Shown here: piece after piece, positions 1 through 64,000 of the stretch
How the letters are laid out: each line of letters starts with the position of its first letter
Position numbering within the stretch: position 1 is the stretch's first letter
Assembly: GCF_015291625.1 (NCBI RefSeq)
Contig: NZ_CP030047.1
Span: 1,674,001 to 1,738,000, forward strand
DNA length: 64,000 nucleotides
Direction: 5' to 3'
Origin: Bradyrhizobium sp. CCBAU 53421
GTDB taxonomy: Bacteria; Pseudomonadota; Alphaproteobacteria; Rhizobiales; Xanthobacteraceae
Translations under genes and position numbers: made by a program
The notes under the pieces: generated by a model
Told to the model about the DNA's origin: nothing
Database searches by the model: none
The model's input: only the letters and a program-made list of their open reading frames with translations

Positions 1-1
1 T

Positions 2-331
2 GTCCGGGATGTCGATAATTCGCCTTATGGCGGACAGTGCCTCAGTTTTATGAGCTTCAAGGTCATACCTGGCACGGAAAAAACACTGACTTTGACCGTG
101 ATGTATCGCAATCACTTTTATATTGAAAAGCTGTTGGGCAACCTGATTGGACTTGGCCGCCTAATGGACTTTGTCGCTGATGAGGCCGACCTCAAGGTTG
201 GCGCGCTCACCGTCATTTCCACCCATGCCGAAATCGACCACCCGCGCCGCAACGGAAAGGCTGCTAGCCGGTCCGACATTACTGCGATGATCGCAGAGTT
301 CGATCAGGCAGCGGCCCCTCTCGCGGCTTGA
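2..331 (+). CDS. Thymidylate synthase-like protein, C-terminal part (gene starts before the window)
   Basis: The reading frame is open from base 2 with no stop before 331, so the 5' end lies outside the window. The segment YRNHFYIEKLLGNLIGLGRL followed by a stretch ending STHAEID resembles the C-terminal half of thymidylate synthases, where a conserved R...N and a late H/Y help bind dUMP. The visible 109 residues lack the catalytic Cys region, so activity cannot be judged. It is convergent with the uracil-DNA glycosylase gene and overlaps its end by 28 bp. Together with the MazG-type enzyme next door it forms a small nucleotide-metabolism group. A divergent thymidylate-synthase fold protein with another role is possible. 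Confidence 0.6.
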   Translation, partial: VRDVDNSPYGGQCLSFMSFKVIPGTEKTLTLTVMYRNHFYIEKLLGNLIGLGRLMDFVADEADLKVGALTVISTHAEIDHPRRNGKAASRSDITAMIAEFDQAAAPLAA

Positions 332-1008
332 GGAAAGAATGGAAGCTCGAGCGTCTGTCGATCGTCATCGGCGGCTGCGAGACCGTAGATGTGATTGACA
401 CCCGAGATGAACTCAGCTTGGCCGCCGTAACTTGGATGGCGGACGATCTCGACCGTTGTATCGAGGCCGTTCAGCGCCATGCCGGCATCGCGGCCGATTG
501 CCACGATCCGGCGCGGCTTGATCATCGCAATGAGAGCCGTGAGCAATGGCCACGTGGCTTCGCGCTCGGCCCTGGTGTGGCAACGGTTTGAGAAGGGGTC
601 ATCGGCCTCGTGCGGATGAAGAGGAAAGATATTCCACAAGACGGCGGGCTCTCCGATTCGAGTCAGCACGCTCCAGACGATGGCGGCGGTCCGCTCCGCG
701 ACCACAGGACCTCTTGTTGCACGATCCAGTGCTATGCCGCCCATCAGCGCCGCCGCGTGGCTCAAATGAACCTCGTCCGTCAGCGGCACGCCCGTTCTGC
801 GGCCGCCGCGGTAGCCCAGATCGCGGGCGATCCAGATCGTATCGACATGAGCGGTCAGGGCCGCGTCCAAGCACCGCACGAGATTGCGCCGCCGGATGCG
901 CGCTGCATCCGCGCGATCATACGTCGCGCAACAATCGGCGTAAGGGTTGAACACCGAAGGAAGGCGGGTTTCAGCAAGGGCTTGGGCGAACGACTTCGGC
1001 GTCTTCAA
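304..1008 (-). CDS. Uracil-DNA glycosylase family protein
   Basis: A 234-residue protein of the uracil-DNA glycosylase superfamily, which removes uracil from DNA. The motif EPAVLWNIFPLHPHE around residue 120 is the family's water-activating and base-pocket region. The segment HPSYGGQAEF near residue 190 matches the HPS(P/Y) minor-groove loop. The start is a TTG at 1008 that overlaps the stop of the upstream MazG-type gene as TTGA, which points to translational coupling within the 2377-304 operon. Pairing with a dNTP pyrophosphohydrolase and a thymidylate-synthase-like gene suggests control of dUTP or uracil in DNA, or a phage-defence role. The family call is firm; the biological role is inferred. 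Confidence 0.85.
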   Translation of the reverse strand: MKTPKSFAQALAETRLPSVFNPYADCCATYDRADAARIRRRNLVRCLDAALTAHVDTIWIARDLGYRGGRRTGVPLTDEVHLSHAAALMGGIALDRATRGPVVAERTAAIVWSVLTRIGEPAVLWNIFPLHPHEADDPFSNRCHTRAEREATWPLLTALIAMIKPRRIVAIGRDAGMALNGLDTTVEIVRHPSYGGQAEFISGVNHIYGLAAADDDRQTLELPFFPQAARGAAA

Positions 1009-2180
1009 GGTAGTGTCTCGATGGTTAGGCGACGGTTATTCGTATCGATGTGAAGACGCCCGCGCCGATGCTCGCGCAGAAAGCGGAAAGCGGCATAGCC
1101 CTGCAAGATCGCGTCCTCCCAAAGCCACAGCGGAATTCGTTCGGCCTCGTATCCAGCAACGAACTGGCGGACATGCTTCAGCATGTCGAACGGCAGTTCG
1201 CCTGACTTCACGTTGGCGAAGAGGTCTAGCGCGAGCGCTTGCCCGAAGATCCACGTGGCGACGCCCTCTTCGATGAGAGTGGCGCGCGCGCCATCCTGAG
1301 CCTCGTCGATCTTGGGGTCGCTTTTCCGCTTGAGGCGGAAAAGGCTGCGGATGACGGGCGACCACGTCAAGACAGCTACATAAGCGTAATGGAAAACATC
1401 GTGAAAGCGATAGTCATCGGCTGTCATGGCGTTATCTGTCAAACGATCGCCGACGTTCAGGCCATTGCAACGCTGGCACACATAAGTCTGGCCTCGAACA
1501 TTACGCTCAGAAACGTCGACATAGAGATCGCGAGGCAACTGTTCTTCGGGTTCGGCAGATTCGTCGAGAGGCGCGGGATATGATCGTCGGCGCGGCCAAC
1601 GATCGAAGATCTTGCTCAAATTCTTGACCGCAGCCGCCTCGAGCGTGACGCCCGCCTCGTTTGCAGCTTGAATCAACGTGCGCATGATCGCGACAAGGCG
1701 ACCGGCCAACGCCGACTGGTTGTCGGCCAGACGGCCTGCTTCGTGATCGGTCACGAGCAAGCCGACTTCACCCGCCAATTGGAGGAGCGTCTTCTCAAAG
1801 GTCGGAGTGGGCTCCAACCGGCGCGTCATTATTGCAGGCTGTAGAGAGGCGAATGAAAGTGCGGCGTCGGGCGCACGCTGCCAGTCGGCATACCCTCGAT
1901 TCAGATTCCCGGCGATCTCTCCGAGAGACAATCCACCTCGCGCGGCGACCGCCGTGAGATACCAAAGAACGTCGCCCAGTTCCTCGACTACGGCGCCGGC
2001 GTAGCCGAGGTATGAAGCTCGGTCTCGCTGTTTCTTCTTGACCTCGCTGAGGAGGCTGCCCGTCTCACCAAACAGGCCGAGCAACGGAAATGTGAGCGAA
2101 CCACGGTCACTGCGCAGGTCAGTGGTCAACGCTTGCGAGGCATAGTCCTCGACGGTAAGCGGGGAAAATTCGTCCGTCAT
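1005..2180 (-). CDS. MazG-type nucleoside triphosphate pyrophosphohydrolase, two-domain plus C-terminal extension
   Basis: A 391-residue protein starting at the ATG at 2180, which overlaps the stop of the preceding small gene (ATGA). Residues about 5-90 form an all-alpha MazG-like domain with the E-rich metal motif GLFGETGSLLSEV and then VEELGDVLWYL. Residues about 125-200 look like a second, weaker MazG-like repeat (LAGEVGLLVTDHE). The C-terminal part contains YRFHDVFHYAY and EEGVATWIF, a helical H/D/E-rich segment that I do not recognise. MazG enzymes hydrolyse NTPs or dNTPs to NMP and pyrophosphate. The operon order RHH protein, MazG, glycosylase fits nucleotide-pool or defence biology. 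An alternative upstream start exists but lacks the coupling overlap. Confidence 0.8.
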   Translation of the reverse strand: MTDEFSPLTVEDYASQALTTDLRSDRGSLTFPLLGLFGETGSLLSEVKKKQRDRASYLGYAGAVVEELGDVLWYLTAVAARGGLSLGEIAGNLNRGYADWQRAPDAALSFASLQPAIMTRRLEPTPTFEKTLLQLAGEVGLLVTDHEAGRLADNQSALAGRLVAIMRTLIQAANEAGVTLEAAAVKNLSKIFDRWPRRRSYPAPLDESAEPEEQLPRDLYVDVSERNVRGQTYVCQRCNGLNVGDRLTDNAMTADDYRFHDVFHYAYVAVLTWSPVIRSLFRLKRKSDPKIDEAQDGARATLIEEGVATWIFGQALALDLFANVKSGELPFDMLKHVRQFVAGYEAERIPLWLWEDAILQGYAAFRFLREHRRGRLHIDTNNRRLTIETLP

Positions 2181-2377
2181 GCTGTCCGCTTCTTTCGACG
2201 GTCGGAGATTGCCTTGTCCGGTACGGTCACGCCATATGCCTTTAACGCGCGGAGGACCACCACCCGAATGGGTTCGCGCGTTTCCGCAGCCCGAATGCAA
2301 AGGTGGTGTTTCGTGACCGCCGGCACCTGAATCTGCAGATACTCGTCCGTCTCGTCGGAGGGGCGCGCCGCCTTCAT
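2177..2377 (-). CDS. Small ribbon-helix-helix-like protein, probable autoregulator
   Basis: A 66-residue protein. The middle (YLQIQVPAVTKHHL, then an A-rich helix and VVLRALKAYGV) has the strand-helix-helix spacing of CopG/ParD/Arc-type DNA-binding proteins, in which the first strand contacts DNA as a dimer. It is the first gene of the operon and its stop overlaps the start of the MazG gene. The ATG lies directly beside a pair of 19-bp direct repeats, as expected for a protein that represses its own promoter. No toxin of a usual type II pair follows, so it may be a stand-alone regulator of the nucleotide enzymes. The fold assignment rests on pattern only. Confidence 0.55.
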   Translation of the reverse strand: MKAARPSDETDEYLQIQVPAVTKHHLCIRAAETREPIRVVVLRALKAYGVTVPDKAISDRRKKRTA

Positions 2378-2420
2378 GAAATCACTATATCATGTATTTC
2401 ATGAAACCACTATATAATGA
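2373..2420. promoter_or_regulatory. Direct-repeat operator region of the RHH-mazG-udg operon
   Basis: Two 19-bp direct repeats differing at two positions, ATGAAATCACTATATCATG at 2376-2394 and ATGAAACCACTATATAATG at 2401-2419, are set 25 bp apart. The palindrome TTCATGAA occurs at 2373-2380 and again, extended to TTTCATGAAA, at 2397-2406. The region is far more AT-rich than its surroundings and sits immediately upstream of the minus-strand start at 2377, where the promoter should be. This is typical of operators bound by side-by-side RHH dimers. The repeats are seen directly; binding is inferred. Confidence 0.6.
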
Positions 2421-2498
2421 AATCGGAGCATTCGCAGACGGCATTGTCGCCACGACTGCGGACCTAGCGGACATGCCGCATCGTCACATTCACCGAAA

Positions 2499-3449
2499 TC
2501 ATGCGGGGTCGCGACGGGCCCTATCTCGAGGCGGATAGCCTCGTTCTCGTCCATTAGCCGGTAGCGCTTTATCTGCCAAGCACCGTCGCGGCCTTTGCCA
2601 CTCCATTCCGTCCCAAGTATCCCTGATCAGCTGGAGCTTCTTCAAGGCTTGCTCAATGGCCTGCTGCTGAGCCGGGGCAGAGTGCGTGTTGTCGAGGCGG
2701 GCGGTGTCCGCGACTATGGCCAAGCTCCTGCCGGCTGATCGGATATACAATCTTTTGCCTGCCACGGCTGGCTGTAAGATTGGAACAGCCTTTGCCAGGT
2801 GGGCGGCCCAGCCGTCGAGCATCAATTTGACGCTGGTGCTCGGTGCGCCCGAATCCCAACATTGATGCGAGACTCTTATGCTGGCCACCTTGTTGTCCTT
2901 GAGCAGGAAGGGATAGCTGCGGAAGCCGCTCGCGCGCGTGTCAAAGTAGATGGTTCTCGACGCTTCGAGTCGGGCATTGCCGCTGTTCGGGTTGGTCTTG
3001 ATCCGGAGGTCGGGATAGGCTTTCCCAACGATCTGGGCGTAGCCATCAAAGAAGCTCATCACCGCTTCGACCGGGACCGGCTCGTAAGGGCTACTGGCAC
3101 GCCCGATGGCAGTTTCCACCGCCGCTCGATCATCCTCATGGACGAGTGGCCGGAGGGCTTCGTATGGCAAAGCGCCATCGAAATCGTCTACGAGACGAGA
3201 ACCGCTGATGTAAATCGAAGGCGAAATCAGGAGGGTGGCGACCAAGGGCGCGACCCCATGAGCGATGTGGGCGTCCCGAGAAATCCGATACCCTTGCGGC
3301 TGATCCCGCGTGAATCCCGCGTCAATTTTGTTTCCGATCAGCACCGGGGCTTGGAGCCTCTTCCCACGCCACAGGTGCAGAACGAGATCGGCGGTGCCGT
3401 AGGTGTTTCTGTGCGGACCTGCTGGCGAACTGAGCCGGCTCCGCAAATT
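2499..3449 (-). pseudogene. PD-(D/E)XK nuclease-like protein, N-terminus lost to IS3 insertion
   Basis: The frame on the minus strand enters from the IS3 element at about 3449 and runs about 315 codons to a stop at 2499. The start of the retained part, NTYGTADLVLHLW then NKIDAGFTRDQPQGY, matches the nuclease core of a PD-(D/E)XK family in which D and E-x-K bind metal. Here the expected ENK reads GNK, so a catalytic ligand appears changed. The rest is a conserved-looking alpha/beta region ending in a Q-rich helix. No start codon or ribosome site belongs to it, since the 5' end was cut by the transposon. It is probably a dead remnant of a restriction or defence nuclease. Confidence 0.5.
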
Positions 3450-3517
3450 TGAACAGGGCGATAAGTGGAGTTTCTGCCTGACAGCGGGCACGCTGAGCCT
3501 GCGAATCAGGAGAGATC

Positions 3518-3826
3518 ATGAGCAGGCCACCGCGCTGGAACCACTCACCGGCCTTCAAGGCGAAGGTGGCGCTGGCCGCCGTCAAGGGCGATCGCACGAT
3601 AGCCCAGTTGGCGGAGCATTTCGACGTTCATCCCAATCAGATTACGGCCTGGAAATCGCAGCTTGAGGGCAGCGCCTCCGATATTTTCGGACCGGGAGGT
3701 GGGACACCGGCCACGCCCGCCATCGACGTGAAGTCGTTGCACGCCAAGATCGGAGAGTTGACGCTGGAGAACGATTTTTTAGAAGGAGCGCTCACCAAGG
3801 CGGGATTGCTGAGCGCAAAGCGATGA
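3518..3826 (+). CDS. IS3-family transposase OrfA
   Basis: A 102-residue protein with an N-terminal helix-turn-helix (SPAFKAKVALAAVKG, then HFDVHPNQITAWK) and a C-terminal leucine-zipper-like helix (LHAKIGELTLENDFLEGAL), the usual OrfA layout that recognises the IS ends. Its stop overlaps the orfB start as ATGA. IS3 elements normally make the full transposase by a frameshift between orfA and orfB; because orfB is broken here, OrfA alone would at most act as an inhibitor. Confidence 0.85.
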   Translation: MSRPPRWNHSPAFKAKVALAAVKGDRTIAQLAEHFDVHPNQITAWKSQLEGSASDIFGPGGGTPATPAIDVKSLHAKIGELTLENDFLEGALTKAGLLSAKR

Positions 3827-4648
3827 TCGACCGTGAGCACGATCTGTCGATCACGAAGCAGGCAGAGGTTTTGAAGATCAGCCGCGGCAGCGTGTATTAT
3901 CTGCCGCGTCCAGTTTCTTCAGCCGACCTCGAGATCATGCAGCGTCTCGATCGGCTGCACCTGGAGTATCCCTTCGCCGGTTCGCGTATGTTGCGAGGCC
4001 TGCTGGCTTTGCAGGGGTGCAAGATCGGCCGTCGGCACGTGAAGACGCTGATGCGGCGGATGGGGATAGAAGCGCTTTATCGCCGTCCACGGACGACAAA
4101 GCCCGAGCCGGGCCATAAGATCTACCCGTACCTGCTGCGCGGGATGGAGATCACGCGGCCGAACCAGGTGTGGGCGATGGACATCACCTACATCCCGATG
4201 GCGCGCGGCTTCGTCTATCTGGCGGTTGTGCTCGACTGGTTCAGCCGCCGCGTGTTGTCGTGGCGCGTATCGATCCCATGGAGGCGGCATTCTGCGTCGA
4301 GACGCTTCAGGATGCCCTGGCTCGTCACGGCAAGCCGGATGTCTTCAACACGGATCAGGGCTCGCAGTTCACCGGATAGGCCTTTATCGGCGTACTCGCC
4401 GACAATGGCATTGCGATCAGCATGGACGGCAAGGGAGCCTGGCGGGACGACGTGTTCGTCGAACGGCTATGGCGCAGCGTCAAATACGAGGAGGTCTATC
4501 TGCGAGCCTACGAAACCGTTGCTGACACGCGACGTCGATTGGTCAGTATCTAGACTTTTACAATGGTCGTCGGCCTCATTCGAGCCTTGACGACCGCACT
4601 CCGGATCAAGCCTACTTCGATCTTCCGCCGCTCCGCGCGGCGGCCTAA
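3823..4648 (+). pseudogene. IS3-family transposase OrfB, frameshifted
   Basis: The first 150 residues read as a normal OrfB, including the first catalytic Asp in NQVWAMDITYIPMARG. The frame then shifts near 4267. The next part (DPMEAAFCVETLQDAL, FNTDQGSQFTG with the second Asp) lies in another frame and meets a TAG at 4377. The third part contains the catalytic Glu region (WRDDVFVERLWRSVKYEEVY). A further shift near 4538 is needed to read the C-terminus LDFYNGRRPHSSLDDRTPDQA. At least three lesions make it a pseudogene. Confidence 0.85.
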
Positions 4649-4690
4649 CCCCGGCAGACGCTCCACTTATCGACGCGGAGATTCTGTTCA

Positions 4691-5027
4691 GACAACCGGG
4701 ACCAGCTCAGGGATCGATGGCCGCTACCGTCCGCTCTGATGTAAACGTTGGTATGTAGTGGACCGCTCGCCGAGAGCGATTAGCGTTTTTGGAAACTGTG
4801 AGAGCCATTACCAAGCCGCTGATCTATTTCCGAACGCCACTCGGCTGAAACCATCTCGCGGTCGCGCCGTTGCAGCGAGATCGGCAACGGCGTTGTTTCT
4901 GCTAATGTAGATCGGTGTTAGTTGCGTCCGCCAGCGCGCTGGCCGCTGTGTTGCCGTCAAGTAGAGTAATTTCGCTTGATCGCTCTAAAGGTCGATGCGC
5001 AACGGCACCGGTTCGCGAGCGCCTGAC
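4691..5027. other. Gap between IS3 and IS701 elements
   Basis: No open frame longer than a few dozen codons and no recognisable RNA or repeat was seen here. It is probably remnant DNA between two insertions. Confidence 0.5.
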
Positions 5028-6540
5028 CTAGTCTGACTGAGTTACAAAACCGCCGGCCAGAATCAGTGATTGTTGAAGCATGGACCATCAGCCGATGAGG
5101 CCGACATGAGCGGGCGTGGCGCCAAGACGGGCGAGAAGCGATTTGCGGCATATTTGGAAGGGCTTGCCAGTGTTATCGGTCATGCTGATCGGAAGGCGCC
5201 GCTGCGCGACTATTGCGTCGGCCCGATGGCTTGTGGCGGTTGCAAGAGCGTGGAGCCGATGGCGGCGGTGACAGCTCCGGAACGGACGGCCGCCCAGCAT
5301 CAATCGCTGCTGTATTTCGTCGGCAGCGGCGCCTGGTCGGATGAGAAGGTGCTGGGCAAGGTACGCGAGATGGTCCTGCCAGCGATTGAACGCCCGGGCC
5401 CCATCGAAGCCTGGATCATCGACGTCACCGGATTTCCCAAGCAGAGCGACATTCGGTTGGAGTGGCACGGCAATATTGCGGGCAGCTCGGCAAGCAGGAT
5501 AATTGCCAGGTAGCGGTGTCGCTGTCGATTGCCAACCACCACGCCAGCCTGCCTATCGCCTTTATCTTCCGAAGGAATGGACTGAGGACCGCGATCGGCG
5601 GCGCAAGGTTGGCATTCCTGCCGAAGTCGGCTTTCTGACCAAGCCGGTGATCGCGCTGGAGCAGTTGCGGTGGGCCTGTGCGAGCGGCCTTCCGCGCGTT
5701 GTCGTGCTGATGGACGCGGGCTATGGCAACAACAGCGACCTGCGCACGGAGATCACGGCGCTGGGATTGACCTATGTGGCGGGTCTTCTGCCGAGCACAA
5801 CGGTATGGGCGCCCGGCACCGGTCCCTTGCCGCCGAAGCCATGGTCAGGCCGCGGCCGTCCACCGAAACTGGTGCGCCGCAACCGTCAGCATCAGCCGGC
5901 CGCCGTCAAGGCGTTCGCGATCGGCCTGCCGGCCAAAGTTTGTCGCACCATCACATGGCGGCAAGGAACGAACGAAAAGCTGACCTCGCGCTTTGCTCGC
6001 GTGCGGGTCCGTGCCGCGCATCGTGATTATTGGCAAACCACCCCGCGATTGGAGGAATGGTTGCTGATTGAATGGCCGAAAGGCGAGGACCAGCCTACCA
6101 AATACTGGCTCTCGACATTGCCGGAGGATGTGGCATTCCGATCTCTCGTCGAGACGGCTAAATTGCGCTGGCGCATCGAACGCGACTATCAGGACCTCAA
6201 GCAGGAGGTTGGGCTCGGACACTTCGAGGGACGCGGCTGGCGCGGCTTTCATCATCACGCAACGATGTGCATTGCGGCCTACGGATTCCTGATCTCGGAG
6301 CGGGAGACGATTCCCCCCTCAGGCGCTTAGCGCACCCCGCCGATCCCGCTCGCTCGCGTTCCCGCAGATTACGGACCCCGTGAATCTGCCGCTGCGGACC
6401 CATCGTCACATGCCAAATTCGATCGCGACGATGCGACGACGGCTCGAACATGGGCTCGTCCGAACGCTGTCGAGATGTCCTTGTTGTGCGATCCAGTTCG
6501 ACCACTACACAGATCATCGTTTGTGACGCAGTAAGATTAG
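5028..6540 (+). mobile_element. IS701-family insertion sequence (degenerate)
   Basis: Imperfect terminal inverted repeats of about 22 bp are visible. The left end starts CTAGTCTGACTGAGTTACAA at 5028. The complement of the right end at 6540 starts CTAATCTTACTGCGTCACAA. The total length of about 1.5 kb fits the family. The single transposase frame inside is broken by several frameshifts. The right end lies about 90 bp from the end of the C39 transporter gene. Confidence 0.75.
5070..6330 (+). pseudogene. IS701-family transposase, frameshifted
   Basis: The N-terminal part (residues read from 5070) shows the family pattern MAAVTAPERTAAQHQSLLYF and the catalytic Asp in EAWIIDVTGFPKQ. The frame changes near 5447 and again near 5545, where a 7-bp deletion between short repeats (ATCGCC) is likely. 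The remaining frame from about 5545 contains VVVLMDAGYGNNSDLR with the second Asp and the Glu region LRWRIERDYQDLKQEVGLGHFE. The C-terminus ends early at 6330 compared with family members. The gene is inactive. Confidence 0.85.
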
Positions 6541-6632
6541 CAGGCTGTTGGCAATTCTCGCGCCAGACGGCGGTGAGAAGCATCGACCGGAAGCCAGAGC
6601 TCCCGAACAGTTGCGCCCTTTCGCACGAACCA

Positions 6633-8792
6633 TCAGCTGCAGCTTTCTTCGGTCTGACTCTGCCAGAATCGAGCATAAGCGCTTTCGGTCAATAGATCAG
6701 TATGCCTCCCTTCCGCAACTATCCGCCCCCTCTCCAAGAGGACTATCTTGTCAGCGCGACGGATGGTGTTAAGCCGGTGAGAGATCACTACGATGGTCTT
6801 GCCGGCCCGGAGCAGATTCTCGAGGAGCCGGTGCACAGCGGCTTCGGCAATTGAGTCGAGAGAGGCGGTAGGTTCGTCCAGGATCAGGATTTCCGGATTC
6901 CTGTATAGAACTCGTGCCAACGAAAGAAGCTGTTTCTCGCCGCCAGACAACTTTACGCCACTTTCCCCGAGGTTGGCCTTGAATCCTCCGGGCCAATGCT
7001 CGATGGCCTCGCGCAACCCAGTTTGGTCGCATACTTTTATGATACTCTCGAGCTCCGGTTCGAGCTCGCCGAGTGCGATGTTCTCAATCACCGAGCCCAA
7101 GAATACATCTGTTGATTGCGGAACCACGCCGACAAGCTTACGCAGCGATACAGCCGAGAAGTCCTTGAGATCATGGGAGCCGATTCGGATACAGCCCCCT
7201 TCAAGCGGGTAGACGTTCTGTAGCAGCGCTGCAAGGGAACTCTTGCCCGAGCCGCTTTCCCCCACCACCGCCGTCATCGCGCCTCTCCGGAACGTGACGC
7301 TGAGACCTTGAAAAAGATTGGGTTGGGCACCATAACGAAATGTGACATTTTCAAGGCAAATATCACCAGGGGTGACATTTGTGGCATCAGCGCTGCCGTC
7401 ACGTGCCGGCTCAAGGTCGAAAATCTCAAAGAGTCGATCCGCCGCGATGACAGCGTCCTGGACCGATCTGTTAACTTGGATCAGGCTCGCGACCGGGCGG
7501 GCGATGAAGGCGAACAACGAATAGCACGAAAGAAGTTCCCCCGGCGTGACGGTCTGATCCAGGACAAGTCTGGTACCGCACCACATCAGCAGGATCGTAA
7601 ACAGACTTGAAACAAACGTGGACGCATTGTCTCCAATGATCGAAATAAGGGCGGCACTGTAGACCGACTGTAGCGTGTTAGCGAGGCGGTTCTCCATCTT
7701 GAGACGTGCGCTCTTCTCCATCCCGAATGTTTTGATCGTAGAAACAGCTCCGATCGATTCCACCAATTGCGCCTGCAGATCGGCGGCATTCTCCATTGTC
7801 GCGCGGTTGCGCTTGCTATTCAGCCGATTAGTCGTCCAATATATCAGCGCATATAGTGGAATTGAGATCGCCGCAACCACAGTGATCTTCCACGAATAGA
7901 GGAGCATCAACCCGAACGAGAATAGTATAACCAAAATGTTGACGAACATGGTAATGCAGGTTTGGTTCAGGAAACTCCTGATTTTCACCGCGTCGTTCAT
8001 CCGCGAAACGAGTTCTCCCACTCGCATGCTATCGAAGAAATTCTGGGATAGCCTTAGGATGTGAGTATAGTAGTTGCCGATCAAGCTCGCATCGATTTTC
8101 TGCCCAGTTTGTAAGATGAGCCGGCTTCTAAGCAGACTGATTAAGATTTGTGGCACCAGGATCAGCAGCATTACAAAGGTCATGACGTTGAGCAAGTTGC
8201 GGTCGCCCGACGTAATCACATGATCGACGGTTTTCTGGACGTAAATGGGCGTCGAGAGGCCGAGAATGGTGGTTACCAGTGCGCCGACCAGAGCCTGTGC
8301 CAGCGCAACCTTGTGTGGGGCAAGCAGCTTGGCGAAACGAACAAGAGTTGAGGTAGTCTCATCGCGACGTTTGAACGTGTCTGACGGAACCAGAAGCACC
8401 ATGACGCCGGTCCATTGCCGCTTGAATTCTTCGTGCGATAGCCGTCGGATTTCACCAAACGCAGGGTCCATGACAGTGACCCTCCTCACGTCGACTGCTT
8501 GGATTACGACGAAGTGGTGCAGCACTTCTTTGACGATCACATGCGCGATAGCCGGTTTGGGTATCTTGTGTAAGCTGTTGAAGTCGCCCCTGACGCCCTT
8601 CGCAATGAAGCCTAGCTTCTGAGCCGCGTTCAAAAGACCTGACACCGTAGTACCAGACTGGTCGGTCGAGGCATATTGGCGGATCCGAGACAATGGCAAC
8701 TTGCAGCCGTAGTGGGCTGCAACAGAAGCAAGGCTGACCGCCCCACAATCCATCATATCGCGCTGCTTCAACTTGGTGGTTTGGCACGACAT
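6633..8792 (-). CDS. Peptidase-containing ABC transporter (C39 peptidase, membrane domain, ATPase) for a double-glycine peptide
   Basis: A 719-residue bacteriocin-type exporter. Residues 1-130 are a C39 cysteine peptidase: Gln and Cys in KQRDMMDCG (Cys16), His93 in HHFVVI, and Asp109 in VMDP, so the triad is complete. Six membrane segments follow at about 150-420. The ATPase domain has GESGSGKSS (Walker A), LSGGEKQL (signature) and ILILDEPTASLD (Walker B). Such proteins cleave a leader after Gly-Gly and export the core peptide. A gene for a Gly-Gly-leader peptide lies 279 bp upstream on the same strand. No HlyD-type adaptor gene is nearby. The start at 8792 was chosen because C39 domains begin just before the Q-x5-C motif; an ATG at 8855 is the alternative. 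Confidence 0.92.
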   Translation of the reverse strand: MSCQTTKLKQRDMMDCGAVSLASVAAHYGCKLPLSRIRQYASTDQSGTTVSGLLNAAQKLGFIAKGVRGDFNSLHKIPKPAIAHVIVKEVLHHFVVIQAVDVRRVTVMDPAFGEIRRLSHEEFKRQWTGVMVLLVPSDTFKRRDETTSTLVRFAKLLAPHKVALAQALVGALVTTILGLSTPIYVQKTVDHVITSGDRNLLNVMTFVMLLILVPQILISLLRSRLILQTGQKIDASLIGNYYTHILRLSQNFFDSMRVGELVSRMNDAVKIRSFLNQTCITMFVNILVILFSFGLMLLYSWKITVVAAISIPLYALIYWTTNRLNSKRNRATMENAADLQAQLVESIGAVSTIKTFGMEKSARLKMENRLANTLQSVYSAALISIIGDNASTFVSSLFTILLMWCGTRLVLDQTVTPGELLSCYSLFAFIARPVASLIQVNRSVQDAVIAADRLFEIFDLEPARDGSADATNVTPGDICLENVTFRYGAQPNLFQGLSVTFRRGAMTAVVGESGSGKSSLAALLQNVYPLEGGCIRIGSHDLKDFSAVSLRKLVGVVPQSTDVFLGSVIENIALGELEPELESIIKVCDQTGLREAIEHWPGGFKANLGESGVKLSGGEKQLLSLARVLYRNPEILILDEPTASLDSIAEAAVHRLLENLLRAGKTIVVISHRLNTIRRADKIVLLERGRIVAEGRHTDLLTESAYARFWQSQTEESCS

Positions 8793-9018
8793 AGGTTTCA
8801 CATACTCTTGGCATGAATAGTTGGCGGGTAAACAAGAGGGGGCCGAGCCAATCATCGAGCTCAGTTTGAGCAGCTGCAGCGGAGTGCGCTCAGAAGGACG
8901 CGGGCTCACTATTTCACATCTATCATGACGCTGGCATCGCCAGGCGCAAATTAGCGGCAGCACTCCCGCGGCAGTTAGCGCGAGAGGGTTGCGTTCGTAC
9001 GAAAGTAGCTCTGGGGTA

Positions 9019-9049
9019 AGCCGGTCCGCGGCTGCGCCGCGGACCGGCT
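9019..9049. other. Perfect 14-bp-stem hairpin between precursor and transporter genes
   Basis: AGCCGGTCCGCGGC pairs with GCCGCGGACCGGCT across a 3-base loop. On the transcribed minus strand it is not followed by a T run, so it is not a standard terminator there. It could stabilise the upstream precursor mRNA or lower read-through into the transporter gene, giving more peptide than exporter. The structure is seen directly; the role is inferred. Confidence 0.6.
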
Positions 9050-9071
9050 AAAAATACAGTTACAAGCGCTC

Positions 9072-9206
9072 CTAGAAGGAGTCCGGTACGCAATACCAAT
9101 TCTCTTCTTCCGGATCCCAAACACACACAGGGCCGTCCTGACCTCCGGCAGCGGCGCACGCTTCTTCGAAGGTCAGTTCGGTCACGTCATAATCTGAGAT
9201 ATTCAT
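9072..9206 (-). CDS. Double-glycine-leader precursor peptide (44 residues), putative substrate of the C39 transporter
   Basis: This gene is too short for routine gene calling but is well supported. The ATG at 9206 is preceded by a strong ribosome site (AAAGGAAG, 6 bases upstream). The leader is MNISDYDVTELTFEEACA followed by AAGG, with the acidic and hydrophobic pattern (L..EE) of double-glycine leaders. Cleavage after Gly22 would release a 22-residue acidic core. The core holds two Cys (28 and 39), two Trp (30 and 37) and one Tyr, and ends PDSF. The two Cys could form a disulfide. The C39 exporter gene follows on the same strand. No modification enzyme is seen nearby, so an unmodified class II bacteriocin-like or signalling peptide is most likely. 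I know of no named family for it. Confidence 0.75.
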   Translation of the reverse strand: MNISDYDVTELTFEEACAAAGGQDGPVCVWDPEEENWYCVPDSF

Positions 9207-9257
9207 ATTTGCTTCCTTTCGTTGAGGCGTCCGCTTCCGCTGACGCGAACTTGAAGA

Positions 9258-9273
9258 TTCAAATTGCGTGCCA
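9258..9273 (-). promoter_or_regulatory. Sigma-54-like promoter upstream of the precursor gene (weak)
   Basis: On the minus strand TGGCACG, four bases, then TTGAA matches the -24/-12 consensus TGGCACG-N4-TTGC except that the -12 GC reads GA. It lies about 52 bp before the precursor ATG, a sensible leader length. The -12 GC is nearly invariant, so this may be chance. No clear NifA site (TGT-N10-ACA) was found within 250 bp upstream. Confidence 0.25.
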
Positions 9274-9699
9274 CGCGCGCAGAGAAGCTGGCAATAAGCG
9301 ACTCTGCGTCTTCAGAGCTGCGCTACAATGTGCTGCAGACCGCGCGAACAGGGGCGAAGCGGTGCGTCAGCGTGCCAGGCGGCCACATTGCGGAGACAAG
9401 CAAACGGCGTGCTTTCATACCTTGTGCAGATTGACTGCTCGTGCGAGCGGCGGCTTCCGAACGGCAATGTCATGAACTCGACGCAACTGATCAAGATCGG
9501 ACGCGGAGCGCTTAGTGACGACGATGGCGCGAGATGATCGGATCGAACTCGCCATCGTGTATAATGAAAAGCTCGCCGGGCTTGACGCCAAGTCTAAAGC
9601 AATTGCTCCTCCTCGATGGGCAGTTGAGGATTGCGGCCTTCGCGCCGCTGTCTTTTAAGGTCAGCTTCACTGCTTCCGCCGGGGCAGCGGCAGCTGAAA
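9274..9699. other. Non-coding region upstream of the peptide locus
   Basis: Only short overlapping frames without ribosome sites or family resemblance occur here. It probably holds the rest of the promoter region of the peptide locus and decayed sequence up to the next IS remnant. Confidence 0.4.
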
Positions 9700-9841
9700 T
9701 GGACCCCGATTTTGGGACCACGTGCTTTAGTTGGAAGTGGCTGCTCCGTTTGATAGACGGAGCACATGATGACGACGAAGAAGGAGACGCAAGATCGACC
9801 CGGCACTAAAGGCAAAGATCGCACCGGAAGCGGTGCGGGAG
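9700..9841 (+). mobile_element. IS3-family remnant, left end and start of orfA
   Basis: The end-like sequence TGGACCCCGATTTTGGGACC at about 9700 is followed by an orfA start near 9766 with a frameshift. Read in the next frame, RRRRKIDPALKAKIAPEAVRE is an IS3 OrfA N-terminus. It stops at about 9841, where an IS110 remnant begins. The matching orfB start lies at 10760, so an IS110 element appears to have inserted into this IS3 copy. Confidence 0.6.
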
Positions 9842-10681
9842 CACGATCCGATGTCGTAAGCGCTCGGCGTGAGCCCGAGATAGGATCCCAATTGCTGTCG
9901 GTTGGCGAAGGTTCGTCCGAAAATCTCCCGGGCGAGGATCGCCGCGCTTGCCGCGCGGATGCCACGCAATTGAAGCAGCATGCCGCGTTTGCGTTCGACC
10001 ATCGCATCTTGGGCGTCGGCGGTGTCGCGCTCGGCTTCGATCTCGCGCAATTGCCTCTCGACGGGCTCGAGACGGGCGTATTCGCGTTCAAGTTCGGCCC
10101 GAAGCCGAGCGGCCAGCGGGCGCCCCTCGCCGGTGCGCAGTTGCGAAAATCGATGCGCGTACGTCGCAGGCCCGGCACGACGCCCCGAACGCCCTGCGCA
10201 AAGAGAAGACCTTTGATGCGGTTGATATGGGCGGTGCGCTCGCGCACCAATCGTTGGCGTTCCCGATGCGAGCGGCGCGCGTCCTCTTCCTCGACGCTCG
10301 GCACCTTGACGACGGCGCAGACATGCTGGTCGCCGCGATCCAGCGCGATCAGGGCACGCACCAGCATCGGCACGTCGATCCGGTCCGTCTTGACGCGCGC
10401 GCGCGGCGGTTGACCTGGAGACTGGCTGGATCGAGTACGACGGCAGTCGAGGCCTTCACCCGCCAACGCCCACGCCAACAAAAAGCCATCATAGCCCGCC
10501 TCGTAGCAGAGCCCGCTGCGGCGGCGCGCAATCTCATGACGAGGCCGGCGAAGGAGCCACCGGCAATCCGGTGAAGGCTTGGTTGCGCTTTACCCGGGAG
10601 CAAGATGACCCAGGTTTTCTTGCTCAGCTCGATAGCCGCATAGACCGTTGGCGTCGGATCGCTGTAAAATTGATCGAACAT
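9842..10681 (-). pseudogene. IS110-family transposase, frameshifted and truncated
   Basis: The start MFDQFYSDPTPTVYAAIEL at 10681 leads into the DEDD-type N-terminal domain (AIELSKKTWVILLPG). The frame then shifts to VKTDRIDVPMLVRALIALDR, and again further on. The C-terminal Transposase_20 region (LRGIRAASAAILAREIF, GSYLGLTPSAYDIG) is present near 9850-10050 but ends prematurely. IS110 enzymes use a serine and a DEDD site with a bridge RNA; this copy cannot be functional. Confidence 0.8.
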
Positions 10682-10759
10682 GGTTGCTCTCCCTGTGAGA
10701 AACACCGCCGAGTTAAACTCCCCGTCGGGTTGCGCTCATCGTATCTTTTTAGCGCGGAG

Positions 10760-10918
10760 GTCCGGAAGATGAGCACGCCGGATCGTCGTGGAATGCTCGA
10801 TCGCGCCGACATGGCGCTGTCGATCCGCCAGCAATGCATGTTGCTTGGCATCGCGCGCTCTGGGATCTACCGGCGCCACGGCCGGCCAACGGCAACGACC
10901 TTGCGCTGATGCGGCGCT
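10760..10918 (+). pseudogene. IS3-family OrfB N-terminal fragment
   Basis: The frame from the ATG at 10769 reads MSTPDRRGMLDRADMALSIR, then the conserved IARSGIYRR, typical of an IS3 OrfB start. It shifts frame and ends near 10918 in ALMRR. It belongs with the orfA remnant at 9700-9841 on the other side of the IS110 insertion. A 28-bp hairpin (CTGCCACTG paired with CAGTGGCAG) lies at 10922-10949 just after it. Confidence 0.65.
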
Positions 10919-11018
10919 GACCTGCCACTGAATTTTCATCCAGTGGCAGTTAGAGTCTGCGGTGTTTTGCAGCGAGGCCGAAGTTTGGACCACCCAGAAC
11001 TAGAGTTTTGCGCCTTTG

Positions 11019-11848
11019 TCACGTGGGCGGGCTGGTTGCGCCGACGTGGTTTTGCAGCAAAATCGGCGGTCGATTGCCGATCGCGCCATGGGGCCGTTCT
11101 TCGTTAAAGTATCTGCGCCAAGTCTCCACTTTTTTGCTGGGCGTCCGCAAGAGACAGGAACCAGTGGGCGTTGAGGCATTCGGCCCCGAAGCGGCCGTTG
11201 AAGGCCTCGATAAATGCATTGTCGGTTGGCTTGCCTGGCCGCGAGAAGTCCAGCGTGACGCCGCGCTGGTAGGTCCACAGGTCAAGATCGCGCGACACAA
11301 ACTCTCTGCCCTGATCGACCCGGATCGTCGCCGCGAAGCCCACTTCCTTGCAGGCCCTTTCCAGTATCTCCACGACGTCGCTGCCGCGGAAGGTGAACCG
11401 TGGCTGCAGCGCCGGCGAGAAGCGGGAGAAGGTATCGATGATCGTAAGCACGCGCAGCTTGTGTCCCGTCGCCAACCGGTCATGGACGAAGTCCATCGCC
11501 AGGTCTCGTTCGACCGCGTGGCCGGCCTGCGGTCATTCGCGCAGCTTGGCCTTGACCCGGCGCTTCGGCGTTTTGTTGCGCAATTGCAGGCCCAATTCGC
11601 GGTAGATGCGGCCTGTCTTGTTCTGACCATGGCTCCAACCCTCGCGGCGGAGCAGGACGATAGCCGTAACGAACACGGACATGACAGATCTCCCTGATCT
11701 TCTGTTCGAGAGCAGCCTGGCCGGAGCGACGGGACTTGTAGTGGTACGTCGAGCGGTCGAACTCGAGAGCGTCACAGGCCCTGCGGATCGACACCTGCCA
11801 CTCGTCACAGACCTCGTCGACCAGCTTGCGCTTCCGGCCAGGCTTCAT
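11019..11848 (-). pseudogene. IS3-family transposase OrfB, frameshifted
   Basis: The start at 11848 overlaps orfA (ATGA) and reads KRKLVDEVCDEWQVSIRRAC. Near 11665 the frame shifts, and the true continuation is LLRREGWSHGQNKTGRIYRE. A further shift restores ETWAMDFVHDRL (first Asp), TIRVDQGREFVSRDLDLW (second Asp) and KPTDNAFIEAFNGRFGAECL (Glu). A last shift precedes the C-terminal YFNEERPHGAIGNRPP. All catalytic residues are recognisable but not in one frame. Confidence 0.85.
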
Positions 11849-12111
11849 AGCTTTCGGCGGATCACGTCCTGCAGCATCTCCTTGTCGAGCGACAGGTCCG
11901 CCGCCAGCTTCTTCAGCTTGCCGTTTTCGTCCTCGAGCTGCTTCAGCCGGCGCATCTCGGTCGGCAGCAGCTCGTCATACTTCTTCTTCCAGTTGAAATA
12001 GGTCGCCTGGCTGATCCCGGCCTTGCGGCAGATCTGCGCCACCGCAACCCCGTCACTGCCCTGCTTGAGGATGAACGCCTTCTGGGCGTCCGAAAACCTC
12101 GAGGCCTTCAT
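11845..12111 (-). CDS. IS3-family transposase OrfA
   Basis: An 88-residue OrfA with helix-turn-helix (FSDAQKAFILKQG, then ICRKAGISQATYFNWKKKYD) and a C-terminal coiled-coil (EMRRLKQLEDENGKLKKLAA). It is intact and overlaps the orfB start. It recognises the IS ends and normally works as an OrfAB fusion; the partner orfB is broken here. Confidence 0.88.
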   Translation of the reverse strand: MKASRFSDAQKAFILKQGSDGVAVAQICRKAGISQATYFNWKKKYDELLPTEMRRLKQLEDENGKLKKLAADLSLDKEMLQDVIRRKL

Positions 12112-12188
12112 CGTCCGTCGCTCCTCCCAGCCGAGGGCATTCGGCAGCGAAAAACTCTAGTCCAAAAACGGCCCAGTTTGCCGGCCTC

Positions 12189-12290
12189 AGATCACCGCGC
12201 TTGGAGATCCGGCCAGTGCGATAACGTCTTGGTGTCAAGCCGAGATAGGCGCCGACGTCGGCGGAGTGTCGGAAGCGAGTGGCGTCGTCG
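12189..12290 (-). pseudogene. IS110-family transposase fragment
   Basis: A short piece reading FRHSADVGAYLGLTPRRYRT and then GRISKRGDL on the minus strand matches the conserved C-terminal core of IS110/IS116 transposases. It is abutted on both sides by other elements, so it is a relic cut by later insertions. Confidence 0.65.
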
Positions 12291-13210
12291 ATGTTAGTCC
12301 GCCGTGAAGAACGCGGACGAGCGCTGATTTAAGCGATGTTTTGAGCCGGACAGTTTCGGCGAGCGCCCGGATGATGGCAGGCAAGAGTTCTGCGAGCCAT
12401 CGCAGGAGCAGGCCGAAGTTGTAGCCGGCCGCTGCGAGGACGGCGTTGATACAGTCGCCGACGCGGCCTTTGAGATAGTTGCGGTCCATGCGGTGCTCGG
12501 CCTTGACGTGACCGATGACGGGCTCGACAGCCGCACGACGCTTCATCTCGCGCCGGATGGAAGCCGTGACGCGACGGACCTAGCCCGAGATCCAGACCCT
12601 GAACTGGTGCGGATGGTTGTGGCCGCGGTACCCTTTGTCGACATGGATGCGGCGAGCCTCCACGCCGGTGAGCTTCTCCATGTCGGCGACCACGGGGCCG
12701 AGCGTGTGCCCGTCGAAGGGATTGCCGTGCAGCGCCTTGGCATGGAGCACGAACTGTCCGCCCTTCGGGGACGTCACGGGGGTGGCGATACTGACCTTGC
12801 AGCCGAACTCGTAAGGCGCGCGGGCTTTCCCCTTGCCGATGCACTCAACCTCCAGCGCATGTAACGCATAGACCTTGGGGCCGCGCTGATGCTGATCCTG
12901 GGTGCGCACCGCTGCGTCAGTTCAAGCAGCGGGCCGAAGCGAGCTTCCAGCGCCGCATCGCCATCAATCTTGCGGCGGATGTCGCGGATGATCCGGCCAA
13001 GCCGCGTCCGCAGGAACTTGAGCTGGCGCGGGCGCGTTTGGTGGGCGTGGGTATAGCGGCCGACCATGATGGCGGCGCGCTTCGCCAGGCGCAGATAGCT
13101 CTGGCGCAGCGGCACACGATTGCGCTTGGCAAGCTCAACGAGCTTGGTGATGGCCCGATACATCAGCCGCGCGTCGGTCGGATGCGCAACGGCATTGGGC
13201 TGCACCGTGG
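12291..13210 (-). pseudogene. IS5-family transposase, C-terminal part
   Basis: The pieces run in order on the minus strand. TTVQPNAVAHPTDARLMYRA and a helical part lie at 13205-12915. Then comes the core KVYALHALEVECIGKGKA, PYEFGCKVSIATP and VDKGYRGHNHPHQFRVWISG near 12880-12585. An in-frame TAG follows, and then MKRRAAVEPVIGHVKAEHRM, holding the catalytic Glu, at 12546. A frameshift and the stop make it inactive. Its N-terminal part is found at 15789-16021, on the far side of an IS21 element, so the gene was split by that insertion. Confidence 0.8.
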
Positions 13211-13339
13211 TATGTGCGCCATGACGGCGCGAAGAAGGAGGTTGAATATGTAGACCATCTTCCGAGCAGCCTTGCTGCGCAAGAGATGAGGGCAGGTCCC
13301 TCGGACTCGGATTGCAGGATCAGAGTCCAAACCGCCAAC

Positions 13340-13468
13340 GCGCGCACCTATGGCTCGGTCAAGTCGATCCTCGCCAACAATCTCGATCGGCGTCCTGCTC
13401 ACCAGCGCTCCGCGGACGATGCGCCGATCCTTCATGCCAACATCCGTGGACCGCGCTACTACAATTAG
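13340..13468 (+). pseudogene. istA C-terminal fragment (IS21)
   Basis: The last 40 or so codons of an IstA transposase are present: ARTYGSVKSILANNLDRRPA and the ending HANIRGPRYYN with its stop at 13468, followed 12 bp later by istB as is normal for IS21. The catalytic core is gone. Confidence 0.7.
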
Positions 13469-13479
13469 GAGACCCTCCC

Positions 13480-13924
13480 TTGCTCACTCATCCGACCTTC
13501 GACCGCCTCAACGCCCTCGGCCTGCACGGCATGGCCAAGGCTTTCGCCGACATCGAAGCCACCGGCGAGGCCGCAAGCCTCGGTCACGCCGAATGGCTTG
13601 CGCTGCTGCTCGAACGTGAAGCCTCGCTGCGCTACGACAAGCGACGTCGACTACCGCACCCCGCGCGGTCTTGACCGCCCGCTGTTCGCCAGCTTCGTCG
13701 AGGGCCGCTGGATCGACGACCGCGTCAATCTCCTGATTTGCGGCCCGGCCGGCGTCGGCAAGAGCTGGCTCGCCTCGGCGCTCGGCCACAAGGCCTGTCG
13801 CGACAATCGCTCCGTGCTCTACCAACGTGTCCCGCGCCTGTTCGACGACCTGGCGCTCGCACGCGGCGACGGCCGCCATCCGCGCCTGTTGCGCGCCCTC
13901 GGCCGCGTCAATCTGCTGATCCTT
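13480..13924 (+). pseudogene. istB 5' part (IS21 helper ATPase), interrupted
   Basis: It begins at a TTG at 13480 behind AGGAGA and reads LLTHPTFDRLNALGLHGMAK. A frameshift near 13645 leads to the part with VDYRTPRGLDRPLF and the Walker A LLICGPAGVGKSWLA, then VNLLILD. At that point the inverted repeat of a recombinase element cuts the gene. The 3' part resumes at 15290. Confidence 0.8.
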
Positions 13925-14114
13925 GATTTATGTGGAGCGCACAGTGATGTGGAGCCGTATCGATCTCCCCGCTATTAACAGCCGCTTCGACCGTTCCTAC
14001 TCAACATAACTGACGACGGTAGCGTGGTTCTCCCAACCATCCAACGGGGGCAACCATGCTCGAACACTTATTTCGGAAGGTTCACCGTGCTACACGGGAT
14101 CGCCCAATGGCGCT

Positions 14115-14450
14115 TTGTTGGAAGATTTCGCCGCTTGGCTCATCTCGGCTGGATACGCCCGACCCATAGCCTGCCGCCACGTACGAGGGCTAAAGGAAGC
14201 CCTCGATCGGATGGGCGCGGCGCGGCTTGATTGCGATACCGGCGTTTCAGAGAGGTTTTTCTCGCAAGCATTTTCTTCTACGTCATTGCAAGGCACTCGA
14301 TGCGCCGTTGTACGCTTTCTCACCGTGAGAAGACTGCTCGTCAGGGAACCGGCGCCAGACCCGTTCTCATCGCTTCTTGATCGCTACAAACGGCATCTAT
14401 CGGAGGTGCGTGGCCTTTCCAGCGCGACGCTGAACAGCACATCGCAACTT
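14115..14450 (+). pseudogene. Tyrosine recombinase N-terminal fragment (first gene of the trio?)
   Basis: The start reads MLEDFAAWLISAGYARPIAC, then VRGLKEALDRM and VREPAPDPFSSLLDRYKRHL, a SAM-like core-binding domain typical of the first recombinase in RIT elements. It loses homology near 14450, where the frame joins a different recombinase. No catalytic residues are present. Confidence 0.55.
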
Positions 14451-15182
14451 TCTTGCAACCGAACAGCCCGCCCATCTAGCCGAGCTGCAGCGCGTGCTAG
14501 GCGTACCGTTCAAAGGCGGCGCGCGTAGCAAGCCGATCGAATACCTTGAGCCGCAGGAAGTCGAAGCGTTGCTCAAATCGATCGATCGCTCCACGGAACG
14601 GGTAAGCGCGACTATGCCCTGTTCGCACTGATGCTCAATACGGGTGCCCGTGTTCAGGAGATACTCGATCTGCGCCCGTGCGACATCCGCACTGATCCTC
14701 CTCATCAAGTCCGGCTGCGCGGCAAAGGCGGCAAAATGCGATTGTGTCCAATTTGGCTGCAAACCGCACGGCTTCTGCAGGACCTCTCGAACAGTGCTGC
14801 TCATTCAGAGGGCGGCGACTCTCCGCTGTTCGTGAACCGCCAGGGCAACAAGTTGACCCGCTTTGGCGTTCGTTACCTGCTCAAGAAGCACATCACGGCC
14901 GGAGCCAGTGCAACCCGCACGCTGCAGGAGAAGCGGATCCATCCCCATTCCTTGCGGCATACGACCGCCATCTTTCTCCTGAAGGCGGGAGTCGACTTCG
15001 CGACCATCAGCCAATGGCTCGGGCATTCGTCGCTGAACACTACCATGACCTATGCAAGGGCGGACATCGATCTAAAACGCCAGGCGCTAATGCAGGTGTT
15101 CCCTGAGATCCTCGCACCGCCTCGTGCCGGGCACGTCTCCTCTGCGGCGATCAACATCGTTGATTGGCTGAAGAGGCTATGA
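14450..15182 (+). pseudogene. Tyrosine recombinase C-terminal part (third gene of the trio?)
   Basis: After a frameshifted stretch (HLAELQRVLGVPFKGG, IEYLEPQEVEALLKSIDRST), the frame from about 14630 is intact to 15182. The catalytic set is visible: Arg in LNTGARVQEILDL, a Lys in RGKGGKMRL, HxLR in HPHSLRHTTA, the second His in LGHSSLNTT, and Tyr in TMTYARADIDLK. The catalytic domain could fold, but the gene has a frameshift near 14615 and no proper N-terminus. Confidence 0.7.
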
Positions 15183-15278
15183 CCTACAGGTAAATTATGT
15201 GGAGTTGGCGGCTGTCAAAAACCGGACCGGCGCCGATTGTCGACCCTCAACTCCACATCACTGTGCGCTCCACATAAA

Positions 15279-15308
15279 TCGAGTCACGTTGAGCTCAACG
15301 TGACTCGA
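15279..15308. repeat. Perfect 30-bp palindrome at the right edge of the recombinase element
   Basis: TCGAGTCACGTTGAG is followed at once by its exact complement CTCAACGTGACTCGA. It abuts the right inverted repeat and precedes the resumed istB sequence, with no equivalent on the left side. It may be the junction product of a recombination event or an end-processing scar. Confidence 0.7.
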
Positions 15309-15536
15309 TGACTGGGGCCTCGCTCCGCTCGACGCCGGCGCCCGCCACGATCTTCTGGATATCCTGGAGGATCGCTACGGTCGCCGTTCCACCCTCGTCA
15401 CCAGCCAGCTCCCCGTGGATACATGGCACGTCCGACTTACGCTGATGCCGTGCTCGATCGCCTCGTTCACAACGCCCACCGGCTCGACCCCACCGGCGAG
15501 AGCCTGCGCCGAACCCTGCCATCCACCCGACCGTAA
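15290..15536 (+). pseudogene. istB 3' part (IS21)
   Basis: The frame resumes as [20 protein letters not shown], then [20 protein letters not shown], the IstB Walker B and C-terminal region, and ends [11 protein letters not shown] before a stop at 15536 after a small frameshift. It matches the upstream half at 13480-13924; together they show the istB insertion site. Confidence 0.75.
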
Positions 15537-15788
15537 CGCTGTGGACATGCCGCTGCGCTTGGACAACGCAACCGCGTTGCCCACATGCCCACAGCAACCG
15601 CAGACGAAAAAACAGGTTCAAGCCGCGATTCCAGATTGACCACGCAGCTTGACCGATGCCAGAGAACCAACCGGCCAGAACGCCTCGCCACCGGGCGAGA
15701 TCAAATCGGAGAGGTGGGCGACATCGTCTCGGAATCAACGGGCGATTTCAGATCGGTGCACCTGTGCGACTTCGTCGGAATCCGCACA

Positions 15789-16021
15789 CAGCACCTCATC
15801 CGACAGGTTGTGCATGTGCTTCAGGATGACAGGCCGGCGACAAGCCGCGTCGGCAGCCCCGGTTGCCCCGGACCGGTTTGGCACACCGAACCAAAGCGGT
15901 CATCCAGAAACTTCCAGTCGATCAGAGCCGCCAACCGCACCAGCGGGTGGCCCATGTCGATGATTTGATCAAGCGCCGGAAGCAACAGGTCTTTCCGGCG
16001 ATCATCCAGCGGTTTGCTCAT
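15789..16021 (-). pseudogene. IS5-family transposase, N-terminal part
   Basis: The start at 16021 reads MSKPLDDRRKDLLLPALDQI, then HPLVRLAALIDWKFLDDRF, the typical IS5 N-terminal domain. A one-base deletion near 15842 changes frame before VILKHMHNLSDEVLC. The coding then stops at the IS21 right terminus. The C-terminal part lies at 12291-13210. Confidence 0.75.
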
Positions 16022-16251
16022 CGCCGTCCCCTATGCCGATAACCCGCCGTTAGGGAATCACGAATCGCTGCGAAAGCAAAATCTCAAAACGCAAGAAACC
16101 GCGGCCCAACAACCGGCTTTCCTGCAAAATTGAATACTTTATTGAGACACCTTCTGCTTACCCATCAGGCCGATCCGACGATTTTCGGAAAGGATCAGGC
16201 TCAAACAAGGAGCCAAAGCGCGGTAACGATTCCACCGGGTCTCGTTGCGCC

Positions 16252-17151
16252 CTAGCTCGAATTGCGTCGTCGATGGGCAACGTCGAGAATGAGAGTTCGC
16301 AACCACTGCTGCCCGGGATCCCTATCCTGCGAGACCCGCCATTGCAGCACATCGGTCATCAAAGGGAGGGATATCGGGGCCTCCACTTTCCTGATCGGCA
16401 GGGTGGCCGCCGCGCGCTCAGCCAGGTCTGCGGGGATGAGCGCGAGAAATCGGGTCCCGATAATGGCTTCCGGGAGCAGCGTGAAGCTTGGTGCAGTTAT
16501 CCCGGCCTGCGGAGCCCGGCCAAATTGCTTGAAGAACCATGCCTCGATGAAGGTCGTTCGCTCGCTATACGCCTGTGCGTGGCGCATCTCGAGAAACTCG
16601 TCGAGCGTCAAGCTGTCCCCGACACTTTCGTTGTCTTTCCATACGATACAAACGTAGTTGATCGAAGGGAGGGCGGAGAACGGACAATCCTCCAGCATGA
16701 AACGATCCGGAACGATCAGGAAATCGATCTCAGTACGGAAAAACCGGGTGCTTGGACCTTGATAAAAAATGTCCACTGAGGGCGCGATCGCCCGCAGCTC
16801 GGCGAGGATATCAATGATCAGGGTCGCCCAGACATAGTCGGAGCAGGCGATTGTAAACTGTCGCTCGGACGTCGCTGGATCAAACGAGCTTCGCATTGAC
16901 ATAAGCTTTTCCGTTTCGGCCAGAATCGTCCGGAGCGGCCCTGCCAATTCCTCCGCGAGAGGTGTGAGGGCCATTCGGCGCCCGTTCCGAATCAGCAACT
17001 CGTCTTCGAAGTGCGCGCGTAGCCTCGATAGAATTCCGCTCGTTGCCGACTGGCTCAGAAACAATCGCTCGGCCGCGCGCGATATGTTTTGATGGGTCAA
17101 GATCGCGTCCAACGCGACGAGCAGGTTCATGTCCAGGTGCCGAAACCGCAT
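16252..17151 (-). CDS. NodD-like LysR-family transcriptional regulator
   Basis: A 299-residue LysR regulator. The N-terminus (MRFRHLDMNLLVALDAILTH, then AAERLFLSQSATSGILSRLR) is a winged helix-turn-helix very close in style to NodD and related rhizobial regulators. The rest is a substrate-binding-like effector domain (FTIACSDYVWATLIIDILAE). The start at 17151 follows AAGAGAAC and matches NodD starts; an ATG at 17175 is possible. It is divergent from the ABC binding-protein gene. The region between holds an ATC-N9-GAT palindrome, the core of NodD-type binding sites, so this protein is one of two candidates for the cluster-wide regulator. The ligand is unknown. Confidence 0.88.
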   Translation of the reverse strand: MRFRHLDMNLLVALDAILTHQNISRAAERLFLSQSATSGILSRLRAHFEDELLIRNGRRMALTPLAEELAGPLRTILAETEKLMSMRSSFDPATSERQFTIACSDYVWATLIIDILAELRAIAPSVDIFYQGPSTRFFRTEIDFLIVPDRFMLEDCPFSALPSINYVCIVWKDNESVGDSLTLDEFLEMRHAQAYSERTTFIEAWFFKQFGRAPQAGITAPSFTLLPEAIIGTRFLALIPADLAERAAATLPIRKVEAPISLPLMTDVLQWRVSQDRDPGQQWLRTLILDVAHRRRNSS

Positions 17152-17267
17152 GGTTGTTCTCTTCGGGGTTTCCATGGTCTGCTGGGGGATCCTCTCCCTC
17201 CCTGGCGCGAATGTACCTGACGCTGTCCGGCCGTCGCCACATTTGCGCGCACGGGTGCGCAAGCCGC

Positions 17268-17303
17268 TTGACATTGCGTTTTCGTGATCACAATATGAGA
17301 TCA
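17268..17303 (+). promoter_or_regulatory. Promoter with cluster operator, copy 1
   Basis: A -35-like TTGACA at 17268-17273 is followed after 11 bp by the 19-bp palindrome TGATCACAATATGAGATCA (17285-17303), which covers the expected -10. The same arrangement recurs at four other promoters in this window. It stands before the ABC binding-protein gene and behind the divergent LysR gene. Confidence 0.75.
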
Positions 17304-17371
17304 AAATGAGGTGAGCAAGTGCTGTGCGACGGCCTGGACGGCCACGCGCAGCCATCAGCGAGGAGGGGTTC

Positions 17372-18355
17372 GTGCCGAAGCTTCGCAAACTTCTTGGGCT
17401 TTTTGCGGTTTCGATTGCCGCCTCGTTCGTGACGACGCCGGCGTCGGCACTGGACACCGTGAACGTCAGGTTCAGCTGGAAGCTCAAGGGGGAATACGGA
17501 TTCTTCTACCTGGGTAAAGAGAGGGGCCTTTACCAGAAGAAGGGAATCGACGTCGTCCTGGGAGAAGGCGCTGGTGCACAGGCTGCGCTCGGAGGACTCG
17601 TCAAGGGCAATGAAGACGTCGTGATTGTCCCGGCGATATTTGCAATCTCGGCGATCGAGAAAGGAATGCCTGTTAAGCTCGCGGCGATTTACCAGGAGCG
17701 AGCGCCGTTCGTCTTGATCTCATGGCCCGACAAGGCGGTGACAACGCCCGCCCAGATGGAAGGCAAGTCGCTGGCCGTCTCCGTCGGTGACCCCGCCACG
17801 ACCTACCTCGATGTTTTTTGCTCGATCAACAAGATAAACTGCGACAAGATAAACAAGGTTCAAGTCGATCCGCAGTTGAAATTTCCTCAGTTCATGCAAA
17901 AGCGCGTCGATCTCATCAGCGTCTATACGAACGTTGACCTGCCCATCGTCGAAGAACGCGCTGGCACGAAATTTCCCACGTTGGAATTGCCGAAATTCGG
18001 TCTCAACGTTCCCGGGCTGGCCGTCGTGGTGAGTAACAAGGGGATTGCCGAGAAATCCGAGGCGCTCAAGCGGTTCCTCTCGGCGAGCGAAGAGGCGATC
18101 GAGCTGACGAAGTCGGACCCTGCTGCAGCGACGGCGGCGCTGAAGAAAGCCTGGAGTGCATCGCCGTCCGACGAATTGATCAAGGCGCAGGTCGTTGCAA
18201 CGTCGGAAACGCTGACATCCGAAAAGGGGCGGCCGCTTGGCTGGATCAGCGACAAGACCATTTCGGACGCGTTGAAACTGATGTCGACCACGGAGCAGAT
18301 CGACGCTAACAAGCCAACGACGGACTTCTATACCAATGACTTGCTGAAAAAGTAG
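17372..18355 (+). CDS. ABC transporter substrate-binding protein, NMT1/THI5-SsuA type
   Basis: A 327-residue periplasmic binding protein. The GTG at 17372 has an ideal ribosome site (AGGAGG at 17361) and gives a signal peptide of about 26 residues ending in ASA. The mature part (VRFSWKLKGEYGFFYLGKER, then GLYQKKGIDV) is the NMT1/SsuA fold used for pyrimidine precursors, sulfonates, riboflavin and other small molecules. The cognate permease and ATPase are most likely the pair at 38413-40099, which share the same operator and lack a binding protein of their own. The ligand is not predictable from sequence. Confidence 0.88.
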   Translation: MPKLRKLLGLFAVSIAASFVTTPASALDTVNVRFSWKLKGEYGFFYLGKERGLYQKKGIDVVLGEGAGAQAALGGLVKGNEDVVIVPAIFAISAIEKGMPVKLAAIYQERAPFVLISWPDKAVTTPAQMEGKSLAVSVGDPATTYLDVFCSINKINCDKINKVQVDPQLKFPQFMQKRVDLISVYTNVDLPIVEERAGTKFPTLELPKFGLNVPGLAVVVSNKGIAEKSEALKRFLSASEEAIELTKSDPAAATAALKKAWSASPSDELIKAQVVATSETLTSEKGRPLGWISDKTISDALKLMSTTEQIDANKPTTDFYTNDLLKK

Positions 18356-18689
18356 GTCGAGCCAAGTGTCCAGCGGAGCTGACATGCCATCGTCCGCTGC
18401 CGGCTCGCTGACCCGATCGATCTCTGCGTCGGTGTCATACACCGATGCCAGGCGTCGCGGATCGCTGCGCGGATTTCGTCCGTCGGTGTGACCTCCCGGA
18501 TTCTGCGGCACGCGTAAGTGCAGGGAGGCGCCCTTGGCTATCGTCGAGCTGGGCCCGCGCGTCTTCCGGCCAAGGCAGGCGGACACCGACGCACGCGCGC
18601 CGGGCCCGAATGACCGAGCGGCAGGCCGCATCGACCAGACCATCCGGGAGCGGGATGATGCGCGGTCGAAGCCGTCCGGCCACAGACGC

Positions 18690-18835
18690 ACTGCATCCCT
18701 CCCCGCTTGCGGGGGAGTTCGGATCGCATCTCGAGATGCGATTCGGGTGGAGGCTCTCTCCACCATACGACTCACGAAGAGACCCTCCACGTCGGTTCTG
18801 CTCCGCATGCGGGGGAGGGAACACAGTCCCGATGC
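18690..18835. repeat. Palindromic intergenic repeat cluster
   Basis: The 545-bp gap 18356-18901 has no gene. It contains a hairpin at 18699-18717 (CTCCCCGCTTGCGGGGGAG), a perfect 20-bp palindrome at 18723-18742 (ATCGCATCTCGAGATGCGAT) and GGTGGAG/CTCCACC pairs. Such dense palindromes resemble the dispersed intergenic repeats of Bradyrhizobium and may end transcription of the binding-protein gene. Confidence 0.55.
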
Positions 18836-18901
18836 CGCTCAAACCTCATCCCACCCCGCTCCGGTCGCCTGGGCTGACTTCGTCCGCCAGCAAGAGCAGA
18901 A

Positions 18902-20590
18902 ATGGCTCGCATGTTTGGATCTCTCCGCATCTCCACCAAACTCCTGATCATCGTTTTCTTGTCGATCATCGGCATGATCGGCACTGCCGGCATCGGCCTG
19001 TCAACCCTCAAGGACACCTTGCTCAGGGATAGGATGGCCAAGGTGAAGGAACTGGTTCTGCTGGCGCGCACGGCGATCGAAGCCGATTATCAGGCGGCGC
19101 GCGCGGCGGGTCTGTCGGAGCAGGAGGCTCGTGAACGATCCAAGACACTGCTGCGCTCGTTACACTACGACAATGACAACCGGTTCTACGCTGCGACCAA
19201 GGCAGGGATCCTCGAGGTGCATCCGAAGCAAGCCCTCGAGGGCAAGGATATGATGCAAACGAAAGATGCGAACGGTGTCTATTTCTTTCGTGATGCAGTC
19301 GCAGCCGCCGATCGGGGCGGTGGTTTCGTCACCTTCAGCTTCCCGCGCCCCGGGGGCAGCGAGCCAGTGCCGACCCTGACTTATGCGACCGAAGTTCCGA
19401 CCCACGGCTGGGTTCTAACCAGCGCTCTCTATATCGACGACATCGATCAAATCTTCTGGTCCGAGGCGCGACGCCTCGGAAGCGTCGTCTGCGTCATCCT
19501 TTCGCTCGTGGTTGGAGTTTCCCTCCTGATCAGCCGCAACGTGGCCAACCCTCTCGCCGGCATGACGACGGCGATGCTCGAACTCTCGAACGGGAAGACT
19601 GGGGTGACAATTCCCGCCCAGAGCAGAAAGGACGAGATCGGCGCGATGGCCAGATCTGTCCAGGTCTTCAAGGAGAGCATGAATGAGACAATTGGCTTGC
19701 GTCAGGCTCAGGACGATTTGAGACGGCAGAGCGAAGCCGAGAAGAAGCGGCTCATCAGCAAGATGGCCGATGAATTCGAAAGCGATGTCCGAAGATCGCT
19801 CGATACGCTCGCCAAAGCTGCCCGCGAGATGCAGGTCACGTCGGAGCGCATGTCGACCAACTCTGAGGAGGCGACCGAACAGGCGACAACCGTCGCGGCC
19901 GCCGCAGAGCAGACCTCGGCCAATGTGCAGACGGTCGCTGCCGCAACGGAGCAGCTGTCCGCATCCGTTCATGAGATCGGGCGCCAGGTGAATCAGTCAA
20001 CTGCGATTGCCGCGCGGGCCATGGATGAAGCGAAGCGCACGAACGAGGTCGTGCAAGGGTTGTCGGCTGCAGCGCAGAGGATCGGCGACGTCGTGAAATT
20101 GATCACCAATATCGCCGGTCAGACCGACCTGCTGGCCCTTAACGCGACCATCGAGGCCGCGCGCGCGGGTGACGCCGGCAGCGGCTTCGCTGTGGTGGCG
20201 AGCGAGGTAAAGTCGCTCGCCGGCCAGACGGCGAAGGCGACCGAGGCAATATCCGCGCAGATACAGGCCATGCAAGGGGCGACCAACGATGCAGTCAAGG
20301 CGATCGAGGGTATTGGTCACACGATCGTCTCAATCAACGAGATTACGGTAGCAATTGCCGCGGCCATTCAGCAGCAAGGCCTCGCGACGGGGCAGATCGC
20401 GCGCAACGTCCAGGAGGCGGCACGCGGTACCAACCAGGTGTCCGACAACATCGTCCGCGTCAATCGAATGGCGGGAGAAACCGGGGCCGCAGCGCAGCTC
20501 GTGTTCCGGTCGGCCGAACAGCTCAGCAAGCAGTCTGCAGGCTTGCTTGCTGACGTGGAGCGCCTCGTCGCCGATATTCGGGATGCATAG
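18902..20590 (+). CDS. Methyl-accepting chemotaxis protein with a single Cache sensor domain
   Basis: A 562-residue chemoreceptor. Membrane segments lie at about 12-34 and 188-208. Between them is a periplasmic Cache domain ([39 protein letters not shown]). A HAMP linker (about 208-262) is followed by a long signalling domain with the hairpin-tip region [20 protein letters not shown] at about residues 403-422. No C-terminal CheR-docking pentapeptide is seen. Its place between the uptake protein and catabolic genes suggests that it senses the cluster's substrate or a product, which is an inference. Confidence 0.9.
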
Positions 20591-20786
20591 GCTGCGGTCT
20601 CTGTGGCTTCCCGACCAAGTTTACGGCGGGCCGTCGTGTTTTCGTAGAACTATCGACTTGGCCGATAGCTCAGCTCCAGGAAACCGATTTCCGCGTCGTC
20701 GTGGAATTGAATAGCATCCAGCCCTTGATATGCGGCTGTCCGGTAGCGGGTTTGTCGCTCTTCGCATCTATCAGGCTGTTGAAGCG

Positions 20787-21752
20787 ATGGTCGATCCAGA
20801 ACATACGATGGACGTGAGGATCCGCAGGATCCATTACGTCGCCACCGAGATCGTGAGCATCGAGCTCGAACCCGCAACGCCGAATGAATTGCCGAGCGCG
20901 TCTGCCGGATCGCATGTCGATGTCCATGTCTCGGACAGGATTATTCGCCAATACTCGGTTTGCAATGATCCCGCTCGCTCGGGCTACTACAGACTTGCTA
21001 TCCTCAACGATCCCCACTCGCGAGGGGGATCCAGAACGATTCATGAAACGTTTCGTGAGGGAATGATCGTCAAGATCGGACGGCCGCGCAACAAATTCGA
21101 GCTTGTTGAGGATGGCGGGCGCGCGATTCTTCTCGCGGGGGGGATTGGGATCACCCCGCTGCTCTCGATGGCTTACAGGCTTCAGGCGATCGGCGGCGAC
21201 TTCGACTTCCACTTGTGCGTTCGTACGCTGGATCGTGCGCCCTTCATCAACGAAATTTCGGCTGCTCCGTTTGCAAAGCGATTTCGGCTTCATGTTGACG
21301 AGGGGCCGGCAGACCAGCGATTTCAGCCAGAGCGCGATCTGAACGCGGTTTGCTCGAGAACAAGTGTCTACATCTGCGGCCCAAAGGGCTTTATCGACTT
21401 TGCCGTGTCCGCCGCGAGAAAAGCGGGTTGTCGTGAGGACAGGATTCATACCGAGAGCTTTTCCGCCGGCGAGGTCAAGGGCGGCGACGCGTTTACGGTT
21501 GTCGCGTCACGCAGCGGCCAGAGATTTGTTGTGCCCTGTGAAAAGTCGATCGCGTCGGTCCTTGAGGAAAATGGAGTAGCCGTCGAGCTCTCGTGCGAGC
21601 AGGGAATTTGCGGTACTTGTTTGACAAAGGTTCTGAAGGGGCGGCCCGAGCACCGGGATTCGTTTCAGACGGACGTGGAGAAGAATAGGAACGACAGGGT
21701 TGCGATCTGTTGTTCCCGCTCGTTGTCCGACGAGCTGGTTCTCGACATATAG
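20787..21752 (+). CDS. VanB/PDR-type oxidoreductase (FMN, NAD and C-terminal 2Fe-2S)
   Basis: A 321-residue class IA-type reductase that passes electrons from NAD(P)H through FMN to a plant-type 2Fe-2S centre. The flavin motif RQYSVCND lies near residue 50, the nucleotide motif AILLAGGIGITPLLSMA near 115, and the Cys motif CEQGICGTC with a later Cys at the C-terminus. The likely partner is the convergent Rieske oxygenase at 22169-23188, as in vanillate demethylase VanAB. The start is uncertain (20787 or 20808), with weak ribosome sites for both. No cluster operator was found upstream. Confidence 0.88.
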   Translation: MVDPEHTMDVRIRRIHYVATEIVSIELEPATPNELPSASAGSHVDVHVSDRIIRQYSVCNDPARSGYYRLAILNDPHSRGGSRTIHETFREGMIVKIGRPRNKFELVEDGGRAILLAGGIGITPLLSMAYRLQAIGGDFDFHLCVRTLDRAPFINEISAAPFAKRFRLHVDEGPADQRFQPERDLNAVCSRTSVYICGPKGFIDFAVSAARKAGCREDRIHTESFSAGEVKGGDAFTVVASRSGQRFVVPCEKSIASVLEENGVAVELSCEQGICGTCLTKVLKGRPEHRDSFQTDVEKNRNDRVAICCSRSLSDELVLDI

Positions 21753-22035
21753 CGGTGTCCCGCGTGGGCGCCCAACTCGACGCACATGCGTCGGACCTCT
21801 CATCACCACTTGGGTAAGTAGCCGGCTTCCCGCCAGTCTGGAGAAATCCGGTCGAAGCGTCGCGTCACATTGGTCCTAGCAGCAGTTCCTTGGAGAATCC
21901 TCGACGAGCGCGCACATGGTGTGAGCCGGCGCTAGCACGTACCCGACCGGGACTGCGGAGGGCGGCGCCGGTCTCGTGGCCCGGCTCCGAACATTGCCGG
22001 TGCATCAATGCCCGGAATATTCTCTCGCGGGACGC

Positions 22036-22068
22036 CGAAAAAAATGGCCGCCGGTGTGAAGCGGCGGC
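22036..22068 (-). terminator. Rho-independent terminator after the Rieske oxygenase gene
   Basis: On the minus strand a 9-bp GC stem (TGGCCGCCG paired with CGGCGGCCA) is followed directly by seven T. It lies 100 bp beyond the oxygenase stop, in the gap between the convergent reductase and oxygenase genes, and may also slow plus-strand transcription. Confidence 0.8.
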
Positions 22069-22168
22069 CAAGTTTAGGGAGAGACGGCAGACGCCCGGTC
22101 TGCCAGCGGAACCGTTCATGACGCCGGCAGCCTTAGAAGCTCGGCAGTCCGGCGATCGATCTTAGCAA

Positions 22169-23188
22169 TTAGGGTTGCTCGGCGCGGAGCTGGGCCTCCA
22201 CGATCCGCCGTGCCCTGACTGCCGGGCCGTCGGTCTGTAGAAGAACCGGCTTCAGCGACATCAAGTCCTGGGTGTTCACCCTGCGCTGTTGAGCTTCGAT
22301 AACCGGCTTGTCCTCGTCGTCGAAGACCGCCACGCCGACCCTCAGCAGCTCCTCGCTGAGCTCATCCTCATCCTGACGGAAATCGCGGGACATGGCCCAG
22401 AAGTAGTGCGTCGTCGTTTCGGTTTCTGGCGTGAGCAGATGTGAGGTCGGAATCGAAAGTCCTTCTTCCGGCGGCCTGCCGACGCCCGTCATGCCTACGT
22501 CAAGCAGGAGGAGGGACGGTGCGTTCCACCGCATGAAGTTGCGATGGTCGCCCCGTTGATCCTTTGGATACCCCAGCATCTGAAAATACTTGTTCGGAAA
22601 TTGGTTGGGGCGCGAGAATCTTGCCCAGACCTCATTGAGTTGCGGGTCCTTCTCGGCCTCGAACTTCGGCGGCCCCTCGGCATTCTTGAACATCGGGTGA
22701 ATGTACTGCCCGTGGCTCAAATCGAGCAGATTGTCGGAAATCAGTTGATAGTTCGCCTTGACGTGGAGATAGCTGCTGGCCGTACGAAACTTCGGGTTAG
22801 TCAAAACGCTGAAGTCGGCGATCAGGGACTCGTCGGCCTTGCTCGCGTCGCCGAGCCAAAGCCACGCTACATCGTACTTTTCGACGACCTTGTAGCTCTT
22901 GACCTTGGCCGCCCTCGGGATGGCGCCATCGCCATGCGGATTAAGCGTACATGCGCCGCTCGAATCGAAGCACAGACCATGATAGCCGCATTCGACGATG
23001 TCGCCCTTGAGCTTCCCGAGATGCAGCGGGACAAAGCGGTGCGGGCACCGATCGGTGAGAGCGGCGATATCGCCCGCTTCCGTGCGGTAGAAGACGATGT
23101 TCTCGTTGGCGATCGTGCGTGGCAGCAAGCTACGTGTGATTTCGCGCGACCATGCAGCGGCGTACCAGGTGTTCTGGATGAATGACAT
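22169..23188 (-). CDS. VanA-type Rieske non-heme iron oxygenase, large subunit
   Basis: A 339-residue oxygenase. The Rieske centre is CPH (Cys48, His50) and CGYH (Cys67, His70). The mononuclear iron site is in ISDNLLDLSHGQYIHP, with His159 and His164 and the bridging Asp157 that links subunits. Proteins of this type remove O- or N-methyl groups or hydroxylate small aromatic or cyclic compounds with electrons from a VanB-type reductase, here probably the convergent gene at 20787. Placement in an amide-nitrogen catabolic cluster suggests demethylation of an N-methyl or betaine-type substrate, which is an inference. Confidence 0.9.
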   Translation of the reverse strand: MSFIQNTWYAAAWSREITRSLLPRTIANENIVFYRTEAGDIAALTDRCPHRFVPLHLGKLKGDIVECGYHGLCFDSSGACTLNPHGDGAIPRAAKVKSYKVVEKYDVAWLWLGDASKADESLIADFSVLTNPKFRTASSYLHVKANYQLISDNLLDLSHGQYIHPMFKNAEGPPKFEAEKDPQLNEVWARFSRPNQFPNKYFQMLGYPKDQRGDHRNFMRWNAPSLLLLDVGMTGVGRPPEEGLSIPTSHLLTPETETTTHYFWAMSRDFRQDEDELSEELLRVGVAVFDDEDKPVIEAQQRRVNTQDLMSLKPVLLQTDGPAVRARRIVEAQLRAEQP

Positions 23189-23406
23189 GGGCTCCTCTTC
23201 TCTCCGTTCGACGGCTGTCGGAGGAAATTCCCACCATTAGAGTCTTTTTAAAAATCCGCGTTTCCAATGCGACATATCGGGATTTCCGATAGTTGCTGAT
23301 TGAACGGGCTATTCGTTATCCCCGCTCTAGTCAGAGGGGGAGGGGATCGGCGCGCCGACGGGGTTAGCGTGATGGGTCACGCAATGAGTGTGTGAGCTGC
23401 AGCGCT

Positions 23407-23709
23407 CTAGCTGTTCTCATCCATTTCAAAGACGTGTCGCTCGAACCGTTCCACCAGCGTATGCATTGCCTGGCGTGCTTGAGTAAACGCCTCCGAGCCT
23501 GCGCGAGCGGCCATATCGGCCTCGTATGCGGCGAGGGAGGGAAATCTGCACTCCCACCGGACGTCAGGCCCGCTTCCCTCGCGACGGACAAGGATCTCGC
23601 CGGGCTCCAGGCCGAGTTCGCGCCGGATCGCGGTTGCCTTGCGGCGCTGTTGAAGCACCGCCGGCGCCTTACCTTCCTTCGCAAAGTAGTTGGTTGCTTC
23701 GACGATCAA
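23407..23709 (-). CDS. Small dimeric alpha/beta-barrel (NIPSNAP/EthD-like) protein
   Basis: A 100-residue protein starting from a TTG at 23709 behind a very strong ribosome site (AGGAGGAGGAAG). The pattern VEATNYFAKEGKAPAVLQQR and ECRFPSLAAYEADMAAR is that of ferredoxin-like dimeric barrels that often accompany oxygenases. No catalytic residue is evident. It precedes the Rieske gene on the same strand with a 218-bp gap, and is divergent from the enolase-family gene with operator copy 2 between them. The function is unknown; the fold call is tentative. Confidence 0.65.
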   Translation of the reverse strand: MIVEATNYFAKEGKAPAVLQQRRKATAIRRELGLEPGEILVRREGSGPDVRWECRFPSLAAYEADMAARAGSEAFTQARQAMHTLVERFERHVFEMDENS

Positions 23710-23764
23710 TTCTTCCTCCTCCTAGGACCCGCGAGCCCAAACCACAAACCCGCCGTCTCGACCC

Positions 23765-23799
23765 TTGACTTTGCGCTTCATGATCATAAAATGTGATCA
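23765..23799. promoter_or_regulatory. Promoter with cluster operator, copy 2
   Basis: TTGACT at 23765-23770, then 10 bp, then TGATCATAAAATGTGATCA at 23781-23799; TAAAAT inside the palindrome is a good -10 for the rightward enolase-family operon. The site lies between divergent genes and could control both. Confidence 0.75.
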
Positions 23800-23840
23800 C
23801 GTTTGATGATTGCGACACTGTACTGCAAAACCGAGCTGAA

Positions 23841-25028
23841 ATGCAAAACGAAAAAAGGCAGACCCTTTTGCCCACGATCAAATCCGTCGAAACGCTGATT
23901 GTCCAACTGCCGACCCGGCGCGAGCACAAATGGGCAGGTCTGACCGAGGTGATCGGCCGATACGTCGTCGTCAAGATGATCGACAGCGACGGCCGCGTCG
24001 GTTGGGGCGAGGCGCCGGCGCTCAAGGATTGGGGTGGCGAGTTCGGCCGCTACTTCGGCGAATCCGCGCTGATCACGCGAGCAGTCATCGATAACTATCT
24101 CGCGCCAGCGATCGTCGGCGTCGAACTCGGCAATATCGCCGAGCTGCATGCGCGAATGGACGCCGTCATCAGGGGCTATCCCTATTCCAAGGCCGCTGTC
24201 GAGTTCGCTGCCTACGATCTCGCTGGTCGCTGGCTCGGAGTACCGGTGCATACCCTGCTCGGCGGAAAGGCGCGCGATCGGGTGCCGGTGACGCATTCGA
24301 TCGGCTTGATCTCGATCGAGGAGGCTCGCGCCGAAGTTACCAAGCTCGTCCAGGAGGGCGTGCGCACCATCAAGGTGAAGATCGGAGTTGAACCGGATCG
24401 CGACGTTGCGATGGTCGACGCCGTGCGCGAGGTCGCGGGTAGCGCGGTCGAGATCTGCGTGGACGCCAACGAGGGTTACAAGACGCCCGGCGAGGCCGTT
24501 CAGATCGTTCGCCGGATGGAGAAGAACCGACTGAAATATGTCGAGCAGCCGGTTATGGGCATAGAGCGCATCGCCGAGGTCGGTCGCCGCATCGATCCGC
24601 CCGTCATGGCCGACGAGTCGGCCTGGAATGCCCATGATGCGATCCAGATCATTCGATCCGGCGGCATCCAGATCGTGTCCATCTATACGACCAAGGCCGG
24701 TGGTCTCTACAAGGCCATGGAGGTCGGCGCGGTGTGCCGGGCCGCCGGCATCATCTGCAACGTCAACGGCTCGATCGAGACCGGCGTCGGCAATCTCGCC
24801 AATGTCCAGCTTGCCGCGGCCTCACCCTCCGTGACCCTGTCCTGCGTCATTCCGATTTCGACGCCGGCCGAGTTTCAGCACGGTCAGGTCGCCGGCATCT
24901 ACTACCGGGATGACCTGCTCGTCGAGCCGATTAAGGTCGTCGACGGCGCAATCGTCGTTCCGTCCGGACCGGGGATGGGCATCGAGGTCGACCAGAAGAA
25001 AATCGAAAAGTACCGCGTGCGAGACTAA
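23841..25028 (+). CDS. Enolase-superfamily enzyme (mandelate racemase/muconate lactonizing type)
   Basis: A 395-residue enzyme with the complete active site. The base pair KxK is Lys178 and Lys180 (RTIKVKIG), metal ligands are Asp208 (VDANEGY), Glu235 (VEQPV) and Asp258 (ADES), and the opposite base is Lys285 (TTKAGG). This MLE-type arrangement supports racemisation, epimerisation, syn-dehydration or cycloisomerisation through proton abstraction next to a carboxylate. The known betaine epimerase HpbD is of this class and also sits with Rieske demethylases, which makes an N-methyl amino acid or betaine substrate conceivable. The start at 23841 leaves the operator outside the coding region. Confidence 0.88.
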   Translation: MQNEKRQTLLPTIKSVETLIVQLPTRREHKWAGLTEVIGRYVVVKMIDSDGRVGWGEAPALKDWGGEFGRYFGESALITRAVIDNYLAPAIVGVELGNIAELHARMDAVIRGYPYSKAAVEFAAYDLAGRWLGVPVHTLLGGKARDRVPVTHSIGLISIEEARAEVTKLVQEGVRTIKVKIGVEPDRDVAMVDAVREVAGSAVEICVDANEGYKTPGEAVQIVRRMEKNRLKYVEQPVMGIERIAEVGRRIDPPVMADESAWNAHDAIQIIRSGGIQIVSIYTTKAGGLYKAMEVGAVCRAAGIICNVNGSIETGVGNLANVQLAAASPSVTLSCVIPISTPAEFQHGQVAGIYYRDDLLVEPIKVVDGAIVVPSGPGMGIEVDQKKIEKYRVRD

Positions 25029-25063
25029 GCACGCAGCATAAAAGTTGAAAAAAGGGAGCAGTC

Positions 25064-26242
25064 ATGCGGGCAGAAATTGTCGCGAAACAAGTCAAATCAA
25101 TGTCTCAGCATGGGCTGGATGCCATCATCTGCTCTTCGCCTGAAAACTTTTCATATACGGCGGGGTTCGTCGTCCCCTCGCAGCCGCTCATCCGTCACCG
25201 CCATGCGATGACCATCGTTACCGCCGACGGCCGCACGGCATTGTTCGGCGTTGATATGGAGGCGTCGACGATCAAGCGTCGCCAGCCGGACGTGCCGACC
25301 CGCATTTGGGCGGAGTTTTCGGACGATCCAATGCTGGTGCTCGCCGACCAACTTGCAGGGCTCGGGCTTGGCCAGGCCCGCATCGGGCTCGAAATGGACT
25401 ACCTGCCGGCGGGCGACTTCGCCCGTCTGCTGGCGGCCATGCCCGCCGCGAAGTTCGAGCGCGCCGAGCCGATCCTGGCGCGGTTGCGTCAAATCAAGAC
25501 CTCGGACGAGATTGCGCTTTTGCGCAAGCTTTCCCGCATTGCCGACCAGGCGATTACCGACACGCTTGCCGTGGTCGACGAGGGAAATTCGGAGATGGAC
25601 ATTGCCGGCCACCTGACCCGCAATGTCTATTCGCTGGGGGTCGACCACTTCAAGCTGATGATCGTCGCGACCGGCGAACGCAGCGTGTTGCCAAATGTCG
25701 GTCCATCGGAGCGCATCCTGAAGCGGGGGGACGTCTGCCGCGTCGAGATCTTCTCCGTCATCGACGGGTATCAGGCCGGCGTCTGCCGTACCGCGATTGT
25801 CGGCGAGGCGCCGCCCATGGCCGAGAAGATCTGGGCCCATCTGGTCGAATGCAAATACGAGATCATGCAGGAAGTGAAGCCGGGCGCGAGCTGCCGCAAG
25901 ATCTACGACGCATTCATCGCCAAGCTCGCCAAGCTCAATCTGCCGCCGATCTCCTTCGTCGGCCACGGTATCGGCCTGCATCTGCACGAAGATCCCTACC
26001 TTGGACTGACGCCGGTGCTCGGCAAGCCCGGCACCGATGCGCTGCTGGAAGAGAACATGGTGCTCGGTTTCGAGCCGCTTTGCTATGACACCGGCCATGG
26101 CTTCGGAATGCAGAACAAGGATATGCTGCTGGTGACCGCCAACGGGTCGGAGTTGCTTTCTGACTATGCCGACACCGACCGGTTGATTCCAGTAGGTACG
26201 GCCAGGAAAGGCGGGACCGTGCGCAAGGCCGCCGTCGCCTGA
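25064..26242 (+). CDS. M24 pita-bread family protein without the usual metal ligands
   Basis: A 392-residue protein with creatinase/prolidase layout: N-terminal domain to about 140, then the pita-bread domain. In metallo-members the first ligands fall in a D-x-G...SD-x-T-R-T pattern; here the region reads RVEIFSVIDGYQAGVCRT, so both Asp are missing. The position of the His used by creatinase (PHG-like) is PNV. Later conserved GHGIGLHLHE and GFEP remain. It may act without metal, as creatinase does on C-N bonds, but the creatinase His is absent too, so the reaction is open. The ribosome site AAGGGAG precedes the ATG. Confidence 0.8.
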   Translation: MRAEIVAKQVKSMSQHGLDAIICSSPENFSYTAGFVVPSQPLIRHRHAMTIVTADGRTALFGVDMEASTIKRRQPDVPTRIWAEFSDDPMLVLADQLAGLGLGQARIGLEMDYLPAGDFARLLAAMPAAKFERAEPILARLRQIKTSDEIALLRKLSRIADQAITDTLAVVDEGNSEMDIAGHLTRNVYSLGVDHFKLMIVATGERSVLPNVGPSERILKRGDVCRVEIFSVIDGYQAGVCRTAIVGEAPPMAEKIWAHLVECKYEIMQEVKPGASCRKIYDAFIAKLAKLNLPPISFVGHGIGLHLHEDPYLGLTPVLGKPGTDALLEENMVLGFEPLCYDTGHGFGMQNKDMLLVTANGSELLSDYADTDRLIPVGTARKGGTVRKAAVA

Positions 26243-26352
26243 CGGCGGCTCCCGGCGCGGGACGATCTGTTCGGTGGGGCGAAGGCCGCTTGAAGTGGCC
26301 CGCGGCGGGCCGGGCAGGCCATTCGTGACGGCAAAATATTGGGTGAAGAGGC

Positions 26353-27792
26353 ATGCGCACGCTCATCAAGAACTTGAACTTCGCTTTCACGGTCGACAAG
26401 AACGACACGGTCGTGCGCAACGCCAGTCTCGTGGTTGAAAACGACCGCATCTCGGATATCGGTCCGGCCGATGACGTGGCCACACGACAAAAGGGCGTCA
26501 GCTTCGACAAGGTGATCGATGGCGGCATGCTTGGCGTCTGCCCGGGGTTCGTCGACAGCCACGTTCACCTGTCGGAGACGCTGTCGCGCGCGGTATTTCC
26601 GGACAACCTCAATACCCGCGCCTGGGTGTTCCACTGGGCCAAGCCGTTTTACGCCCACATCACCGAGGAGGACGAATACTGGGGCGCGCTGCTGGGCATC
26701 ACTGAGATGCTGCGTTGTGGCACGACCTGCTTTCTTGACATGGGCTCGCAATACGATCCAGGCATCGTTATTCGCGCGATGGAAAAAGTCGGCATTCGCG
26801 GCATCACCGGCCGGCATGCAGCGGACAATCCTCCGCCTGAGCTGCCCCGCGGCTGGACCAAGGAAATGGTGGAGCATCATTTCTTTCCGAATGCCGAAGC
26901 TGCGCTCAAGGTGCTGGAGGATTGCGTCGTCCGTTACAACGGCGCCCTCGACGGCCGTGCCCGTTGCTGGGTCAATATCGAAGGCAAGGAGCCATGTAGT
27001 CTCGAGCTCCACGTTGGAGCGGTGAAACTGGCCGAGAGGTTGGGTGTCGGTACTACCTATCATCTCGCCACCTCGATCGAGGAGGCGAAGGTCTGCGAGA
27101 AGAAATATGGCTGCTGGCCCATCACTCGCATCGACCGGGCCGGTGGCATCGGAAAGAACCTGGTCATCGCACATGGCGCGGCCGTATCCGATGAAGAGGT
27201 TCGCCTGCTTGCCGAACGTGGTGCCAGCGTCGCGTTCTGTCCGTGCTCCTCGTTCAAACTTGGCAAGGGCGCGACTGCCATTGGCAAGTATCCGGAGATG
27301 GTAAAGGCTGGCGTGAAGGTCGGCCTCGGCACTGACGGCGTATCGGCCGCTGGCAATATGAATCTGATGCGGCAGATGCTGATCGTCGCCGGGATGTTCA
27401 AGGACGCGCGCTTGCAGCCGGATATCTTCACCGCACGGCAAGCCCTGCGTGCGGCGACCATCGAGGGCGCAAGGGCGCTGATGTGGGACGACGAGATCGG
27501 CTCGCTGGAGGTCGGCAAGAAAGCTGATTTCATTCTTTTCGACCTGGACCACGTCGAATGGACTCCGTTCTACGATCCGCTGCAAGCGTTGGTATTCTCC
27601 GCGTCAACCGCTTCGATCACGCAGACCTGGGTAGATGGCAAGGTGTCATTTGCCGACGGCAAGGTGCTGGGCGTCGACGAGTCGGAGATTCGGCGCAAGG
27701 CTCGACAACTTGCTGCTACTGCGGTCGAACGCGCTGGTTTGCATGACGAGGCGGTCGAGACGACCACGACCCTTTACGACGTCGGTAATTGA
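26353..27792 (+). CDS. Amidohydrolase of the ATZ/TRZ (cytosine/SAH deaminase-like) group
   Basis: A 479-residue metal-dependent hydrolase. The HxH motif lies in VDSHVHLSE near residue 72, a third His in TYHLATS, a fourth in VIAHGAAVSDEE, and the catalytic Asp in GTDGVSAAGN. Members hydrolyse C-N or C-Cl bonds on purine, pyrimidine, triazine and guanidine-like rings, releasing ammonia or an amine. It follows the M24 gene by 110 bp in the same operon. Deamination of a cyclic guanidine or N-heterocycle is plausible; no substrate-specific residue can be read with confidence. Confidence 0.88.
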   Translation: MRTLIKNLNFAFTVDKNDTVVRNASLVVENDRISDIGPADDVATRQKGVSFDKVIDGGMLGVCPGFVDSHVHLSETLSRAVFPDNLNTRAWVFHWAKPFYAHITEEDEYWGALLGITEMLRCGTTCFLDMGSQYDPGIVIRAMEKVGIRGITGRHAADNPPPELPRGWTKEMVEHHFFPNAEAALKVLEDCVVRYNGALDGRARCWVNIEGKEPCSLELHVGAVKLAERLGVGTTYHLATSIEEAKVCEKKYGCWPITRIDRAGGIGKNLVIAHGAAVSDEEVRLLAERGASVAFCPCSSFKLGKGATAIGKYPEMVKAGVKVGLGTDGVSAAGNMNLMRQMLIVAGMFKDARLQPDIFTARQALRAATIEGARALMWDDEIGSLEVGKKADFILFDLDHVEWTPFYDPLQALVFSASTASITQTWVDGKVSFADGKVLGVDESEIRRKARQLAATAVERAGLHDEAVETTTTLYDVGN

Positions 27793-27842
27793 CGTGCCTG
27801 GACTGGTTGCGGAGGCGTAAGAAGAACTATCGCGTTCAACAG

Positions 27843-28034
27843 GCTGCATGGGAGAGATCGGCCGCCGTCGCGACGGTGTTGGCCGGCGCCGAAGGAGCAA
27901 CCCCCAGGAAACTCTCGGGCAAAAGTGACCATGCAGCTGAACGATCTGGAGAGCGGCACTCCGAGTGCCCACCGAAGGGGACCGCCGTACCGGCCGAGCC
28001 GTCGCGGTTAATCTCTCAGGTACAGTGACAGATT
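27843..28034 (+). promoter_or_regulatory. Tandem glycine riboswitch (two aptamers)
   Basis: The leader of the FAD oxidoreductase gene holds two glycine-aptamer copies. Aptamer 1 (27843-27937) is closed by GCTGCATG pairing with CATGCAGC and contains GGGAGAGA, GCCGAAGGAGCAA, ACTCTCGGGCAAAAGTGACC. Aptamer 2 (27943-28034) is closed by GATCTG with CAGATT and contains GGAGAG, CCACCGAAGGGG and ATCTCTCAGGTACAGTGACA. The 5-base linker fits the cooperative tandem form. A following GC hairpin (28033-28067, TTGGG pairing with CCCAA) just before the ribosome site GGAGAG could be the expression platform. Glycine would normally switch such genes on. Confidence 0.9.
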
Positions 28035-28087
28035 GGGGACAACCCGCGGGCCGCGGCCCGCTCCCAACTTTGATCGCGGAGAGTGAA

Positions 28088-29365
28088 ATGCCACATGTTG
28101 TCGTCATCGGCGCCGGTATCACCGGCGTCACCACCGCCTATGCCCTTCTCAATCGCGGCTATTCCGTCACGGTGATCGAGCGTCAGCGTTACGCGGGCAT
28201 GGAGACATCGTTCGCCAATGGGGGCCAACTTTCCGCGAGCAATGCGGAGGTCTGGAACTCCTGGTCGACGATTCTCAAGGGCATGAAGTGGATGTTGAAG
28301 CGTGATGCACCGCTCCTCATGAGCCCAACTCCGACCTGGCACAAGTGCCTCTGGCTTGGCGAATTCATCTTCAACATCAAGAACTACCGTGACAACACGC
28401 TGGAGATCACACGGCTCGCTATCGCCGCGCGCAAGCATCTCTTCGCCATCGCCGAACGCGAGAGCATTGAATTTGACCACGAGCGTCGTGGCATTCTCCA
28501 CATCTATCGAGACAAGCAGAGTTTCGAACACGCGCTGAAGGTCAATGCCATTCTGGTGGAGGGAGGACTGGACCGTCGTCCAGTGACGGCCGCAGAGGTG
28601 AAGTCGATCGAGCCGACGCTGCATGGTGACTTCTTCGGAGGCTTCTTCACCCCGTCGGATTCCACCGGTGACATCCACAAGTTCGTTTCCGGTCTCGCCA
28701 GGGCGTGCGAGAGGCGAGGCGCGCGCTTCGTTCTTGACGCCACGGTGAGGCGGATCGCTCGGGATGGAGCCTGCCGCATCCAATATTCGCGTGAGACGCC
28801 TTCAGGGGTAACTCATGTCGATGAGATCGATGCCGACAGCGTCGTTGTATGCGCCGGCTCCGCGAGCCGCGACCTCGCGGCGATGCTCGGCGACCGCCTC
28901 AACGTCTATCCCGTAAAGGGCTATTCGATCACCGTGCACCTCGACGACGAGCGGAGTCAGAAAGCGGCGCCTTGGGTCAGTCTGCTCGATGACGCCGCCA
29001 AGATCGTCACCAGCCGATTGGGCGCCGGGCGCTTTCGCGTCGCGGGAACGGCAGAGTTCAACGGCATGAACCGCGACATACGCCAGGATCGCATTCGGCC
29101 GTTGGTCGACTGGACGCGAACGCTGTTTCCCTCCGTCGACACCAGCCGGGTCGTGCCTTGGGCCGGGTTGCGTCCGATGATGCCGAACATGATGCCGCGG
29201 GTTGGTAGGGGCAGGATGCCGGGCGTCTTCTACAACACCGGCCACGGCCACCTGGGCTGGACACTTTCGGCGGCAACCGCGGAGATGGTTGCCGAGTGCC
29301 TTGCCAGTGAATTCGGGACCGGCAGCAATGAAAGGCTCCGGCTGGAAACGAAGCGAGCGACCTAA
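28088..29365 (+). CDS. FAD-dependent D-amino-acid dehydrogenase/glycine oxidase-type enzyme (DadA-like)
   Basis: A 425-residue flavoprotein. The Rossmann motif VVVIGAGITGVTTAYALLNR opens the protein and PVKGYSITVHL and GRFRVAGTAEFNGMN occur later, as in DadA and sarcosine/glycine oxidases. The start at 28088 follows GGAGAG. Because a tandem glycine riboswitch lies in its leader, the physiological substrate or product is probably glycine or a glycine derivative such as an N-alkylglycine, not D-alanine as in classical DadA. It ends the 23841-29365 operon or is transcribed separately from the riboswitch leader. The reaction is inferred from context. Confidence 0.88.
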   Translation: MPHVVVIGAGITGVTTAYALLNRGYSVTVIERQRYAGMETSFANGGQLSASNAEVWNSWSTILKGMKWMLKRDAPLLMSPTPTWHKCLWLGEFIFNIKNYRDNTLEITRLAIAARKHLFAIAERESIEFDHERRGILHIYRDKQSFEHALKVNAILVEGGLDRRPVTAAEVKSIEPTLHGDFFGGFFTPSDSTGDIHKFVSGLARACERRGARFVLDATVRRIARDGACRIQYSRETPSGVTHVDEIDADSVVVCAGSASRDLAAMLGDRLNVYPVKGYSITVHLDDERSQKAAPWVSLLDDAAKIVTSRLGAGRFRVAGTAEFNGMNRDIRQDRIRPLVDWTRTLFPSVDTSRVVPWAGLRPMMPNMMPRVGRGRMPGVFYNTGHGHLGWTLSAATAEMVAECLASEFGTGSNERLRLETKRAT

Positions 29366-29481
29366 CACGGATCTCGGTTTTGTCGTGCAAAATGGCCGAC
29401 CCCTTCGTGGATCGGTCGTAACCGATGCATAGCTCAATCTGACCGTGAAGTGGCCGCATACGGGGTGACCAATTCTCACGC

Positions 29482-29516
29482 TTGACAATCGCAATTGTGA
29501 TCATAAGCTGTGATCA
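29482..29516 (+). promoter_or_regulatory. Promoter with cluster operator, copy 3
   Basis: TTGACA at 29482-29487, then 10 bp, then TGATCATAAGCTGTGATCA at 29498-29516. It lies 50 bp before the ATG of the next gene and controls the long overlapping operon 29566-34750. Confidence 0.75.
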
Positions 29517-29565
29517 AAATAGCCTTCGACGGATGCGGGTCGCGCTCCGATTTGCGGAGAACAGA

Positions 29566-30654
29566 ATGAAGGTCGCAGTACTTGGAGGAGGAGCGGGGGG
29601 CGCTGCTTCGGTCGCAGAATTGGTTCTTGCCGGCCATTCCGTTCATTTCTGGGCGCGTTCGGCCGAAACGCTCGAGCCGCACATCAAGCTCGGCGGCGTA
29701 GCCTTCGACGGCAAGCTTGGCGAGGGAGTCGCGAAGCCCGCTCTTATGACGACAGATCTCAAGTCGGCGATCTCCGGCGTCGACGTGGCGGCCGTCGCGC
29801 TGCCGACCTTCTCGCACGCGTCCATAGCCAAGGCGCTCGCCGCGGCCGGCTGGTCGTCGGACAAGCCGGTCGTGCTTAATCCCGGCCACACCGGAGGGGC
29901 GCTGGAATTCGCCGAGGCCTATTCGCGCACCGGCCGGGCGGTGCCTCCGGTCGTCGAGTTCTCGACCCTTACATACGTCGCGCGCAAATATCGCCCTGAC
30001 GGCGTCACCATCAGCGGTCGGGCAAAGCGACTGAAAGCCGCCGCCCTCAACGGGGGAGCGGAGGCGCTGGAGGTCGCGGCCAGATTGTATCCGGGCGTCA
30101 CGCCCGTTCGAGACGTTATCGCCTCCGACCTCTCCAACGTGAACATGGTCCTGCATCCACCAGGCGCGGTGCTGGGAGCCGCCTGGGTTGAAGCGACTGG
30201 CGGAAACTTCACGTTCTATGTCGATGCCATGACGCCCGGCGTCGCCCGCGTCATGCGGCAATTGGACGACGAGCGCTTGGCAGTCGCTCGGGCATTCGGG
30301 CACGACTTGCCGAACTTGATTGAAGAGATGAAGCTGCTCGGCACGGTGGAGGCCGATGTGGTTGACGTTACCGATTACCGCGCGGCAATCGCGGGCGGCG
30401 AAGCCAACCGCCGCATCAAGGGACCCGACTCGCTCGAATATCGCTACTACAAAGAGGATTTCGGTCACGGCCTGCTGCCCTTCCTTGAGTTTGCACAGAT
30501 CGCGGACGTCAACGTTCCCGTCGCGACGTCACTCTATCGTCTTGCGCAGGCCGCGGTCGGAACCGACTATAGGATCGGTGGACGGAGCGCAGAAGCAATG
30601 GGGATTGCCGGCATGTCCAAACATCAGCTCATTGAGAAAGTAAGGGCATCATGA
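29566..30654 (+). CDS. Octopine/nopaline dehydrogenase-family NAD(P) oxidoreductase
   Basis: A 362-residue protein starting at the ATG 29566 after GCGGAGAACAG. The N-terminal NAD(P) domain begins MKVAVLGGGAGGAASVAELV. The C-terminal helical domain contains NVNMVLHPPGAVLGAAW, where the His is the catalytic residue in opine dehydrogenases. Such enzymes reductively join, or oxidatively split, an amino acid and a 2-oxo acid. It is the first gene of a run of six genes with 1-4 bp overlaps. An opine-like secondary amine could therefore be an intermediate or the substrate of the pathway. This is family knowledge plus inference. Confidence 0.82.
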   Translation: MKVAVLGGGAGGAASVAELVLAGHSVHFWARSAETLEPHIKLGGVAFDGKLGEGVAKPALMTTDLKSAISGVDVAAVALPTFSHASIAKALAAAGWSSDKPVVLNPGHTGGALEFAEAYSRTGRAVPPVVEFSTLTYVARKYRPDGVTISGRAKRLKAAALNGGAEALEVAARLYPGVTPVRDVIASDLSNVNMVLHPPGAVLGAAWVEATGGNFTFYVDAMTPGVARVMRQLDDERLAVARAFGHDLPNLIEEMKLLGTVEADVVDVTDYRAAIAGGEANRRIKGPDSLEYRYYKEDFGHGLLPFLEFAQIADVNVPVATSLYRLAQAAVGTDYRIGGRSAEAMGIAGMSKHQLIEKVRAS

Positions 30655-31541
30655 GTTGGCAGAACACAGTCATCGCAATCGTGGCTGGCGACGCACGCGA
30701 ACAGGAGATCGCTCGCTGTGCAGTGAGAGCCGGAGCCGCGGTTCGAGCCTACGGCTTTCCCTGGCCCGACGAGGGTATCGAGGGCGTCTATCATGCCGCG
30801 GACGCAGCTGACGCATTGAAGGGGGCGGACATCGCGCTGTTTCCGATTCCGGGCATCAGCGCAGAAGGCGCACTTTTCGCACCAAAATGTCCGCAGAAGA
30901 TCATCCCGACGAGCGAGATGTTGGCAGGCATGAGACGGCCCGGCCACATCATCCTCGGTTGGGCGGACGATAATCTAAAAGCGCACTGCAAGGCGCTCGA
31001 GATCGCACTGCACGAGTACGAATGGGACGTCGACCTCATGCTGCTGCGGGGGCCGGCGATCGTCGAGGGCGTACTGAAGGTGATCATCGAGAACACGCAG
31101 ATCACGATCCACAAGTCCAACGTCTGCCTGGTCGGCCAGGGCACCATCGGCTCGCTTCTGACGAAGACGCTGGTCGGCCTGGGGGCTCATGTCCAGGTCG
31201 CAGCGCGCAACCCGGTTCAGCGCGCAGCCGCCTACGCGACGGGCGCCGAAGCGCTGACGCTCGAACAATTGCCCACGGTTCTGCCTCGCATGGACATCGT
31301 TATCGGCAGTGTTCCAAAGCGGCTGCTCGAGCGCACCCAGCTGGCTCTGCTGCCGAAACATGCGTTGCTGATCGACGTCGCGGCGCCTCCCGGAACCATC
31401 GATCGGGACGCTGCCGCCGAACTTGGGCTGAAGGCCGTCTGGGCGCGTGGCATGGGCGCGCGTGCACCGATCACCGTCGGCCGCAGCCAGTGGACTGGTA
31501 TCAGCCGGCGTATTGAGGGACTACTGGAGCAAAAACAATGA
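30651..31541 (+). CDS. DpaA-like (dipicolinate synthase subunit A-type) NAD(P)-binding protein
   Basis: A 296-residue protein overlapping the previous gene by ATGA. The N-terminal part (VIAIVAGDAREQEIARCAVR) matches the DpaA N-terminal domain and the second half has the nucleotide motif VCLVGQGTIGSLLTKTLVGLG. DpaA/DpaB in spore formers oxidise 2,3-dihydrodipicolinate. No DpaB-like flavoprotein is next to it and this organism is not a spore former, so the protein probably oxidises or reduces another cyclic imine or amino acid, perhaps together with the octopine-dehydrogenase-type neighbour. Confidence 0.7.
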   Translation: MSWQNTVIAIVAGDAREQEIARCAVRAGAAVRAYGFPWPDEGIEGVYHAADAADALKGADIALFPIPGISAEGALFAPKCPQKIIPTSEMLAGMRRPGHIILGWADDNLKAHCKALEIALHEYEWDVDLMLLRGPAIVEGVLKVIIENTQITIHKSNVCLVGQGTIGSLLTKTLVGLGAHVQVAARNPVQRAAAYATGAEALTLEQLPTVLPRMDIVIGSVPKRLLERTQLALLPKHALLIDVAAPPGTIDRDAAAELGLKAVWARGMGARAPITVGRSQWTGISRRIEGLLEQKQ

Positions 31542-32884
31542 AAGCGGATCTGGTCATAAAGAACGCGCGAGTGGTTCGCCACGACGGCGAATTCCACGGC
31601 GGTGTTGCGGTGAAGGACGGCAAGATCGTCCTGACTGGGGCCGACGAAGTCCTCCCGGACGCCAAGCGCACGATCGACGCCGAGGGGCGCGTGTTGATGC
31701 CGGGCCTGATCGACCCGCACTGCCATCTGGGCGTGAAGTTTCCCTTCGCTGAAGATATGCGCACCGAGACGGCGGCTGCGGCCTCCGGCGGTGTGACGAC
31801 GGCGCTTCTCTATATCCGCAATCTGAAGGAGTCGTATCTCCCGTTCTACGAGGAACGCAAAGCAATCGGCGAAGAGAACTCGCTCATCGACTTCGGCTTT
31901 CATTTTGGCATCCAGCGTGAGGAGCATATCGCCGAGATACCCGAGGTCATTGCCAAGACCGGCGTCAAATCCTTCAAATGCTATTTCGGCTACGAGCCGG
32001 ACAACCCGATCGGCATCGTTCCGGCAACGGATGGTTGGGTCTATGCCGCAATGCGCATCCTGGCGAAGGTTCCTGGCGGGGTGATCAACGTTCACTGCGA
32101 GAACACCCAGATCGCCTCCTGGATCAAGAAAGAGATCGCGGCCACCGGGCGTCACGATCTCGGTGCATACACGGAATCCCGCCCCGCATTCTGCGAAGTG
32201 GAGACCATCCGTCGCATGATCTTCCTTGCCGAGAAGACCGGCTGTTCGCTGCATCTGGTCCACACCTCCGTCGGCATGGGCCCCGTGCTCGCCGCTGAGG
32301 CGCAGGCACGTGGTGTCCGCGTGACGGTTGAGACCTGCCCACACTATCTCACCCGTACGTGCTACGACGAAGATCTCGACATGCGTGCGAAGATATCGCC
32401 ACCGTTGCGCGACCGGAACGAACTCGAGGGTCTTTGGCAAGGCATGTTGAACGGCTCGGTCTACAGCCTTGGGACAGACCACGTGCCGTTCCTGCCCAAG
32501 AAGCTGGAGAATCTCTGGACCGAATTCCCGGGTGTGGTGAGCTTTCCCTGGGAGCTGTCGCTGATGCTTCATTTCGGCGTCCATCAGCGCGGTTTGCCGT
32601 TGACCCGGCTTGTCGAGCTCAATTCCTTCAACCCTGCTAGGCGTTTCGGGCTCTGGCCGCGCAAGGGCCATATCGATGTCGGCTTCGACGCCGACCTTGT
32701 ACTGGTCGACCTGGACGAGCAGCGTACGGTCAAGCACACCGGGAAGGGCACGTGCATCTATGAAGGCTGGACGCTGAAGGGGTGGCCGGTGATGACCGTT
32801 GCTCGCGGTGACGTCATCTATGAAAACGGTGCCGTCACCGACAAGCACTTTGGTCGCGGTCGATGCGTGACCTTGCCGTCATGA
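31538..32884 (+). CDS. Dihydropyrimidinase/hydantoinase/allantoinase-type cyclic amidohydrolase
   Basis: A 448-residue enzyme overlapping the previous gene by ATGA. Metal ligands are His61 and His63 (DPHCHLGV), the carbamylated Lys147 (SFKCYFGYE), His in VINVHCENTQI and in LHLVHTSVGMG, and catalytic Asp in LGTDHVPF, so the binuclear site is complete. It should open a cyclic amide such as a hydantoin or dihydropyrimidine to an N-carbamoyl acid. A downstream isochorismatase-type hydrolase in the same operon is of the family that includes N-carbamoylsarcosine amidase, making a two-step ring opening and decarbamoylation plausible. Confidence 0.9.
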   Translation: MKADLVIKNARVVRHDGEFHGGVAVKDGKIVLTGADEVLPDAKRTIDAEGRVLMPGLIDPHCHLGVKFPFAEDMRTETAAAASGGVTTALLYIRNLKESYLPFYEERKAIGEENSLIDFGFHFGIQREEHIAEIPEVIAKTGVKSFKCYFGYEPDNPIGIVPATDGWVYAAMRILAKVPGGVINVHCENTQIASWIKKEIAATGRHDLGAYTESRPAFCEVETIRRMIFLAEKTGCSLHLVHTSVGMGPVLAAEAQARGVRVTVETCPHYLTRTCYDEDLDMRAKISPPLRDRNELEGLWQGMLNGSVYSLGTDHVPFLPKKLENLWTEFPGVVSFPWELSLMLHFGVHQRGLPLTRLVELNSFNPARRFGLWPRKGHIDVGFDADLVLVDLDEQRTVKHTGKGTCIYEGWTLKGWPVMTVARGDVIYENGAVTDKHFGRGRCVTLPS

Positions 32885-33564
32885 GTGGTGGAGGCCTCGA
32901 TCAGCTGGAACTGGCGGGCCGGGATTCGCTCATGCCGCGCCCGATGTCGGTAAGCGACGCGGTCGCCAATATCGTGGCGAGAAAGGACACGCTGCGCCAG
33001 GAGAGGTTGTCGGGAATCCACAATCCATGGGGGCATGCGATCGGCGTGACCGATCCATGGGTTTTTCTCGGCCTGTGCGAGAGCCAAGCTGTCGTCGATG
33101 CAGCGCGCGACGTCCTGGGGCCGGACATCATCCTGTGGGACAGCGAGCTGTTTGCGGAAATGCGCAGCTATGCCGAATTTCTGCGCGAAGGGCGGGAGGG
33201 GCGGTATTGGCCGGTGACGCCACTTGAGGGGGTCATCGTCCTGCTGCCCGTCGGCCAAGCCGACCTGCGACCAAGGGCAATCGGCCTGAACGAGATCGGC
33301 ACGAATGTGCTCGAAATGCTCGATCCGTCGCAGCCGCTTTATGTAATCCGGCTGATGTCGGCCAGCAGTCACTTCGATCGGGACTCGCAGCATTCCGCCC
33401 ATCGTGCATGCATGGAGGAGCAGGTCTTGATCAACTATGCCAATCGCCCGCTGTGGCTGCTCAGCGGTGTCGATCGGGCAGGGAACGATCTGGTTACGGG
33501 TTTCGCGGCCGCCGCGCCCACTTGGGCATCCGGCGCTCTGCCCATCAAAAAGGGAGGTCTCTAA
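32881..33564 (+). CDS. Unrecognised protein with weak phytanoyl-CoA dioxygenase likeness
   Basis: A 227-residue protein starting at the ATG overlapping the previous stop (ATGA). The segment GIHNPWGHAIGVTDPWVFLG and ARDVLGPDIILWDSELF resembles the N-terminal part of PhyH-type Fe(II)/2-oxoglutarate dioxygenases. The position where the iron-binding HxD should precede RYWPVTPLEG reads REG, so a key metal motif is missing and the later His/Arg region is not convincing. It may be a non-catalytic or divergent relative. Tight overlap with its neighbours shows that it is a real member of the operon. I cannot assign a function. Confidence 0.7.
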   Translation: MSGGGLDQLELAGRDSLMPRPMSVSDAVANIVARKDTLRQERLSGIHNPWGHAIGVTDPWVFLGLCESQAVVDAARDVLGPDIILWDSELFAEMRSYAEFLREGREGRYWPVTPLEGVIVLLPVGQADLRPRAIGLNEIGTNVLEMLDPSQPLYVIRLMSASSHFDRDSQHSAHRACMEEQVLINYANRPLWLLSGVDRAGNDLVTGFAAAAPTWASGALPIKKGGL

Positions 33565-33764
33565 TGCCGTTTGTCGTCGTCGAAATGTGGGAGGGCCGTA
33601 CGGTCGAGCAGAAGCGCCGACTCGTAAAGGCCATCACCAATGCAATGGTCGAAGAGGCCGCCTGCAAGCCGGATCACCTGCATGTGGTGATCCATGAAAC
33701 GCCCAAAGACAGCTGGGGCCGCGGCGGCGTACTCGGCATCGACATGGTGGAGGACAAGAAATGA
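33564..33764 (+). CDS. 4-oxalocrotonate tautomerase-family protein
   Basis: A 66-residue protein that keeps the catalytic N-terminal Pro after Met removal (MPFVVVEMWEG). The pattern QKRRLVKAITNAMVEEAACK, HLHVVIHE and WGRGG is typical of small tautomerases, which move a proton between keto and enol forms. Its ATG overlaps the preceding stop by one base and its end overlaps the next gene by 4 bp. It may handle an enol or enamine intermediate produced by the oxidoreductases of the operon. Confidence 0.87.
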   Translation: MPFVVVEMWEGRTVEQKRRLVKAITNAMVEEAACKPDHLHVVIHETPKDSWGRGGVLGIDMVEDKK

Positions 33765-34750
33765 GCCTTGAAGCCCTCGACTATCGCAAGTCGGCCCTGC
33801 TGGTCATCGATCTGCAGAATGCCTTCATCCACGAGAAGGGAACGCTGGGTATTTCCGGTGTCGATACCAAGCGCCTGTCCTCGATCGTTCCGCCGCTGGC
33901 AAGGCTCATCAAGCGCTGCCAAGCCGTCGACATCCCCGTGATTTGGACAATGCAGGAGCATTTTGCCGTCGACCGGAATCGCGCAAAGAAGAAACTGCTC
34001 GGCCATACCGCCCGGCGCAAGCAGGTATCCGCACTCGCCGGCAGCTGGGACGAGGAGATCATTGACGAGCTCAAGCCGCTGGCCGAGTTCAATCCGTCCT
34101 TCGTGATCCGCAAGCATCGCTTCGGCGCGTTCTACGAGACCCGGCTTGAGATGATGTTGAAGATGCTGGGGACGCAGCACCTGTTCATTACCGGAGCGAC
34201 CACCAATGCTTGCGTCGAGACAAGCATCCGCGAAGCCTATCTCCGCGATCTCGACGTGATCGCCGTCGAGGACTGCGTGTCGGGCGTCAATGAAGCCTGG
34301 GAAGCCACCGCCAAGCAGGTGTGGAAGCAGTACTTCTGCGAGCTCGCGCCTTCATCCGACGTTCTCGACTGGATCGCCGAGCAGGTGAAGCCAAGGGTTA
34401 CCAACTACGGTCATCAGTTGATCATGGTCAATGACATCGACAAGTCGGTCGACTTCTACACCAAACAGCTGGGATTCACCGTCCGGCCGGCCAAGCCGCT
34501 CGCCGACGGACGGCCCTTCGTTGCTTTCCATCAGGGCATAGCCTTGATCAACGGCAAGGCTGCAGATCATCGTCAGCTTGATCATATTGCTTTTGAGGTC
34601 AACGACGTGCGAGCGCTCGATGCGAAGCTGAAAAAGGCCGGCGTGCACTACTACAATGAACTGCACGACGGCCCTTATGGTCTCACGATCTACATCGCCG
34701 ATCCGGATGGAACCAAGGTCGAGCTTTACCAAGTTGGAGCCACCGCTTGA
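33761..34750 (+). CDS. Fusion of an isochorismatase-type cysteine hydrolase with a VOC (glyoxalase-like) domain
   Basis: A 329-residue protein. Residues 1-205 are an isochorismatase-like hydrolase with the triad Asp17 (VIDLQNAF), Lys118 (VIRKHR) and Cys151 (TTNACVETS), the family of N-carbamoylsarcosine amidase, biuret hydrolase and nicotinamidase. Residues 216-329 are one VOC module (NYGHQLIMVNDIDKSVDFYT, LDHIAFEVND, GTKVELYQ) with His/His/Glu metal positions. The two are joined without a stop and both look intact. The likely task is hydrolysis of an N-carbamoyl or amide group from the preceding hydantoinase step; the VOC part could bind metal and act on the next intermediate. The fusion is unusual. 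Confidence 0.88.
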   Translation: MSLEALDYRKSALLVIDLQNAFIHEKGTLGISGVDTKRLSSIVPPLARLIKRCQAVDIPVIWTMQEHFAVDRNRAKKKLLGHTARRKQVSALAGSWDEEIIDELKPLAEFNPSFVIRKHRFGAFYETRLEMMLKMLGTQHLFITGATTNACVETSIREAYLRDLDVIAVEDCVSGVNEAWEATAKQVWKQYFCELAPSSDVLDWIAEQVKPRVTNYGHQLIMVNDIDKSVDFYTKQLGFTVRPAKPLADGRPFVAFHQGIALINGKAADHRQLDHIAFEVNDVRALDAKLKKAGVHYYNELHDGPYGLTIYIADPDGTKVELYQVGATA

Positions 34751-34849
34751 CCCCGCTAGGCCACTCGGCATGTCCAACCAACCTGGACGTGCCGTTTCGT
34801 GGTATCGCTGCTGCACGGTGCGGTTGCCGCCTGCGTTCAAATCCGCTAC

Positions 34850-34868
34850 TGATCACGATATGAGATCA
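34850..34868 (+). promoter_or_regulatory. Cluster operator, copy 4 (upstream of the GntR gene)
   Basis: TGATCACGATATGAGATCA lies 100 bp before the GntR start. The -35-like element is weaker here (TTCAAA at 34836-34841) than at the other copies. Its presence points to autoregulation of the regulator gene or control by the LysR protein. Confidence 0.7.
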
Positions 34869-34967
34869 CAGGCGTGCGCCGGCCGTCTAGGTCCTCGAAA
34901 GATGGTCTCGACGTCCGCAGGCATACGGGGTCGCGTGAAGCGGCCTCCTGAAAAAGAGGGACGGGAA

Positions 34968-35708
34968 ATGCGGGTCGAGAAAGCGGAAGTTGCCGGCAAC
35001 GGCAACGAAGAAGGCAAGCGGCAGCGGGGGCACATCTACGAGCGGGTGCTGAACTACATGCGCAGGGGCTTGATGGTCGGGGCCTTCGTTCCAGGCCAGG
35101 TCATGAGCTTGCGCAAGCTGGCGGTGGGGCTTGGCACCAGCCCAATGCCGGTTCGCGAAGTGCTGAGCCAGCTCGTCGCAGCGAACGCCTTGGAGGAGAC
35201 AAAGGGGGGCTCGGTGCGCGTGCCGAGGCTGAGTCCCGAGAAGCTGAGTGATATCTTTTCAGTGCGCGAACTGCTCGAAGGTACGGCAGCCGAGCTCGCC
35301 GCCAAGAAGGCTTCACCTGCGCTGCTTGGTGAGCTGACTTCCATCAACAAGCAGCTGCTTCATGCGATCGCCAAGCGGGACATCCTGAACTGCCTCTCCT
35401 TCAATCAGAAGTTTCATTTCACGCTCTACCAGGCCAGCGAATCGGAGACGCTTACCCTACTGATCGAGTCGCTTTGGCTGCAGTTCGGGCCGACGATGTA
35501 CATGTCGTTGCTGATCCCCTCGAAGCCTTGGAGCGCGTCTCATCACGAGACCATTCTGGCGGGGCTTAAGGATGACAACGCAACCGCGGTCAAACGCGGG
35601 ACGATCCAGGACATCCGTACCACCCGCCGGGCTTTGCTCAGCATCTCCGGCCCGCAGGGTGCTGAGCTGCCGTTCGCTCAAGGAATGGAACTGCAGTTCG
35701 ACGACTGA
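34968..35708 (+). CDS. GntR-family regulator, FadR (FCD) subgroup
   Basis: A 246-residue regulator. The winged helix (HIYERVLNYMRRGLMVGAFV, MSLRKLAVGLGTSPMPVREV) is followed by an FCD ligand-binding domain (FSVRELLEGTAAELAAKKAS, FNQKFHFTLYQ, HHETILAGLKDDN) with His residues that usually hold a metal. FadR-type proteins are commonly repressors released by a pathway intermediate. An operator copy lies in its own promoter. It is a strong candidate for the protein that binds the five TGATC-N9-GATCA sites, although the ATC-N9-GAT spacing also suits the NodD-like LysR. Start chosen at 34968 after a GGG-rich ribosome site. Confidence 0.88.
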   Translation: MRVEKAEVAGNGNEEGKRQRGHIYERVLNYMRRGLMVGAFVPGQVMSLRKLAVGLGTSPMPVREVLSQLVAANALEETKGGSVRVPRLSPEKLSDIFSVRELLEGTAAELAAKKASPALLGELTSINKQLLHAIAKRDILNCLSFNQKFHFTLYQASESETLTLLIESLWLQFGPTMYMSLLIPSKPWSASHHETILAGLKDDNATAVKRGTIQDIRTTRRALLSISGPQGAELPFAQGMELQFDD

Positions 35709-35734
35709 CGACAAGTGATCCGGAGTACCGCACC

Positions 35735-36202
35735 ATGACTGAAAAAATTGAGCAAAGGCTGTCCGAACTGGGCATTAGCCTGCCGGCAACAACATCTCCA
35801 AGCGCCAACTACGTTTCCGCCCGCAGACTGGGCAACCAGATCTACATATCCGGGCAGGTACCCAGCGCGGGCGGCAAAGATACCTACACAGGCAAGCTCG
35901 GCTCGGACTTCTCCGTGGAGGAGGGGCAAATGGCTGCGCGTCTATGCGCAATCAACATCCTCGCCCAGCTCAAGCAGGCACTGGACGGCAATCTCGACCG
36001 GGTGGTGGGGGTCATTCGGCTGGGCGGGTTTGTCAATGCTGAGCCGGATTTCAGAGATCATCCCAAGGTGATCAATGGGGCGTCTGATCTGATGGTGGAA
36101 GTGTTCGGCGAGGCGGGGCGCCACGCCCGCGCGGCCGTCGGCTGCAGTTCGTTGCCACGCAACGTTCCGGTCGAGGTCGATGCCATATTCGAGGTGAACT
36201 AG
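35735..36202 (+). CDS. RidA (YjgF/YER057c/UK114) family protein
   Basis: A 155-residue RidA-type protein of the longer subgroup. The conserved Arg region reads GRHARAAVGCSSLPRNVPVE, and ISGQVPSAGG precedes it. RidA proteins hydrolyse reactive enamines or imines made by amino-acid-oxidising or PLP enzymes, or act as deaminases in catabolic operons. Here it probably clears an imine formed by the DadA-like or octopine-dehydrogenase-type enzyme. It follows the GntR gene by 26 bp. Confidence 0.9.
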   Translation: MTEKIEQRLSELGISLPATTSPSANYVSARRLGNQIYISGQVPSAGGKDTYTGKLGSDFSVEEGQMAARLCAINILAQLKQALDGNLDRVVGVIRLGGFVNAEPDFRDHPKVINGASDLMVEVFGEAGRHARAAVGCSSLPRNVPVEVDAIFEVN

Positions 36203-36206
36203 GCTC

Positions 36207-37205
36207 ATGCAGCCTGCCGGTTCCTCCCTCGATGCGCGGATCCCGGTTCATGTGCTGACCGGGTTCCTCGGAAGCGGCAAGACGACCTTTCTGCGCCACC
36301 TGCTCGAAGAACCGAACCTCGCGGACACCGCGGTGATCATCAATGAATTCGGTGAAATCGGACTGGACCACCTTCTGGTGCTGGAGGTCTCCGAAGATGT
36401 CGTGCTGCTGTCGTCGGGATGTCTGTGCTGCGCCGTGCGCGACGACCTTGTGTCGACCTTGGCCGATCTTTCGGCGATGGTCAGCTCCGGCGCGGTGACG
36501 CCGTTTCGCCGGGTTGTGGTCGAAACCACCGGTCTCGCCGATCCGGTGCCGATCGTACATGCAGTGATGGGGGCGCCCGAACTGCAGCATCGTTATCGGG
36601 CCGGCAGCATCATCACCACCGTCGACGGCATCAATGGGCTCGACAGCATCCGGAATTTCTCAGAAGCGAGCCAGCAGGTAGCGCTGGCGGATTGTGTCGT
36701 CATCACCAAGTCGGATCTCGTCGAGAGTTGGCAATTGGATGCGCTCAAACTCGATGTAGCCAGGATCAATCCCTCGGTGCGTTCGCTGACCTCGAGCAAG
36801 CACGCGATGCCTTCGGCAGCCGATGTCCTGGATCATGGGGATGACTGGAAGCCCCACTATCTCAGGGCGCCTGGCAGGCTCGGGCGAGGCGTGCACAGCT
36901 ACGGCATAGAGACCTTTACAGTCGACGTGACGAGCGAAGTCGAGTGGCCGGCCTTTGTCGATTGGCTCGAGCTGTTGCTCGCCGCGCGAGGTCAATCCAT
37001 TCTTCGTGTTAAGGGCTTGTTGCCGGTCAGAGGAGAAGAGCGGCCGGTTGTGATCCACGGTGTGCAACACGTCGTCTATCCGCCGGAATACCTGCCGCGG
37101 TGGTCCGAAGGTTCGCCACGCGGTTGGCTTGTGTTCATCGCGCGCAACCTGACGAGCAGTGCGATCGAGAATTCCCTGCCGAGCATCTTTGCCGCCAGGC
37201 ACTAG
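36207..37205 (+). CDS. CobW/COG0523-type G3E GTPase (putative metallochaperone)
   Basis: A 332-residue GTPase. Walker A is GFLGSGKTT, the family metal motif is GCLCCAV, the Walker B/switch region is VVVETTGLADP, and the base motif is ITKSDLV. The C-terminal CobW_C domain follows. It starts 4 bp after RidA. COG0523 proteins deliver zinc or other metals; genomic neighbours are often their clients. The cluster has two metal amidohydrolases and a Rieske enzyme that could need such a helper. No Zur-type site was recognised. Confidence 0.88.
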   Translation: MQPAGSSLDARIPVHVLTGFLGSGKTTFLRHLLEEPNLADTAVIINEFGEIGLDHLLVLEVSEDVVLLSSGCLCCAVRDDLVSTLADLSAMVSSGAVTPFRRVVVETTGLADPVPIVHAVMGAPELQHRYRAGSIITTVDGINGLDSIRNFSEASQQVALADCVVITKSDLVESWQLDALKLDVARINPSVRSLTSSKHAMPSAADVLDHGDDWKPHYLRAPGRLGRGVHSYGIETFTVDVTSEVEWPAFVDWLELLLAARGQSILRVKGLLPVRGEERPVVIHGVQHVVYPPEYLPRWSEGSPRGWLVFIARNLTSSAIENSLPSIFAARH

Positions 37206-38034
37206 CGCGCTTCGCGCGACGGCCGGTGGGCCATGGTCCGTCCACCTGCAATCGCTTCAATCGCAGGAGCGGTCAGGGGGTAGCCCAACATCTTCCATGC
37301 CCTGACAGCGTTCCGAAGCTCGTGCGGAGCAGCCGCCGTCGATTCCGCCGGCGTCAACGCCTAGCGCGGGGCAGCCGTCTCGAGAGGTGGCTCCCAACTA
37401 TGCGCAGCGGCCGCCCGCGCAGGCGAGGGACCAAAATTCTCGCGCCAAGCGATCGCGCGATCATGCCCCGCTGAGCACGGCCGGCAACGTCTACGATTTC
37501 CCGGTGCCCAAGGCCTGCTGCCGCGGACGTTCGACTTAAGAGCATCATCGACAAGTGAGCCTATGATGCCAAGAAGCTTGCGCGAGCGACTCGCGCGGCG
37601 GTGAGCCAAAGCGGTCATCCCGCCGAATCCGACCTCAAGTATCGGGGCCAGCGTGATCAGCACATGTCCGGCTGCCCTCAAAGACTTCAGCGCACCGCGC
37701 CCCACCACGAAACGCGAACAGAAAACGTCTTGTCCACAATCCTTTTGGCAGCAGCGCGCTCCTGGTGGATCAATTGAGTCCAGGGCCCAGCTCGTCTCAT
37801 CGTGATCTTATCAGAGAACCTGTTTCCACTTTACAGAATTGTGCGTAGCGACGCGAAAGCGCCACTGCGCCGACCAATGGCGATTGCAATCCGCTCAATT
37901 GATATGCTCTCCGAGGTTGCCGCGTTGTTCAATCGCAATTCGTGAGCGCTTGGATTTGGCGGCGCGAAAGCCGGCAGGTTGCATGGAAAATGGTCGCACA
38001 AAGCTCACATAACGCGCTTGACAAGGATCAACTG
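37206..38034. other. Non-coding gap before the ABC permease operon
   Basis: No convincing gene is present; frames in this stretch lack ribosome sites and family resemblance. It may contain decayed coding sequence. The segment from 38054 to the permease start at 38413 is likewise empty apart from being the probable 5' leader of that operon. Confidence 0.45.
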
Positions 38035-38053
38035 TGATCACATCATGAGATCA
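38018..38053 (+). promoter_or_regulatory. Promoter with cluster operator, copy 5
   Basis: TTGACA at 38018-38023, 11 bp, then TGATCACATCATGAGATCA at 38035-38053. It is 360 bp before the permease start, with no gene between, and links the transport operon to the four other sites. Confidence 0.72.
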
Positions 38054-38412
38054 AATATAAGATGGTTTCGGGAAGTGGACGCTATTGGCACCGCAGGGGA
38101 AGGGCCACCAGAGCCGTGCTCGAGTGATTCAGCTCCAGATTGACAGGGTTGAATGGGATGCCTCGGATGAATCTTACAGCAGCAGTGCCGGCGCCGAGGG
38201 TGCGCCGGCGAACCGGGGCCTTTCGACGAAGCCGTCAGATGGTCGCCACGTCCATGCGACCAGTCCTTGAATGGTTCATTGGGGAAGTCCGGCTGTCTCT
38301 CGCGAGTGCGCTTGTCGGCGAAGTCTTCGTCGACGCTGTCGTGCCGACGAGGGCCCCAACGGCTGATTCTGTTCAGAAGGCATCGGCAATCTACTAACGC
38401 GGTGAGGCTACG

Positions 38413-39246
38413 GTGGCGAGTGCGGATATTGTAAGTGCCGGCGAGGCGCGGCGGAAGCAAGGCAAGAGCATGAGCGGCAAGAAACGGGCTCGCGGAAGCT
38501 GGCTGGATCGCTATTCGGCGCTCATCGTCGCCGTGGTGCTGATTGGTGCTTGGCAAATTCTCGTCCCCTTGTCCGGAATCTCGGCATTCGTCCTGCCGAC
38601 ACCACTCGCCATCGCAGAGCGCATCGTTAAAGACTTGCCGCTCCTCTCGACGCACATCTATGTGACGCTGTTCGAGGTGATCTTCGGCTTCACGTTCGGG
38701 GTTTTGATCGGGGTTCCGCTGGCCCTGGCGATCTTCTATTCCAAGGCCTTCGAACGAGCAATTTATCCAATCCTCGTCGGCTTGCAGACCGTCCCTAAAG
38801 TGTCACTGGCGCCGATCTTGGTGCTTTATCTCGGTTACGGATGGGCGCCGAAGATTGTCCTTGCCTTCCTGATCTCGTTTTTCCCGATCGTTATCTCGAC
38901 GGTCGTTGGCCTGCAGTCGCTTGACAAGAATCTCGTCAATCTCGTCCGATCCATGGGCGCAAACGAATGGCAGACCTTCTTCAAGCTGCGCCTGCCGGCC
39001 GCGCTACCCAACATTTTCGGTGGCTTCAAGGTGGCGATCTCTCTCGCAGTCATCGGCGCAGTCATCGGCGAGTATGTCGCTGCCGAGCGTGGCCTCGGAT
39101 ATCTGCAGCTCCAGGCAAATTCGATGTTCGATACCACGCTCAATTTCGCCACCGTGGTGACGATCTCGGCACTCGGCGTGATGCTCTACTTCATCATCGA
39201 TGTGATCGAATCGCGCGTTTCCCACAAGCGGGACGTCGCCAAATGA
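38413..39246 (+). CDS. ABC transporter permease, SsuC/NMT1 type
   Basis: A 277-residue inner-membrane permease with about six membrane segments beginning at LIVAVVLIGAWQILVPL. The ATPase-docking EAA loop is VRSMGANEWQTFFKLRLPAA near residue 180. It starts at a GTG at 38413; an internal ATG at 38470 is possible. It is followed by its ATPase after 49 bp. There is no binding-protein gene in this operon; the one at 17372 fits by family and by shared operator. Confidence 0.9.
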   Translation: MASADIVSAGEARRKQGKSMSGKKRARGSWLDRYSALIVAVVLIGAWQILVPLSGISAFVLPTPLAIAERIVKDLPLLSTHIYVTLFEVIFGFTFGVLIGVPLALAIFYSKAFERAIYPILVGLQTVPKVSLAPILVLYLGYGWAPKIVLAFLISFFPIVISTVVGLQSLDKNLVNLVRSMGANEWQTFFKLRLPAALPNIFGGFKVAISLAVIGAVIGEYVAAERGLGYLQLQANSMFDTTLNFATVVTISALGVMLYFIIDVIESRVSHKRDVAK

Positions 39247-39295
39247 ATAGCAGGAAGCAAGTACTCACGAGACATACCCATAGCGAGGCAGCGCA

Positions 39296-40099
39296 ATGAG
39301 CACCCTTGTCCAGCCCACCGGCGCGGCCATAGAGATTTCCCGACTTTCGAAAGTCTACGAGACGCACGACGACGAAGACGTCGTCGCGCTCGAAAAGATC
39401 GATCTCCGGTTTGAGCCAGGTAGTTTCGTTGCCGTTGTAGGGCCGAGTGGATGCGGCAAGAGCACCTTGCTTTCGCTGCTCGCGGGTCTCACCTCCGCCT
39501 CGACTGGCAGGATCGCAATTGACGGTCAGGAAATCAGTAGGCCGCATCCGAAGATCGGCGTCGTCTTTCAATCGGATCTGCTACTCTATTGGCGCACTGT
39601 GCTCGACAACATCTTGCTGCCGATCGAGATCAAGAAGCTCGATCTGTCGAGATTTCGCGGGCGCGCCGAGGAGCTGCTCGCGCAGGTCGGGCTCGAGGGT
39701 TTCGGCAGCAAGTATCCATCGGAGCTCTCGGGCGGCATGCGGCAGCGCGTCGCAATCTGCCGTGCACTGATCCAGGAGCCGGGTCTGCTGCTGATGGACG
39801 AGCCTTTCGGTGCGCTTGATGCGCTGACTCGCGAGCAGATGATCATGGACCTGCAGTCGATGTGGCTGAGGGTGCGAAACACCGTGCTGTTTATCACGCA
39901 TGGTATCGATGAAGCGGTCTTCCTTGCCGACCGCGTGCTTGTGATGTCGCCGCGGCCTGGCCGCATCGACCTCGACCTCAAGATCGACATGCCGCGTCCG
40001 CGTCAGTGGAGCAAGGTCCACGAAGACAAGGCATACCACGGTCACGTTCGTCAGATCCGCGATATCTTTGAGGCGAAAGGTATTCTCGTCGCGCACTGA
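39296..40099 (+). CDS. ABC transporter ATP-binding protein, SsuB/NMT1 type
   Basis: A 267-residue ATPase with Walker A GPSGCGKST, Q-loop VVFQSDLLLYW, signature LSGGMRQRVAICRAL, Walker B LLLMDEPFGALD and H-loop FITHGIDEA. It energises uptake by the permease encoded just upstream. Such importers carry nitrate, sulfonates, pyrimidine-type or riboflavin-type compounds. Confidence 0.92.
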   Translation: MSTLVQPTGAAIEISRLSKVYETHDDEDVVALEKIDLRFEPGSFVAVVGPSGCGKSTLLSLLAGLTSASTGRIAIDGQEISRPHPKIGVVFQSDLLLYWRTVLDNILLPIEIKKLDLSRFRGRAEELLAQVGLEGFGSKYPSELSGGMRQRVAICRALIQEPGLLLMDEPFGALDALTREQMIMDLQSMWLRVRNTVLFITHGIDEAVFLADRVLVMSPRPGRIDLDLKIDMPRPRQWSKVHEDKAYHGHVRQIRDIFEAKGILVAH

Positions 40100-40334
40100 T
40101 CAGAAGCAGGCGGCGTCCGTTTAATAGAACCGGGCATGAGTGCCGAAGGGATGATTTCCCTGCGGGGGGATCACTTGTGTCCGAAATCAGGCGTGCGATG
40201 GCCCGCCGATGGACTTGGAGCGGGTCTGGATTCGATCCGCATGGATGCGGTCGCCACTGCCAGAGGCCGCGTCTTTTCAAGCGCGTTGAGTATGCCCCGA
40301 CGGGCAGCTCGTTTCTAGAAGAGGGGGACTAAAA

Positions 40335-41453
40335 ATGCATTTTGCCAAACTTGTAAGTCGAACAGTGCTTGCGATCGGCTTGATCGCTCTTTCATGTGCC
40401 GCCAAGGCGGCAGATGAACCGGCTCCGGCGCCGGTCAAGGTAAAGGCGCCACCGGTCGCGGACGCTCCATTTTTCATCGTGAATGATAACCGGCTGACCT
40501 ACTCCTACCAATTTACGGCCACGGACCCCGGTGCCTTCAGCACCCGGCCGGATGGGACCATCAATGGCACCACGGCCAAACAGGTGTACTCGTTCACGCA
40601 TTTCGACATATGGGCTTACGGCACGAACTTCTTCAACGTCGACATGTTGAAATCGGGTCATAACGATCCCGCGTCACCATGCTCGCCGGCTGGTGTTCTG
40701 CCATTTGGCCCGCAAGGCACTTGCGCAGGCCAGACAGAGTTCTACGCAATCGAGCGCAGTACGCTCGGCTGGAACGAGCTATTCAACACGACGGCTTTCA
40801 AGGCCGGGCCGCTGCGGAATATTTCGTTCGAGGCTGGCGTCGATCTCGGTGCTGGTAACAGCTATTACGCGCCCACGACGAACAACGTCGTTGCCGGTCT
40901 GCAATTCGCGTTCGATCTTCCCTACAAGGGCTATTTCAACGTAGCGCCCCTGGCTGTCTTCGGCCTCGCAAGCCACAAATCGTTTCTCCAGTGCGGTCTC
41001 TTCAGCCCCGGTACCCCAGGAGTAACCTGCATCGCGGACGGAAACAGGGTGTTTCCGGCCACCTGGAGGATTGAGACCAACTACTACATGGATCTCGGCT
41101 TCCTGCCTGAAAGCGTAAGATACTTTGCGATCAGCGGCCGCGTTTCCCTGACGGGAGAAAAGGGAGATATCAACACGCTCCCGGCGCTGTCCGGCGTTGG
41201 ACGTTTCAGCAATGCCAGCAAGATGGAATTGAACAGCGAGCCGATCCGCTTGACGTTTGATGCCGGCAAGGCATTCATGGGTGCGAAGTACAGCCACTTC
41301 GTGGACGTCTGGGTTGCCTATCGCTATTGGCACAACAAGTATGGCCTCGATAGCAACGCCACTCCCGGCACTTGCACCGTCGCTGCAACGGGCGTCAGCA
41401 CGAACAGCTGCACGGAGAAATCAGCCAGTGCGGGCATCTCGGTGAAATTTTAG
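40335..41453 (+). CDS. Tsx-like nucleoside-specific-channel-family outer-membrane protein
   Basis: A 372-residue exported protein. The signal peptide (LIALSCAAKAADEP) ends near residue 26. The mature part has the alternating pattern of a beta-barrel, with the Tsx-like FTHFDIWAYGTNFFNVDM near residue 85, YRYWHNKYG late, and a C-terminal Phe (SVKF) for barrel assembly. Tsx channels pass nucleosides and similar heterocycles across the outer membrane, so this fits uptake of the cluster's substrate. It has four Cys in two loops. No cluster operator is found in its 235-bp upstream gap, so it may be read through from the ABC genes. Confidence 0.82.
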   Translation: MHFAKLVSRTVLAIGLIALSCAAKAADEPAPAPVKVKAPPVADAPFFIVNDNRLTYSYQFTATDPGAFSTRPDGTINGTTAKQVYSFTHFDIWAYGTNFFNVDMLKSGHNDPASPCSPAGVLPFGPQGTCAGQTEFYAIERSTLGWNELFNTTAFKAGPLRNISFEAGVDLGAGNSYYAPTTNNVVAGLQFAFDLPYKGYFNVAPLAVFGLASHKSFLQCGLFSPGTPGVTCIADGNRVFPATWRIETNYYMDLGFLPESVRYFAISGRVSLTGEKGDINTLPALSGVGRFSNASKMELNSEPIRLTFDAGKAFMGAKYSHFVDVWVAYRYWHNKYGLDSNATPGTCTVAATGVSTNSCTEKSASAGISVKF

Positions 41454-41476
41454 CACCTGGCCAGGCGAGACAAATG

Positions 41477-41507
41477 ATGGTGCCGCGATCAAACTCAGCG
41501 GCACCAT
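41477..41507 (+). terminator. Probable terminator hairpin after the outer-membrane protein gene
   Basis: ATGGTGCCGC pairs perfectly with GCGGCACCAT around an 11-base loop, 24 bp after the stop. It is followed by TAATACGATT rather than a long T run, so termination may be partial. Confidence 0.55.
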
Positions 41508-41549
41508 TAATACGATTCCGACGCTGCTAACCATCCGGCTCGGAAGAAG

Positions 41550-41592
41550 GGCCCGCCTCCAAAGCCGCTGACCATCCGGCTGGAGGCGGGCC
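41550..41592. repeat. Second GC hairpin in the porin-pnt gap
   Basis: GGCCCGCCTCCA (41550-41561) pairs perfectly with TGGAGGCGGGCC (41581-41592). The loop contains ACCATCCGGCT, which is repeated directly 40 bp earlier at 41530. It may back up termination in either direction. Confidence 0.5.
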
Positions 41593-41728
41593 TGGCATCG
41601 GTCTGCTTCAGTGGAACCAACCCTGATTGTAACATCTGGGGCTCCGATAGACTTTCGGTGCACACGTGAGGAGCCGGAACGAGAGTGCCACAAGCCGATC
41701 AAATAGTCCCGAATCGCCGATGAGATAG

Positions 41729-41908
41729 ATGATGGGTAAGCTCGAGCAGCGAGATGATGTCTACACAGATGAGTGCCTCCTCCTTCTGGCGACCTTCATC
41801 AAGGTAAAGGATCGCAAGTCACGTGCCGAGATCATCAGATTTGCCGAGCGCTTTGCTTTCTTTGATCACGGCATCGTCGCATTCGATGTGAACTCTCATG
41901 GCCGTTAG
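41729..41908 (+). CDS. Small hypothetical protein (59 residues)
   Basis: A short frame beginning MMGKLEQRDDVYTDECLLLL and containing KVKDRKSRAEIIRFAERFAF. The amphipathic helical composition with D/E/K/R-rich turns looks protein-like, and the frame ends cleanly at TAG 41908. The ribosome site is weak. It lies alone between two hairpins and the pnt operon. Function unknown. Confidence 0.4.
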   Translation: MMGKLEQRDDVYTDECLLLLATFIKVKDRKSRAEIIRFAERFAFFDHGIVAFDVNSHGR

Positions 41909-42027
41909 TTGGGCTTCGAGAACGTCGTTGCTCACTCGGTCCGTCTCTGCAAGCTCGATAAAGCCGGTCATCAGGCGAGGTGCTTGTGACCGTGACTTTG
42001 ACCAAACCTCAATAATGGTGCTGAGAA

Positions 42028-43152
42028 GTGAAGATTGCCGTTGCCAAGGAAATTGATCCGTCCGAGCCGCGGGTTGCGGCCTCGCCCGATACCGTGAAGA
42101 AGTTCAAGGCACTCGGCGCTGAGGTCGCGGTCGAGCCGGGCGCGGGCATCAAGTCGGGCCTTCCCGATTCGGAGTTCACCGCGGTGGGCGCCACCGTCAG
42201 CGCGGACGCGCTCAAGGACGCCGACATCATCATCAAGGTGAAGCGGCCGGAAGCCTCCGAACTCTCCAAATACAAGCGCGGCGCGCTGGTCATCGCGATC
42301 ATGGATCCCTACGGCAACGAGGCCGCCCTGAAGGCGATAGCCGATGCCGGCGTGTCCGCCTTCGCGATGGAGTTGATGCCGCGCATCACCCGCGCGCAGA
42401 TGATGGACGTCTTGTCCTCGCAGGCCAATCTGGCCGGCTACCGCGCCGTGATCGAGGGCGCCGAGGCCTTTGGCCGCGCCTTCCCGATGATGATGACCGC
42501 CGCCGGCACCGTTCCGGCCGCGAAGGTGTTCGTGATGGGCGTCGGCGTCGCCGGCTTGCAGGCGATCGCGACCGCGCGGCGGCTCGGGGCTGTCGTCACC
42601 GCGACCGACGTGCGCCCGGCCACCAAGGAACAGGTCGAATCGCTCGGCGCGAAATTCCTCGCCGTCGAGGACGAGGAATTCAAGAACGCGCAGACCGCCG
42701 GCGGCTACGCCAAGGAAATGTCCAAGGAGTACCAGGCCAAGCAGGCCCAGCTGACCGCCGAGCACATCAAGAAGCAGGACATCGTGATCACCACCGCGCT
42801 GATCCCGGGCCGTCCGGCGCCGAAGCTGGTGTCGGGCGAGATGGTGAAATCGATGAAGCCCGGCTCGGTGCTGGTCGATCTCGCGGTCGAGCGCGGCGGC
42901 AATGTCGAGGGCGCCCGGCCCGGCGAGGTGGTCGAGGCCGACGGCATCAAGATCGTCGGCTACACCAATGTCGCCGGCCGCGTCGCGGCATCGGCCTCGG
43001 GGCTCTACGCGCGCAATTTGTTCTCGTTCATCGAGACGATGATCGACAAGGCCAACAAGGCGCTCGCGGTCAATTGGGACGACGAGCTGGTGAAGGCCAC
43101 CGCGCTGACCAAGGACGGCGCCGTCATCCATCCCAACTTCCAGCCGAAGTAA
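42028..43152 (+). CDS. pntAA: NAD(P) transhydrogenase subunit alpha part 1
   Basis: A 374-residue NAD(H)-binding domain I of proton-translocating transhydrogenase, starting at a GTG (42028). The family start [20 protein letters not shown], the NAD motif [20 protein letters not shown] and the mobile-loop region [20 protein letters not shown] are present. It transfers hydride from NADH to NADP+ together with PntAB and PntB, driven by the proton gradient. Codon use is strongly GC3-rich, more so than in the flanking accessory genes, which suggests a core gene. Confidence 0.95.
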
Positions 43153-43163
43153 GGAGAGAAGCC

Positions 43164-43481
43164 ATGGAGCATCTCGCGCAGGCCGTCGATCCGTTCGTGT
43201 TCCGGCTGTCGATCTTCGTTCTCGCCGTGTTCGTCGGCTACTTCGTGGTGTGGTCGGTGACCCCCGCGCTGCACACGCCGCTGATGAGCGTGACCAACGC
43301 GATCTCCTCGGTGATCGTGGTCGGCGCACTGCTCGCGGTCGGCGTCGGCATGGTGTCGAGCGGCTCGGGCTGGGCCCGCGGCTTCGGCTTCATCGCGCTG
43401 ATCTTCGCCTGCGTGAACATCTTCGGCGGCTTCCTGGTCACCCAGCGCATGCTGGCGATGTACAAGAAGAAAGCCAAGTAA
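43164..43481 (+). CDS. pntAB: NAD(P) transhydrogenase subunit alpha part 2
   Basis: A 105-residue membrane subunit with three hydrophobic segments ([58 protein letters not shown]) that forms part of the proton channel. AAGGAG precedes the ATG at 43164, 11 bp after pntAA. The split alpha subunit is usual in alphaproteobacteria. Confidence 0.95.
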
Positions 43482-43527
43482 AACGGCAACCACCTCGGGG
43501 TGAGTCAAGAATTTGGGGGGACCTGAG

Positions 43528-44925
43528 ATGAGCGCCAATCTCTCTGCACTGTTGTATCTCGTGGCGGGGGTGCTGTTCATCCTGTCGCTGCGCGGCCTGT
43601 CGAGCCCGGCATCGTCGCGCCAGGGCAACATGTTCGGCATGATCGGCATGGCGATCGCGGTCGGCACCACGCTGGCGAGCCATCCGCCGGCCGACGGCGT
43701 CGCCTGGCTCTTGGTGATCCTCGCGGTCGCGATCGGCGGCGGCATCGGCGCCGTGATCGCGCGCCGGGTGCCGATGACCTCGATGCCGGAACTGGTCGCC
43801 GCGTTCCATTCGCTGGTCGGCATGGCCGCGGTGCTGGTCGCCGCCGGCGCGTTCTATGCGCCGGAAGCCTTCGACATCGGCACGCCGGGCAACATCCATC
43901 CGCAGAGCCTGGTCGAGATGTCGCTCGGCGTTGCGATCGGCGCCTTGACCTTCACCGGCTCGGTGATCGCGTTCCTGAAGCTGTCGGCGCGGATGAGCGG
44001 CGCGCCGATCATCCTGCCGTTCCGCCACGTCATCAACATCGTGCTGGCGCTGGCGCTGGTGTTCTTCATCGTCGGGCTCGTGCTGAGTGGCAGCGCGTTC
44101 GACTTCTGGATGATCACGATCCTGGCGCTGGCGCTCGGCGTCTTGATGATCATCCCGATCGGCGGCGCCGACATGCCGGTCGTGATCTCGATGCTGAACT
44201 CGTATTCGGGCTGGGCCGCGGCCGGCATCGGCTTCACGCTCGGCAACTCGGCGCTGATCATCACCGGCGCGCTGGTCGGCTCGTCGGGTGCGATCCTGTC
44301 CTACATCATGTGCCACGCGATGAACCGCTCGTTCATCTCGGTGATCCTCGGCGGGTTCGGCGGCGAGACCGCGGCGGCCGGCGGCGGCTCGGGCGAGCAG
44401 AAACCGGCAAAACTCGGCTCGGCGGACGATGCCGCCTTCATCATGAAGAACGCCTCCAAGGTCATCATCGTGCCCGGCTACGGCATGGCGGTGGCGCAGG
44501 CCCAGCACGCGCTGCGCGAGATGGCCGACCTCCTCAAGAAGGAAGGCGTCGAGGTGAAGTACGCCATTCATCCGGTGGCCGGCCGCATGCCCGGCCACAT
44601 GAACGTGCTGCTGGCCGAGGCCAACGTGCCCTATGACGAGGTGTTCGAGCTCGAGGACATCAACTCGGAGTTCGCCCAGGCCGACATCGCCTTCGTGATC
44701 GGCGCCAACGACGTCACCAACCCGGCGGCGGAAGAGGACAAGACCTCGCCGATCTACGGCATGCCGGTGCTGCAGGTCTGGAAGGCCGGCACCGTGATGT
44801 TCATCAAGCGCTCGCTGGCGTCGGGCTATGCCGGCATCGACAATCCGCTGTTCTACCGGGACAACACCATGATGCTGCTCGGCGACGCCAAGAAGGTCAC
44901 CGAGAACATCGTCAAGGCGATGTAA
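43528..44925 (+). CDS. pntB: NAD(P) transhydrogenase subunit beta
   Basis: A 465-residue subunit: about eight membrane helices in residues 1-265, then the NADP(H)-binding domain III with IIVPGYGMAVAQAQHALREM and GANDVTNPAAEEDKTSPIYG. The start at 43528 is preceded by GGGGGGACC. It completes the pntAA-pntAB-pntB operon, which supplies NADPH. The operon ends 77 bp before a tRNA-Arg fragment. Confidence 0.95.
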   Translation: MSANLSALLYLVAGVLFILSLRGLSSPASSRQGNMFGMIGMAIAVGTTLASHPPADGVAWLLVILAVAIGGGIGAVIARRVPMTSMPELVAAFHSLVGMAAVLVAAGAFYAPEAFDIGTPGNIHPQSLVEMSLGVAIGALTFTGSVIAFLKLSARMSGAPIILPFRHVINIVLALALVFFIVGLVLSGSAFDFWMITILALALGVLMIIPIGGADMPVVISMLNSYSGWAAAGIGFTLGNSALIITGALVGSSGAILSYIMCHAMNRSFISVILGGFGGETAAAGGGSGEQKPAKLGSADDAAFIMKNASKVIIVPGYGMAVAQAQHALREMADLLKKEGVEVKYAIHPVAGRMPGHMNVLLAEANVPYDEVFELEDINSEFAQADIAFVIGANDVTNPAAEEDKTSPIYGMPVLQVWKAGTVMFIKRSLASGYAGIDNPLFYRDNTMMLLGDAKKVTENIVKAM

Positions 44926-45002
44926 GGCTAGGGTGGCCCTGAACCTAGTTCTCGCGACGATCGGCGCCAATTTTAGTGCCGGTGTAGTGGAGTTGGCAAA
45001 AG

Positions 45003-45052
45003 TGGCGCACCTGACACGATTCGAACGTGTGGCCTTTGCCTTCGGAAGGCAA
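45003..45052 (-). other. 3' half of a tRNA-Arg(CCG) gene, candidate island attachment site
   Basis: On the minus strand the sequence gives an anticodon arm (TTGCC-TTCCGAA-GGCAA, anticodon CCG), a T arm with GTTCGAATC and an acceptor end GTGCGCCA with encoded CCA. Upstream of the anticodon stem the D arm and 5' acceptor strand are absent. Integrases that target tRNA 3' ends leave such partial copies. The CCA side faces pntB (chromosome) and the broken side faces the recombinase and IS region. No expressed tRNA is expected from it. Confidence 0.65.
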
Positions 45053-45311
45053 AGGTCGGTTTACGCAGCCAGGCAAGGGACGACCCTCTCGATCAATCGC
45101 AACAATCGGGTGTTGCGTGTCCGGGCTTTGAACCTATTCGAGCACCATTGTGGGTAGCGAGGATGCGCGCTCAAGCGGCGGCTTTTGACGGGCTATCGGG
45201 AGGTCAGCTTGGGAGTTAGGCTGCTCGCCGATAAGAAAACAGGGCTTCAAAAAGAGTGGGTTAGCGATGTAGCGGTCTCCCGCTACCACGTGTAACCCAC
45301 TATTATGGCTT

Positions 45312-46112
45312 TCAATTACCCATAATTGTTGCCTCGATTGCGGCTCCAAGTTCGATGTCGTTCAGCCGCGATAGTCCGCGCCAGATCACGGTGTTTCCTG
45401 GAGGTGGATCGTTGGCTCGGGCCAAGTATCCTCCGAGCCGCGCGATCCTGACGACATAGTGCGAGAGCGTGCTTCGTCGAGAGCAATCACCACGCCTGTC
45501 TTTCACCAAATGATCAAGAACCCTGATTTCGGGATCTGTCAGAGCCATTTGCGGTACGGCATTCGGCGAGCAGCGATTGAGCATCGTCATCCAGAAGACG
45601 CGCCAACTCACAATGCAGAAGACCGCGATCAGATTGACCAGACGCTCAGCCGTTCGCAATTTTGAGTCCTCTGCTTTGCAGCCCGATTTGAGGATCTTAT
45701 GGAAGACTTCGATCTTCCACCTCAAGGCGTACCATTCGATCTTATTGATGGCGTCCTTGCGCGATTGGACCGGGAGATCGGTGAGGAGCTTCCACTCGAT
45801 TTTCTTTCGCCGTTTCGGCCTTCCCCGCTCTTGAGCATGGATCACGGTCAGAGTGAGTGCGGGATATTTCGTCTGTTTGCCAATCGGCGGCAGGACTCGT
45901 ATCTTGCGGTACCTGATCTCAAGAACGGCGTCGTCGGGATCGCCTTTGTCGTCCTTGACCTTGATCCGATGTAGACCCTTGATCGTAACCTCGTCCATTT
46001 CGTCGGCAATTGTATGATTGCCGTCCCCGGCAAGCCGATCAACACAGGTTCGCACCAGGAAATGCGTTCCAGCCTCCTCGGCCAGGCAAAACAGCTCATA
46101 GATGCCGCTCTC
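45312..46112 (-). pseudogene. IS4-family transposase, C-terminal part
   Basis: The minus-strand frame reads IYELFCLAEEAGTHFLVRTC near 46100 and then the long C-terminal domain with the YREK-like region KIEWYALRWKIEVFHKILKS, holding the catalytic Glu. The stop is at 45312 and an IS-end-like sequence follows before 45290. The N-terminal half with the first Asp is missing; the frame runs into the end of the serine recombinase gene. It is an inactive remnant. Confidence 0.75.
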
Positions 46113-47421
46113 GCGATTCCGCCTCGACGCGCAGCCGCTCTTGCTTCAGCTCCGCGATCCGTTGCTTGGCATCTTCCTCCGAGATCACGTACCTGATCAC
46201 AAGATCAATGTTGCGCTGACGCTCGCCTTCGATCCGGTCACGTTTGGCCTCTAGCCGCAGGCGCTCCGCGGAAGCGTTCCCCGCAAGCCGCTCTCGCTCA
46301 CTGTTGTAGTTGCGGACGTAGGTCTCGATCAACCGTGGGTCCTTCAACTCCTCAACCATCCCGCTGAGCACAAGTCTTTCGATGTCGCGCAGGTAGATGA
46401 TCCTGCGATTCGAGCAACTGCCACTCTCGCGCACAGCTGAGCAACGAATCCTGGTCTTTCCGGTCTTATCACGGTCGTGAACTGACATGCCAGATCCGCA
46501 ACAACTGCACCGAAGCAGACCCGACAGGAGATGCGGCGCCCGTCGCTTCATGTGGCTGGCCAAATGCCCCTTCTCAGTCTTCAAAGCCTGCGCCTGCTCC
46601 CAAACGGACTGTTCGACGATCCTCAGTTGGGGCACATCAATGCTCTGCCACTCCTCACGAGGGTTTGGGCGAGACAATCGTTTGCCTGTATCGGGATCCT
46701 TCACCATCCGGACCTTGTTCCAGACAATACGGCCAGCATAGAGCTCATTGAAGATGAGTCCCGTCCCGCGCTTTGCGTTGCCGTTGATTGTCGACGCATT
46801 CCATCGCCGACCTCGCGGTGGATGGATATTTTCCCGATTGAGATCCTGCGCGATCTCTCGCGGCCCCCGTCCCGCTGCGTATCCTGCAAAAATCCGCCGG
46901 ATGATTGTAGCTTCGTCTTCGACGATTTCGAGCTCGCCGGGTTTGCCGGGTACTGCTCGATATCCGTAAGCACGCCCTCCCGCATGTCGGCCATCGCGTA
47001 CCACGCCGGCCATGCCGCGGCGAACCTTCTTCGCGCCGTCCTCGCGCTGCATCTGTCCGACGAGGCCGCGGATCCCAATCAAGATTGAGTCCGCAGTGCC
47101 ATCATGAACTGCCTGGATCTCGATCCCCTGGAAAGACAACCTTTTGTGGATGCCGGCCAGATCCTCCATGTCACGTGAAAGCCGGTCCAATGCCTCGACG
47201 ATCACAACTGTGAAACGATGCTGACGCGCAGCGTCCATAAGCTGCACCAAACCATCGCGGCCGAATACCGAGGCTCCAGAACGCGCCTTGTCTTCAAAGG
47301 TAGCAACGACATCGAGCTGATGACGAGCCGCATAAGCGCGGCATAGGGCAATCTGATCTTCAGTCGATTTTTCGTTTTGAAGCTCGGTCGAGAACCGGGC
47401 ATAGATCGCTGCGGGTTTCAT
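46096..47421 (-). CDS. Large serine recombinase
   Basis: A 441-residue site-specific recombinase starting at the ATG 47421 (KPAAIYARFSTELQNEKSTE). The catalytic domain has the nucleophile Ser in ARFST and the conserved EALDRLSRD. It is followed by the recombinase domain (KVRRGMAGVVRDGRHAGGRA), a zinc ribbon (LRCSCCGSGMSVHD, IRCSAV) and a C-terminal coiled coil. Such enzymes insert or excise islands and phages. Its last residues overlap the IS4 remnant, so the native C-terminus may have been shortened. It lies between the two tRNA fragments and may have mobilised this segment. Confidence 0.9.
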   Translation of the reverse strand: MKPAAIYARFSTELQNEKSTEDQIALCRAYAARHQLDVVATFEDKARSGASVFGRDGLVQLMDAARQHRFTVVIVEALDRLSRDMEDLAGIHKRLSFQGIEIQAVHDGTADSILIGIRGLVGQMQREDGAKKVRRGMAGVVRDGRHAGGRAYGYRAVPGKPGELEIVEDEATIIRRIFAGYAAGRGPREIAQDLNRENIHPPRGRRWNASTINGNAKRGTGLIFNELYAGRIVWNKVRMVKDPDTGKRLSRPNPREEWQSIDVPQLRIVEQSVWEQAQALKTEKGHLASHMKRRAPHLLSGLLRCSCCGSGMSVHDRDKTGKTRIRCSAVRESGSCSNRRIIYLRDIERLVLSGMVEELKDPRLIETYVRNYNSERERLAGNASAERLRLEAKRDRIEGERQRNIDLVIRYVISEEDAKQRIAELKQERLRVEAESRERHL

Positions 47422-47623
47422 CTCGAATACCAGTGATGATGCGCTTGCCGCCAGCGGCATCAAAATGATTCTTCATCAGGTGCTCGCTATCGAAGAGATG
47501 ATCGCGTCTTGCGTCGGCAATTGCAAGTGCTTCAACAAACTTGATCAGAGCAGGATCAATTTGCGCTGAGGCCGCGGACTGTGGTCCACGACTGTGCTCC
47601 TCTCTCGTCCTCGTGCGCTTCAT
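47360..47623 (-). CDS. Small protein upstream of the recombinase
   Basis: An 87-residue frame beginning MKRTRTREEHSRGPQSAASA, then IDPALIKFVEALAIADARRD, ending within the recombinase gene (62-bp overlap). The middle part has the look of short proteins that often precede such recombinases, whereas the C-terminal end may be read-through after a frameshift near 47480. No function known. Confidence 0.4.
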   Translation of the reverse strand: MKRTRTREEHSRGPQSAASAQIDPALIKFVEALAIADARRDHLFDSEHLMKNHFDAAGGKRIITGIRDETRSDLCPVLDRASKRKID

Positions 47624-47799
47624 CTTGGCAAGATGCTGCGCGCTAGTGAGAGAAAGCAGGGCGCTTATGCGCCGATCGTGGAATTGGATATGATAGGTAA
47701 TAGAACGGACAAACTCTCAGCAGATGATATTCGGTGTAGAGAGTGTTGTTCTATTGCAGGACCCTCCTCACGATGATCATCAAGCGGATTAACTTTACC

Positions 47800-47838
47800 C
47801 TCTCAAGCTGAAACAGGGGTTCGATTCCCCGAGCGCCA
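47800..47838 (+). other. Second tRNA-like 3' end
   Basis: AGGGGTTCGATTCCCC forms a T arm and is followed by GAGCGCCA with CCA at 47836-47838. No proper anticodon or D arm precedes it, although CTCTCAAGCTGAAA could be a variable-loop remnant. The CCA end faces the hipA side. It may be a second integration scar or the end of a decayed tRNA or tmRNA piece. Confidence 0.4.
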
Positions 47839-48301
47839 TAAAATTCAACAACTTAGAGCGACGATGGAGAAGTCGTCGACTATCCGTTGAATAAGCGTCG
47901 GCGGACGTTGGCGAACCCTGACACTGTTTCAGTGATCGGACACCCAGGTTCGCGCGCATCGATCCGACAGCTCCGTGGCAATTCGAGCAGCAGTGATAGC
48001 CACAACGATATGCAATCAGCTCGAAGCACGCGAAGTGCTCGCATCTGTCTGGGCGCGCTCCATGCGTTGAGTGAGCGATGTTTCGCCTCACCGTTTATGT
48101 CGGTGTCGAAATTCACTTCCGAACGGGGAACAAGAACTCTGCCGCATTGCAGCTCGATGGGGCCGTCTTCGATGACCCTGCCTGGGTAGAGCATTCCAAT
48201 TCGTATTGGGATACTCGGAAGTCCTCTGACCTCGAGTGGCTGAACCTGACAAAGCAGCTCATGAGTCGCACGTGATTTGCGTCGCATGATCCGATGGCGG
48301 C
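47839..48301. other. Gap between tRNA-like end and hipA
   Basis: Overlapping frames exist on both strands, but none has a ribosome site or family resemblance. No repeat or RNA was recognised. Confidence 0.4.
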
Positions 48302-49612
48302 CTAGTTTGTCTCGCTGATGAGCTTTATGCGGTGCAAAGCTGCGACTCGGATCGACTCCATTAGGTTTTTCGGGAAGCCTTTGGGCAAGGCTTTTGTCAC
48401 ACTTTCAAAATTTGTCTCAAAAGTCTTGGTTAGCTCATTAAAGATCGCGCGCACGACAGGGACGCCGACGCCCGACATTTCGGCCGTCTGGATGAAATGC
48501 CGCGGCAGGATCTCGTTCATTGTGTAGTGGCGGCTCTTGCCGACGGACATTGCGAGCTTGAATGCTTTGGGCTGAATTTGCTTTGCGTCCAGACTGGGTT
48601 GCGCGCTTAGCACGTCGTAGAGGGGCGTTAGGCGGAAACGTCCCCCAGGGCTGAGAAAGATGCTGAAGTTCTTGGCATGGCCGTCCGTCGCACCAATCAG
48701 CCAAAACACGATACCCGCACGCATGAAGATCGCGGTATCTTCAGCGGGAGCGTCGCTGCCCTTGAGCAACTCCAGAATTTCCTTCATGCCGGGACCGCCA
48801 TCGGACTGATACTTTCGCGTCGGCGGAATCGATAGGGCTTGGCAGCAATCCTCCTGGGGCAACCTTAGGAGACGCTTGTCTTGCGTCCAGCGCCGGTCAA
48901 AACGCTCAACAACGAGCGTCCGTCGCCCACCGAAATCAGCGATCACGGCATTGGCGGCCGGTACGCCAAGAGCCGCCACCAGCTTCAGGCAGAAATACTC
49001 ATTCTCGACACTGTCTGAGAGGTCGACCCCATTGGGTAAGCGTCCGATTTGTGGTTTCAGAATATGGGTGGTTGCCGTTGTGCCCGACGGTTTGTACCAT
49101 TTGCTGTCTCGGCACAGGAGAGCCGTCTTTTCCTGAGCGCCGGCAAGTGAGATGCGAAAATCATCGTCTTCACCGAGGCCAAGTGGCGCAGCGGCGAGGT
49201 TTTGGATGATGTCTGTAATCTGCTTGTCGCTGACCAATTTCCCGTCGATTTTTCCTGTCGGCCCTGGATCGACGCCTTCCGGTAAGAATTGAAGCGCGCC
49301 GACGCAATCGTGGCCGACAGCCGAAAGCATGCTGTAGGCGTCGGTGCCGTTGGCTCCAACGCGCTCGGCGACGCGCCTGCGTATCGGCTCACTGTCGGGC
49401 AGAAGATTATCGAAGACATTGATCACCGGCGCGCCAATGTACCGGTCCTCCCGTAGCGGCAAGGAAAGCGAGATCGGGAATGTGGATTCCCAGGCAAGCC
49501 AGTCGGCATCGTAACGGAAATCGATCGCACCGCTGGACTCGCGCTTGAGCACCCCTGCGTGACGGCCATTCACGAACACGTTCAGCGGTGCGTTGGCTCG
49601 CGGGCGGCCCAT
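48302..49612 (-). CDS. hipA: HipA-type serine/threonine kinase toxin
   Basis: A 436-residue HipA-family kinase. The N-terminal subdomain (PLNVFVNGRHAGVLKRES) and the core features RISLAGAQEKTALL, THILKP (ATP Lys) and GATDGHAKNFSIFL (catalytic Asp) are present, as is PLYDVLSA. HipA kinases phosphorylate aminoacyl-tRNA synthetases such as GltX and stop growth. It overlaps hipB by one base and is co-transcribed. Length agrees with E. coli HipA (440). Confidence 0.93.
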   Translation of the reverse strand: MGRPRANAPLNVFVNGRHAGVLKRESSGAIDFRYDADWLAWESTFPISLSLPLREDRYIGAPVINVFDNLLPDSEPIRRRVAERVGANGTDAYSMLSAVGHDCVGALQFLPEGVDPGPTGKIDGKLVSDKQITDIIQNLAAAPLGLGEDDDFRISLAGAQEKTALLCRDSKWYKPSGTTATTHILKPQIGRLPNGVDLSDSVENEYFCLKLVAALGVPAANAVIADFGGRRTLVVERFDRRWTQDKRLLRLPQEDCCQALSIPPTRKYQSDGGPGMKEILELLKGSDAPAEDTAIFMRAGIVFWLIGATDGHAKNFSIFLSPGGRFRLTPLYDVLSAQPSLDAKQIQPKAFKLAMSVGKSRHYTMNEILPRHFIQTAEMSGVGVPVVRAIFNELTKTFETNFESVTKALPKGFPKNLMESIRVAALHRIKLISETN

Positions 49613-49866
49613 CAGAAGATATCCTCAATATCGGCCGCGTTTGCTTTGCTCCGTGGACGAACAACGAGCTCGAGATCAAGCGCAGCCAAGGCCTCCATCA
49701 CAGTGTGAAGCTGCATGGCTGGTGCGCCCCCCTCCAGCCGTGATATCGTCCCTTGCCGAAGGCGGATGTTCTTCCCGAGATCGGATTGCGTCAGTCCTGC
49801 CTTCTTGCGGGCTCGGCGCAGGATGGCACCGAGCTGTTTTTCTGTTCGCGCGATTTGCTGGGTCAT
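49612..49866 (-). CDS. hipB: HipB-type antitoxin (XRE helix-turn-helix)
   Basis: An 84-residue protein with an XRE-type DNA-binding domain (LGAILRRARKKAGLTQSDLG, then RQGTISRLEGG). HipB binds HipA and represses the operon through TATCC-N8-GGATA-type operators in E. coli. Here four 18-bp palindromes stand directly upstream of its start. Its stop overlaps hipA. Confidence 0.92.
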   Translation of the reverse strand: MTQQIARTEKQLGAILRRARKKAGLTQSDLGKNIRLRQGTISRLEGGAPAMQLHTVMEALAALDLELVVRPRSKANAADIEDIF

Positions 49867-49886
49867 GGCCCACCTCCGAAACTGAA

Positions 49887-49985
49887 TATACGTGACCGCG
49901 TATAAAAGATCAATATCCGCGATCGCGTCTAAATCCTAAGTATACGGAATCGCGTATAAATCAACCGCATACGCGATCGCGGATA
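49887..49985. promoter_or_regulatory. Four HipB-type operators at exact 27-bp spacing
   Basis: TATACGTGACCGCGTATA (49887), TATCCGCGATCGCGTCTA (49914), TATACGGAATCGCGTATA (49941) and CATACGCGATCGCGGATA (49968) share the form TATACG-N6-CGTATA and start every 27 bp. They begin 21 bp before hipB and end about 155 bp before the restriction-methylation gene on the other strand, so bound HipB could affect both. The palindromes are seen directly; the regulator is inferred. Confidence 0.8.
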
Positions 49986-50140
49986 AGACTTTGGGGCCGC
50001 GTGCAAACTGCAAAAACAGCCTCGTTAAGTATTTCGAAAGGTCTCATCCCGCGGCGACCTACTTCTGGTTGACTGCGAGCCAGGCAAAAGGAAGGGTTGA
50101 AACCGGCAGACCTGAACACAGGCGGCTGGGGAGTTGCGTC

Positions 50141-53100
50141 ATGAGTATCAGTGCTGGCGCCACCGCGCCGATAACGCCTGCTGCGTTCATAAAGAAATGG
50201 AAGAAGGCGTCTTTAACCGAGCGGCAAACCGCTCACGAGCATTTCCTCGACCTTTGTGCGCTCTTCGGACATCCAACGCCAACCGAAGACGATCCGACCG
50301 GTGAGCGTTTCGCCTTCGAGAAAGGCGCCACAAAAGTTGGCGGAGGCCGCGGCTTTGCCGATGTGTGGAAGAGAGACCACTTTGCCTGGGAATACAAACG
50401 TAAGAACGGAAACTTGGACGCGGCTCTTCTTCAACTCATTCGCTATGCACCCGCTCTTGAAAGCCCCCCGCTTCAGGTCGTTTGTGACGTCGACCGCTTT
50501 CGCATTCACACTGCCTGGACAAATACAGTCCCAACGACCTACGAAATCGTGCTCGAGGATCTGGCCGAGCCCGCCAAACGCGAAATCCTCCGCAACGTCT
50601 TCCATGCGCCCGAGAAGCTGAAGCCGACCAAGACGCGGGCTGCTGTGACGGCCGAAGCCGCCGACAAATTCTCCAGGATCGCCTCACGCTTGCGCGGCAA
50701 AGGCACAGCAGACCAGATCGCGCATTTCGTCAATCAGCTCGTGTTTTGTTTTTTTGCTCAAAGCGTAAAGCTTCTGCCCGATGGATTGTTCCCGAAGCTC
50801 CTCCAGCGGTCTTTGCAGAATCCCGACCGCGCCAAGAACTATCTCAACAAGCTCTTCGAGGCCATGGAAAGCGGTGGCGAGTTCGATCTCAACGACATTG
50901 CATGGTTCAATGGCGGTCTATTCGATGGCAGGCGCGCGCTACCGTTGGATGCCAGCGACATCGGCCTTCTCGTCGCCGCGGGAAGCCTAGACTGGAGCCT
51001 GATTGATCCGACTATATTTGGCACATTGTTCGAGCGCTTTCTTGATCCGGATAAGAGAGCGCAGATCGGCGCTCACTACACGGATCAGGACAAGATCGCC
51101 AAGATCATTGATCCCGTCATTCTTCGTCCGCTAAGGGCGGAGTGGGAACTTGCCAAGCAAGAGATCACAGCGTTCCTACGCGGTGAGCGTACGCCGCCCA
51201 TGCGCAAAAAGCCTCAGAGACGTATGACGAAGCAAGAGGCAGCCGAGGAGTCACGGTCGCGATACCTCGAGCGCCTTCGCAACCTCCGCATCTTGGACCC
51301 CGCTTGCGGCTCTGGCAATTTTCTTTACCTGGCCCTCCAAGGCGTGAAAGACCTCGAGAACAAGGCAAACCTCGAGTGCGAGATACTCGGGCTCGAGCCG
51401 CGCTTGCCGGTTGTGGGGCCTGAGATCGTGCGCGGGATCGAAATCAACCCACTGGCCGCGGAGCTCGCTCGCACAACGATTTGGATCGGCGATATTCAGT
51501 GGCGCCTCAGAAACGGAATCCATGCCAAGCCCAAGCCGATCCTGCGAAAGCTTGACGCCATTGAAGGCCGGAACGCTCTGGTCGCGGCGACCTCGACTCT
51601 CCTGAGTCACGGTAAGAGGGGAGGCGCCAAAGACCGGTCAGACGCGCAATACGTGGAAGCAGACTGGCCTGAAGCCGAATTTATCGTCGGCAACCCGCCG
51701 TTCCTCGGCGTACGGCTCATGCGCCAGGCACTCGGCGATGATACGGTGCAACGCCTGTTTGAAGTCTATGATGGGCGCGTTTCGCGCGAGGCTGATCTCG
51801 TTTGCTATTGGTTTGAAAAAGCCCGCAAAGCTCTGCTGTCCGGTCAGACGTCACGGGTCGGTTTGGTCGCAACAAATTCCATACGCGGCGGAGCCAACCG
51901 TAAGGTCCTAGAGCAGATCGGGGCCGAGAGCCGCGTATTCGAAGCTTGGAGCGATGAACCATGGGTCGTTGACGGCGCTGCCGTCCGCGTTTCTCTCGTT
52001 TGCTTTGGGAAGGGCGACGACGCCTTGAGGCTTGACGGCGAACCAGTGGCCTCGATCAACCCGGACCTCAGCAGTACAATCGATCTCACTAAGGCGCGCC
52101 GTCTCGCCGACAATGCCGGCGTGGCTTTCATGGGAGACACTAAGGGAGGTGCCTTCGACATACCGGGAGAGCTTGCGCGAAAGTGGCTCAAGTTACCTCT
52201 GAACCCCAACGGCAGGCCAAACTCGGACGTGTTGCGACCCTGGCGCAACGGAATGGACATGACGCGTCGCTCCCGCGACATGTGGATCATCGATTTCGGT
52301 TGGGAAATGTCGGAGCGCGAGGCCTCACTCTATGAAGCTCCATTTCAATATGTGAAAGAGCACGTCCTTCCAGAGAGGTCCAAAAACAGGCGCGACGCTT
52401 ATCGCGAACGTTGGTGGCGCCATGTGGAGCCGCGCCCCGGTATGTGGAACGCGCTCGAGGGTAAAGATCGCGTCATCGTAACTCCCGAAGTTTCGCGTCA
52501 CCGAGTTTTCACATGGTTATCGACCCAGATTGTGCCTGATCACAAGCTGCAAGTTATCGCCCGTGATGATGACACGACTCTCGGTATTTTGCTTTCAAAA
52601 TGGCATCTGATGTGGTCGCTTGGCGTTGGTTCGTGGCACGGCGTCGGAAATGATCCGCGATACACAATCAGCTCATCCTTTGAGACATTTCCGTTCCCCA
52701 CGGGGCTTACGCCGAACCTTCCCGCCGCACGCTTTGCGCGTGAAGCGCGTGCAACAGCCATATCGAAGGCAGCGCGACGTCTTGAGGAGCTCCGCCAAGC
52801 TTGGCTAAACCCGGCCGGCCTGGTTCGAGCTGAAGCCGAGGTGGTGCCGGGCTATCCGATGCGCGTTGTAGCTTCAGATGCGGCAGCAGAGAAATTGCTT
52901 CGCGAGAGGACGTTGACCGATCTTTACAATCAACGTCCACATTGGTTGATCGAAGTTCACAGGGCTCTCGATGGCGCAGTCGCCGCGGCCTACGGTTGGC
53001 CGTCGGACATATCGGACGAAGACGCCTTGGCAAATTTGCTGGCATTGAACCTTTCGCGAGACCAAATGGACCAGCTCTCGAAGAAAAGCCGAGCCGTCAG

Positions 53101-53251
53101 CCCGCCTGAAGATCGGCGCGCACCGCAATTCAAACTGCCCATCTCCGGTGGCAAGCAGGTTAAGGTAGACGCGACGAGAACCCAAACGCCTGCAAAAAAT
53201 CATTCGGCGACAACTAGCTTACGATCAGGGCCCCGCCGAAAATCCGCATAA
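50141..53251 (+). CDS. MmeI-like type IIG/IIL restriction enzyme-methyltransferase
   Basis: A 1036-residue single-chain enzyme. The N-terminal nuclease motif D74-x9-E84-x-K86 (FADVW, WEYKRK) is of the PD-(D/E)XK type. The gamma-class adenine methyltransferase core has motif I DPACGSGNFLY at residue 386 and motif IV NPPF at residue 518. A target-recognition region follows (RPWRNGMDMTRRSRDMWIID, ISSSFETFPFP). MmeI-type enzymes methylate and cut DNA without separate subunits. The start at 50141 has GGGGAG ten bases upstream; a longer frame from 49991 would run through the hipB operator edge. It is divergent from hipBA. Confidence 0.9.
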   Translation: MSISAGATAPITPAAFIKKWKKASLTERQTAHEHFLDLCALFGHPTPTEDDPTGERFAFEKGATKVGGGRGFADVWKRDHFAWEYKRKNGNLDAALLQLIRYAPALESPPLQVVCDVDRFRIHTAWTNTVPTTYEIVLEDLAEPAKREILRNVFHAPEKLKPTKTRAAVTAEAADKFSRIASRLRGKGTADQIAHFVNQLVFCFFAQSVKLLPDGLFPKLLQRSLQNPDRAKNYLNKLFEAMESGGEFDLNDIAWFNGGLFDGRRALPLDASDIGLLVAAGSLDWSLIDPTIFGTLFERFLDPDKRAQIGAHYTDQDKIAKIIDPVILRPLRAEWELAKQEITAFLRGERTPPMRKKPQRRMTKQEAAEESRSRYLERLRNLRILDPACGSGNFLYLALQGVKDLENKANLECEILGLEPRLPVVGPEIVRGIEINPLAAELARTTIWIGDIQWRLRNGIHAKPKPILRKLDAIEGRNALVAATSTLLSHGKRGGAKDRSDAQYVEADWPEAEFIVGNPPFLGVRLMRQALGDDTVQRLFEVYDGRVSREADLVCYWFEKARKALLSGQTSRVGLVATNSIRGGANRKVLEQIGAESRVFEAWSDEPWVVDGAAVRVSLVCFGKGDDALRLDGEPVASINPDLSSTIDLTKARRLADNAGVAFMGDTKGGAFDIPGELARKWLKLPLNPNGRPNSDVLRPWRNGMDMTRRSRDMWIIDFGWEMSEREASLYEAPFQYVKEHVLPERSKNRRDAYRERWWRHVEPRPGMWNALEGKDRVIVTPEVSRHRVFTWLSTQIVPDHKLQVIARDDDTTLGILLSKWHLMWSLGVGSWHGVGNDPRYTISSSFETFPFPTGLTPNLPAARFAREARATAISKAARRLEELRQAWLNPAGLVRAEAEVVPGYPMRVVASDAAAEKLLRERTLTDLYNQRPHWLIEVHRALDGAVAAAYGWPSDISDEDALANLLALNLSRDQMDQLSKKSRAVSPPEDRRAPQFKLPISGGKQVKVDATRTQTPAKNHSATTSLRSGPRRKSA

Positions 53252-53290
53252 ACAGGTGTAATGCGAATTCTAGAGTCAGCCTATTGTGGG

Positions 53291-53518
53291 TGATCTGAGG
53301 CCGGTAAACTGGACCGTTTTTGGCTAGAGTTTTCCGCACCGATTCCTTGGCTGGGAGGAGCGAAGGACGATGAAGGCCTCGAGATTCTCGGACGTTCAGA
53401 AGACGTCCATTCTCAAGCAGGGCAGTGACGGGTTGCGGTGGCGGAGATCTGCCGCAAGGCCGGGATCAGCCAGGCGACCTATTTCAACTGGAAGAGGAAG
53501 TGCGACGGGCTGCTGTGA
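53291..53518 (+). mobile_element. Truncated IS3 copy (orfA end)
   Basis: The segment repeats the right end of the element at 10967-12187 in opposite orientation: end sequence TGATCTGAGGCCGGTAAACT, then an orfA start MKASRFSDVQKTSILKQGSD. It frameshifts soon after and stops at about 53518. A single-end remnant next to the restriction gene. Confidence 0.8.
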
Positions 53519-54016
53519 TGAACACGGAACCACACGCGAACCCAGTAAGGTCGACTTGGTTTGGGCTGCTCTCCTTATCACTTATCTTTTCCGGCTATTG
53601 CTCTGGTATAGGTGTTTAGCGAAGGTCGCCGCTGTTCCGCGGACCTGCTTACCGCGCAGCCGCGCGGCGATGCTGTACATGGAGATCATCACGGCACACA
53701 TCGGATTTGTGGAAACGTCTCATTCCGAGCCCCAGCGGGTGCTAATGGGCTCTGCTCCGAACAAGGGCTGATGACGGTAACTGTCCCTCATAGACGATGA
53801 GACAAAGGCACGACTTGAGTCGGCTCCAAACACCCGGACTTCGATGCTCAAAGGACCTTCTGGCTAAGATGCAGGTCGGTCCAACAATGCGGAGATCACC
53901 CGGAATTCAACTGGATGACTGCCCAGGAGCACTTCACTCAGGCAAATTCAACCGCACGCAAGGTTAAGGCTGGCACGTATGACGTCGTTGGATAGACTGA
54001 GGACGATAAGGATCGT
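53519..54016. other. Gap between IS3 remnant and Ntn hydrolase gene
   Basis: Only short unconvincing frames occur; nothing recognised. Confidence 0.4.
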
Positions 54017-54571
54017 TCAATTATTCGTGCAGTCCGTCTGCTCTAAATAGAACGGCCCGCGGACACCCGCGCTGAACGTCTCGGCGGCGCCTAAAGCTTC
54101 AATGAGGCGTGCTTTGGGGTCGTTCCAGTCGCGTGTTGATCTCAGCGAGCCGAGCGCTATCGCATTACCGCATCCGCAGGCGTCGAACCCATGGACCGAT
54201 TCTCCAACCTGGTAGTCGTCCGAGATATGGAACAGCCGGGCGGCGTAGCCGACAAGGAACGTCCCGCCGTATTCAGCAGAATCCCTCGTCCTAGCAAAGC
54301 CGCCATGCTTCATTCGAGCTCTCACGGCGTCGATGAAGTCGGTGACCATGTAAGTCATCACATCGACACCCACGCGCGGCCTGTTAGGATGGAAGCCAAA
54401 CGCCAAAAGCTGTCCCATCCGGAATGAGCTGGTAAAGCCCATGACGAAATCACCGCTCCGGAATACCTTCCTGTCGTTGCGGACGACGAGAGAATAGTTC
54501 GAGTCCAAACCAGCGCTATCGCCACCGATGTAAACAGTGCCCTTATTAACCAGTCCAACAATACACGTCAT
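54017..54571 (-). CDS. Proteasome-like Ntn-hydrolase protein
   Basis: A 184-residue protein whose start MTCIVGLVNKGTVYIGGDSA resembles proteasome beta subunits and HslV. After Met removal Thr2 would be the N-terminal nucleophile, and GGDSAG gives the early Asp position. FVMGFTSSFRMGQLL and the late region YGGTFLVGYAARLF fit the fold. The ribosome site GAGGAG precedes the ATG. It is not the chromosomal hslV (no hslU nearby). Similar stand-alone proteins occur in phages and islands, where the role is unknown. Confidence 0.7.
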   Translation of the reverse strand: MTCIVGLVNKGTVYIGGDSAGLDSNYSLVVRNDRKVFRSGDFVMGFTSSFRMGQLLAFGFHPNRPRVGVDVMTYMVTDFIDAVRARMKHGGFARTRDSAEYGGTFLVGYAARLFHISDDYQVGESVHGFDACGCGNAIALGSLRSTRDWNDPKARLIEALGAAETFSAGVRGPFYLEQTDCTNN

Positions 54572-56510
54572 TGCGCCCCCAATCTCCTCAGCTACGGTCC
54601 GGAAGCAAACTACGGTTCATCGTGAGAACGAATTAGGTCCCTTCTGACGGATTAAAGAACGACCTGATTTCATTTCAGTGGATGCTCGACCACCGTGCGC
54701 CACGCCTTTGCATGTCCTACCTGATCATTCTAGAACAAAAATCAGACGTGAAGCTTATTGAGGTCGAGCGGGTGAAATGATTGGATCAATGGCGCTATCG
54801 TGTAAAACGATGGACTTACCAGAAGTCACGACGGCCTTTGCAACTGCTCCCCTCGACTGGCCAGTTCAGCATCTCCACCTTTGCGCTGCAGTCTGCAATT
54901 TTAGACCGATACTCCCGGTCTACACCGGCTCCATAGTTTCGCCGCACGGCGATCTCCGGGCGGAGTTTGCATTTGCAGCGACGCAGGTCCGCTCAGAAGA
55001 TAATCGTGGGTGATGAGATCCTGAACGAAGCAAGCAAAGTACCAATCTGAATACGCATGATTAAAGAAATATCGTAGGAGTCCGTCGCGTCAACAATCAA
55101 AAATAGCTCGCGATGTCGCCTAATCGCCCAGCACCGACATGCCGTGGTCGCCCGGCGATGACTGGTTTTAGGGGTAAAGCCGACACGGCGAATTACGAGT
55201 AGGCGCCCTGGCGCCGATACAGATCCGTCTTCAATTCTTGCGGCGAGGACGGGACAAAGTCGTGATCGTCGGGTTTGCAACAGACCGGACGCGGCATCCT
55301 GACAATGCGCCGCGCATGCAGGCGTGTGGTCTTTGTGTGGCTGAACCGGAGTTGCCTCCCAGAGCCAGCCGGTATCATTGCAAAGGCTGCAGCGCGGTGA
55401 GGCAATGATGAATCCTCCCCGACACCATGAAGGAGCGAATGCCGCACCTTACCTTCGGCAGTTGGCAAGATTACTCAATTTCGACGATCGCATCTGCGCA
55501 ACCCAGATCGCCTTTTGCTCAATGCGTTTGGTGTGGGCTCGATGCGTTTTGTGTGGGGGGCTGCATCTTACGGATCAGCGGCGTCAGGCGTTGTGGAGAT
55601 CGGCGGCCGAGCCCTTTTCGAAGCCGTGGTCGACCTTGCCGACTTAAATCATCTCGTCACCCCCACGCCGGCCAGCATAGATGTCGTCCTATTCATTGCC
55701 GTCCAGCGCAAAGCCTTCAATGACGCGAGAGCATATTTCTTCTGCACGCGGACTCTCTGAGTCAATCCTGTGCATGTCGGCTTTTCCAGACCCATCGTGT
55801 GGACGGACGAGATACTTCGAGATGAGATTTGCATCGTGCCTCGTGGAAAACGAGTGTCGCAAGCGACTGATTCCGAGTCGACCTAGGGATGATGACAATG
55901 AAGAAGAAGCTTGAGTGGCACACGGCCGCGTACGAGACTGGCCCGTCGCCCGACTCGTCTGGGGGAATACCGTGGAAGTTTGAGTCGGACCGAGAACAAA
56001 CCTTGGTATAGGCTTTGCAGCCCATGCGATATCACCCGCTTACCTTTGTAGAGTTGAGCATCCGTCAGGTTGTCCATACTTTCGATTTCAAAGCTGAATC
56101 ATTCGATCGAACGGGTCGAAGCCTTGAACCGACGCGATTCAATTCACCTAGACGGTTTTGCGCTCCATTCAGACTTGAGCACGAGAGTAAATGGAAACAC
56201 GTGAGCCCACCTCCACATCCTGAGGCGGACCTCAGGCTGATTACGCGCAAAGAAAGACTTGGGTCTTTATCTTGCGAAGGCGCTCCCTATTCGAGATCGC
56301 GCTCAGCCAAGCGGGGTCGGCGTCCGTTATAAGCAGCGAGGATGGAAGAAGCGGAAGGCTGAGCCTCTGCTTGGGAACATACGAGCCTTTAGAGCGGCCG
56401 CTTTAGTTTCCCTCATAGCAGGGGTCTGGCCGCAGTTGCCGCTTTAATGACGATGGCCGCCGCGCGACTTGCTAGCGAGTTTGCGTCACCCTCTTTGAAT
56501 GCGAGTCGAG
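54572..56510. other. 1.9-kb region without recognisable genes
   Basis: Many short overlapping frames on both strands lack ribosome sites and family resemblance. One 40-codon frame at 55889-56011 (MMTMKKKLEWHTAAYETGPS at its start) looks slightly protein-like. The region may hold decayed genes, including the lost adaptor gene expected before the RND pump. Confidence 0.4.
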
Positions 56511-59500
56511 ATGACATTTACAGAGCTTTTCATCAAGCGTCCGGTTTTATCTATCGTCGTCAGTTTCCTAATCTTGCTGATCGGCCTTCGCGCGGCCGCT
56601 GTTCTGCCAATCCGGCAGTATCCCAAACTGTCTAATACGGTCGTCAATATCACGACCTCCTATCCTGGCGCCTCCGCCGACATGATCCAGGGGTTCATCA
56701 CCACTCCTCTGGAGCAGGCGGTCGCTTCCGCAGAGGGCGTCGACTATGTCACTTCCTTATCTGTGCTCGGTGCCTCGACGATCCAAGTCTACATCAAGCT
56801 CAATTTCGATCCCAACGAGGCACTCACCGAGGTGCTGTCCAAGGTCAATTCAGTCAAATCTCTAATCCCGAAGGAATCGAACGATCCGGTCGTCACTAAG
56901 TCAACCGGTCAGGCTACCGCTGTCATGTACGTCGCCTTCTCCAGCGAGGAACTGACGGCCAGCGCGATCTCAGACTATCTCTCGCGCGTCGTGCAACCGG
57001 TTATGTCGACCGTCGACGGCGTCGCGGCGGCAGACATCCTGGGCAGCCAGAGTTTTGCGATGCGGCTATGGCTCGATGCTGCGAAAATGGCGGGACACGG
57101 CGTGTCGCCGGCAGATGTTTCGGCTGCAATCGCCGCCAACAACTTCCAGGCCGCGGCCGGCCAGACCAAGGGCTATTTCACTATCTCCGACGTCACGACA
57201 AACACCGACCTGCGGAGTGTCGATGACTTCAAGCGCATGGTCGTCAAAGCCAATGACGGCGGCTTTGTACGCATGGAGGACATTGCGGCAGTCGAGCTTG
57301 CCGCGCAGACCACAGACGTCAGCGTCTCCATGAACGGCGAGCACGCCGTCTTCGTCGGCGTCCAGGCGAGCCCCCAGGGCAATCCGCTAAACATAGTGCG
57401 AGGTATTCGGGCGCTGTTTCCAGAAATGGAGCGTAACCTGCCGCCGGCACTGAAGATGAAAGTAGCCTACGATTCCACCAAATTCATTCAATCGTCGATC
57501 GATGAAGTGGAGAAGACGCTCATTGAGGCTGTCGTGATAGTGGTGGTGGTCATCTTCCTATTCCTGGCCTCGCTGCGGTCGGTCGTCATTCCTGTCGTTA
57601 CCATTCCGTTGTCGCTCGTCGGTGTCTGCAGCATGATGCTGGCGCTGGGGTTTTCATTCAATCTCCTTACCCTCCTTGCGATGGTGCTCGCGATCGGTCT
57701 CGTAGTCGACGATGCGATCGTCGTGGTGGAGAACGTTCATCGCCATCTGGAAGAAGGTGCGCCGCCCCTCCAGGCTGCTACCAGAGGCGCACGCGAGATA
57801 GTGGGCCCCATTGTCTCCATGACGATTACGTTGGCCGCCGTATACGCGCCCATCGGTTTTCTCGGGGGGCTCACCGGTGCGCTGTTCCGCGAGTTCGCGT
57901 TTACGCTGGCGGGTGCGGTGATCGTGTCGGGCGTGATCGCTTTGACGCTGTCGCCGATGATGTGCTCGGTCTGCCTGAAGAGCGCTGAGGAGGGGCGGTT
58001 TGCAGGAGTTGTGAACCGCGTGTTCGGCGCCACGACACGCTGGTACGGACGCAAGCTCGACCGCTCGCTCGATTATCGCCCGATTACCGGGCTGTTCGCA
58101 CTGACCATGCTGGGTCTCGTCGGTTTTCTCTATATGCACACTTCCAAGGAACTCGCGCCGGAGGAGGATCAAGGGATCGTATTTGCGCTAACCAAGGCGC
58201 CGAAATACGCCAATATCGACTACCTCGACTATTACGGCGCCAAGCTCGAAAAGGCGTTTCAGAAGTTTCCCGAGACCGATTTGAGCTTCGTGCTCAACGG
58301 CACTAGCGGCTCGCGGGGAGGGATGGCCGGCATGTTGCTCAAGCCTTGGGATGAGCGCAAGCGATCATCGATCGCGCTAAAGTCCTTTGTCCAGGTCGAG
58401 CTGTCCAAAATCGAAGGTATTAACGCATTTGCTTTTAGCCTGCCGCCGCTTCCGGGAGGCACGGACGGGCTACCAGTGCAGATGGTGATCAATTCGACGC
58501 TAGGTTTCCAATCCGTCTATGAGCAGATGTCGAACCTGAAGGATGCCGCGCGCAAGAGCGGTCTGTTCATGGTCAGCGATTCTGACCTCGAGTTCAATCA
58601 GCCCGTGGTACGAATCAAGGTCGATCGATCGAAGGCCAACGATCTTGGCATCACCATGCAGAATATCGGTAACGCGCTCGCCACCCTACTTGGCGGAAAC
58701 TACGTCAATCACTTCAATCTGCAAGGCCGTTCGTACCAAGTGATTCCGCAGGTGCCCCGCGAGAAACGCCTGGCCCCGGAAGCGATCGGAAACTATTATG
58801 TGAAGACTGCAAAAGGTTCGATGCTTCCGCTATCTACCGTAGTCTCGGTGGAGACTGCGACAGATCCAAACGCACTAACGCACTACAACCAGCTCAACTG
58901 CGCGACTTTTCAAGCCGTGCCGATGCCCGGCGTCACGATCGGTCAGGCCGTGGACTTCCTGGAAGCGCAGGCAAAGAAACTGCCCGCCGGCTTCAGCCAC
59001 GACTTCCTTGCCGACGCCCGGCAATATGTGCACGAGGGTAACCAATTGGCCATCACCTTCGCGTTTGCCCTGATCGTCATATTCTTGGTGCTTGCGGCGC
59101 AGTTTGAAAGTCTGCGCGATCCCCTCGTTATTATGGTCAGCGTGCCGATGGCAATCGTCGGCGCCTTGATACCGCTATTTTTGGGCTGGGCGACGATCAA
59201 CATCTACACCCAGGTCGGACTGCTGACGCTGGTCGGGTTGATTTCCAAGCATGGCATCCTGATGGTTGAGTTCGCCAATGAACTGCAGTTCAAGGAGCGA
59301 CTTGACCGTCGCTCGGCTATAGAGATGGCGGCGCGCGTCCGCTTGCGTCCAATCTTGATGACGACGGCGGCGATGGTCACGGGCCTCATACCCTTGTTGA
59401 CCGCAACGGGAGCTGGCGCCGCGAGTCGCTTTTCGATCGGTCTGGTGCTCGTCGCTGGCATGTCTATCGGCACGCTCTTCACTCTCTTCGTGCTGCCGGC

Positions 59501-59609
59501 GGTCTATGTCGCGATCGCGTCCGATCACCGAGCTGACGCGAGCGCCGGTCACGCGAAGAACGGAACCGAGGTTGAACTCACCGGCGCTGCCCAGCTGGCC
59601 AAACAATAA
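56511..59609 (+). CDS. RND-family multidrug efflux pump (HAE1/AcrB type)
   Basis: A 1032-residue inner-membrane pump starting MTFTELFIKRPVLSIVVSFL, with 12 expected membrane segments and two large periplasmic loops. The proton-relay Asp pair is in LAIGLVVDDAIVVVENVH near residue 405, and LAAQFESLRDPLVIMVSVPM marks the second half. It exports drugs or other hydrophobic compounds with a membrane-fusion protein and an outer-membrane channel. Neither partner gene is next to it: upstream is a region without genes. It may use partners encoded elsewhere or be a relic of a truncated operon, although the frame itself is intact. Confidence 0.92.
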   Translation: MTFTELFIKRPVLSIVVSFLILLIGLRAAAVLPIRQYPKLSNTVVNITTSYPGASADMIQGFITTPLEQAVASAEGVDYVTSLSVLGASTIQVYIKLNFDPNEALTEVLSKVNSVKSLIPKESNDPVVTKSTGQATAVMYVAFSSEELTASAISDYLSRVVQPVMSTVDGVAAADILGSQSFAMRLWLDAAKMAGHGVSPADVSAAIAANNFQAAAGQTKGYFTISDVTTNTDLRSVDDFKRMVVKANDGGFVRMEDIAAVELAAQTTDVSVSMNGEHAVFVGVQASPQGNPLNIVRGIRALFPEMERNLPPALKMKVAYDSTKFIQSSIDEVEKTLIEAVVIVVVVIFLFLASLRSVVIPVVTIPLSLVGVCSMMLALGFSFNLLTLLAMVLAIGLVVDDAIVVVENVHRHLEEGAPPLQAATRGAREIVGPIVSMTITLAAVYAPIGFLGGLTGALFREFAFTLAGAVIVSGVIALTLSPMMCSVCLKSAEEGRFAGVVNRVFGATTRWYGRKLDRSLDYRPITGLFALTMLGLVGFLYMHTSKELAPEEDQGIVFALTKAPKYANIDYLDYYGAKLEKAFQKFPETDLSFVLNGTSGSRGGMAGMLLKPWDERKRSSIALKSFVQVELSKIEGINAFAFSLPPLPGGTDGLPVQMVINSTLGFQSVYEQMSNLKDAARKSGLFMVSDSDLEFNQPVVRIKVDRSKANDLGITMQNIGNALATLLGGNYVNHFNLQGRSYQVIPQVPREKRLAPEAIGNYYVKTAKGSMLPLSTVVSVETATDPNALTHYNQLNCATFQAVPMPGVTIGQAVDFLEAQAKKLPAGFSHDFLADARQYVHEGNQLAITFAFALIVIFLVLAAQFESLRDPLVIMVSVPMAIVGALIPLFLGWATINIYTQVGLLTLVGLISKHGILMVEFANELQFKERLDRRSAIEMAARVRLRPILMTTAAMVTGLIPLLTATGAGAASRFSIGLVLVAGMSIGTLFTLFVLPAVYVAIASDHRADASAGHAKNGTEVELTGAAQLAKQ

Positions 59610-60389
59610 CGATTAATCAATCCGCGTTCGCTCGATTGCGCTCCGGATAGGGCATTGTTCGCCGATCGCGGTGATTTCATCGGCTCGAAATTCACGAGGG
59701 TAGCGAAGGATGATGTCCGCCTGCTGCGCCTGTGTCGACCCATCTTCGCCCGAGGTGAAGGACTGCACTGCCAAAGATACGGCCGCTTCATGATGCCGGT
59801 GTGGTCCGCGATGGAACCTGGGACGGCTCATGTTTCTCGTGTAACGAGATCTTCGCCACATGCTGCCCAGCTTGGCGAGCGTCAGGCGCCCGGCGAAGAG
59901 CTTGTCGACGCTGAAAAGGTGATGTTGCTATTATCCCAACGGTTCTGGAGCGAAATTGCTTTACCCCCGTCTGAGCGCGTCGCATTGCTAGTTGAAAACG
60001 ACGACCTCTGGCTTGCAATGGCCTTAGGGCTTAGTTGCTGACAGTTCAAGTCTACTGGGACCGTTCGGAATTGGTCGTCAGGAGCCTTGCATCTACGACC
60101 GCCGCAGTCATGGCTTCGATACGAAAACCAGCGACCGACAAGCCGAAAAATAGACTGACACGTATTAGCTGAGTGATCGCGGTCGGGTAGGGGAAGTCCA
60201 ACGCAGCTTCATACAACCGAAGTCGATAATAAGAGAAACTAGCGCGCTTGGCCACGGCCAAAAGCCAATGTGAAGGCCGCCGGAGCTGTGAAGCGAGGAC
60301 GGAATCTGCCGCAATCCTGATGACCAATGTCCACGTCTGATTCGCTGAGGTGTGATCGGACGCCCTCCGGACTGGGAAAGTTAAGGAAA
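59610..60389. other. Gap between RND pump and TSUP pseudogene
   Basis: Frames here, including a 128-codon one at 59655, lack ribosome sites and resemblance to known families. Nothing recognised. Confidence 0.4.
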
Positions 60390-61418
60390 ATGCCTGCGTT
60401 TGATGGTGCTATGTTGTTTTTGGGGGCAACAACTTGTTTTGCGGCCTTTGTAAATGGAGCTATTGGCTACGGATTTTCGTCGCTCACTGTACCCCTTGCG
60501 CTGGTGTTCTACACCAATCGCATTCTCGATCCGGCCATTGTTATCATCGAAGTCTTCGTCAACGTTTACGTCCTCGTCATCAATCTGAAGGGTGCCGGCG
60601 GTTTGGAGACGAGTGTTTCCCATCTTGCTTGGGCTCTTGCCAGGCATTGCGCTCGGGGGCTATGCGTTGGCCCCACTGCAGCCGGGGTGGATCAAATTCG
60701 CCACGTACACGATCATTTTGCCCCTGATCCTGTTGCAAGCCGCGGGTTGGCGCCGCCCTATCGAAGCAAGCTGGCTGATCGGTCTGCCATTCGGGTCGAT
60801 GCTGGGCATCCTCTATTCGGTGACAACTATCTCCGGCCCGCCTTTGGCCATGCTGTTTAACAACCAGGGCCTGGTCAAAAACGAATTTCGCGCCGGCCTG
60901 GCCTGGTTCGCGGAGTGGAATCGAGCGCGACTGCCTTTGTCTATTACAAGCTCGGCCATTTCATTTCCGAAAGCGGCAGCTTACTTTATGCCTTTATACC
61001 CAGTGTTTTACCCGGCATCCCGCTGGGATCCTACGTCATTCGGCGGCTTGATCCGGAGATGTTTCGACGCGTTTGCATGAGCTTTGATGCTTGGATCGTG
61101 GGATTCGGTCTGTCACGGGTGTTGATCGAGCTCGATCTTGTGCAGAACGCCTGGGCTTACAGCGTGATGACGGCGACAATACTGATCGATTTTTGCTTGC
61201 TATTACTCATTCTTTACCACGCACAGTCCGGCCTGGTCAGAGCGACAGTCGCGGCGCTCCGCGGATATAAGCGCTTGAGGGCTGCCGGCGACCGGCTCAC
61301 TATCGAACGGGCGCGCTTCCTGGATCTTAACCAGATAGCCAAGGTAATTGATGACAGCACGCGACGCCGATGCTGCCCTTTTTGGCGCCAACATGAATGG
61401 CAGGGAAGATTTGGTTGA
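60390..61418 (+). pseudogene. TSUP-family (TauE/SafE) permease with two frameshifts
   Basis: The start at 60390 follows TTAAGGAAA and reads MPAFDGAMLFLGATTCFAAF, then NGAIGYGFSSLTVPLALVF, typical of sulfite/organic-anion TSUP permeases. Near 60600 the frame changes to FPILLGLLPGIALGGYALAP, and near 60910 to SATAFVYYKLGHFISESGSL and LPGIPLGSYVIRRLDPEMFR. Read together the three frames give a complete eight-segment permease of about 260 residues, so two small indels inactivated a full gene. Confidence 0.8.
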
Positions 61419-62021
61419 TTGCTCCATGACAACCCAGCGCTCCGACGCTGGGAATTTGAAATCGCAGCTCTGATTTTCCGTCACGTTCGGATGATCTGCC
61501 GCGATCCGATGCCCCGATGTAGTAGAAGCTCCCCGCGGTCAGGTCCGGTCCTCCATGAATGTTCGTTGTATTGAGCTCAGGCGTAGCGCAGCGCCTTTGC
61601 TTTTACGAGAGCTTCCAGACTGACAGCAAATGCTGCCGGGGAGCTGACGGCCGTGTTCGCGCGAGCTGTGGTATTCTTCTCGAAGTACACGCAAGGTCCG
61701 GGTGGTGTCGGCTTTGTGTGCTTTGCGACAAAGCCAACTCGAGCTGTTGCGCCTCTGACCGTCGGAACAAGCAAAGACTAGCCTCCTTCGTACGGCTAGC
61801 CTATCCGAGAAAGATAGGCCAAACCGGTGTCCGGGGCTTGACGATCATTCCGCATTGACGCTTGCCCTCTGGGGTGACTCGAGTTTTTGCGATGGCATCG
61901 CATTTGCAGGGATAAAAAATGTCAACGTGAGGCCATCATCGTCGAGCTGCGGACCGCTTGCAGGCGGCGCACACAGGATGAGGGGCGCGGCGCTCACCAG
62001 CCCATTCTCTCAGGAGAGCCT
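61419..62021. other. Gap upstream of the MFS gene
   Basis: No gene is supported. A 65-codon minus-strand frame at 61577-61774 has a normal start but no family resemblance. Confidence 0.4.
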
Positions 62022-63164
62022 GTGATATCATTTGCCAATTGGGCTGCCGGCCTGCTTGGGACGCGGCTTGCGTTTTTTGTTGCCGGATTTGGCCTCGCGG
62101 CGTGGGCGCCTTTGGTGCCGCTCGCCAAGGAGCGGCTCGCGGTAGATGACCGCATGCTTGGTCTTCTGCTGCTCTGCCTCGGAATGGGATCCGTTCTCGC
62201 TATGCTTTTGACCAGCGTGTCGAATGCGCGATACGGCAGCAAGCCCATTATCTTCGTGGGTGGACTCGGCCTCACGCTTATCCTGCCGTGGCTTGCTATC
62301 GCCGGAACACCTCTTGCGCTCGGCGCCACGCTGTTTGCGTTCGGCGTTTCACTGGGTGCGATCGATGTAGCCATGAACATCTATGCGATTGAACTGGAGC
62401 GCGCCACCGGCCGCCCATTGATGTCCGGCTTCCATGCCCATTACAGCATCGGCGAATTCACCGGCTCTGCTGCCGTGACTGTGTTCCTTTCGCTTCAGCT
62501 TGGTCCGCTTTCTTCGACGTTAGTCTGTTCGACGTTTATGATGATCGCGATTGTGTCGGCCTGGCCGCGGTTGACCGCGACTAGTGTAAGGCAGCGGGGG
62601 CCTGTGTTTGTCTTGCCCCATCGCAGTGTGGTGCTAATAGCTGCGCTGGCGGCTATTACGTTTCTTGTCGAAGGTGCAATGCTTGATTGGAGCGCTTTGC
62701 TTCTCGTTGGGCAAGATCTTCTCGTTGAGGCGCATGGAGGTCTTGGCTGTATGCTCTTCGCCATCGCGATGACTGCGGGACGTCTCGGCGGAGATGCCGT
62801 GGTGGAGCGAATCGGCGACCGTGCCACATTGATGCTCGGAACTCTACCAATCATGATAGGCTTCCTGGCTGTGGTCGCCGCGCCGGTTGCGGTGATTGCC
62901 ATGGCGGGTTTCCTTCTTATTGGATTGGGTATTTCAAATGTTGTACCTGTACTGTGTCGCCGCGCCGGCAAACAGAAGGTGATGCCGGTAGGCGTTGCGA
63001 TCGCGGTCATCACGACAGCTGGCTACGCGGGTATACTGATGGGTCCCGCCAGCATCGGGCTCGTCGCACACATGACCGGCTTGCCTTTTGCGTTCGGCAT
63101 GTTAGGCGCGCTCATGTGCATCGTCACGCTGTCGGCGCGGATGGTTATGGCCGACCCTCGCTAG
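62022..63164 (+). CDS. Major facilitator superfamily transporter
   Basis: A 380-residue permease with about 12 membrane segments. The GTG at 62022 with AGGAGAG six bases upstream is the best start. FVAGFGLAAWAPLVPLAKER, SLGAIDVAMNIYAIELE, MSGFHAHYSIGEFTGSAA and LIGLGISNVVPVLCRRAGKQ resemble the MFS group that includes fucose/YbjJ-type permeases. The substrate cannot be read. It stands alone, upstream of the convergent GDP-fucose synthase gene. Confidence 0.87.
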   Translation: MISFANWAAGLLGTRLAFFVAGFGLAAWAPLVPLAKERLAVDDRMLGLLLLCLGMGSVLAMLLTSVSNARYGSKPIIFVGGLGLTLILPWLAIAGTPLALGATLFAFGVSLGAIDVAMNIYAIELERATGRPLMSGFHAHYSIGEFTGSAAVTVFLSLQLGPLSSTLVCSTFMMIAIVSAWPRLTATSVRQRGPVFVLPHRSVVLIAALAAITFLVEGAMLDWSALLLVGQDLLVEAHGGLGCMLFAIAMTAGRLGGDAVVERIGDRATLMLGTLPIMIGFLAVVAAPVAVIAMAGFLLIGLGISNVVPVLCRRAGKQKVMPVGVAIAVITTAGYAGILMGPASIGLVAHMTGLPFAFGMLGALMCIVTLSARMVMADPR

Positions 63165-63414
63165 GCCGCCGATCGAGAGGAAAGGCACACCGGCACGTTT
63201 CGAGCCAATGATCGGCTGCGGCGCCGGCGTTCAAGGCTGAGAGTCGATCAGCTCTCAACCTGATAGCAGTAAAACGGTACGTCTCGATCACAACCGTTCC
63301 TCTGTTCCTGCGAGTTGGCTCGCTGAACCGTAGCTAGGATGTGCGTGTCACTTGGATGATCGAGCGTCCAACCGAGCGCTGCTGACGAAGAGCGTTGGGC
63401 AACGCGCGGCAAAG

Positions 63415-64000
63415 TTAATCGTCACGCGAGCGACGGGGCCAGCTAGGGGATACCCGCGCACGGATCCTCGGATGGGCCTGCTTACGCCACTTGTCGGGGA
63501 TAAGCAGTGCCGTCCATTTGCTGTCGGCGAGATATGCCCGATACGCTAGCTGAATGCCATCTTCCAGCGAGGTCTGGGCACGCCAGCCGAGCCCGGCCAG
63601 ACGACTGATGTCGAGCAGCTTGCGCGGCGTGCCGTCCGGGCGCGACGTGTCGAAGCTGATCTCACCGCGAAAACCGACGGCGGCCGCGACCATGAGTGCG
63701 GACTCGGCGATGGTGATGTCCTCGCCGGTGCCGATATTGACCAGTTCGGGCGAGGAATAGGTCTTCATCAGGTGGATGCAGGCGTCGGCGAGATCGTCGA
63801 CATAGAGGAATTCGCGGCGCGGCGTGCCGGTGCCCCACACCACGACATTGCCGGCGCCGAAGACCTTGGCCTCGTGGAAACGGCGGATCAGCGCGGCGAC
63901 GACGTGGCTGTATTCGGGATGATAATTGTCGCCGGGACCGTAGAGATTGGTCGGCATCACGCTGATGAAATCGGCGCCATACTGGCTGCGATAGGCCTCG
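63415..64000 (-). CDS. fcl: GDP-L-fucose synthase, C-terminal part (gene continues past the window)
   Basis: The minus-strand frame is open to base 64000. The visible 194 residues include EAYRSQYGADFISVMPTNLY, then GPGDNYHPEYSHVVAALIRR, GTGTPRREFLYVDDLADACI and NIGTGEDITIAESALMVA, all typical of GDP-4-keto-6-deoxymannose epimerase-reductase. It makes GDP-fucose, used for fucosylated Nod factors (nolK in rhizobia) or polysaccharide. The YxxxK motif would lie just outside the window. The C-terminal tail is longer and more basic than usual (RIRARVSPSWPRRSRDD). Confidence 0.92.
   Translation of the reverse strand, partial: EAYRSQYGADFISVMPTNLYGPGDNYHPEYSHVVAALIRRFHEAKVFGAGNVVVWGTGTPRREFLYVDDLADACIHLMKTYSSPELVNIGTGEDITIAESALMVAAAVGFRGEISFDTSRPDGTPRKLLDISRLAGLGWRAQTSLEDGIQLAYRAYLADSKWTALLIPDKWRKQAHPRIRARVSPSWPRRSRDD

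Follow-up and report, generated by a model that had tools for sequence, protein, structure and literature searches.

A probable degraded copy of a symbiosis-associated peptide export operon in Bradyrhizobium

The window (the whole stretch of DNA analysed, 64,000 nucleotides from Bradyrhizobium sp. CCBAU 53421) contains a short double-glycine (GG) precursor gene followed by the gene for a C39 peptidase-ABC exporter. This locus is probably what remains, in degraded form, of a peptide export operon that rhizobia use in connection with symbiosis, whose product is most likely a narrow-spectrum competition or signalling peptide. The leader and the exporter are conserved in relatives, a sigma54-type promoter box and an RNA hairpin flank the precursor gene, and most of the adaptor gene hlyD is gone.

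Rhizobial inoculants are limited by strain competition and host preference. A mobile peptide family apparently tied to nitrogen-fixation regulators would add a level of nodule biology that is open to direct testing. The family sits on plasmids of five nodulating genera, and its peptide genes often are unannotated because they are so short. Relatives that carry hlyD, such as B. elkanii USDA 94 and S. fredii NXT3, suit testing better than the window copy, which illustrates the decay of such operons.

The precursor gene and its peptide

The precursor gene occupies 9072-9206 on the minus strand (leader 9141-9206, core 9075-9140, stop codon 9072-9074) and encodes the 44-residue product MNISDYDVTELTFEEACAAAGG / QDGPVCVWDPEEENWYCVPDSF. 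The first-pass annotation had described a 44-codon gene with a leader ending in Gly-Gly and a 22-residue core containing two Cys and two Trp, and the reading frame bears this out. The proposed ribosome-binding site also is recognizable from the sequence: AAAGGAAG, at 9212..9219 on the minus strand, lies just 5' of the precursor ATG, and AAAGGA-like sites (judged by eye) precede the precursor genes of many relatives.

The core carries a net charge of -6. The window peptide has no NCBIfam match at E <= 1, no convincing Pfam match, and no match in PADLOC. In the PDB it matches WD40 proteins, designed propellers scoring best (E 2e-19); these matches were judged coincidental, as they sum many repeats against one GGxDGxVxVWD-like stretch, the best rows include no single passing stretch, and the DG of this stretch is absent from the B. 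elkanii relatives. Several relatives have a second, hydrophobic precursor, which is absent from the window: the next best leader-like match there (29450, plus strand, MAAYGVTNSHA, 9.2 bits, no sigma54 box) was rejected, and two further matches scoring at most 5 bits were set aside.

Ten residues separate the two Cys of the core, placing it in an acidic, aromatic C-x10-C subgroup with Pro and Trp that also includes the B. elkanii/B. ottawaense group, P0059, and P0069. An AF2 model built from six sequences, of moderate confidence (mean pLDDT 67.9), depicts a leader helix and a core beta-hairpin with strands at residues 27-31 and 36-40. The predicted mature product is a 22-residue peptide of net charge -6, in which one disulfide would close the beta-hairpin and aromatic residues would line both strands.

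Near-neutral substitution in this frame had been named in advance as evidence against the gene. The leader passes this check, with dN/dS of about 0.33; the core does not clearly do so, its ratio being 0.69 over 19 hand-chosen codon pairs, which share sequences, and 0.94 over the 13 closest. Such core values may be expected of a fast-changing recognition peptide or of weak constraint.

Folding reveals a 14-bp stem-loop 3' of the precursor gene (9019..9049, minus strand), within 90 downstream nucleotides whose folding z is -4.7. The structure aligns in B. elkanii and B. ottawaense and is not universal, as 12 of 20 chosen downstream regions reach z <= -2.1 and eight do not. It might serve as an attenuator, a terminator-like element, or a 3' stabilizer.

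The exporter and its lost adaptor

The exporter gene (6633..8792, minus strand; 719 aa) is defined by domain matches and by alignment with relatives. Matches to Peptidase_C39 (2e-33), ABC_membrane (1.5e-49), and ABC_tran (1.3e-25), with catalytic Cys, His, and Asp at codons 16, 93, and 109 of the C39 domain region (8379..8768, minus strand), agree with the earlier description of a complete exporter with an intact triad. The listed open reading frame begins at GTG 8963; this start was rejected in favor of ATG 8792, from which the relatives align, because the stretch upstream of that ATG holds the tail of hlyD. The TIGR01193 bacteriocin_ABC model covers nearly the whole protein at 485 bits, under its cut-off of 523.85, and PADLOC yields only ATPase cross-matches.

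That hlyD remnant, the 3' end of the gene, spans 8824..8907 on the minus strand. It was recognized by tblastn (E 0.068 alone) together with a DNA alignment that runs on unbroken into the start of the exporter gene. The last 14 residues can be recognized at 8824-8865; CAA stands in place of the stop codon of the relatives, and small indels occur. All 39 of the other retrieved stretches that match the exporter also match hlyD; in this set several are one locus retrieved twice and a few contain fragments only. The first-pass annotation was right that the window shows no adaptor, apart from this tail, and wrong to see a two-gene system: in relatives hlyD stands with the exporter and at least one precursor, and the window copy has lost it by deletion. 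A search of the rest of the genome found nothing close; the best HlyD-like match is 30% identical over part of its length. Of the HlyD/CvaA-type adaptor gene expected in Gram-negative type I peptide secretion, the window retains only the final codons. With most of hlyD gone and no hydrophobic second precursor, secretion in the window strain is probably compromised, barring help from some other adaptor or exporter.

The exporter itself has changed. It departs from the consensus at 18 of 269 otherwise invariant columns, versus one to seven for six relatives; for several of these a closely related sequence in the alignment lowers the number. Its branch dN/dS is 0.22, versus 0 to 0.18 in the four relatives that allowed the ratio to be calculated. 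The branch has accumulated about 0.29 synonymous changes per synonymous site and no stop codon; the frame, the triad, and the ATPase motifs are intact. By these comparisons the window exporter is apparently weakened. A transposase gene (DDE_5; 5070..6330, plus strand), split over two frames, adjoins the 3' side of the exporter gene.

A family apparently linked to symbiosis

The leader and exporter family occurs in Bradyrhizobium, Mesorhizobium, Sinorhizobium, Rhizobium, and Microvirga, with a common layout: a shared leader, a fast-changing core, then hlyD, then the exporter. A search with the single leader sequence found 11 of 265 Bradyrhizobium genomes, the source genome counted; a leader profile at E <= 0.01 found 32 of 265, some weak matches being fragments. 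Conserved GG leaders beside homologous exporters were the proposed check on the pairing, and the leader does recur: 19 of the 20 exporter-bearing Bradyrhizobium genomes are among the 32 (Fisher p 1e-19, genome relatedness ignored). The pairing of GG precursor and C39 exporter thereby gains support.

The exporter also is associated with a nodulation gene. nodA (E < 1e-60) is present in 19/20 exporter-bearing Bradyrhizobium genomes versus 120/245 others (p 3e-5). In its own genome the window locus, at 1.68 Mb, lies far from nodA (7.53 Mb) and nifH (8.11 Mb).

Searches of an open-access library found no description of the family, although the kind of system is known; parts of it may appear in Dirix 2004, in the survey of RpoN in Rhizobiales, or in the study of the R. 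etli NifA regulon. The accessible portions of PMC4417242, PMC6421345, and PMC4085339 contain nothing on it, and a term search of PMC4999443 returned no mention.

Promoter elements

A sigma54-type -24/-12 box, TGGCACGCAATTTGA, with A at -12, lies at 9259..9273 on the minus strand and begins 67 nt upstream of the precursor ATG; it is one of four matches to the pattern on both strands of the whole window. Similar boxes precede 32 of 40 precursor genes, where shuffling predicts 0.08; among 552 mechanical ORFs of 150 aa or more from these loci, 2 have one upstream. The 40 regions remained after four near-duplicates were dropped from 44 hand-chosen from leader matches. A NifA-type TGT-N10-ACA site occurs at -230..-140 in 18 of the 40 (0.65 expected); in the 17 regions that have both elements, it stands 69-142 nt upstream of the box. 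Without removal of near-duplicates the counts are 35/44 and 19/44. The shuffle statistics are weakened because the upstream regions share descent. Grouped by blastn, the 44 form 11 clusters at E 1e-10 (nine with a box), five at E 1e-5 (four with a box), and, at a third strictness, three, all with a box; clustering by gapped identity gave a single cluster at every cut-off and was uninformative.

An A at -12 is found in 30 of the 32 boxes, under a pattern that admits only A or C there and misses other bases. According to the accessible part of PMC3538637, only 9 of 186 predicted Rhizobiales RpoN promoters have this A; it is reported there for the nifH promoters of M. loti, R. etli, and R. leguminosarum and for the fdxN promoter of B. 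japonicum. The nifH promoter of the window's own genome has C at -12, not A.

Of the two elements of a NifA-RpoN regulon, the window keeps the sigma54-type box without the NifA-type site: TGT-N10-ACA is absent at -260..-90, even allowing one mismatch, and is absent also from the 400 nt upstream in the relatives L063, L069, and L080. The 44 upstream regions contain no nod box with 14 or fewer mismatches (the window's one, with 13 mismatches, lies elsewhere) and no match to the tts-box pattern. The sigma54-type box points to symbiotic expression, presumably in nodules.

Model and competing explanations

These observations suggest a model for the intact relatives, in which short precursor genes, one or several, would be driven by a sigma54-type promoter, in many cases accompanied by a NifA-type site further upstream; each precursor would be cut behind its Gly-Gly by the C39 domain, and the core would leave through the ABC/HlyD pair and an outer-membrane channel. 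The exported product, made during symbiosis, would most likely serve in narrow-spectrum competition or in signalling. In the window lineage, a deletion or rearrangement removed most of hlyD.

What the peptide acts upon divides the alternatives. That it is a microcin-like bacteriocin, killing or inhibiting rival rhizobia in the rhizosphere or nodule, falls slightly short of an even chance. Hydrophobic, G/A-rich cores are common in the family, and the core changes fast. Of 35 members scanned, 5 reach E <= 0.01 against the class IIb bacteriocin model TIGR03949, a name that some records bear. Five Bradyrhizobium operons (L028, L035, L036, L063, and L064) pair a Cys-type with a hydrophobic precursor before hlyD; in this reading the hairpin peptide and its hydrophobic partner may cooperate. 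However, the window peptide itself falls in no NCBIfam family and convincingly in none of Pfam; its strongly acidic core is unlike typical antimicrobial peptides, which are cationic; and the annotations of the relatives examined list no immunity gene from the precursor to hlyD (L082, which has no annotation, lies outside this count). A host-directed peptide, expressed in symbiosis and acting on the legume as a receptor ligand or peptide-hormone mimic, seems rather doubtful. The sigma54/NifA-type promoter, the association with nodA, and the acidic aromatic hairpin argue for it, as does the precedent of RaxX, a GG-leader peptide handled by RaxAB that mimics a plant hormone and acts on rice (accessible part of PMC6637879); but the core varies among strains from one host (soybean plasmids), which fits competition equally, and no mutant phenotype is known.

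Compatible with either target in the intact relatives is the possibility, again a little under even, that without hlyD the pair in the window genome is non-functional and awaits decay. The deletion, the distant HlyD-like match, the accelerated exporter branch, and the adjoining transposase remnant are consistent with this, and four of the genome's five other C39-like exporters (L002, L003, L006, and L007) lack the catalytic Cys. Against it stand the intact exporter, after so many synonymous changes, and the intact precursor, box, and hairpin. The fifth exporter, L004, retains the C39 Cys, His, and Asp and could in principle help; it is of the NHLM type, and presumably serves another precursor class.

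The degraded export operon remains the preferred reading. A broader proposal, which we consider improbable, is that rhizobia possess a class of secreted mini-peptides switched on in symbiosis, with acidic, disulfide-closed beta-hairpins as one subgroup. Their fast-changing cores would either be read by the legume or settle which strain retains the nodule; these C39-exported nodule effectors would stand beside Nod factors and type III effectors.

Comparison with known systems

Two proteins with solved structures are whole-length homologues of the window exporter: 4ry2, an ABC-type bacteriocin transporter that we take to be PCAT1, and ComA (8hf7). Both have other substrates, come from Gram-positive bacteria, and work without an HlyD adaptor.

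RaxX-RaxAB of Xanthomonas likewise joins a GG-leader peptide to cutting and export by a C39 ABC/HlyD system, and its product acts on a plant (accessible part of PMC6637879); by comparison, no sulfotransferase is annotated near the family operons in annotated relatives. The class IIb bacteriocins of the lactobin A/cerein 7B family (TIGR03949) resemble some leader-family members (best E 7.6e-6), but not the window peptide, whose core is not hydrophobic.

The GG-peptide and class II microcin systems, which use a C39 exporter of CvaAB type, share with the window family a short GG-leader precursor, a C39 peptidase-ABC exporter, and, in relatives, an HlyD-type adaptor. Dirix et al. in 2004 reportedly surveyed such GG-peptide/C39 exporter systems. 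As expected for GG-peptide C39 export, the window has a conserved GG precursor beside an ABC exporter with the C39 Cys/His/Asp. Unlike the microcin systems, the annotated relatives list no immunity gene between precursor and hlyD, and the window has lost its adaptor; the window system is further set apart by its own leader family, its sigma54-type box with A at -12, and its acidic, predicted hairpin core.

A precursor and an exporter without its adaptor

The 44-codon precursor ORF (9072-9206, minus strand) encodes leader and core MNISDYDVTELTFEEACAAAGG-QDGPVCVWDPEEENWYCVPDSF, and is followed after 279 nt, on the same strand, by the exporter gene (6633-8792); the genome is one contig of 9.26 Mb. 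A domain search identifies C39, ABC membrane, and ATPase domains in the exporter. The C39 Cys, His, and Asp sites and the Walker, signature, and H-loop motifs of the ATPase are all present, and the top PDB matches are 4ry2 ("ABC-type bacteriocin transporter") and ComA. The first-pass annotation described both genes correctly: a 44-codon precursor with a C39 exporter downstream, and a complete peptidase-ABC protein with its catalytic triad. In alignment, the ATG at 8792 coincides with the starts of relatives, and the GTG at 8963 was rejected as exporter start.

That annotation also saw a two-gene system and no adaptor. The pair is present and the window holds no whole hlyD, but an HlyD match is also present in all 39 other fetched stretches that have an exporter match (several are one locus fetched twice; L040, L041, and L069 are frame-broken, L049 is cut by a contig end, and L079 has exporter fragments only), and an hlyD tail remains recognizable in the window. 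Here tblastn with HlyD finds only the last 14 residues (8865-8824, minus strand; weak alone, E 0.068), and DNA similarity to the operons of USDA 94 and genome G141 starts at 8907, inside the hlyD end, and runs with small indels into the exporter gene. Upstream, 9136-9350 matches those operons over the promoter and leader of their first precursor, and 8951-9276 aligns at 76-77% with a precursor cassette of Bradyrhizobium ottawaense and B. elkanii USDA 94, which is found 1.7 kb upstream of hlyD (2.5 kb in USDA 76) on the opposite strand and encodes the core CVWNPDEQKWSC. Because of these alignments on both sides, the window reads as such a cassette joined to an adaptor-less exporter, through deletion with or without inversion. 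Other operon copies, at L035 (37971-41566), L040 (2211-5469), and L069 (8284-9338), are decaying too: hlyD or exporter is frame-broken in second copies of USDA 94 and USDA 76 and in G083.

The window's exporter has no stop, and its polarised branch dN/dS is 0.22 (62.5 nonsynonymous, 87.5 synonymous changes). Ratios in relatives are 0.18 (G141), 0.14 (USDA 76), 0.13 (B. ottawaense), and 0 (USDA 94; 12 synonymous changes only); B. valentinum, with 3 nonsynonymous and 0 synonymous changes, yields no ratio. Of 269 columns that do not vary among 19 relatives, the window's protein deviates at 18; in the same test, six relatives deviate at 1-7 of 252-258 columns, but several of these sit on shorter branches with a close sister among the aligned sequences. 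By these sequence measures, constraint is weakened, not absent. A genome search found no close HlyD elsewhere. Five other exporters carry a C39-like domain, and in four of these the catalytic Cys is missing. The remaining one (L004, at 5.91 Mb; G000:C1:5914251-5916371) has an intact triad and exceeds the threshold set for NHLM exporters; a second ABC match lies 1.2 kb behind it. Peptide secretion is therefore probably impaired in this strain, perhaps recently.

Distribution, cores, and evolution

Forty plasmid records head the exporter's match list, at 66-82% identity; they come from Bradyrhizobium, Mesorhizobium, Sinorhizobium, Rhizobium, and Microvirga, and the hosts given in some of their source fields are mostly legumes. 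Among 265 Bradyrhizobium genomes, the exporter occurs in 20 (E <= 1e-200) and the leader profile matches in 32 (E <= 0.01; some weak matches are fragments). Nineteen of the 20 are among the 32 (p 1e-19, genome kinship ignored). The leader is conserved beside orthologous exporters, which is the check that the first-pass annotation proposed. nodA (E < 1e-60; 139 of 265) is present in 19 of 20 exporter genomes versus 120 of 245 others (p 3e-5, kinship again ignored); the lone exception, G002, has the most distant exporter (56%). Among 397 sampled genomes of the order, the exporter occurs in four, the window's own and three of one genus, and all three others carry nodA.

The protein database holds 60 members with leader profile A1 (E <= 0.01) and 45 with A3 (E <= 0.1), overlapping sets that include the window's own protein; queried with the window's peptide alone, it returns only that peptide and P0059. 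Gene tables probably undercount the family, because 10 of 18 leader matches listed in plasmid records lie outside annotated genes (these tables are incomplete); the other eight lie in genes labelled "hypothetical protein".

Cores are of two kinds: hydrophobic (FWAI..., G/A-rich), and hydrophilic, mostly with two or three Cys. The 17 hydrophilic A3 members have net charges of -7 to 0, and three have a single Cys. The window's core (-6) belongs to a subgroup with the pattern C-x-[aromatic]-x-P-[ED]-x3-W-x-C: CVWDPEEENWYC in the window, the B. elkanii and B. ottawaense core, CYWSPETGDWVC (P0059), and CWYDPDLDTWFC (P0069). AlphaFold2 models the window's precursor with a leader helix (13-20) and strands at 27-31 and 36-40 (mean pLDDT 67.9; 83 over residues 31-40). 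Longer cores, for example CEWVIVEYPDGSWNWELVC (P0072), may form more extended hairpins. The precursor stretch GGQDGPVCVWD inflated PDB matches to WD proteins; its reading as a WD40-repeat strand was rejected as coincidence. In five Bradyrhizobium operons (L028, L035, L036, L063, L064), a Cys-type precursor and a hydrophobic one (WVLGLFAAVV-like, leader looser) directly precede hlyD, which suggests a two-peptide product. On a B. japonicum S11L plasmid (L088, 2409-6674), three near-identical leaders carry different cores with ISRj2 copies between, as if insertion elements had reshaped the cores.

In 19 hand-chosen, non-independent pairs, leaders have a dN/dS of 0.33 and cores one of 0.69 (p 0.005); with only the 13 closest pairs, the values are 0.35 and 0.94 (p 0.02). 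Near-neutral ratios had been named as evidence against the ORF; the leader is clear of neutrality, the core not clearly so. The leader is conserved for the exporter's sake; the core is changing fast, through selection or weak constraint.

Promoter and RNA stem

The sigma54-type box TGG[CT][AC][CT]-N5-TTG[AC] lies at -130..-40 before 32 of 40 precursor genes, against a mean of 0.08 (maximum 2) in shuffled upstream regions and 2 of 552 mechanically delimited ORFs (150 aa or longer) from these loci. Since the upstream regions are related by descent (blastn groups them into 11 clusters at E 1e-10, nine with the box, and into five at E 1e-5, four with the box), the main argument is that diverged regions have retained the box; the shuffle figure carries less weight. 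The NifA-type consensus is TGT-N10-ACA, and this site occurs at -230..-140 in 18 of 40 regions (0.65 expected), 69-142 nt upstream of the box in the 17 regions with both. PMC3538637 prints it as TGT-N10-AGA. The -12 base is A in 30 of 32 boxes; that paper records A as rare (9 of 186) and reports it for nifH of M. loti, R. etli, and R. leguminosarum and for B. japonicum fdxN. In the window, the box at 9273-9259 (minus strand) is one of four pattern matches, and no NifA-type site was found upstream of it. At -12, the nifH promoter of this genome carries C, and rpoN occurs as one full copy plus a weak partial match. Judged by sequence, the promoter type points to a link between peptide export and symbiosis.

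Behind the precursor, 90 nt fold with z -4.7, including a 14-bp stem (9019-9049, minus strand) in which one T-A pair of B. ottawaense is replaced by C-G; the USDA 94 and USDA 76 stems have one pair broken. Strong stems of other sequence occupy the same place behind many Cys-type precursors. Among 20 chosen downstream regions, 12 reach z <= -2.1; the other eight include S. fredii, S. numidicum, M. amorphae, M. loti, and R. phaseoli. A possible role of the stem is to adjust how much precursor transcript there is relative to exporter transcript.

Comparison with known systems

As to what the peptide does, we lean slightly toward competition between rhizobia, with action on a plant target ranked just below. 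Relatives with hlyD are probably Gly-Gly-peptide type I export systems, and the window-type system would work like one; the window's own copy departs from such systems in its adaptor, HlyD.
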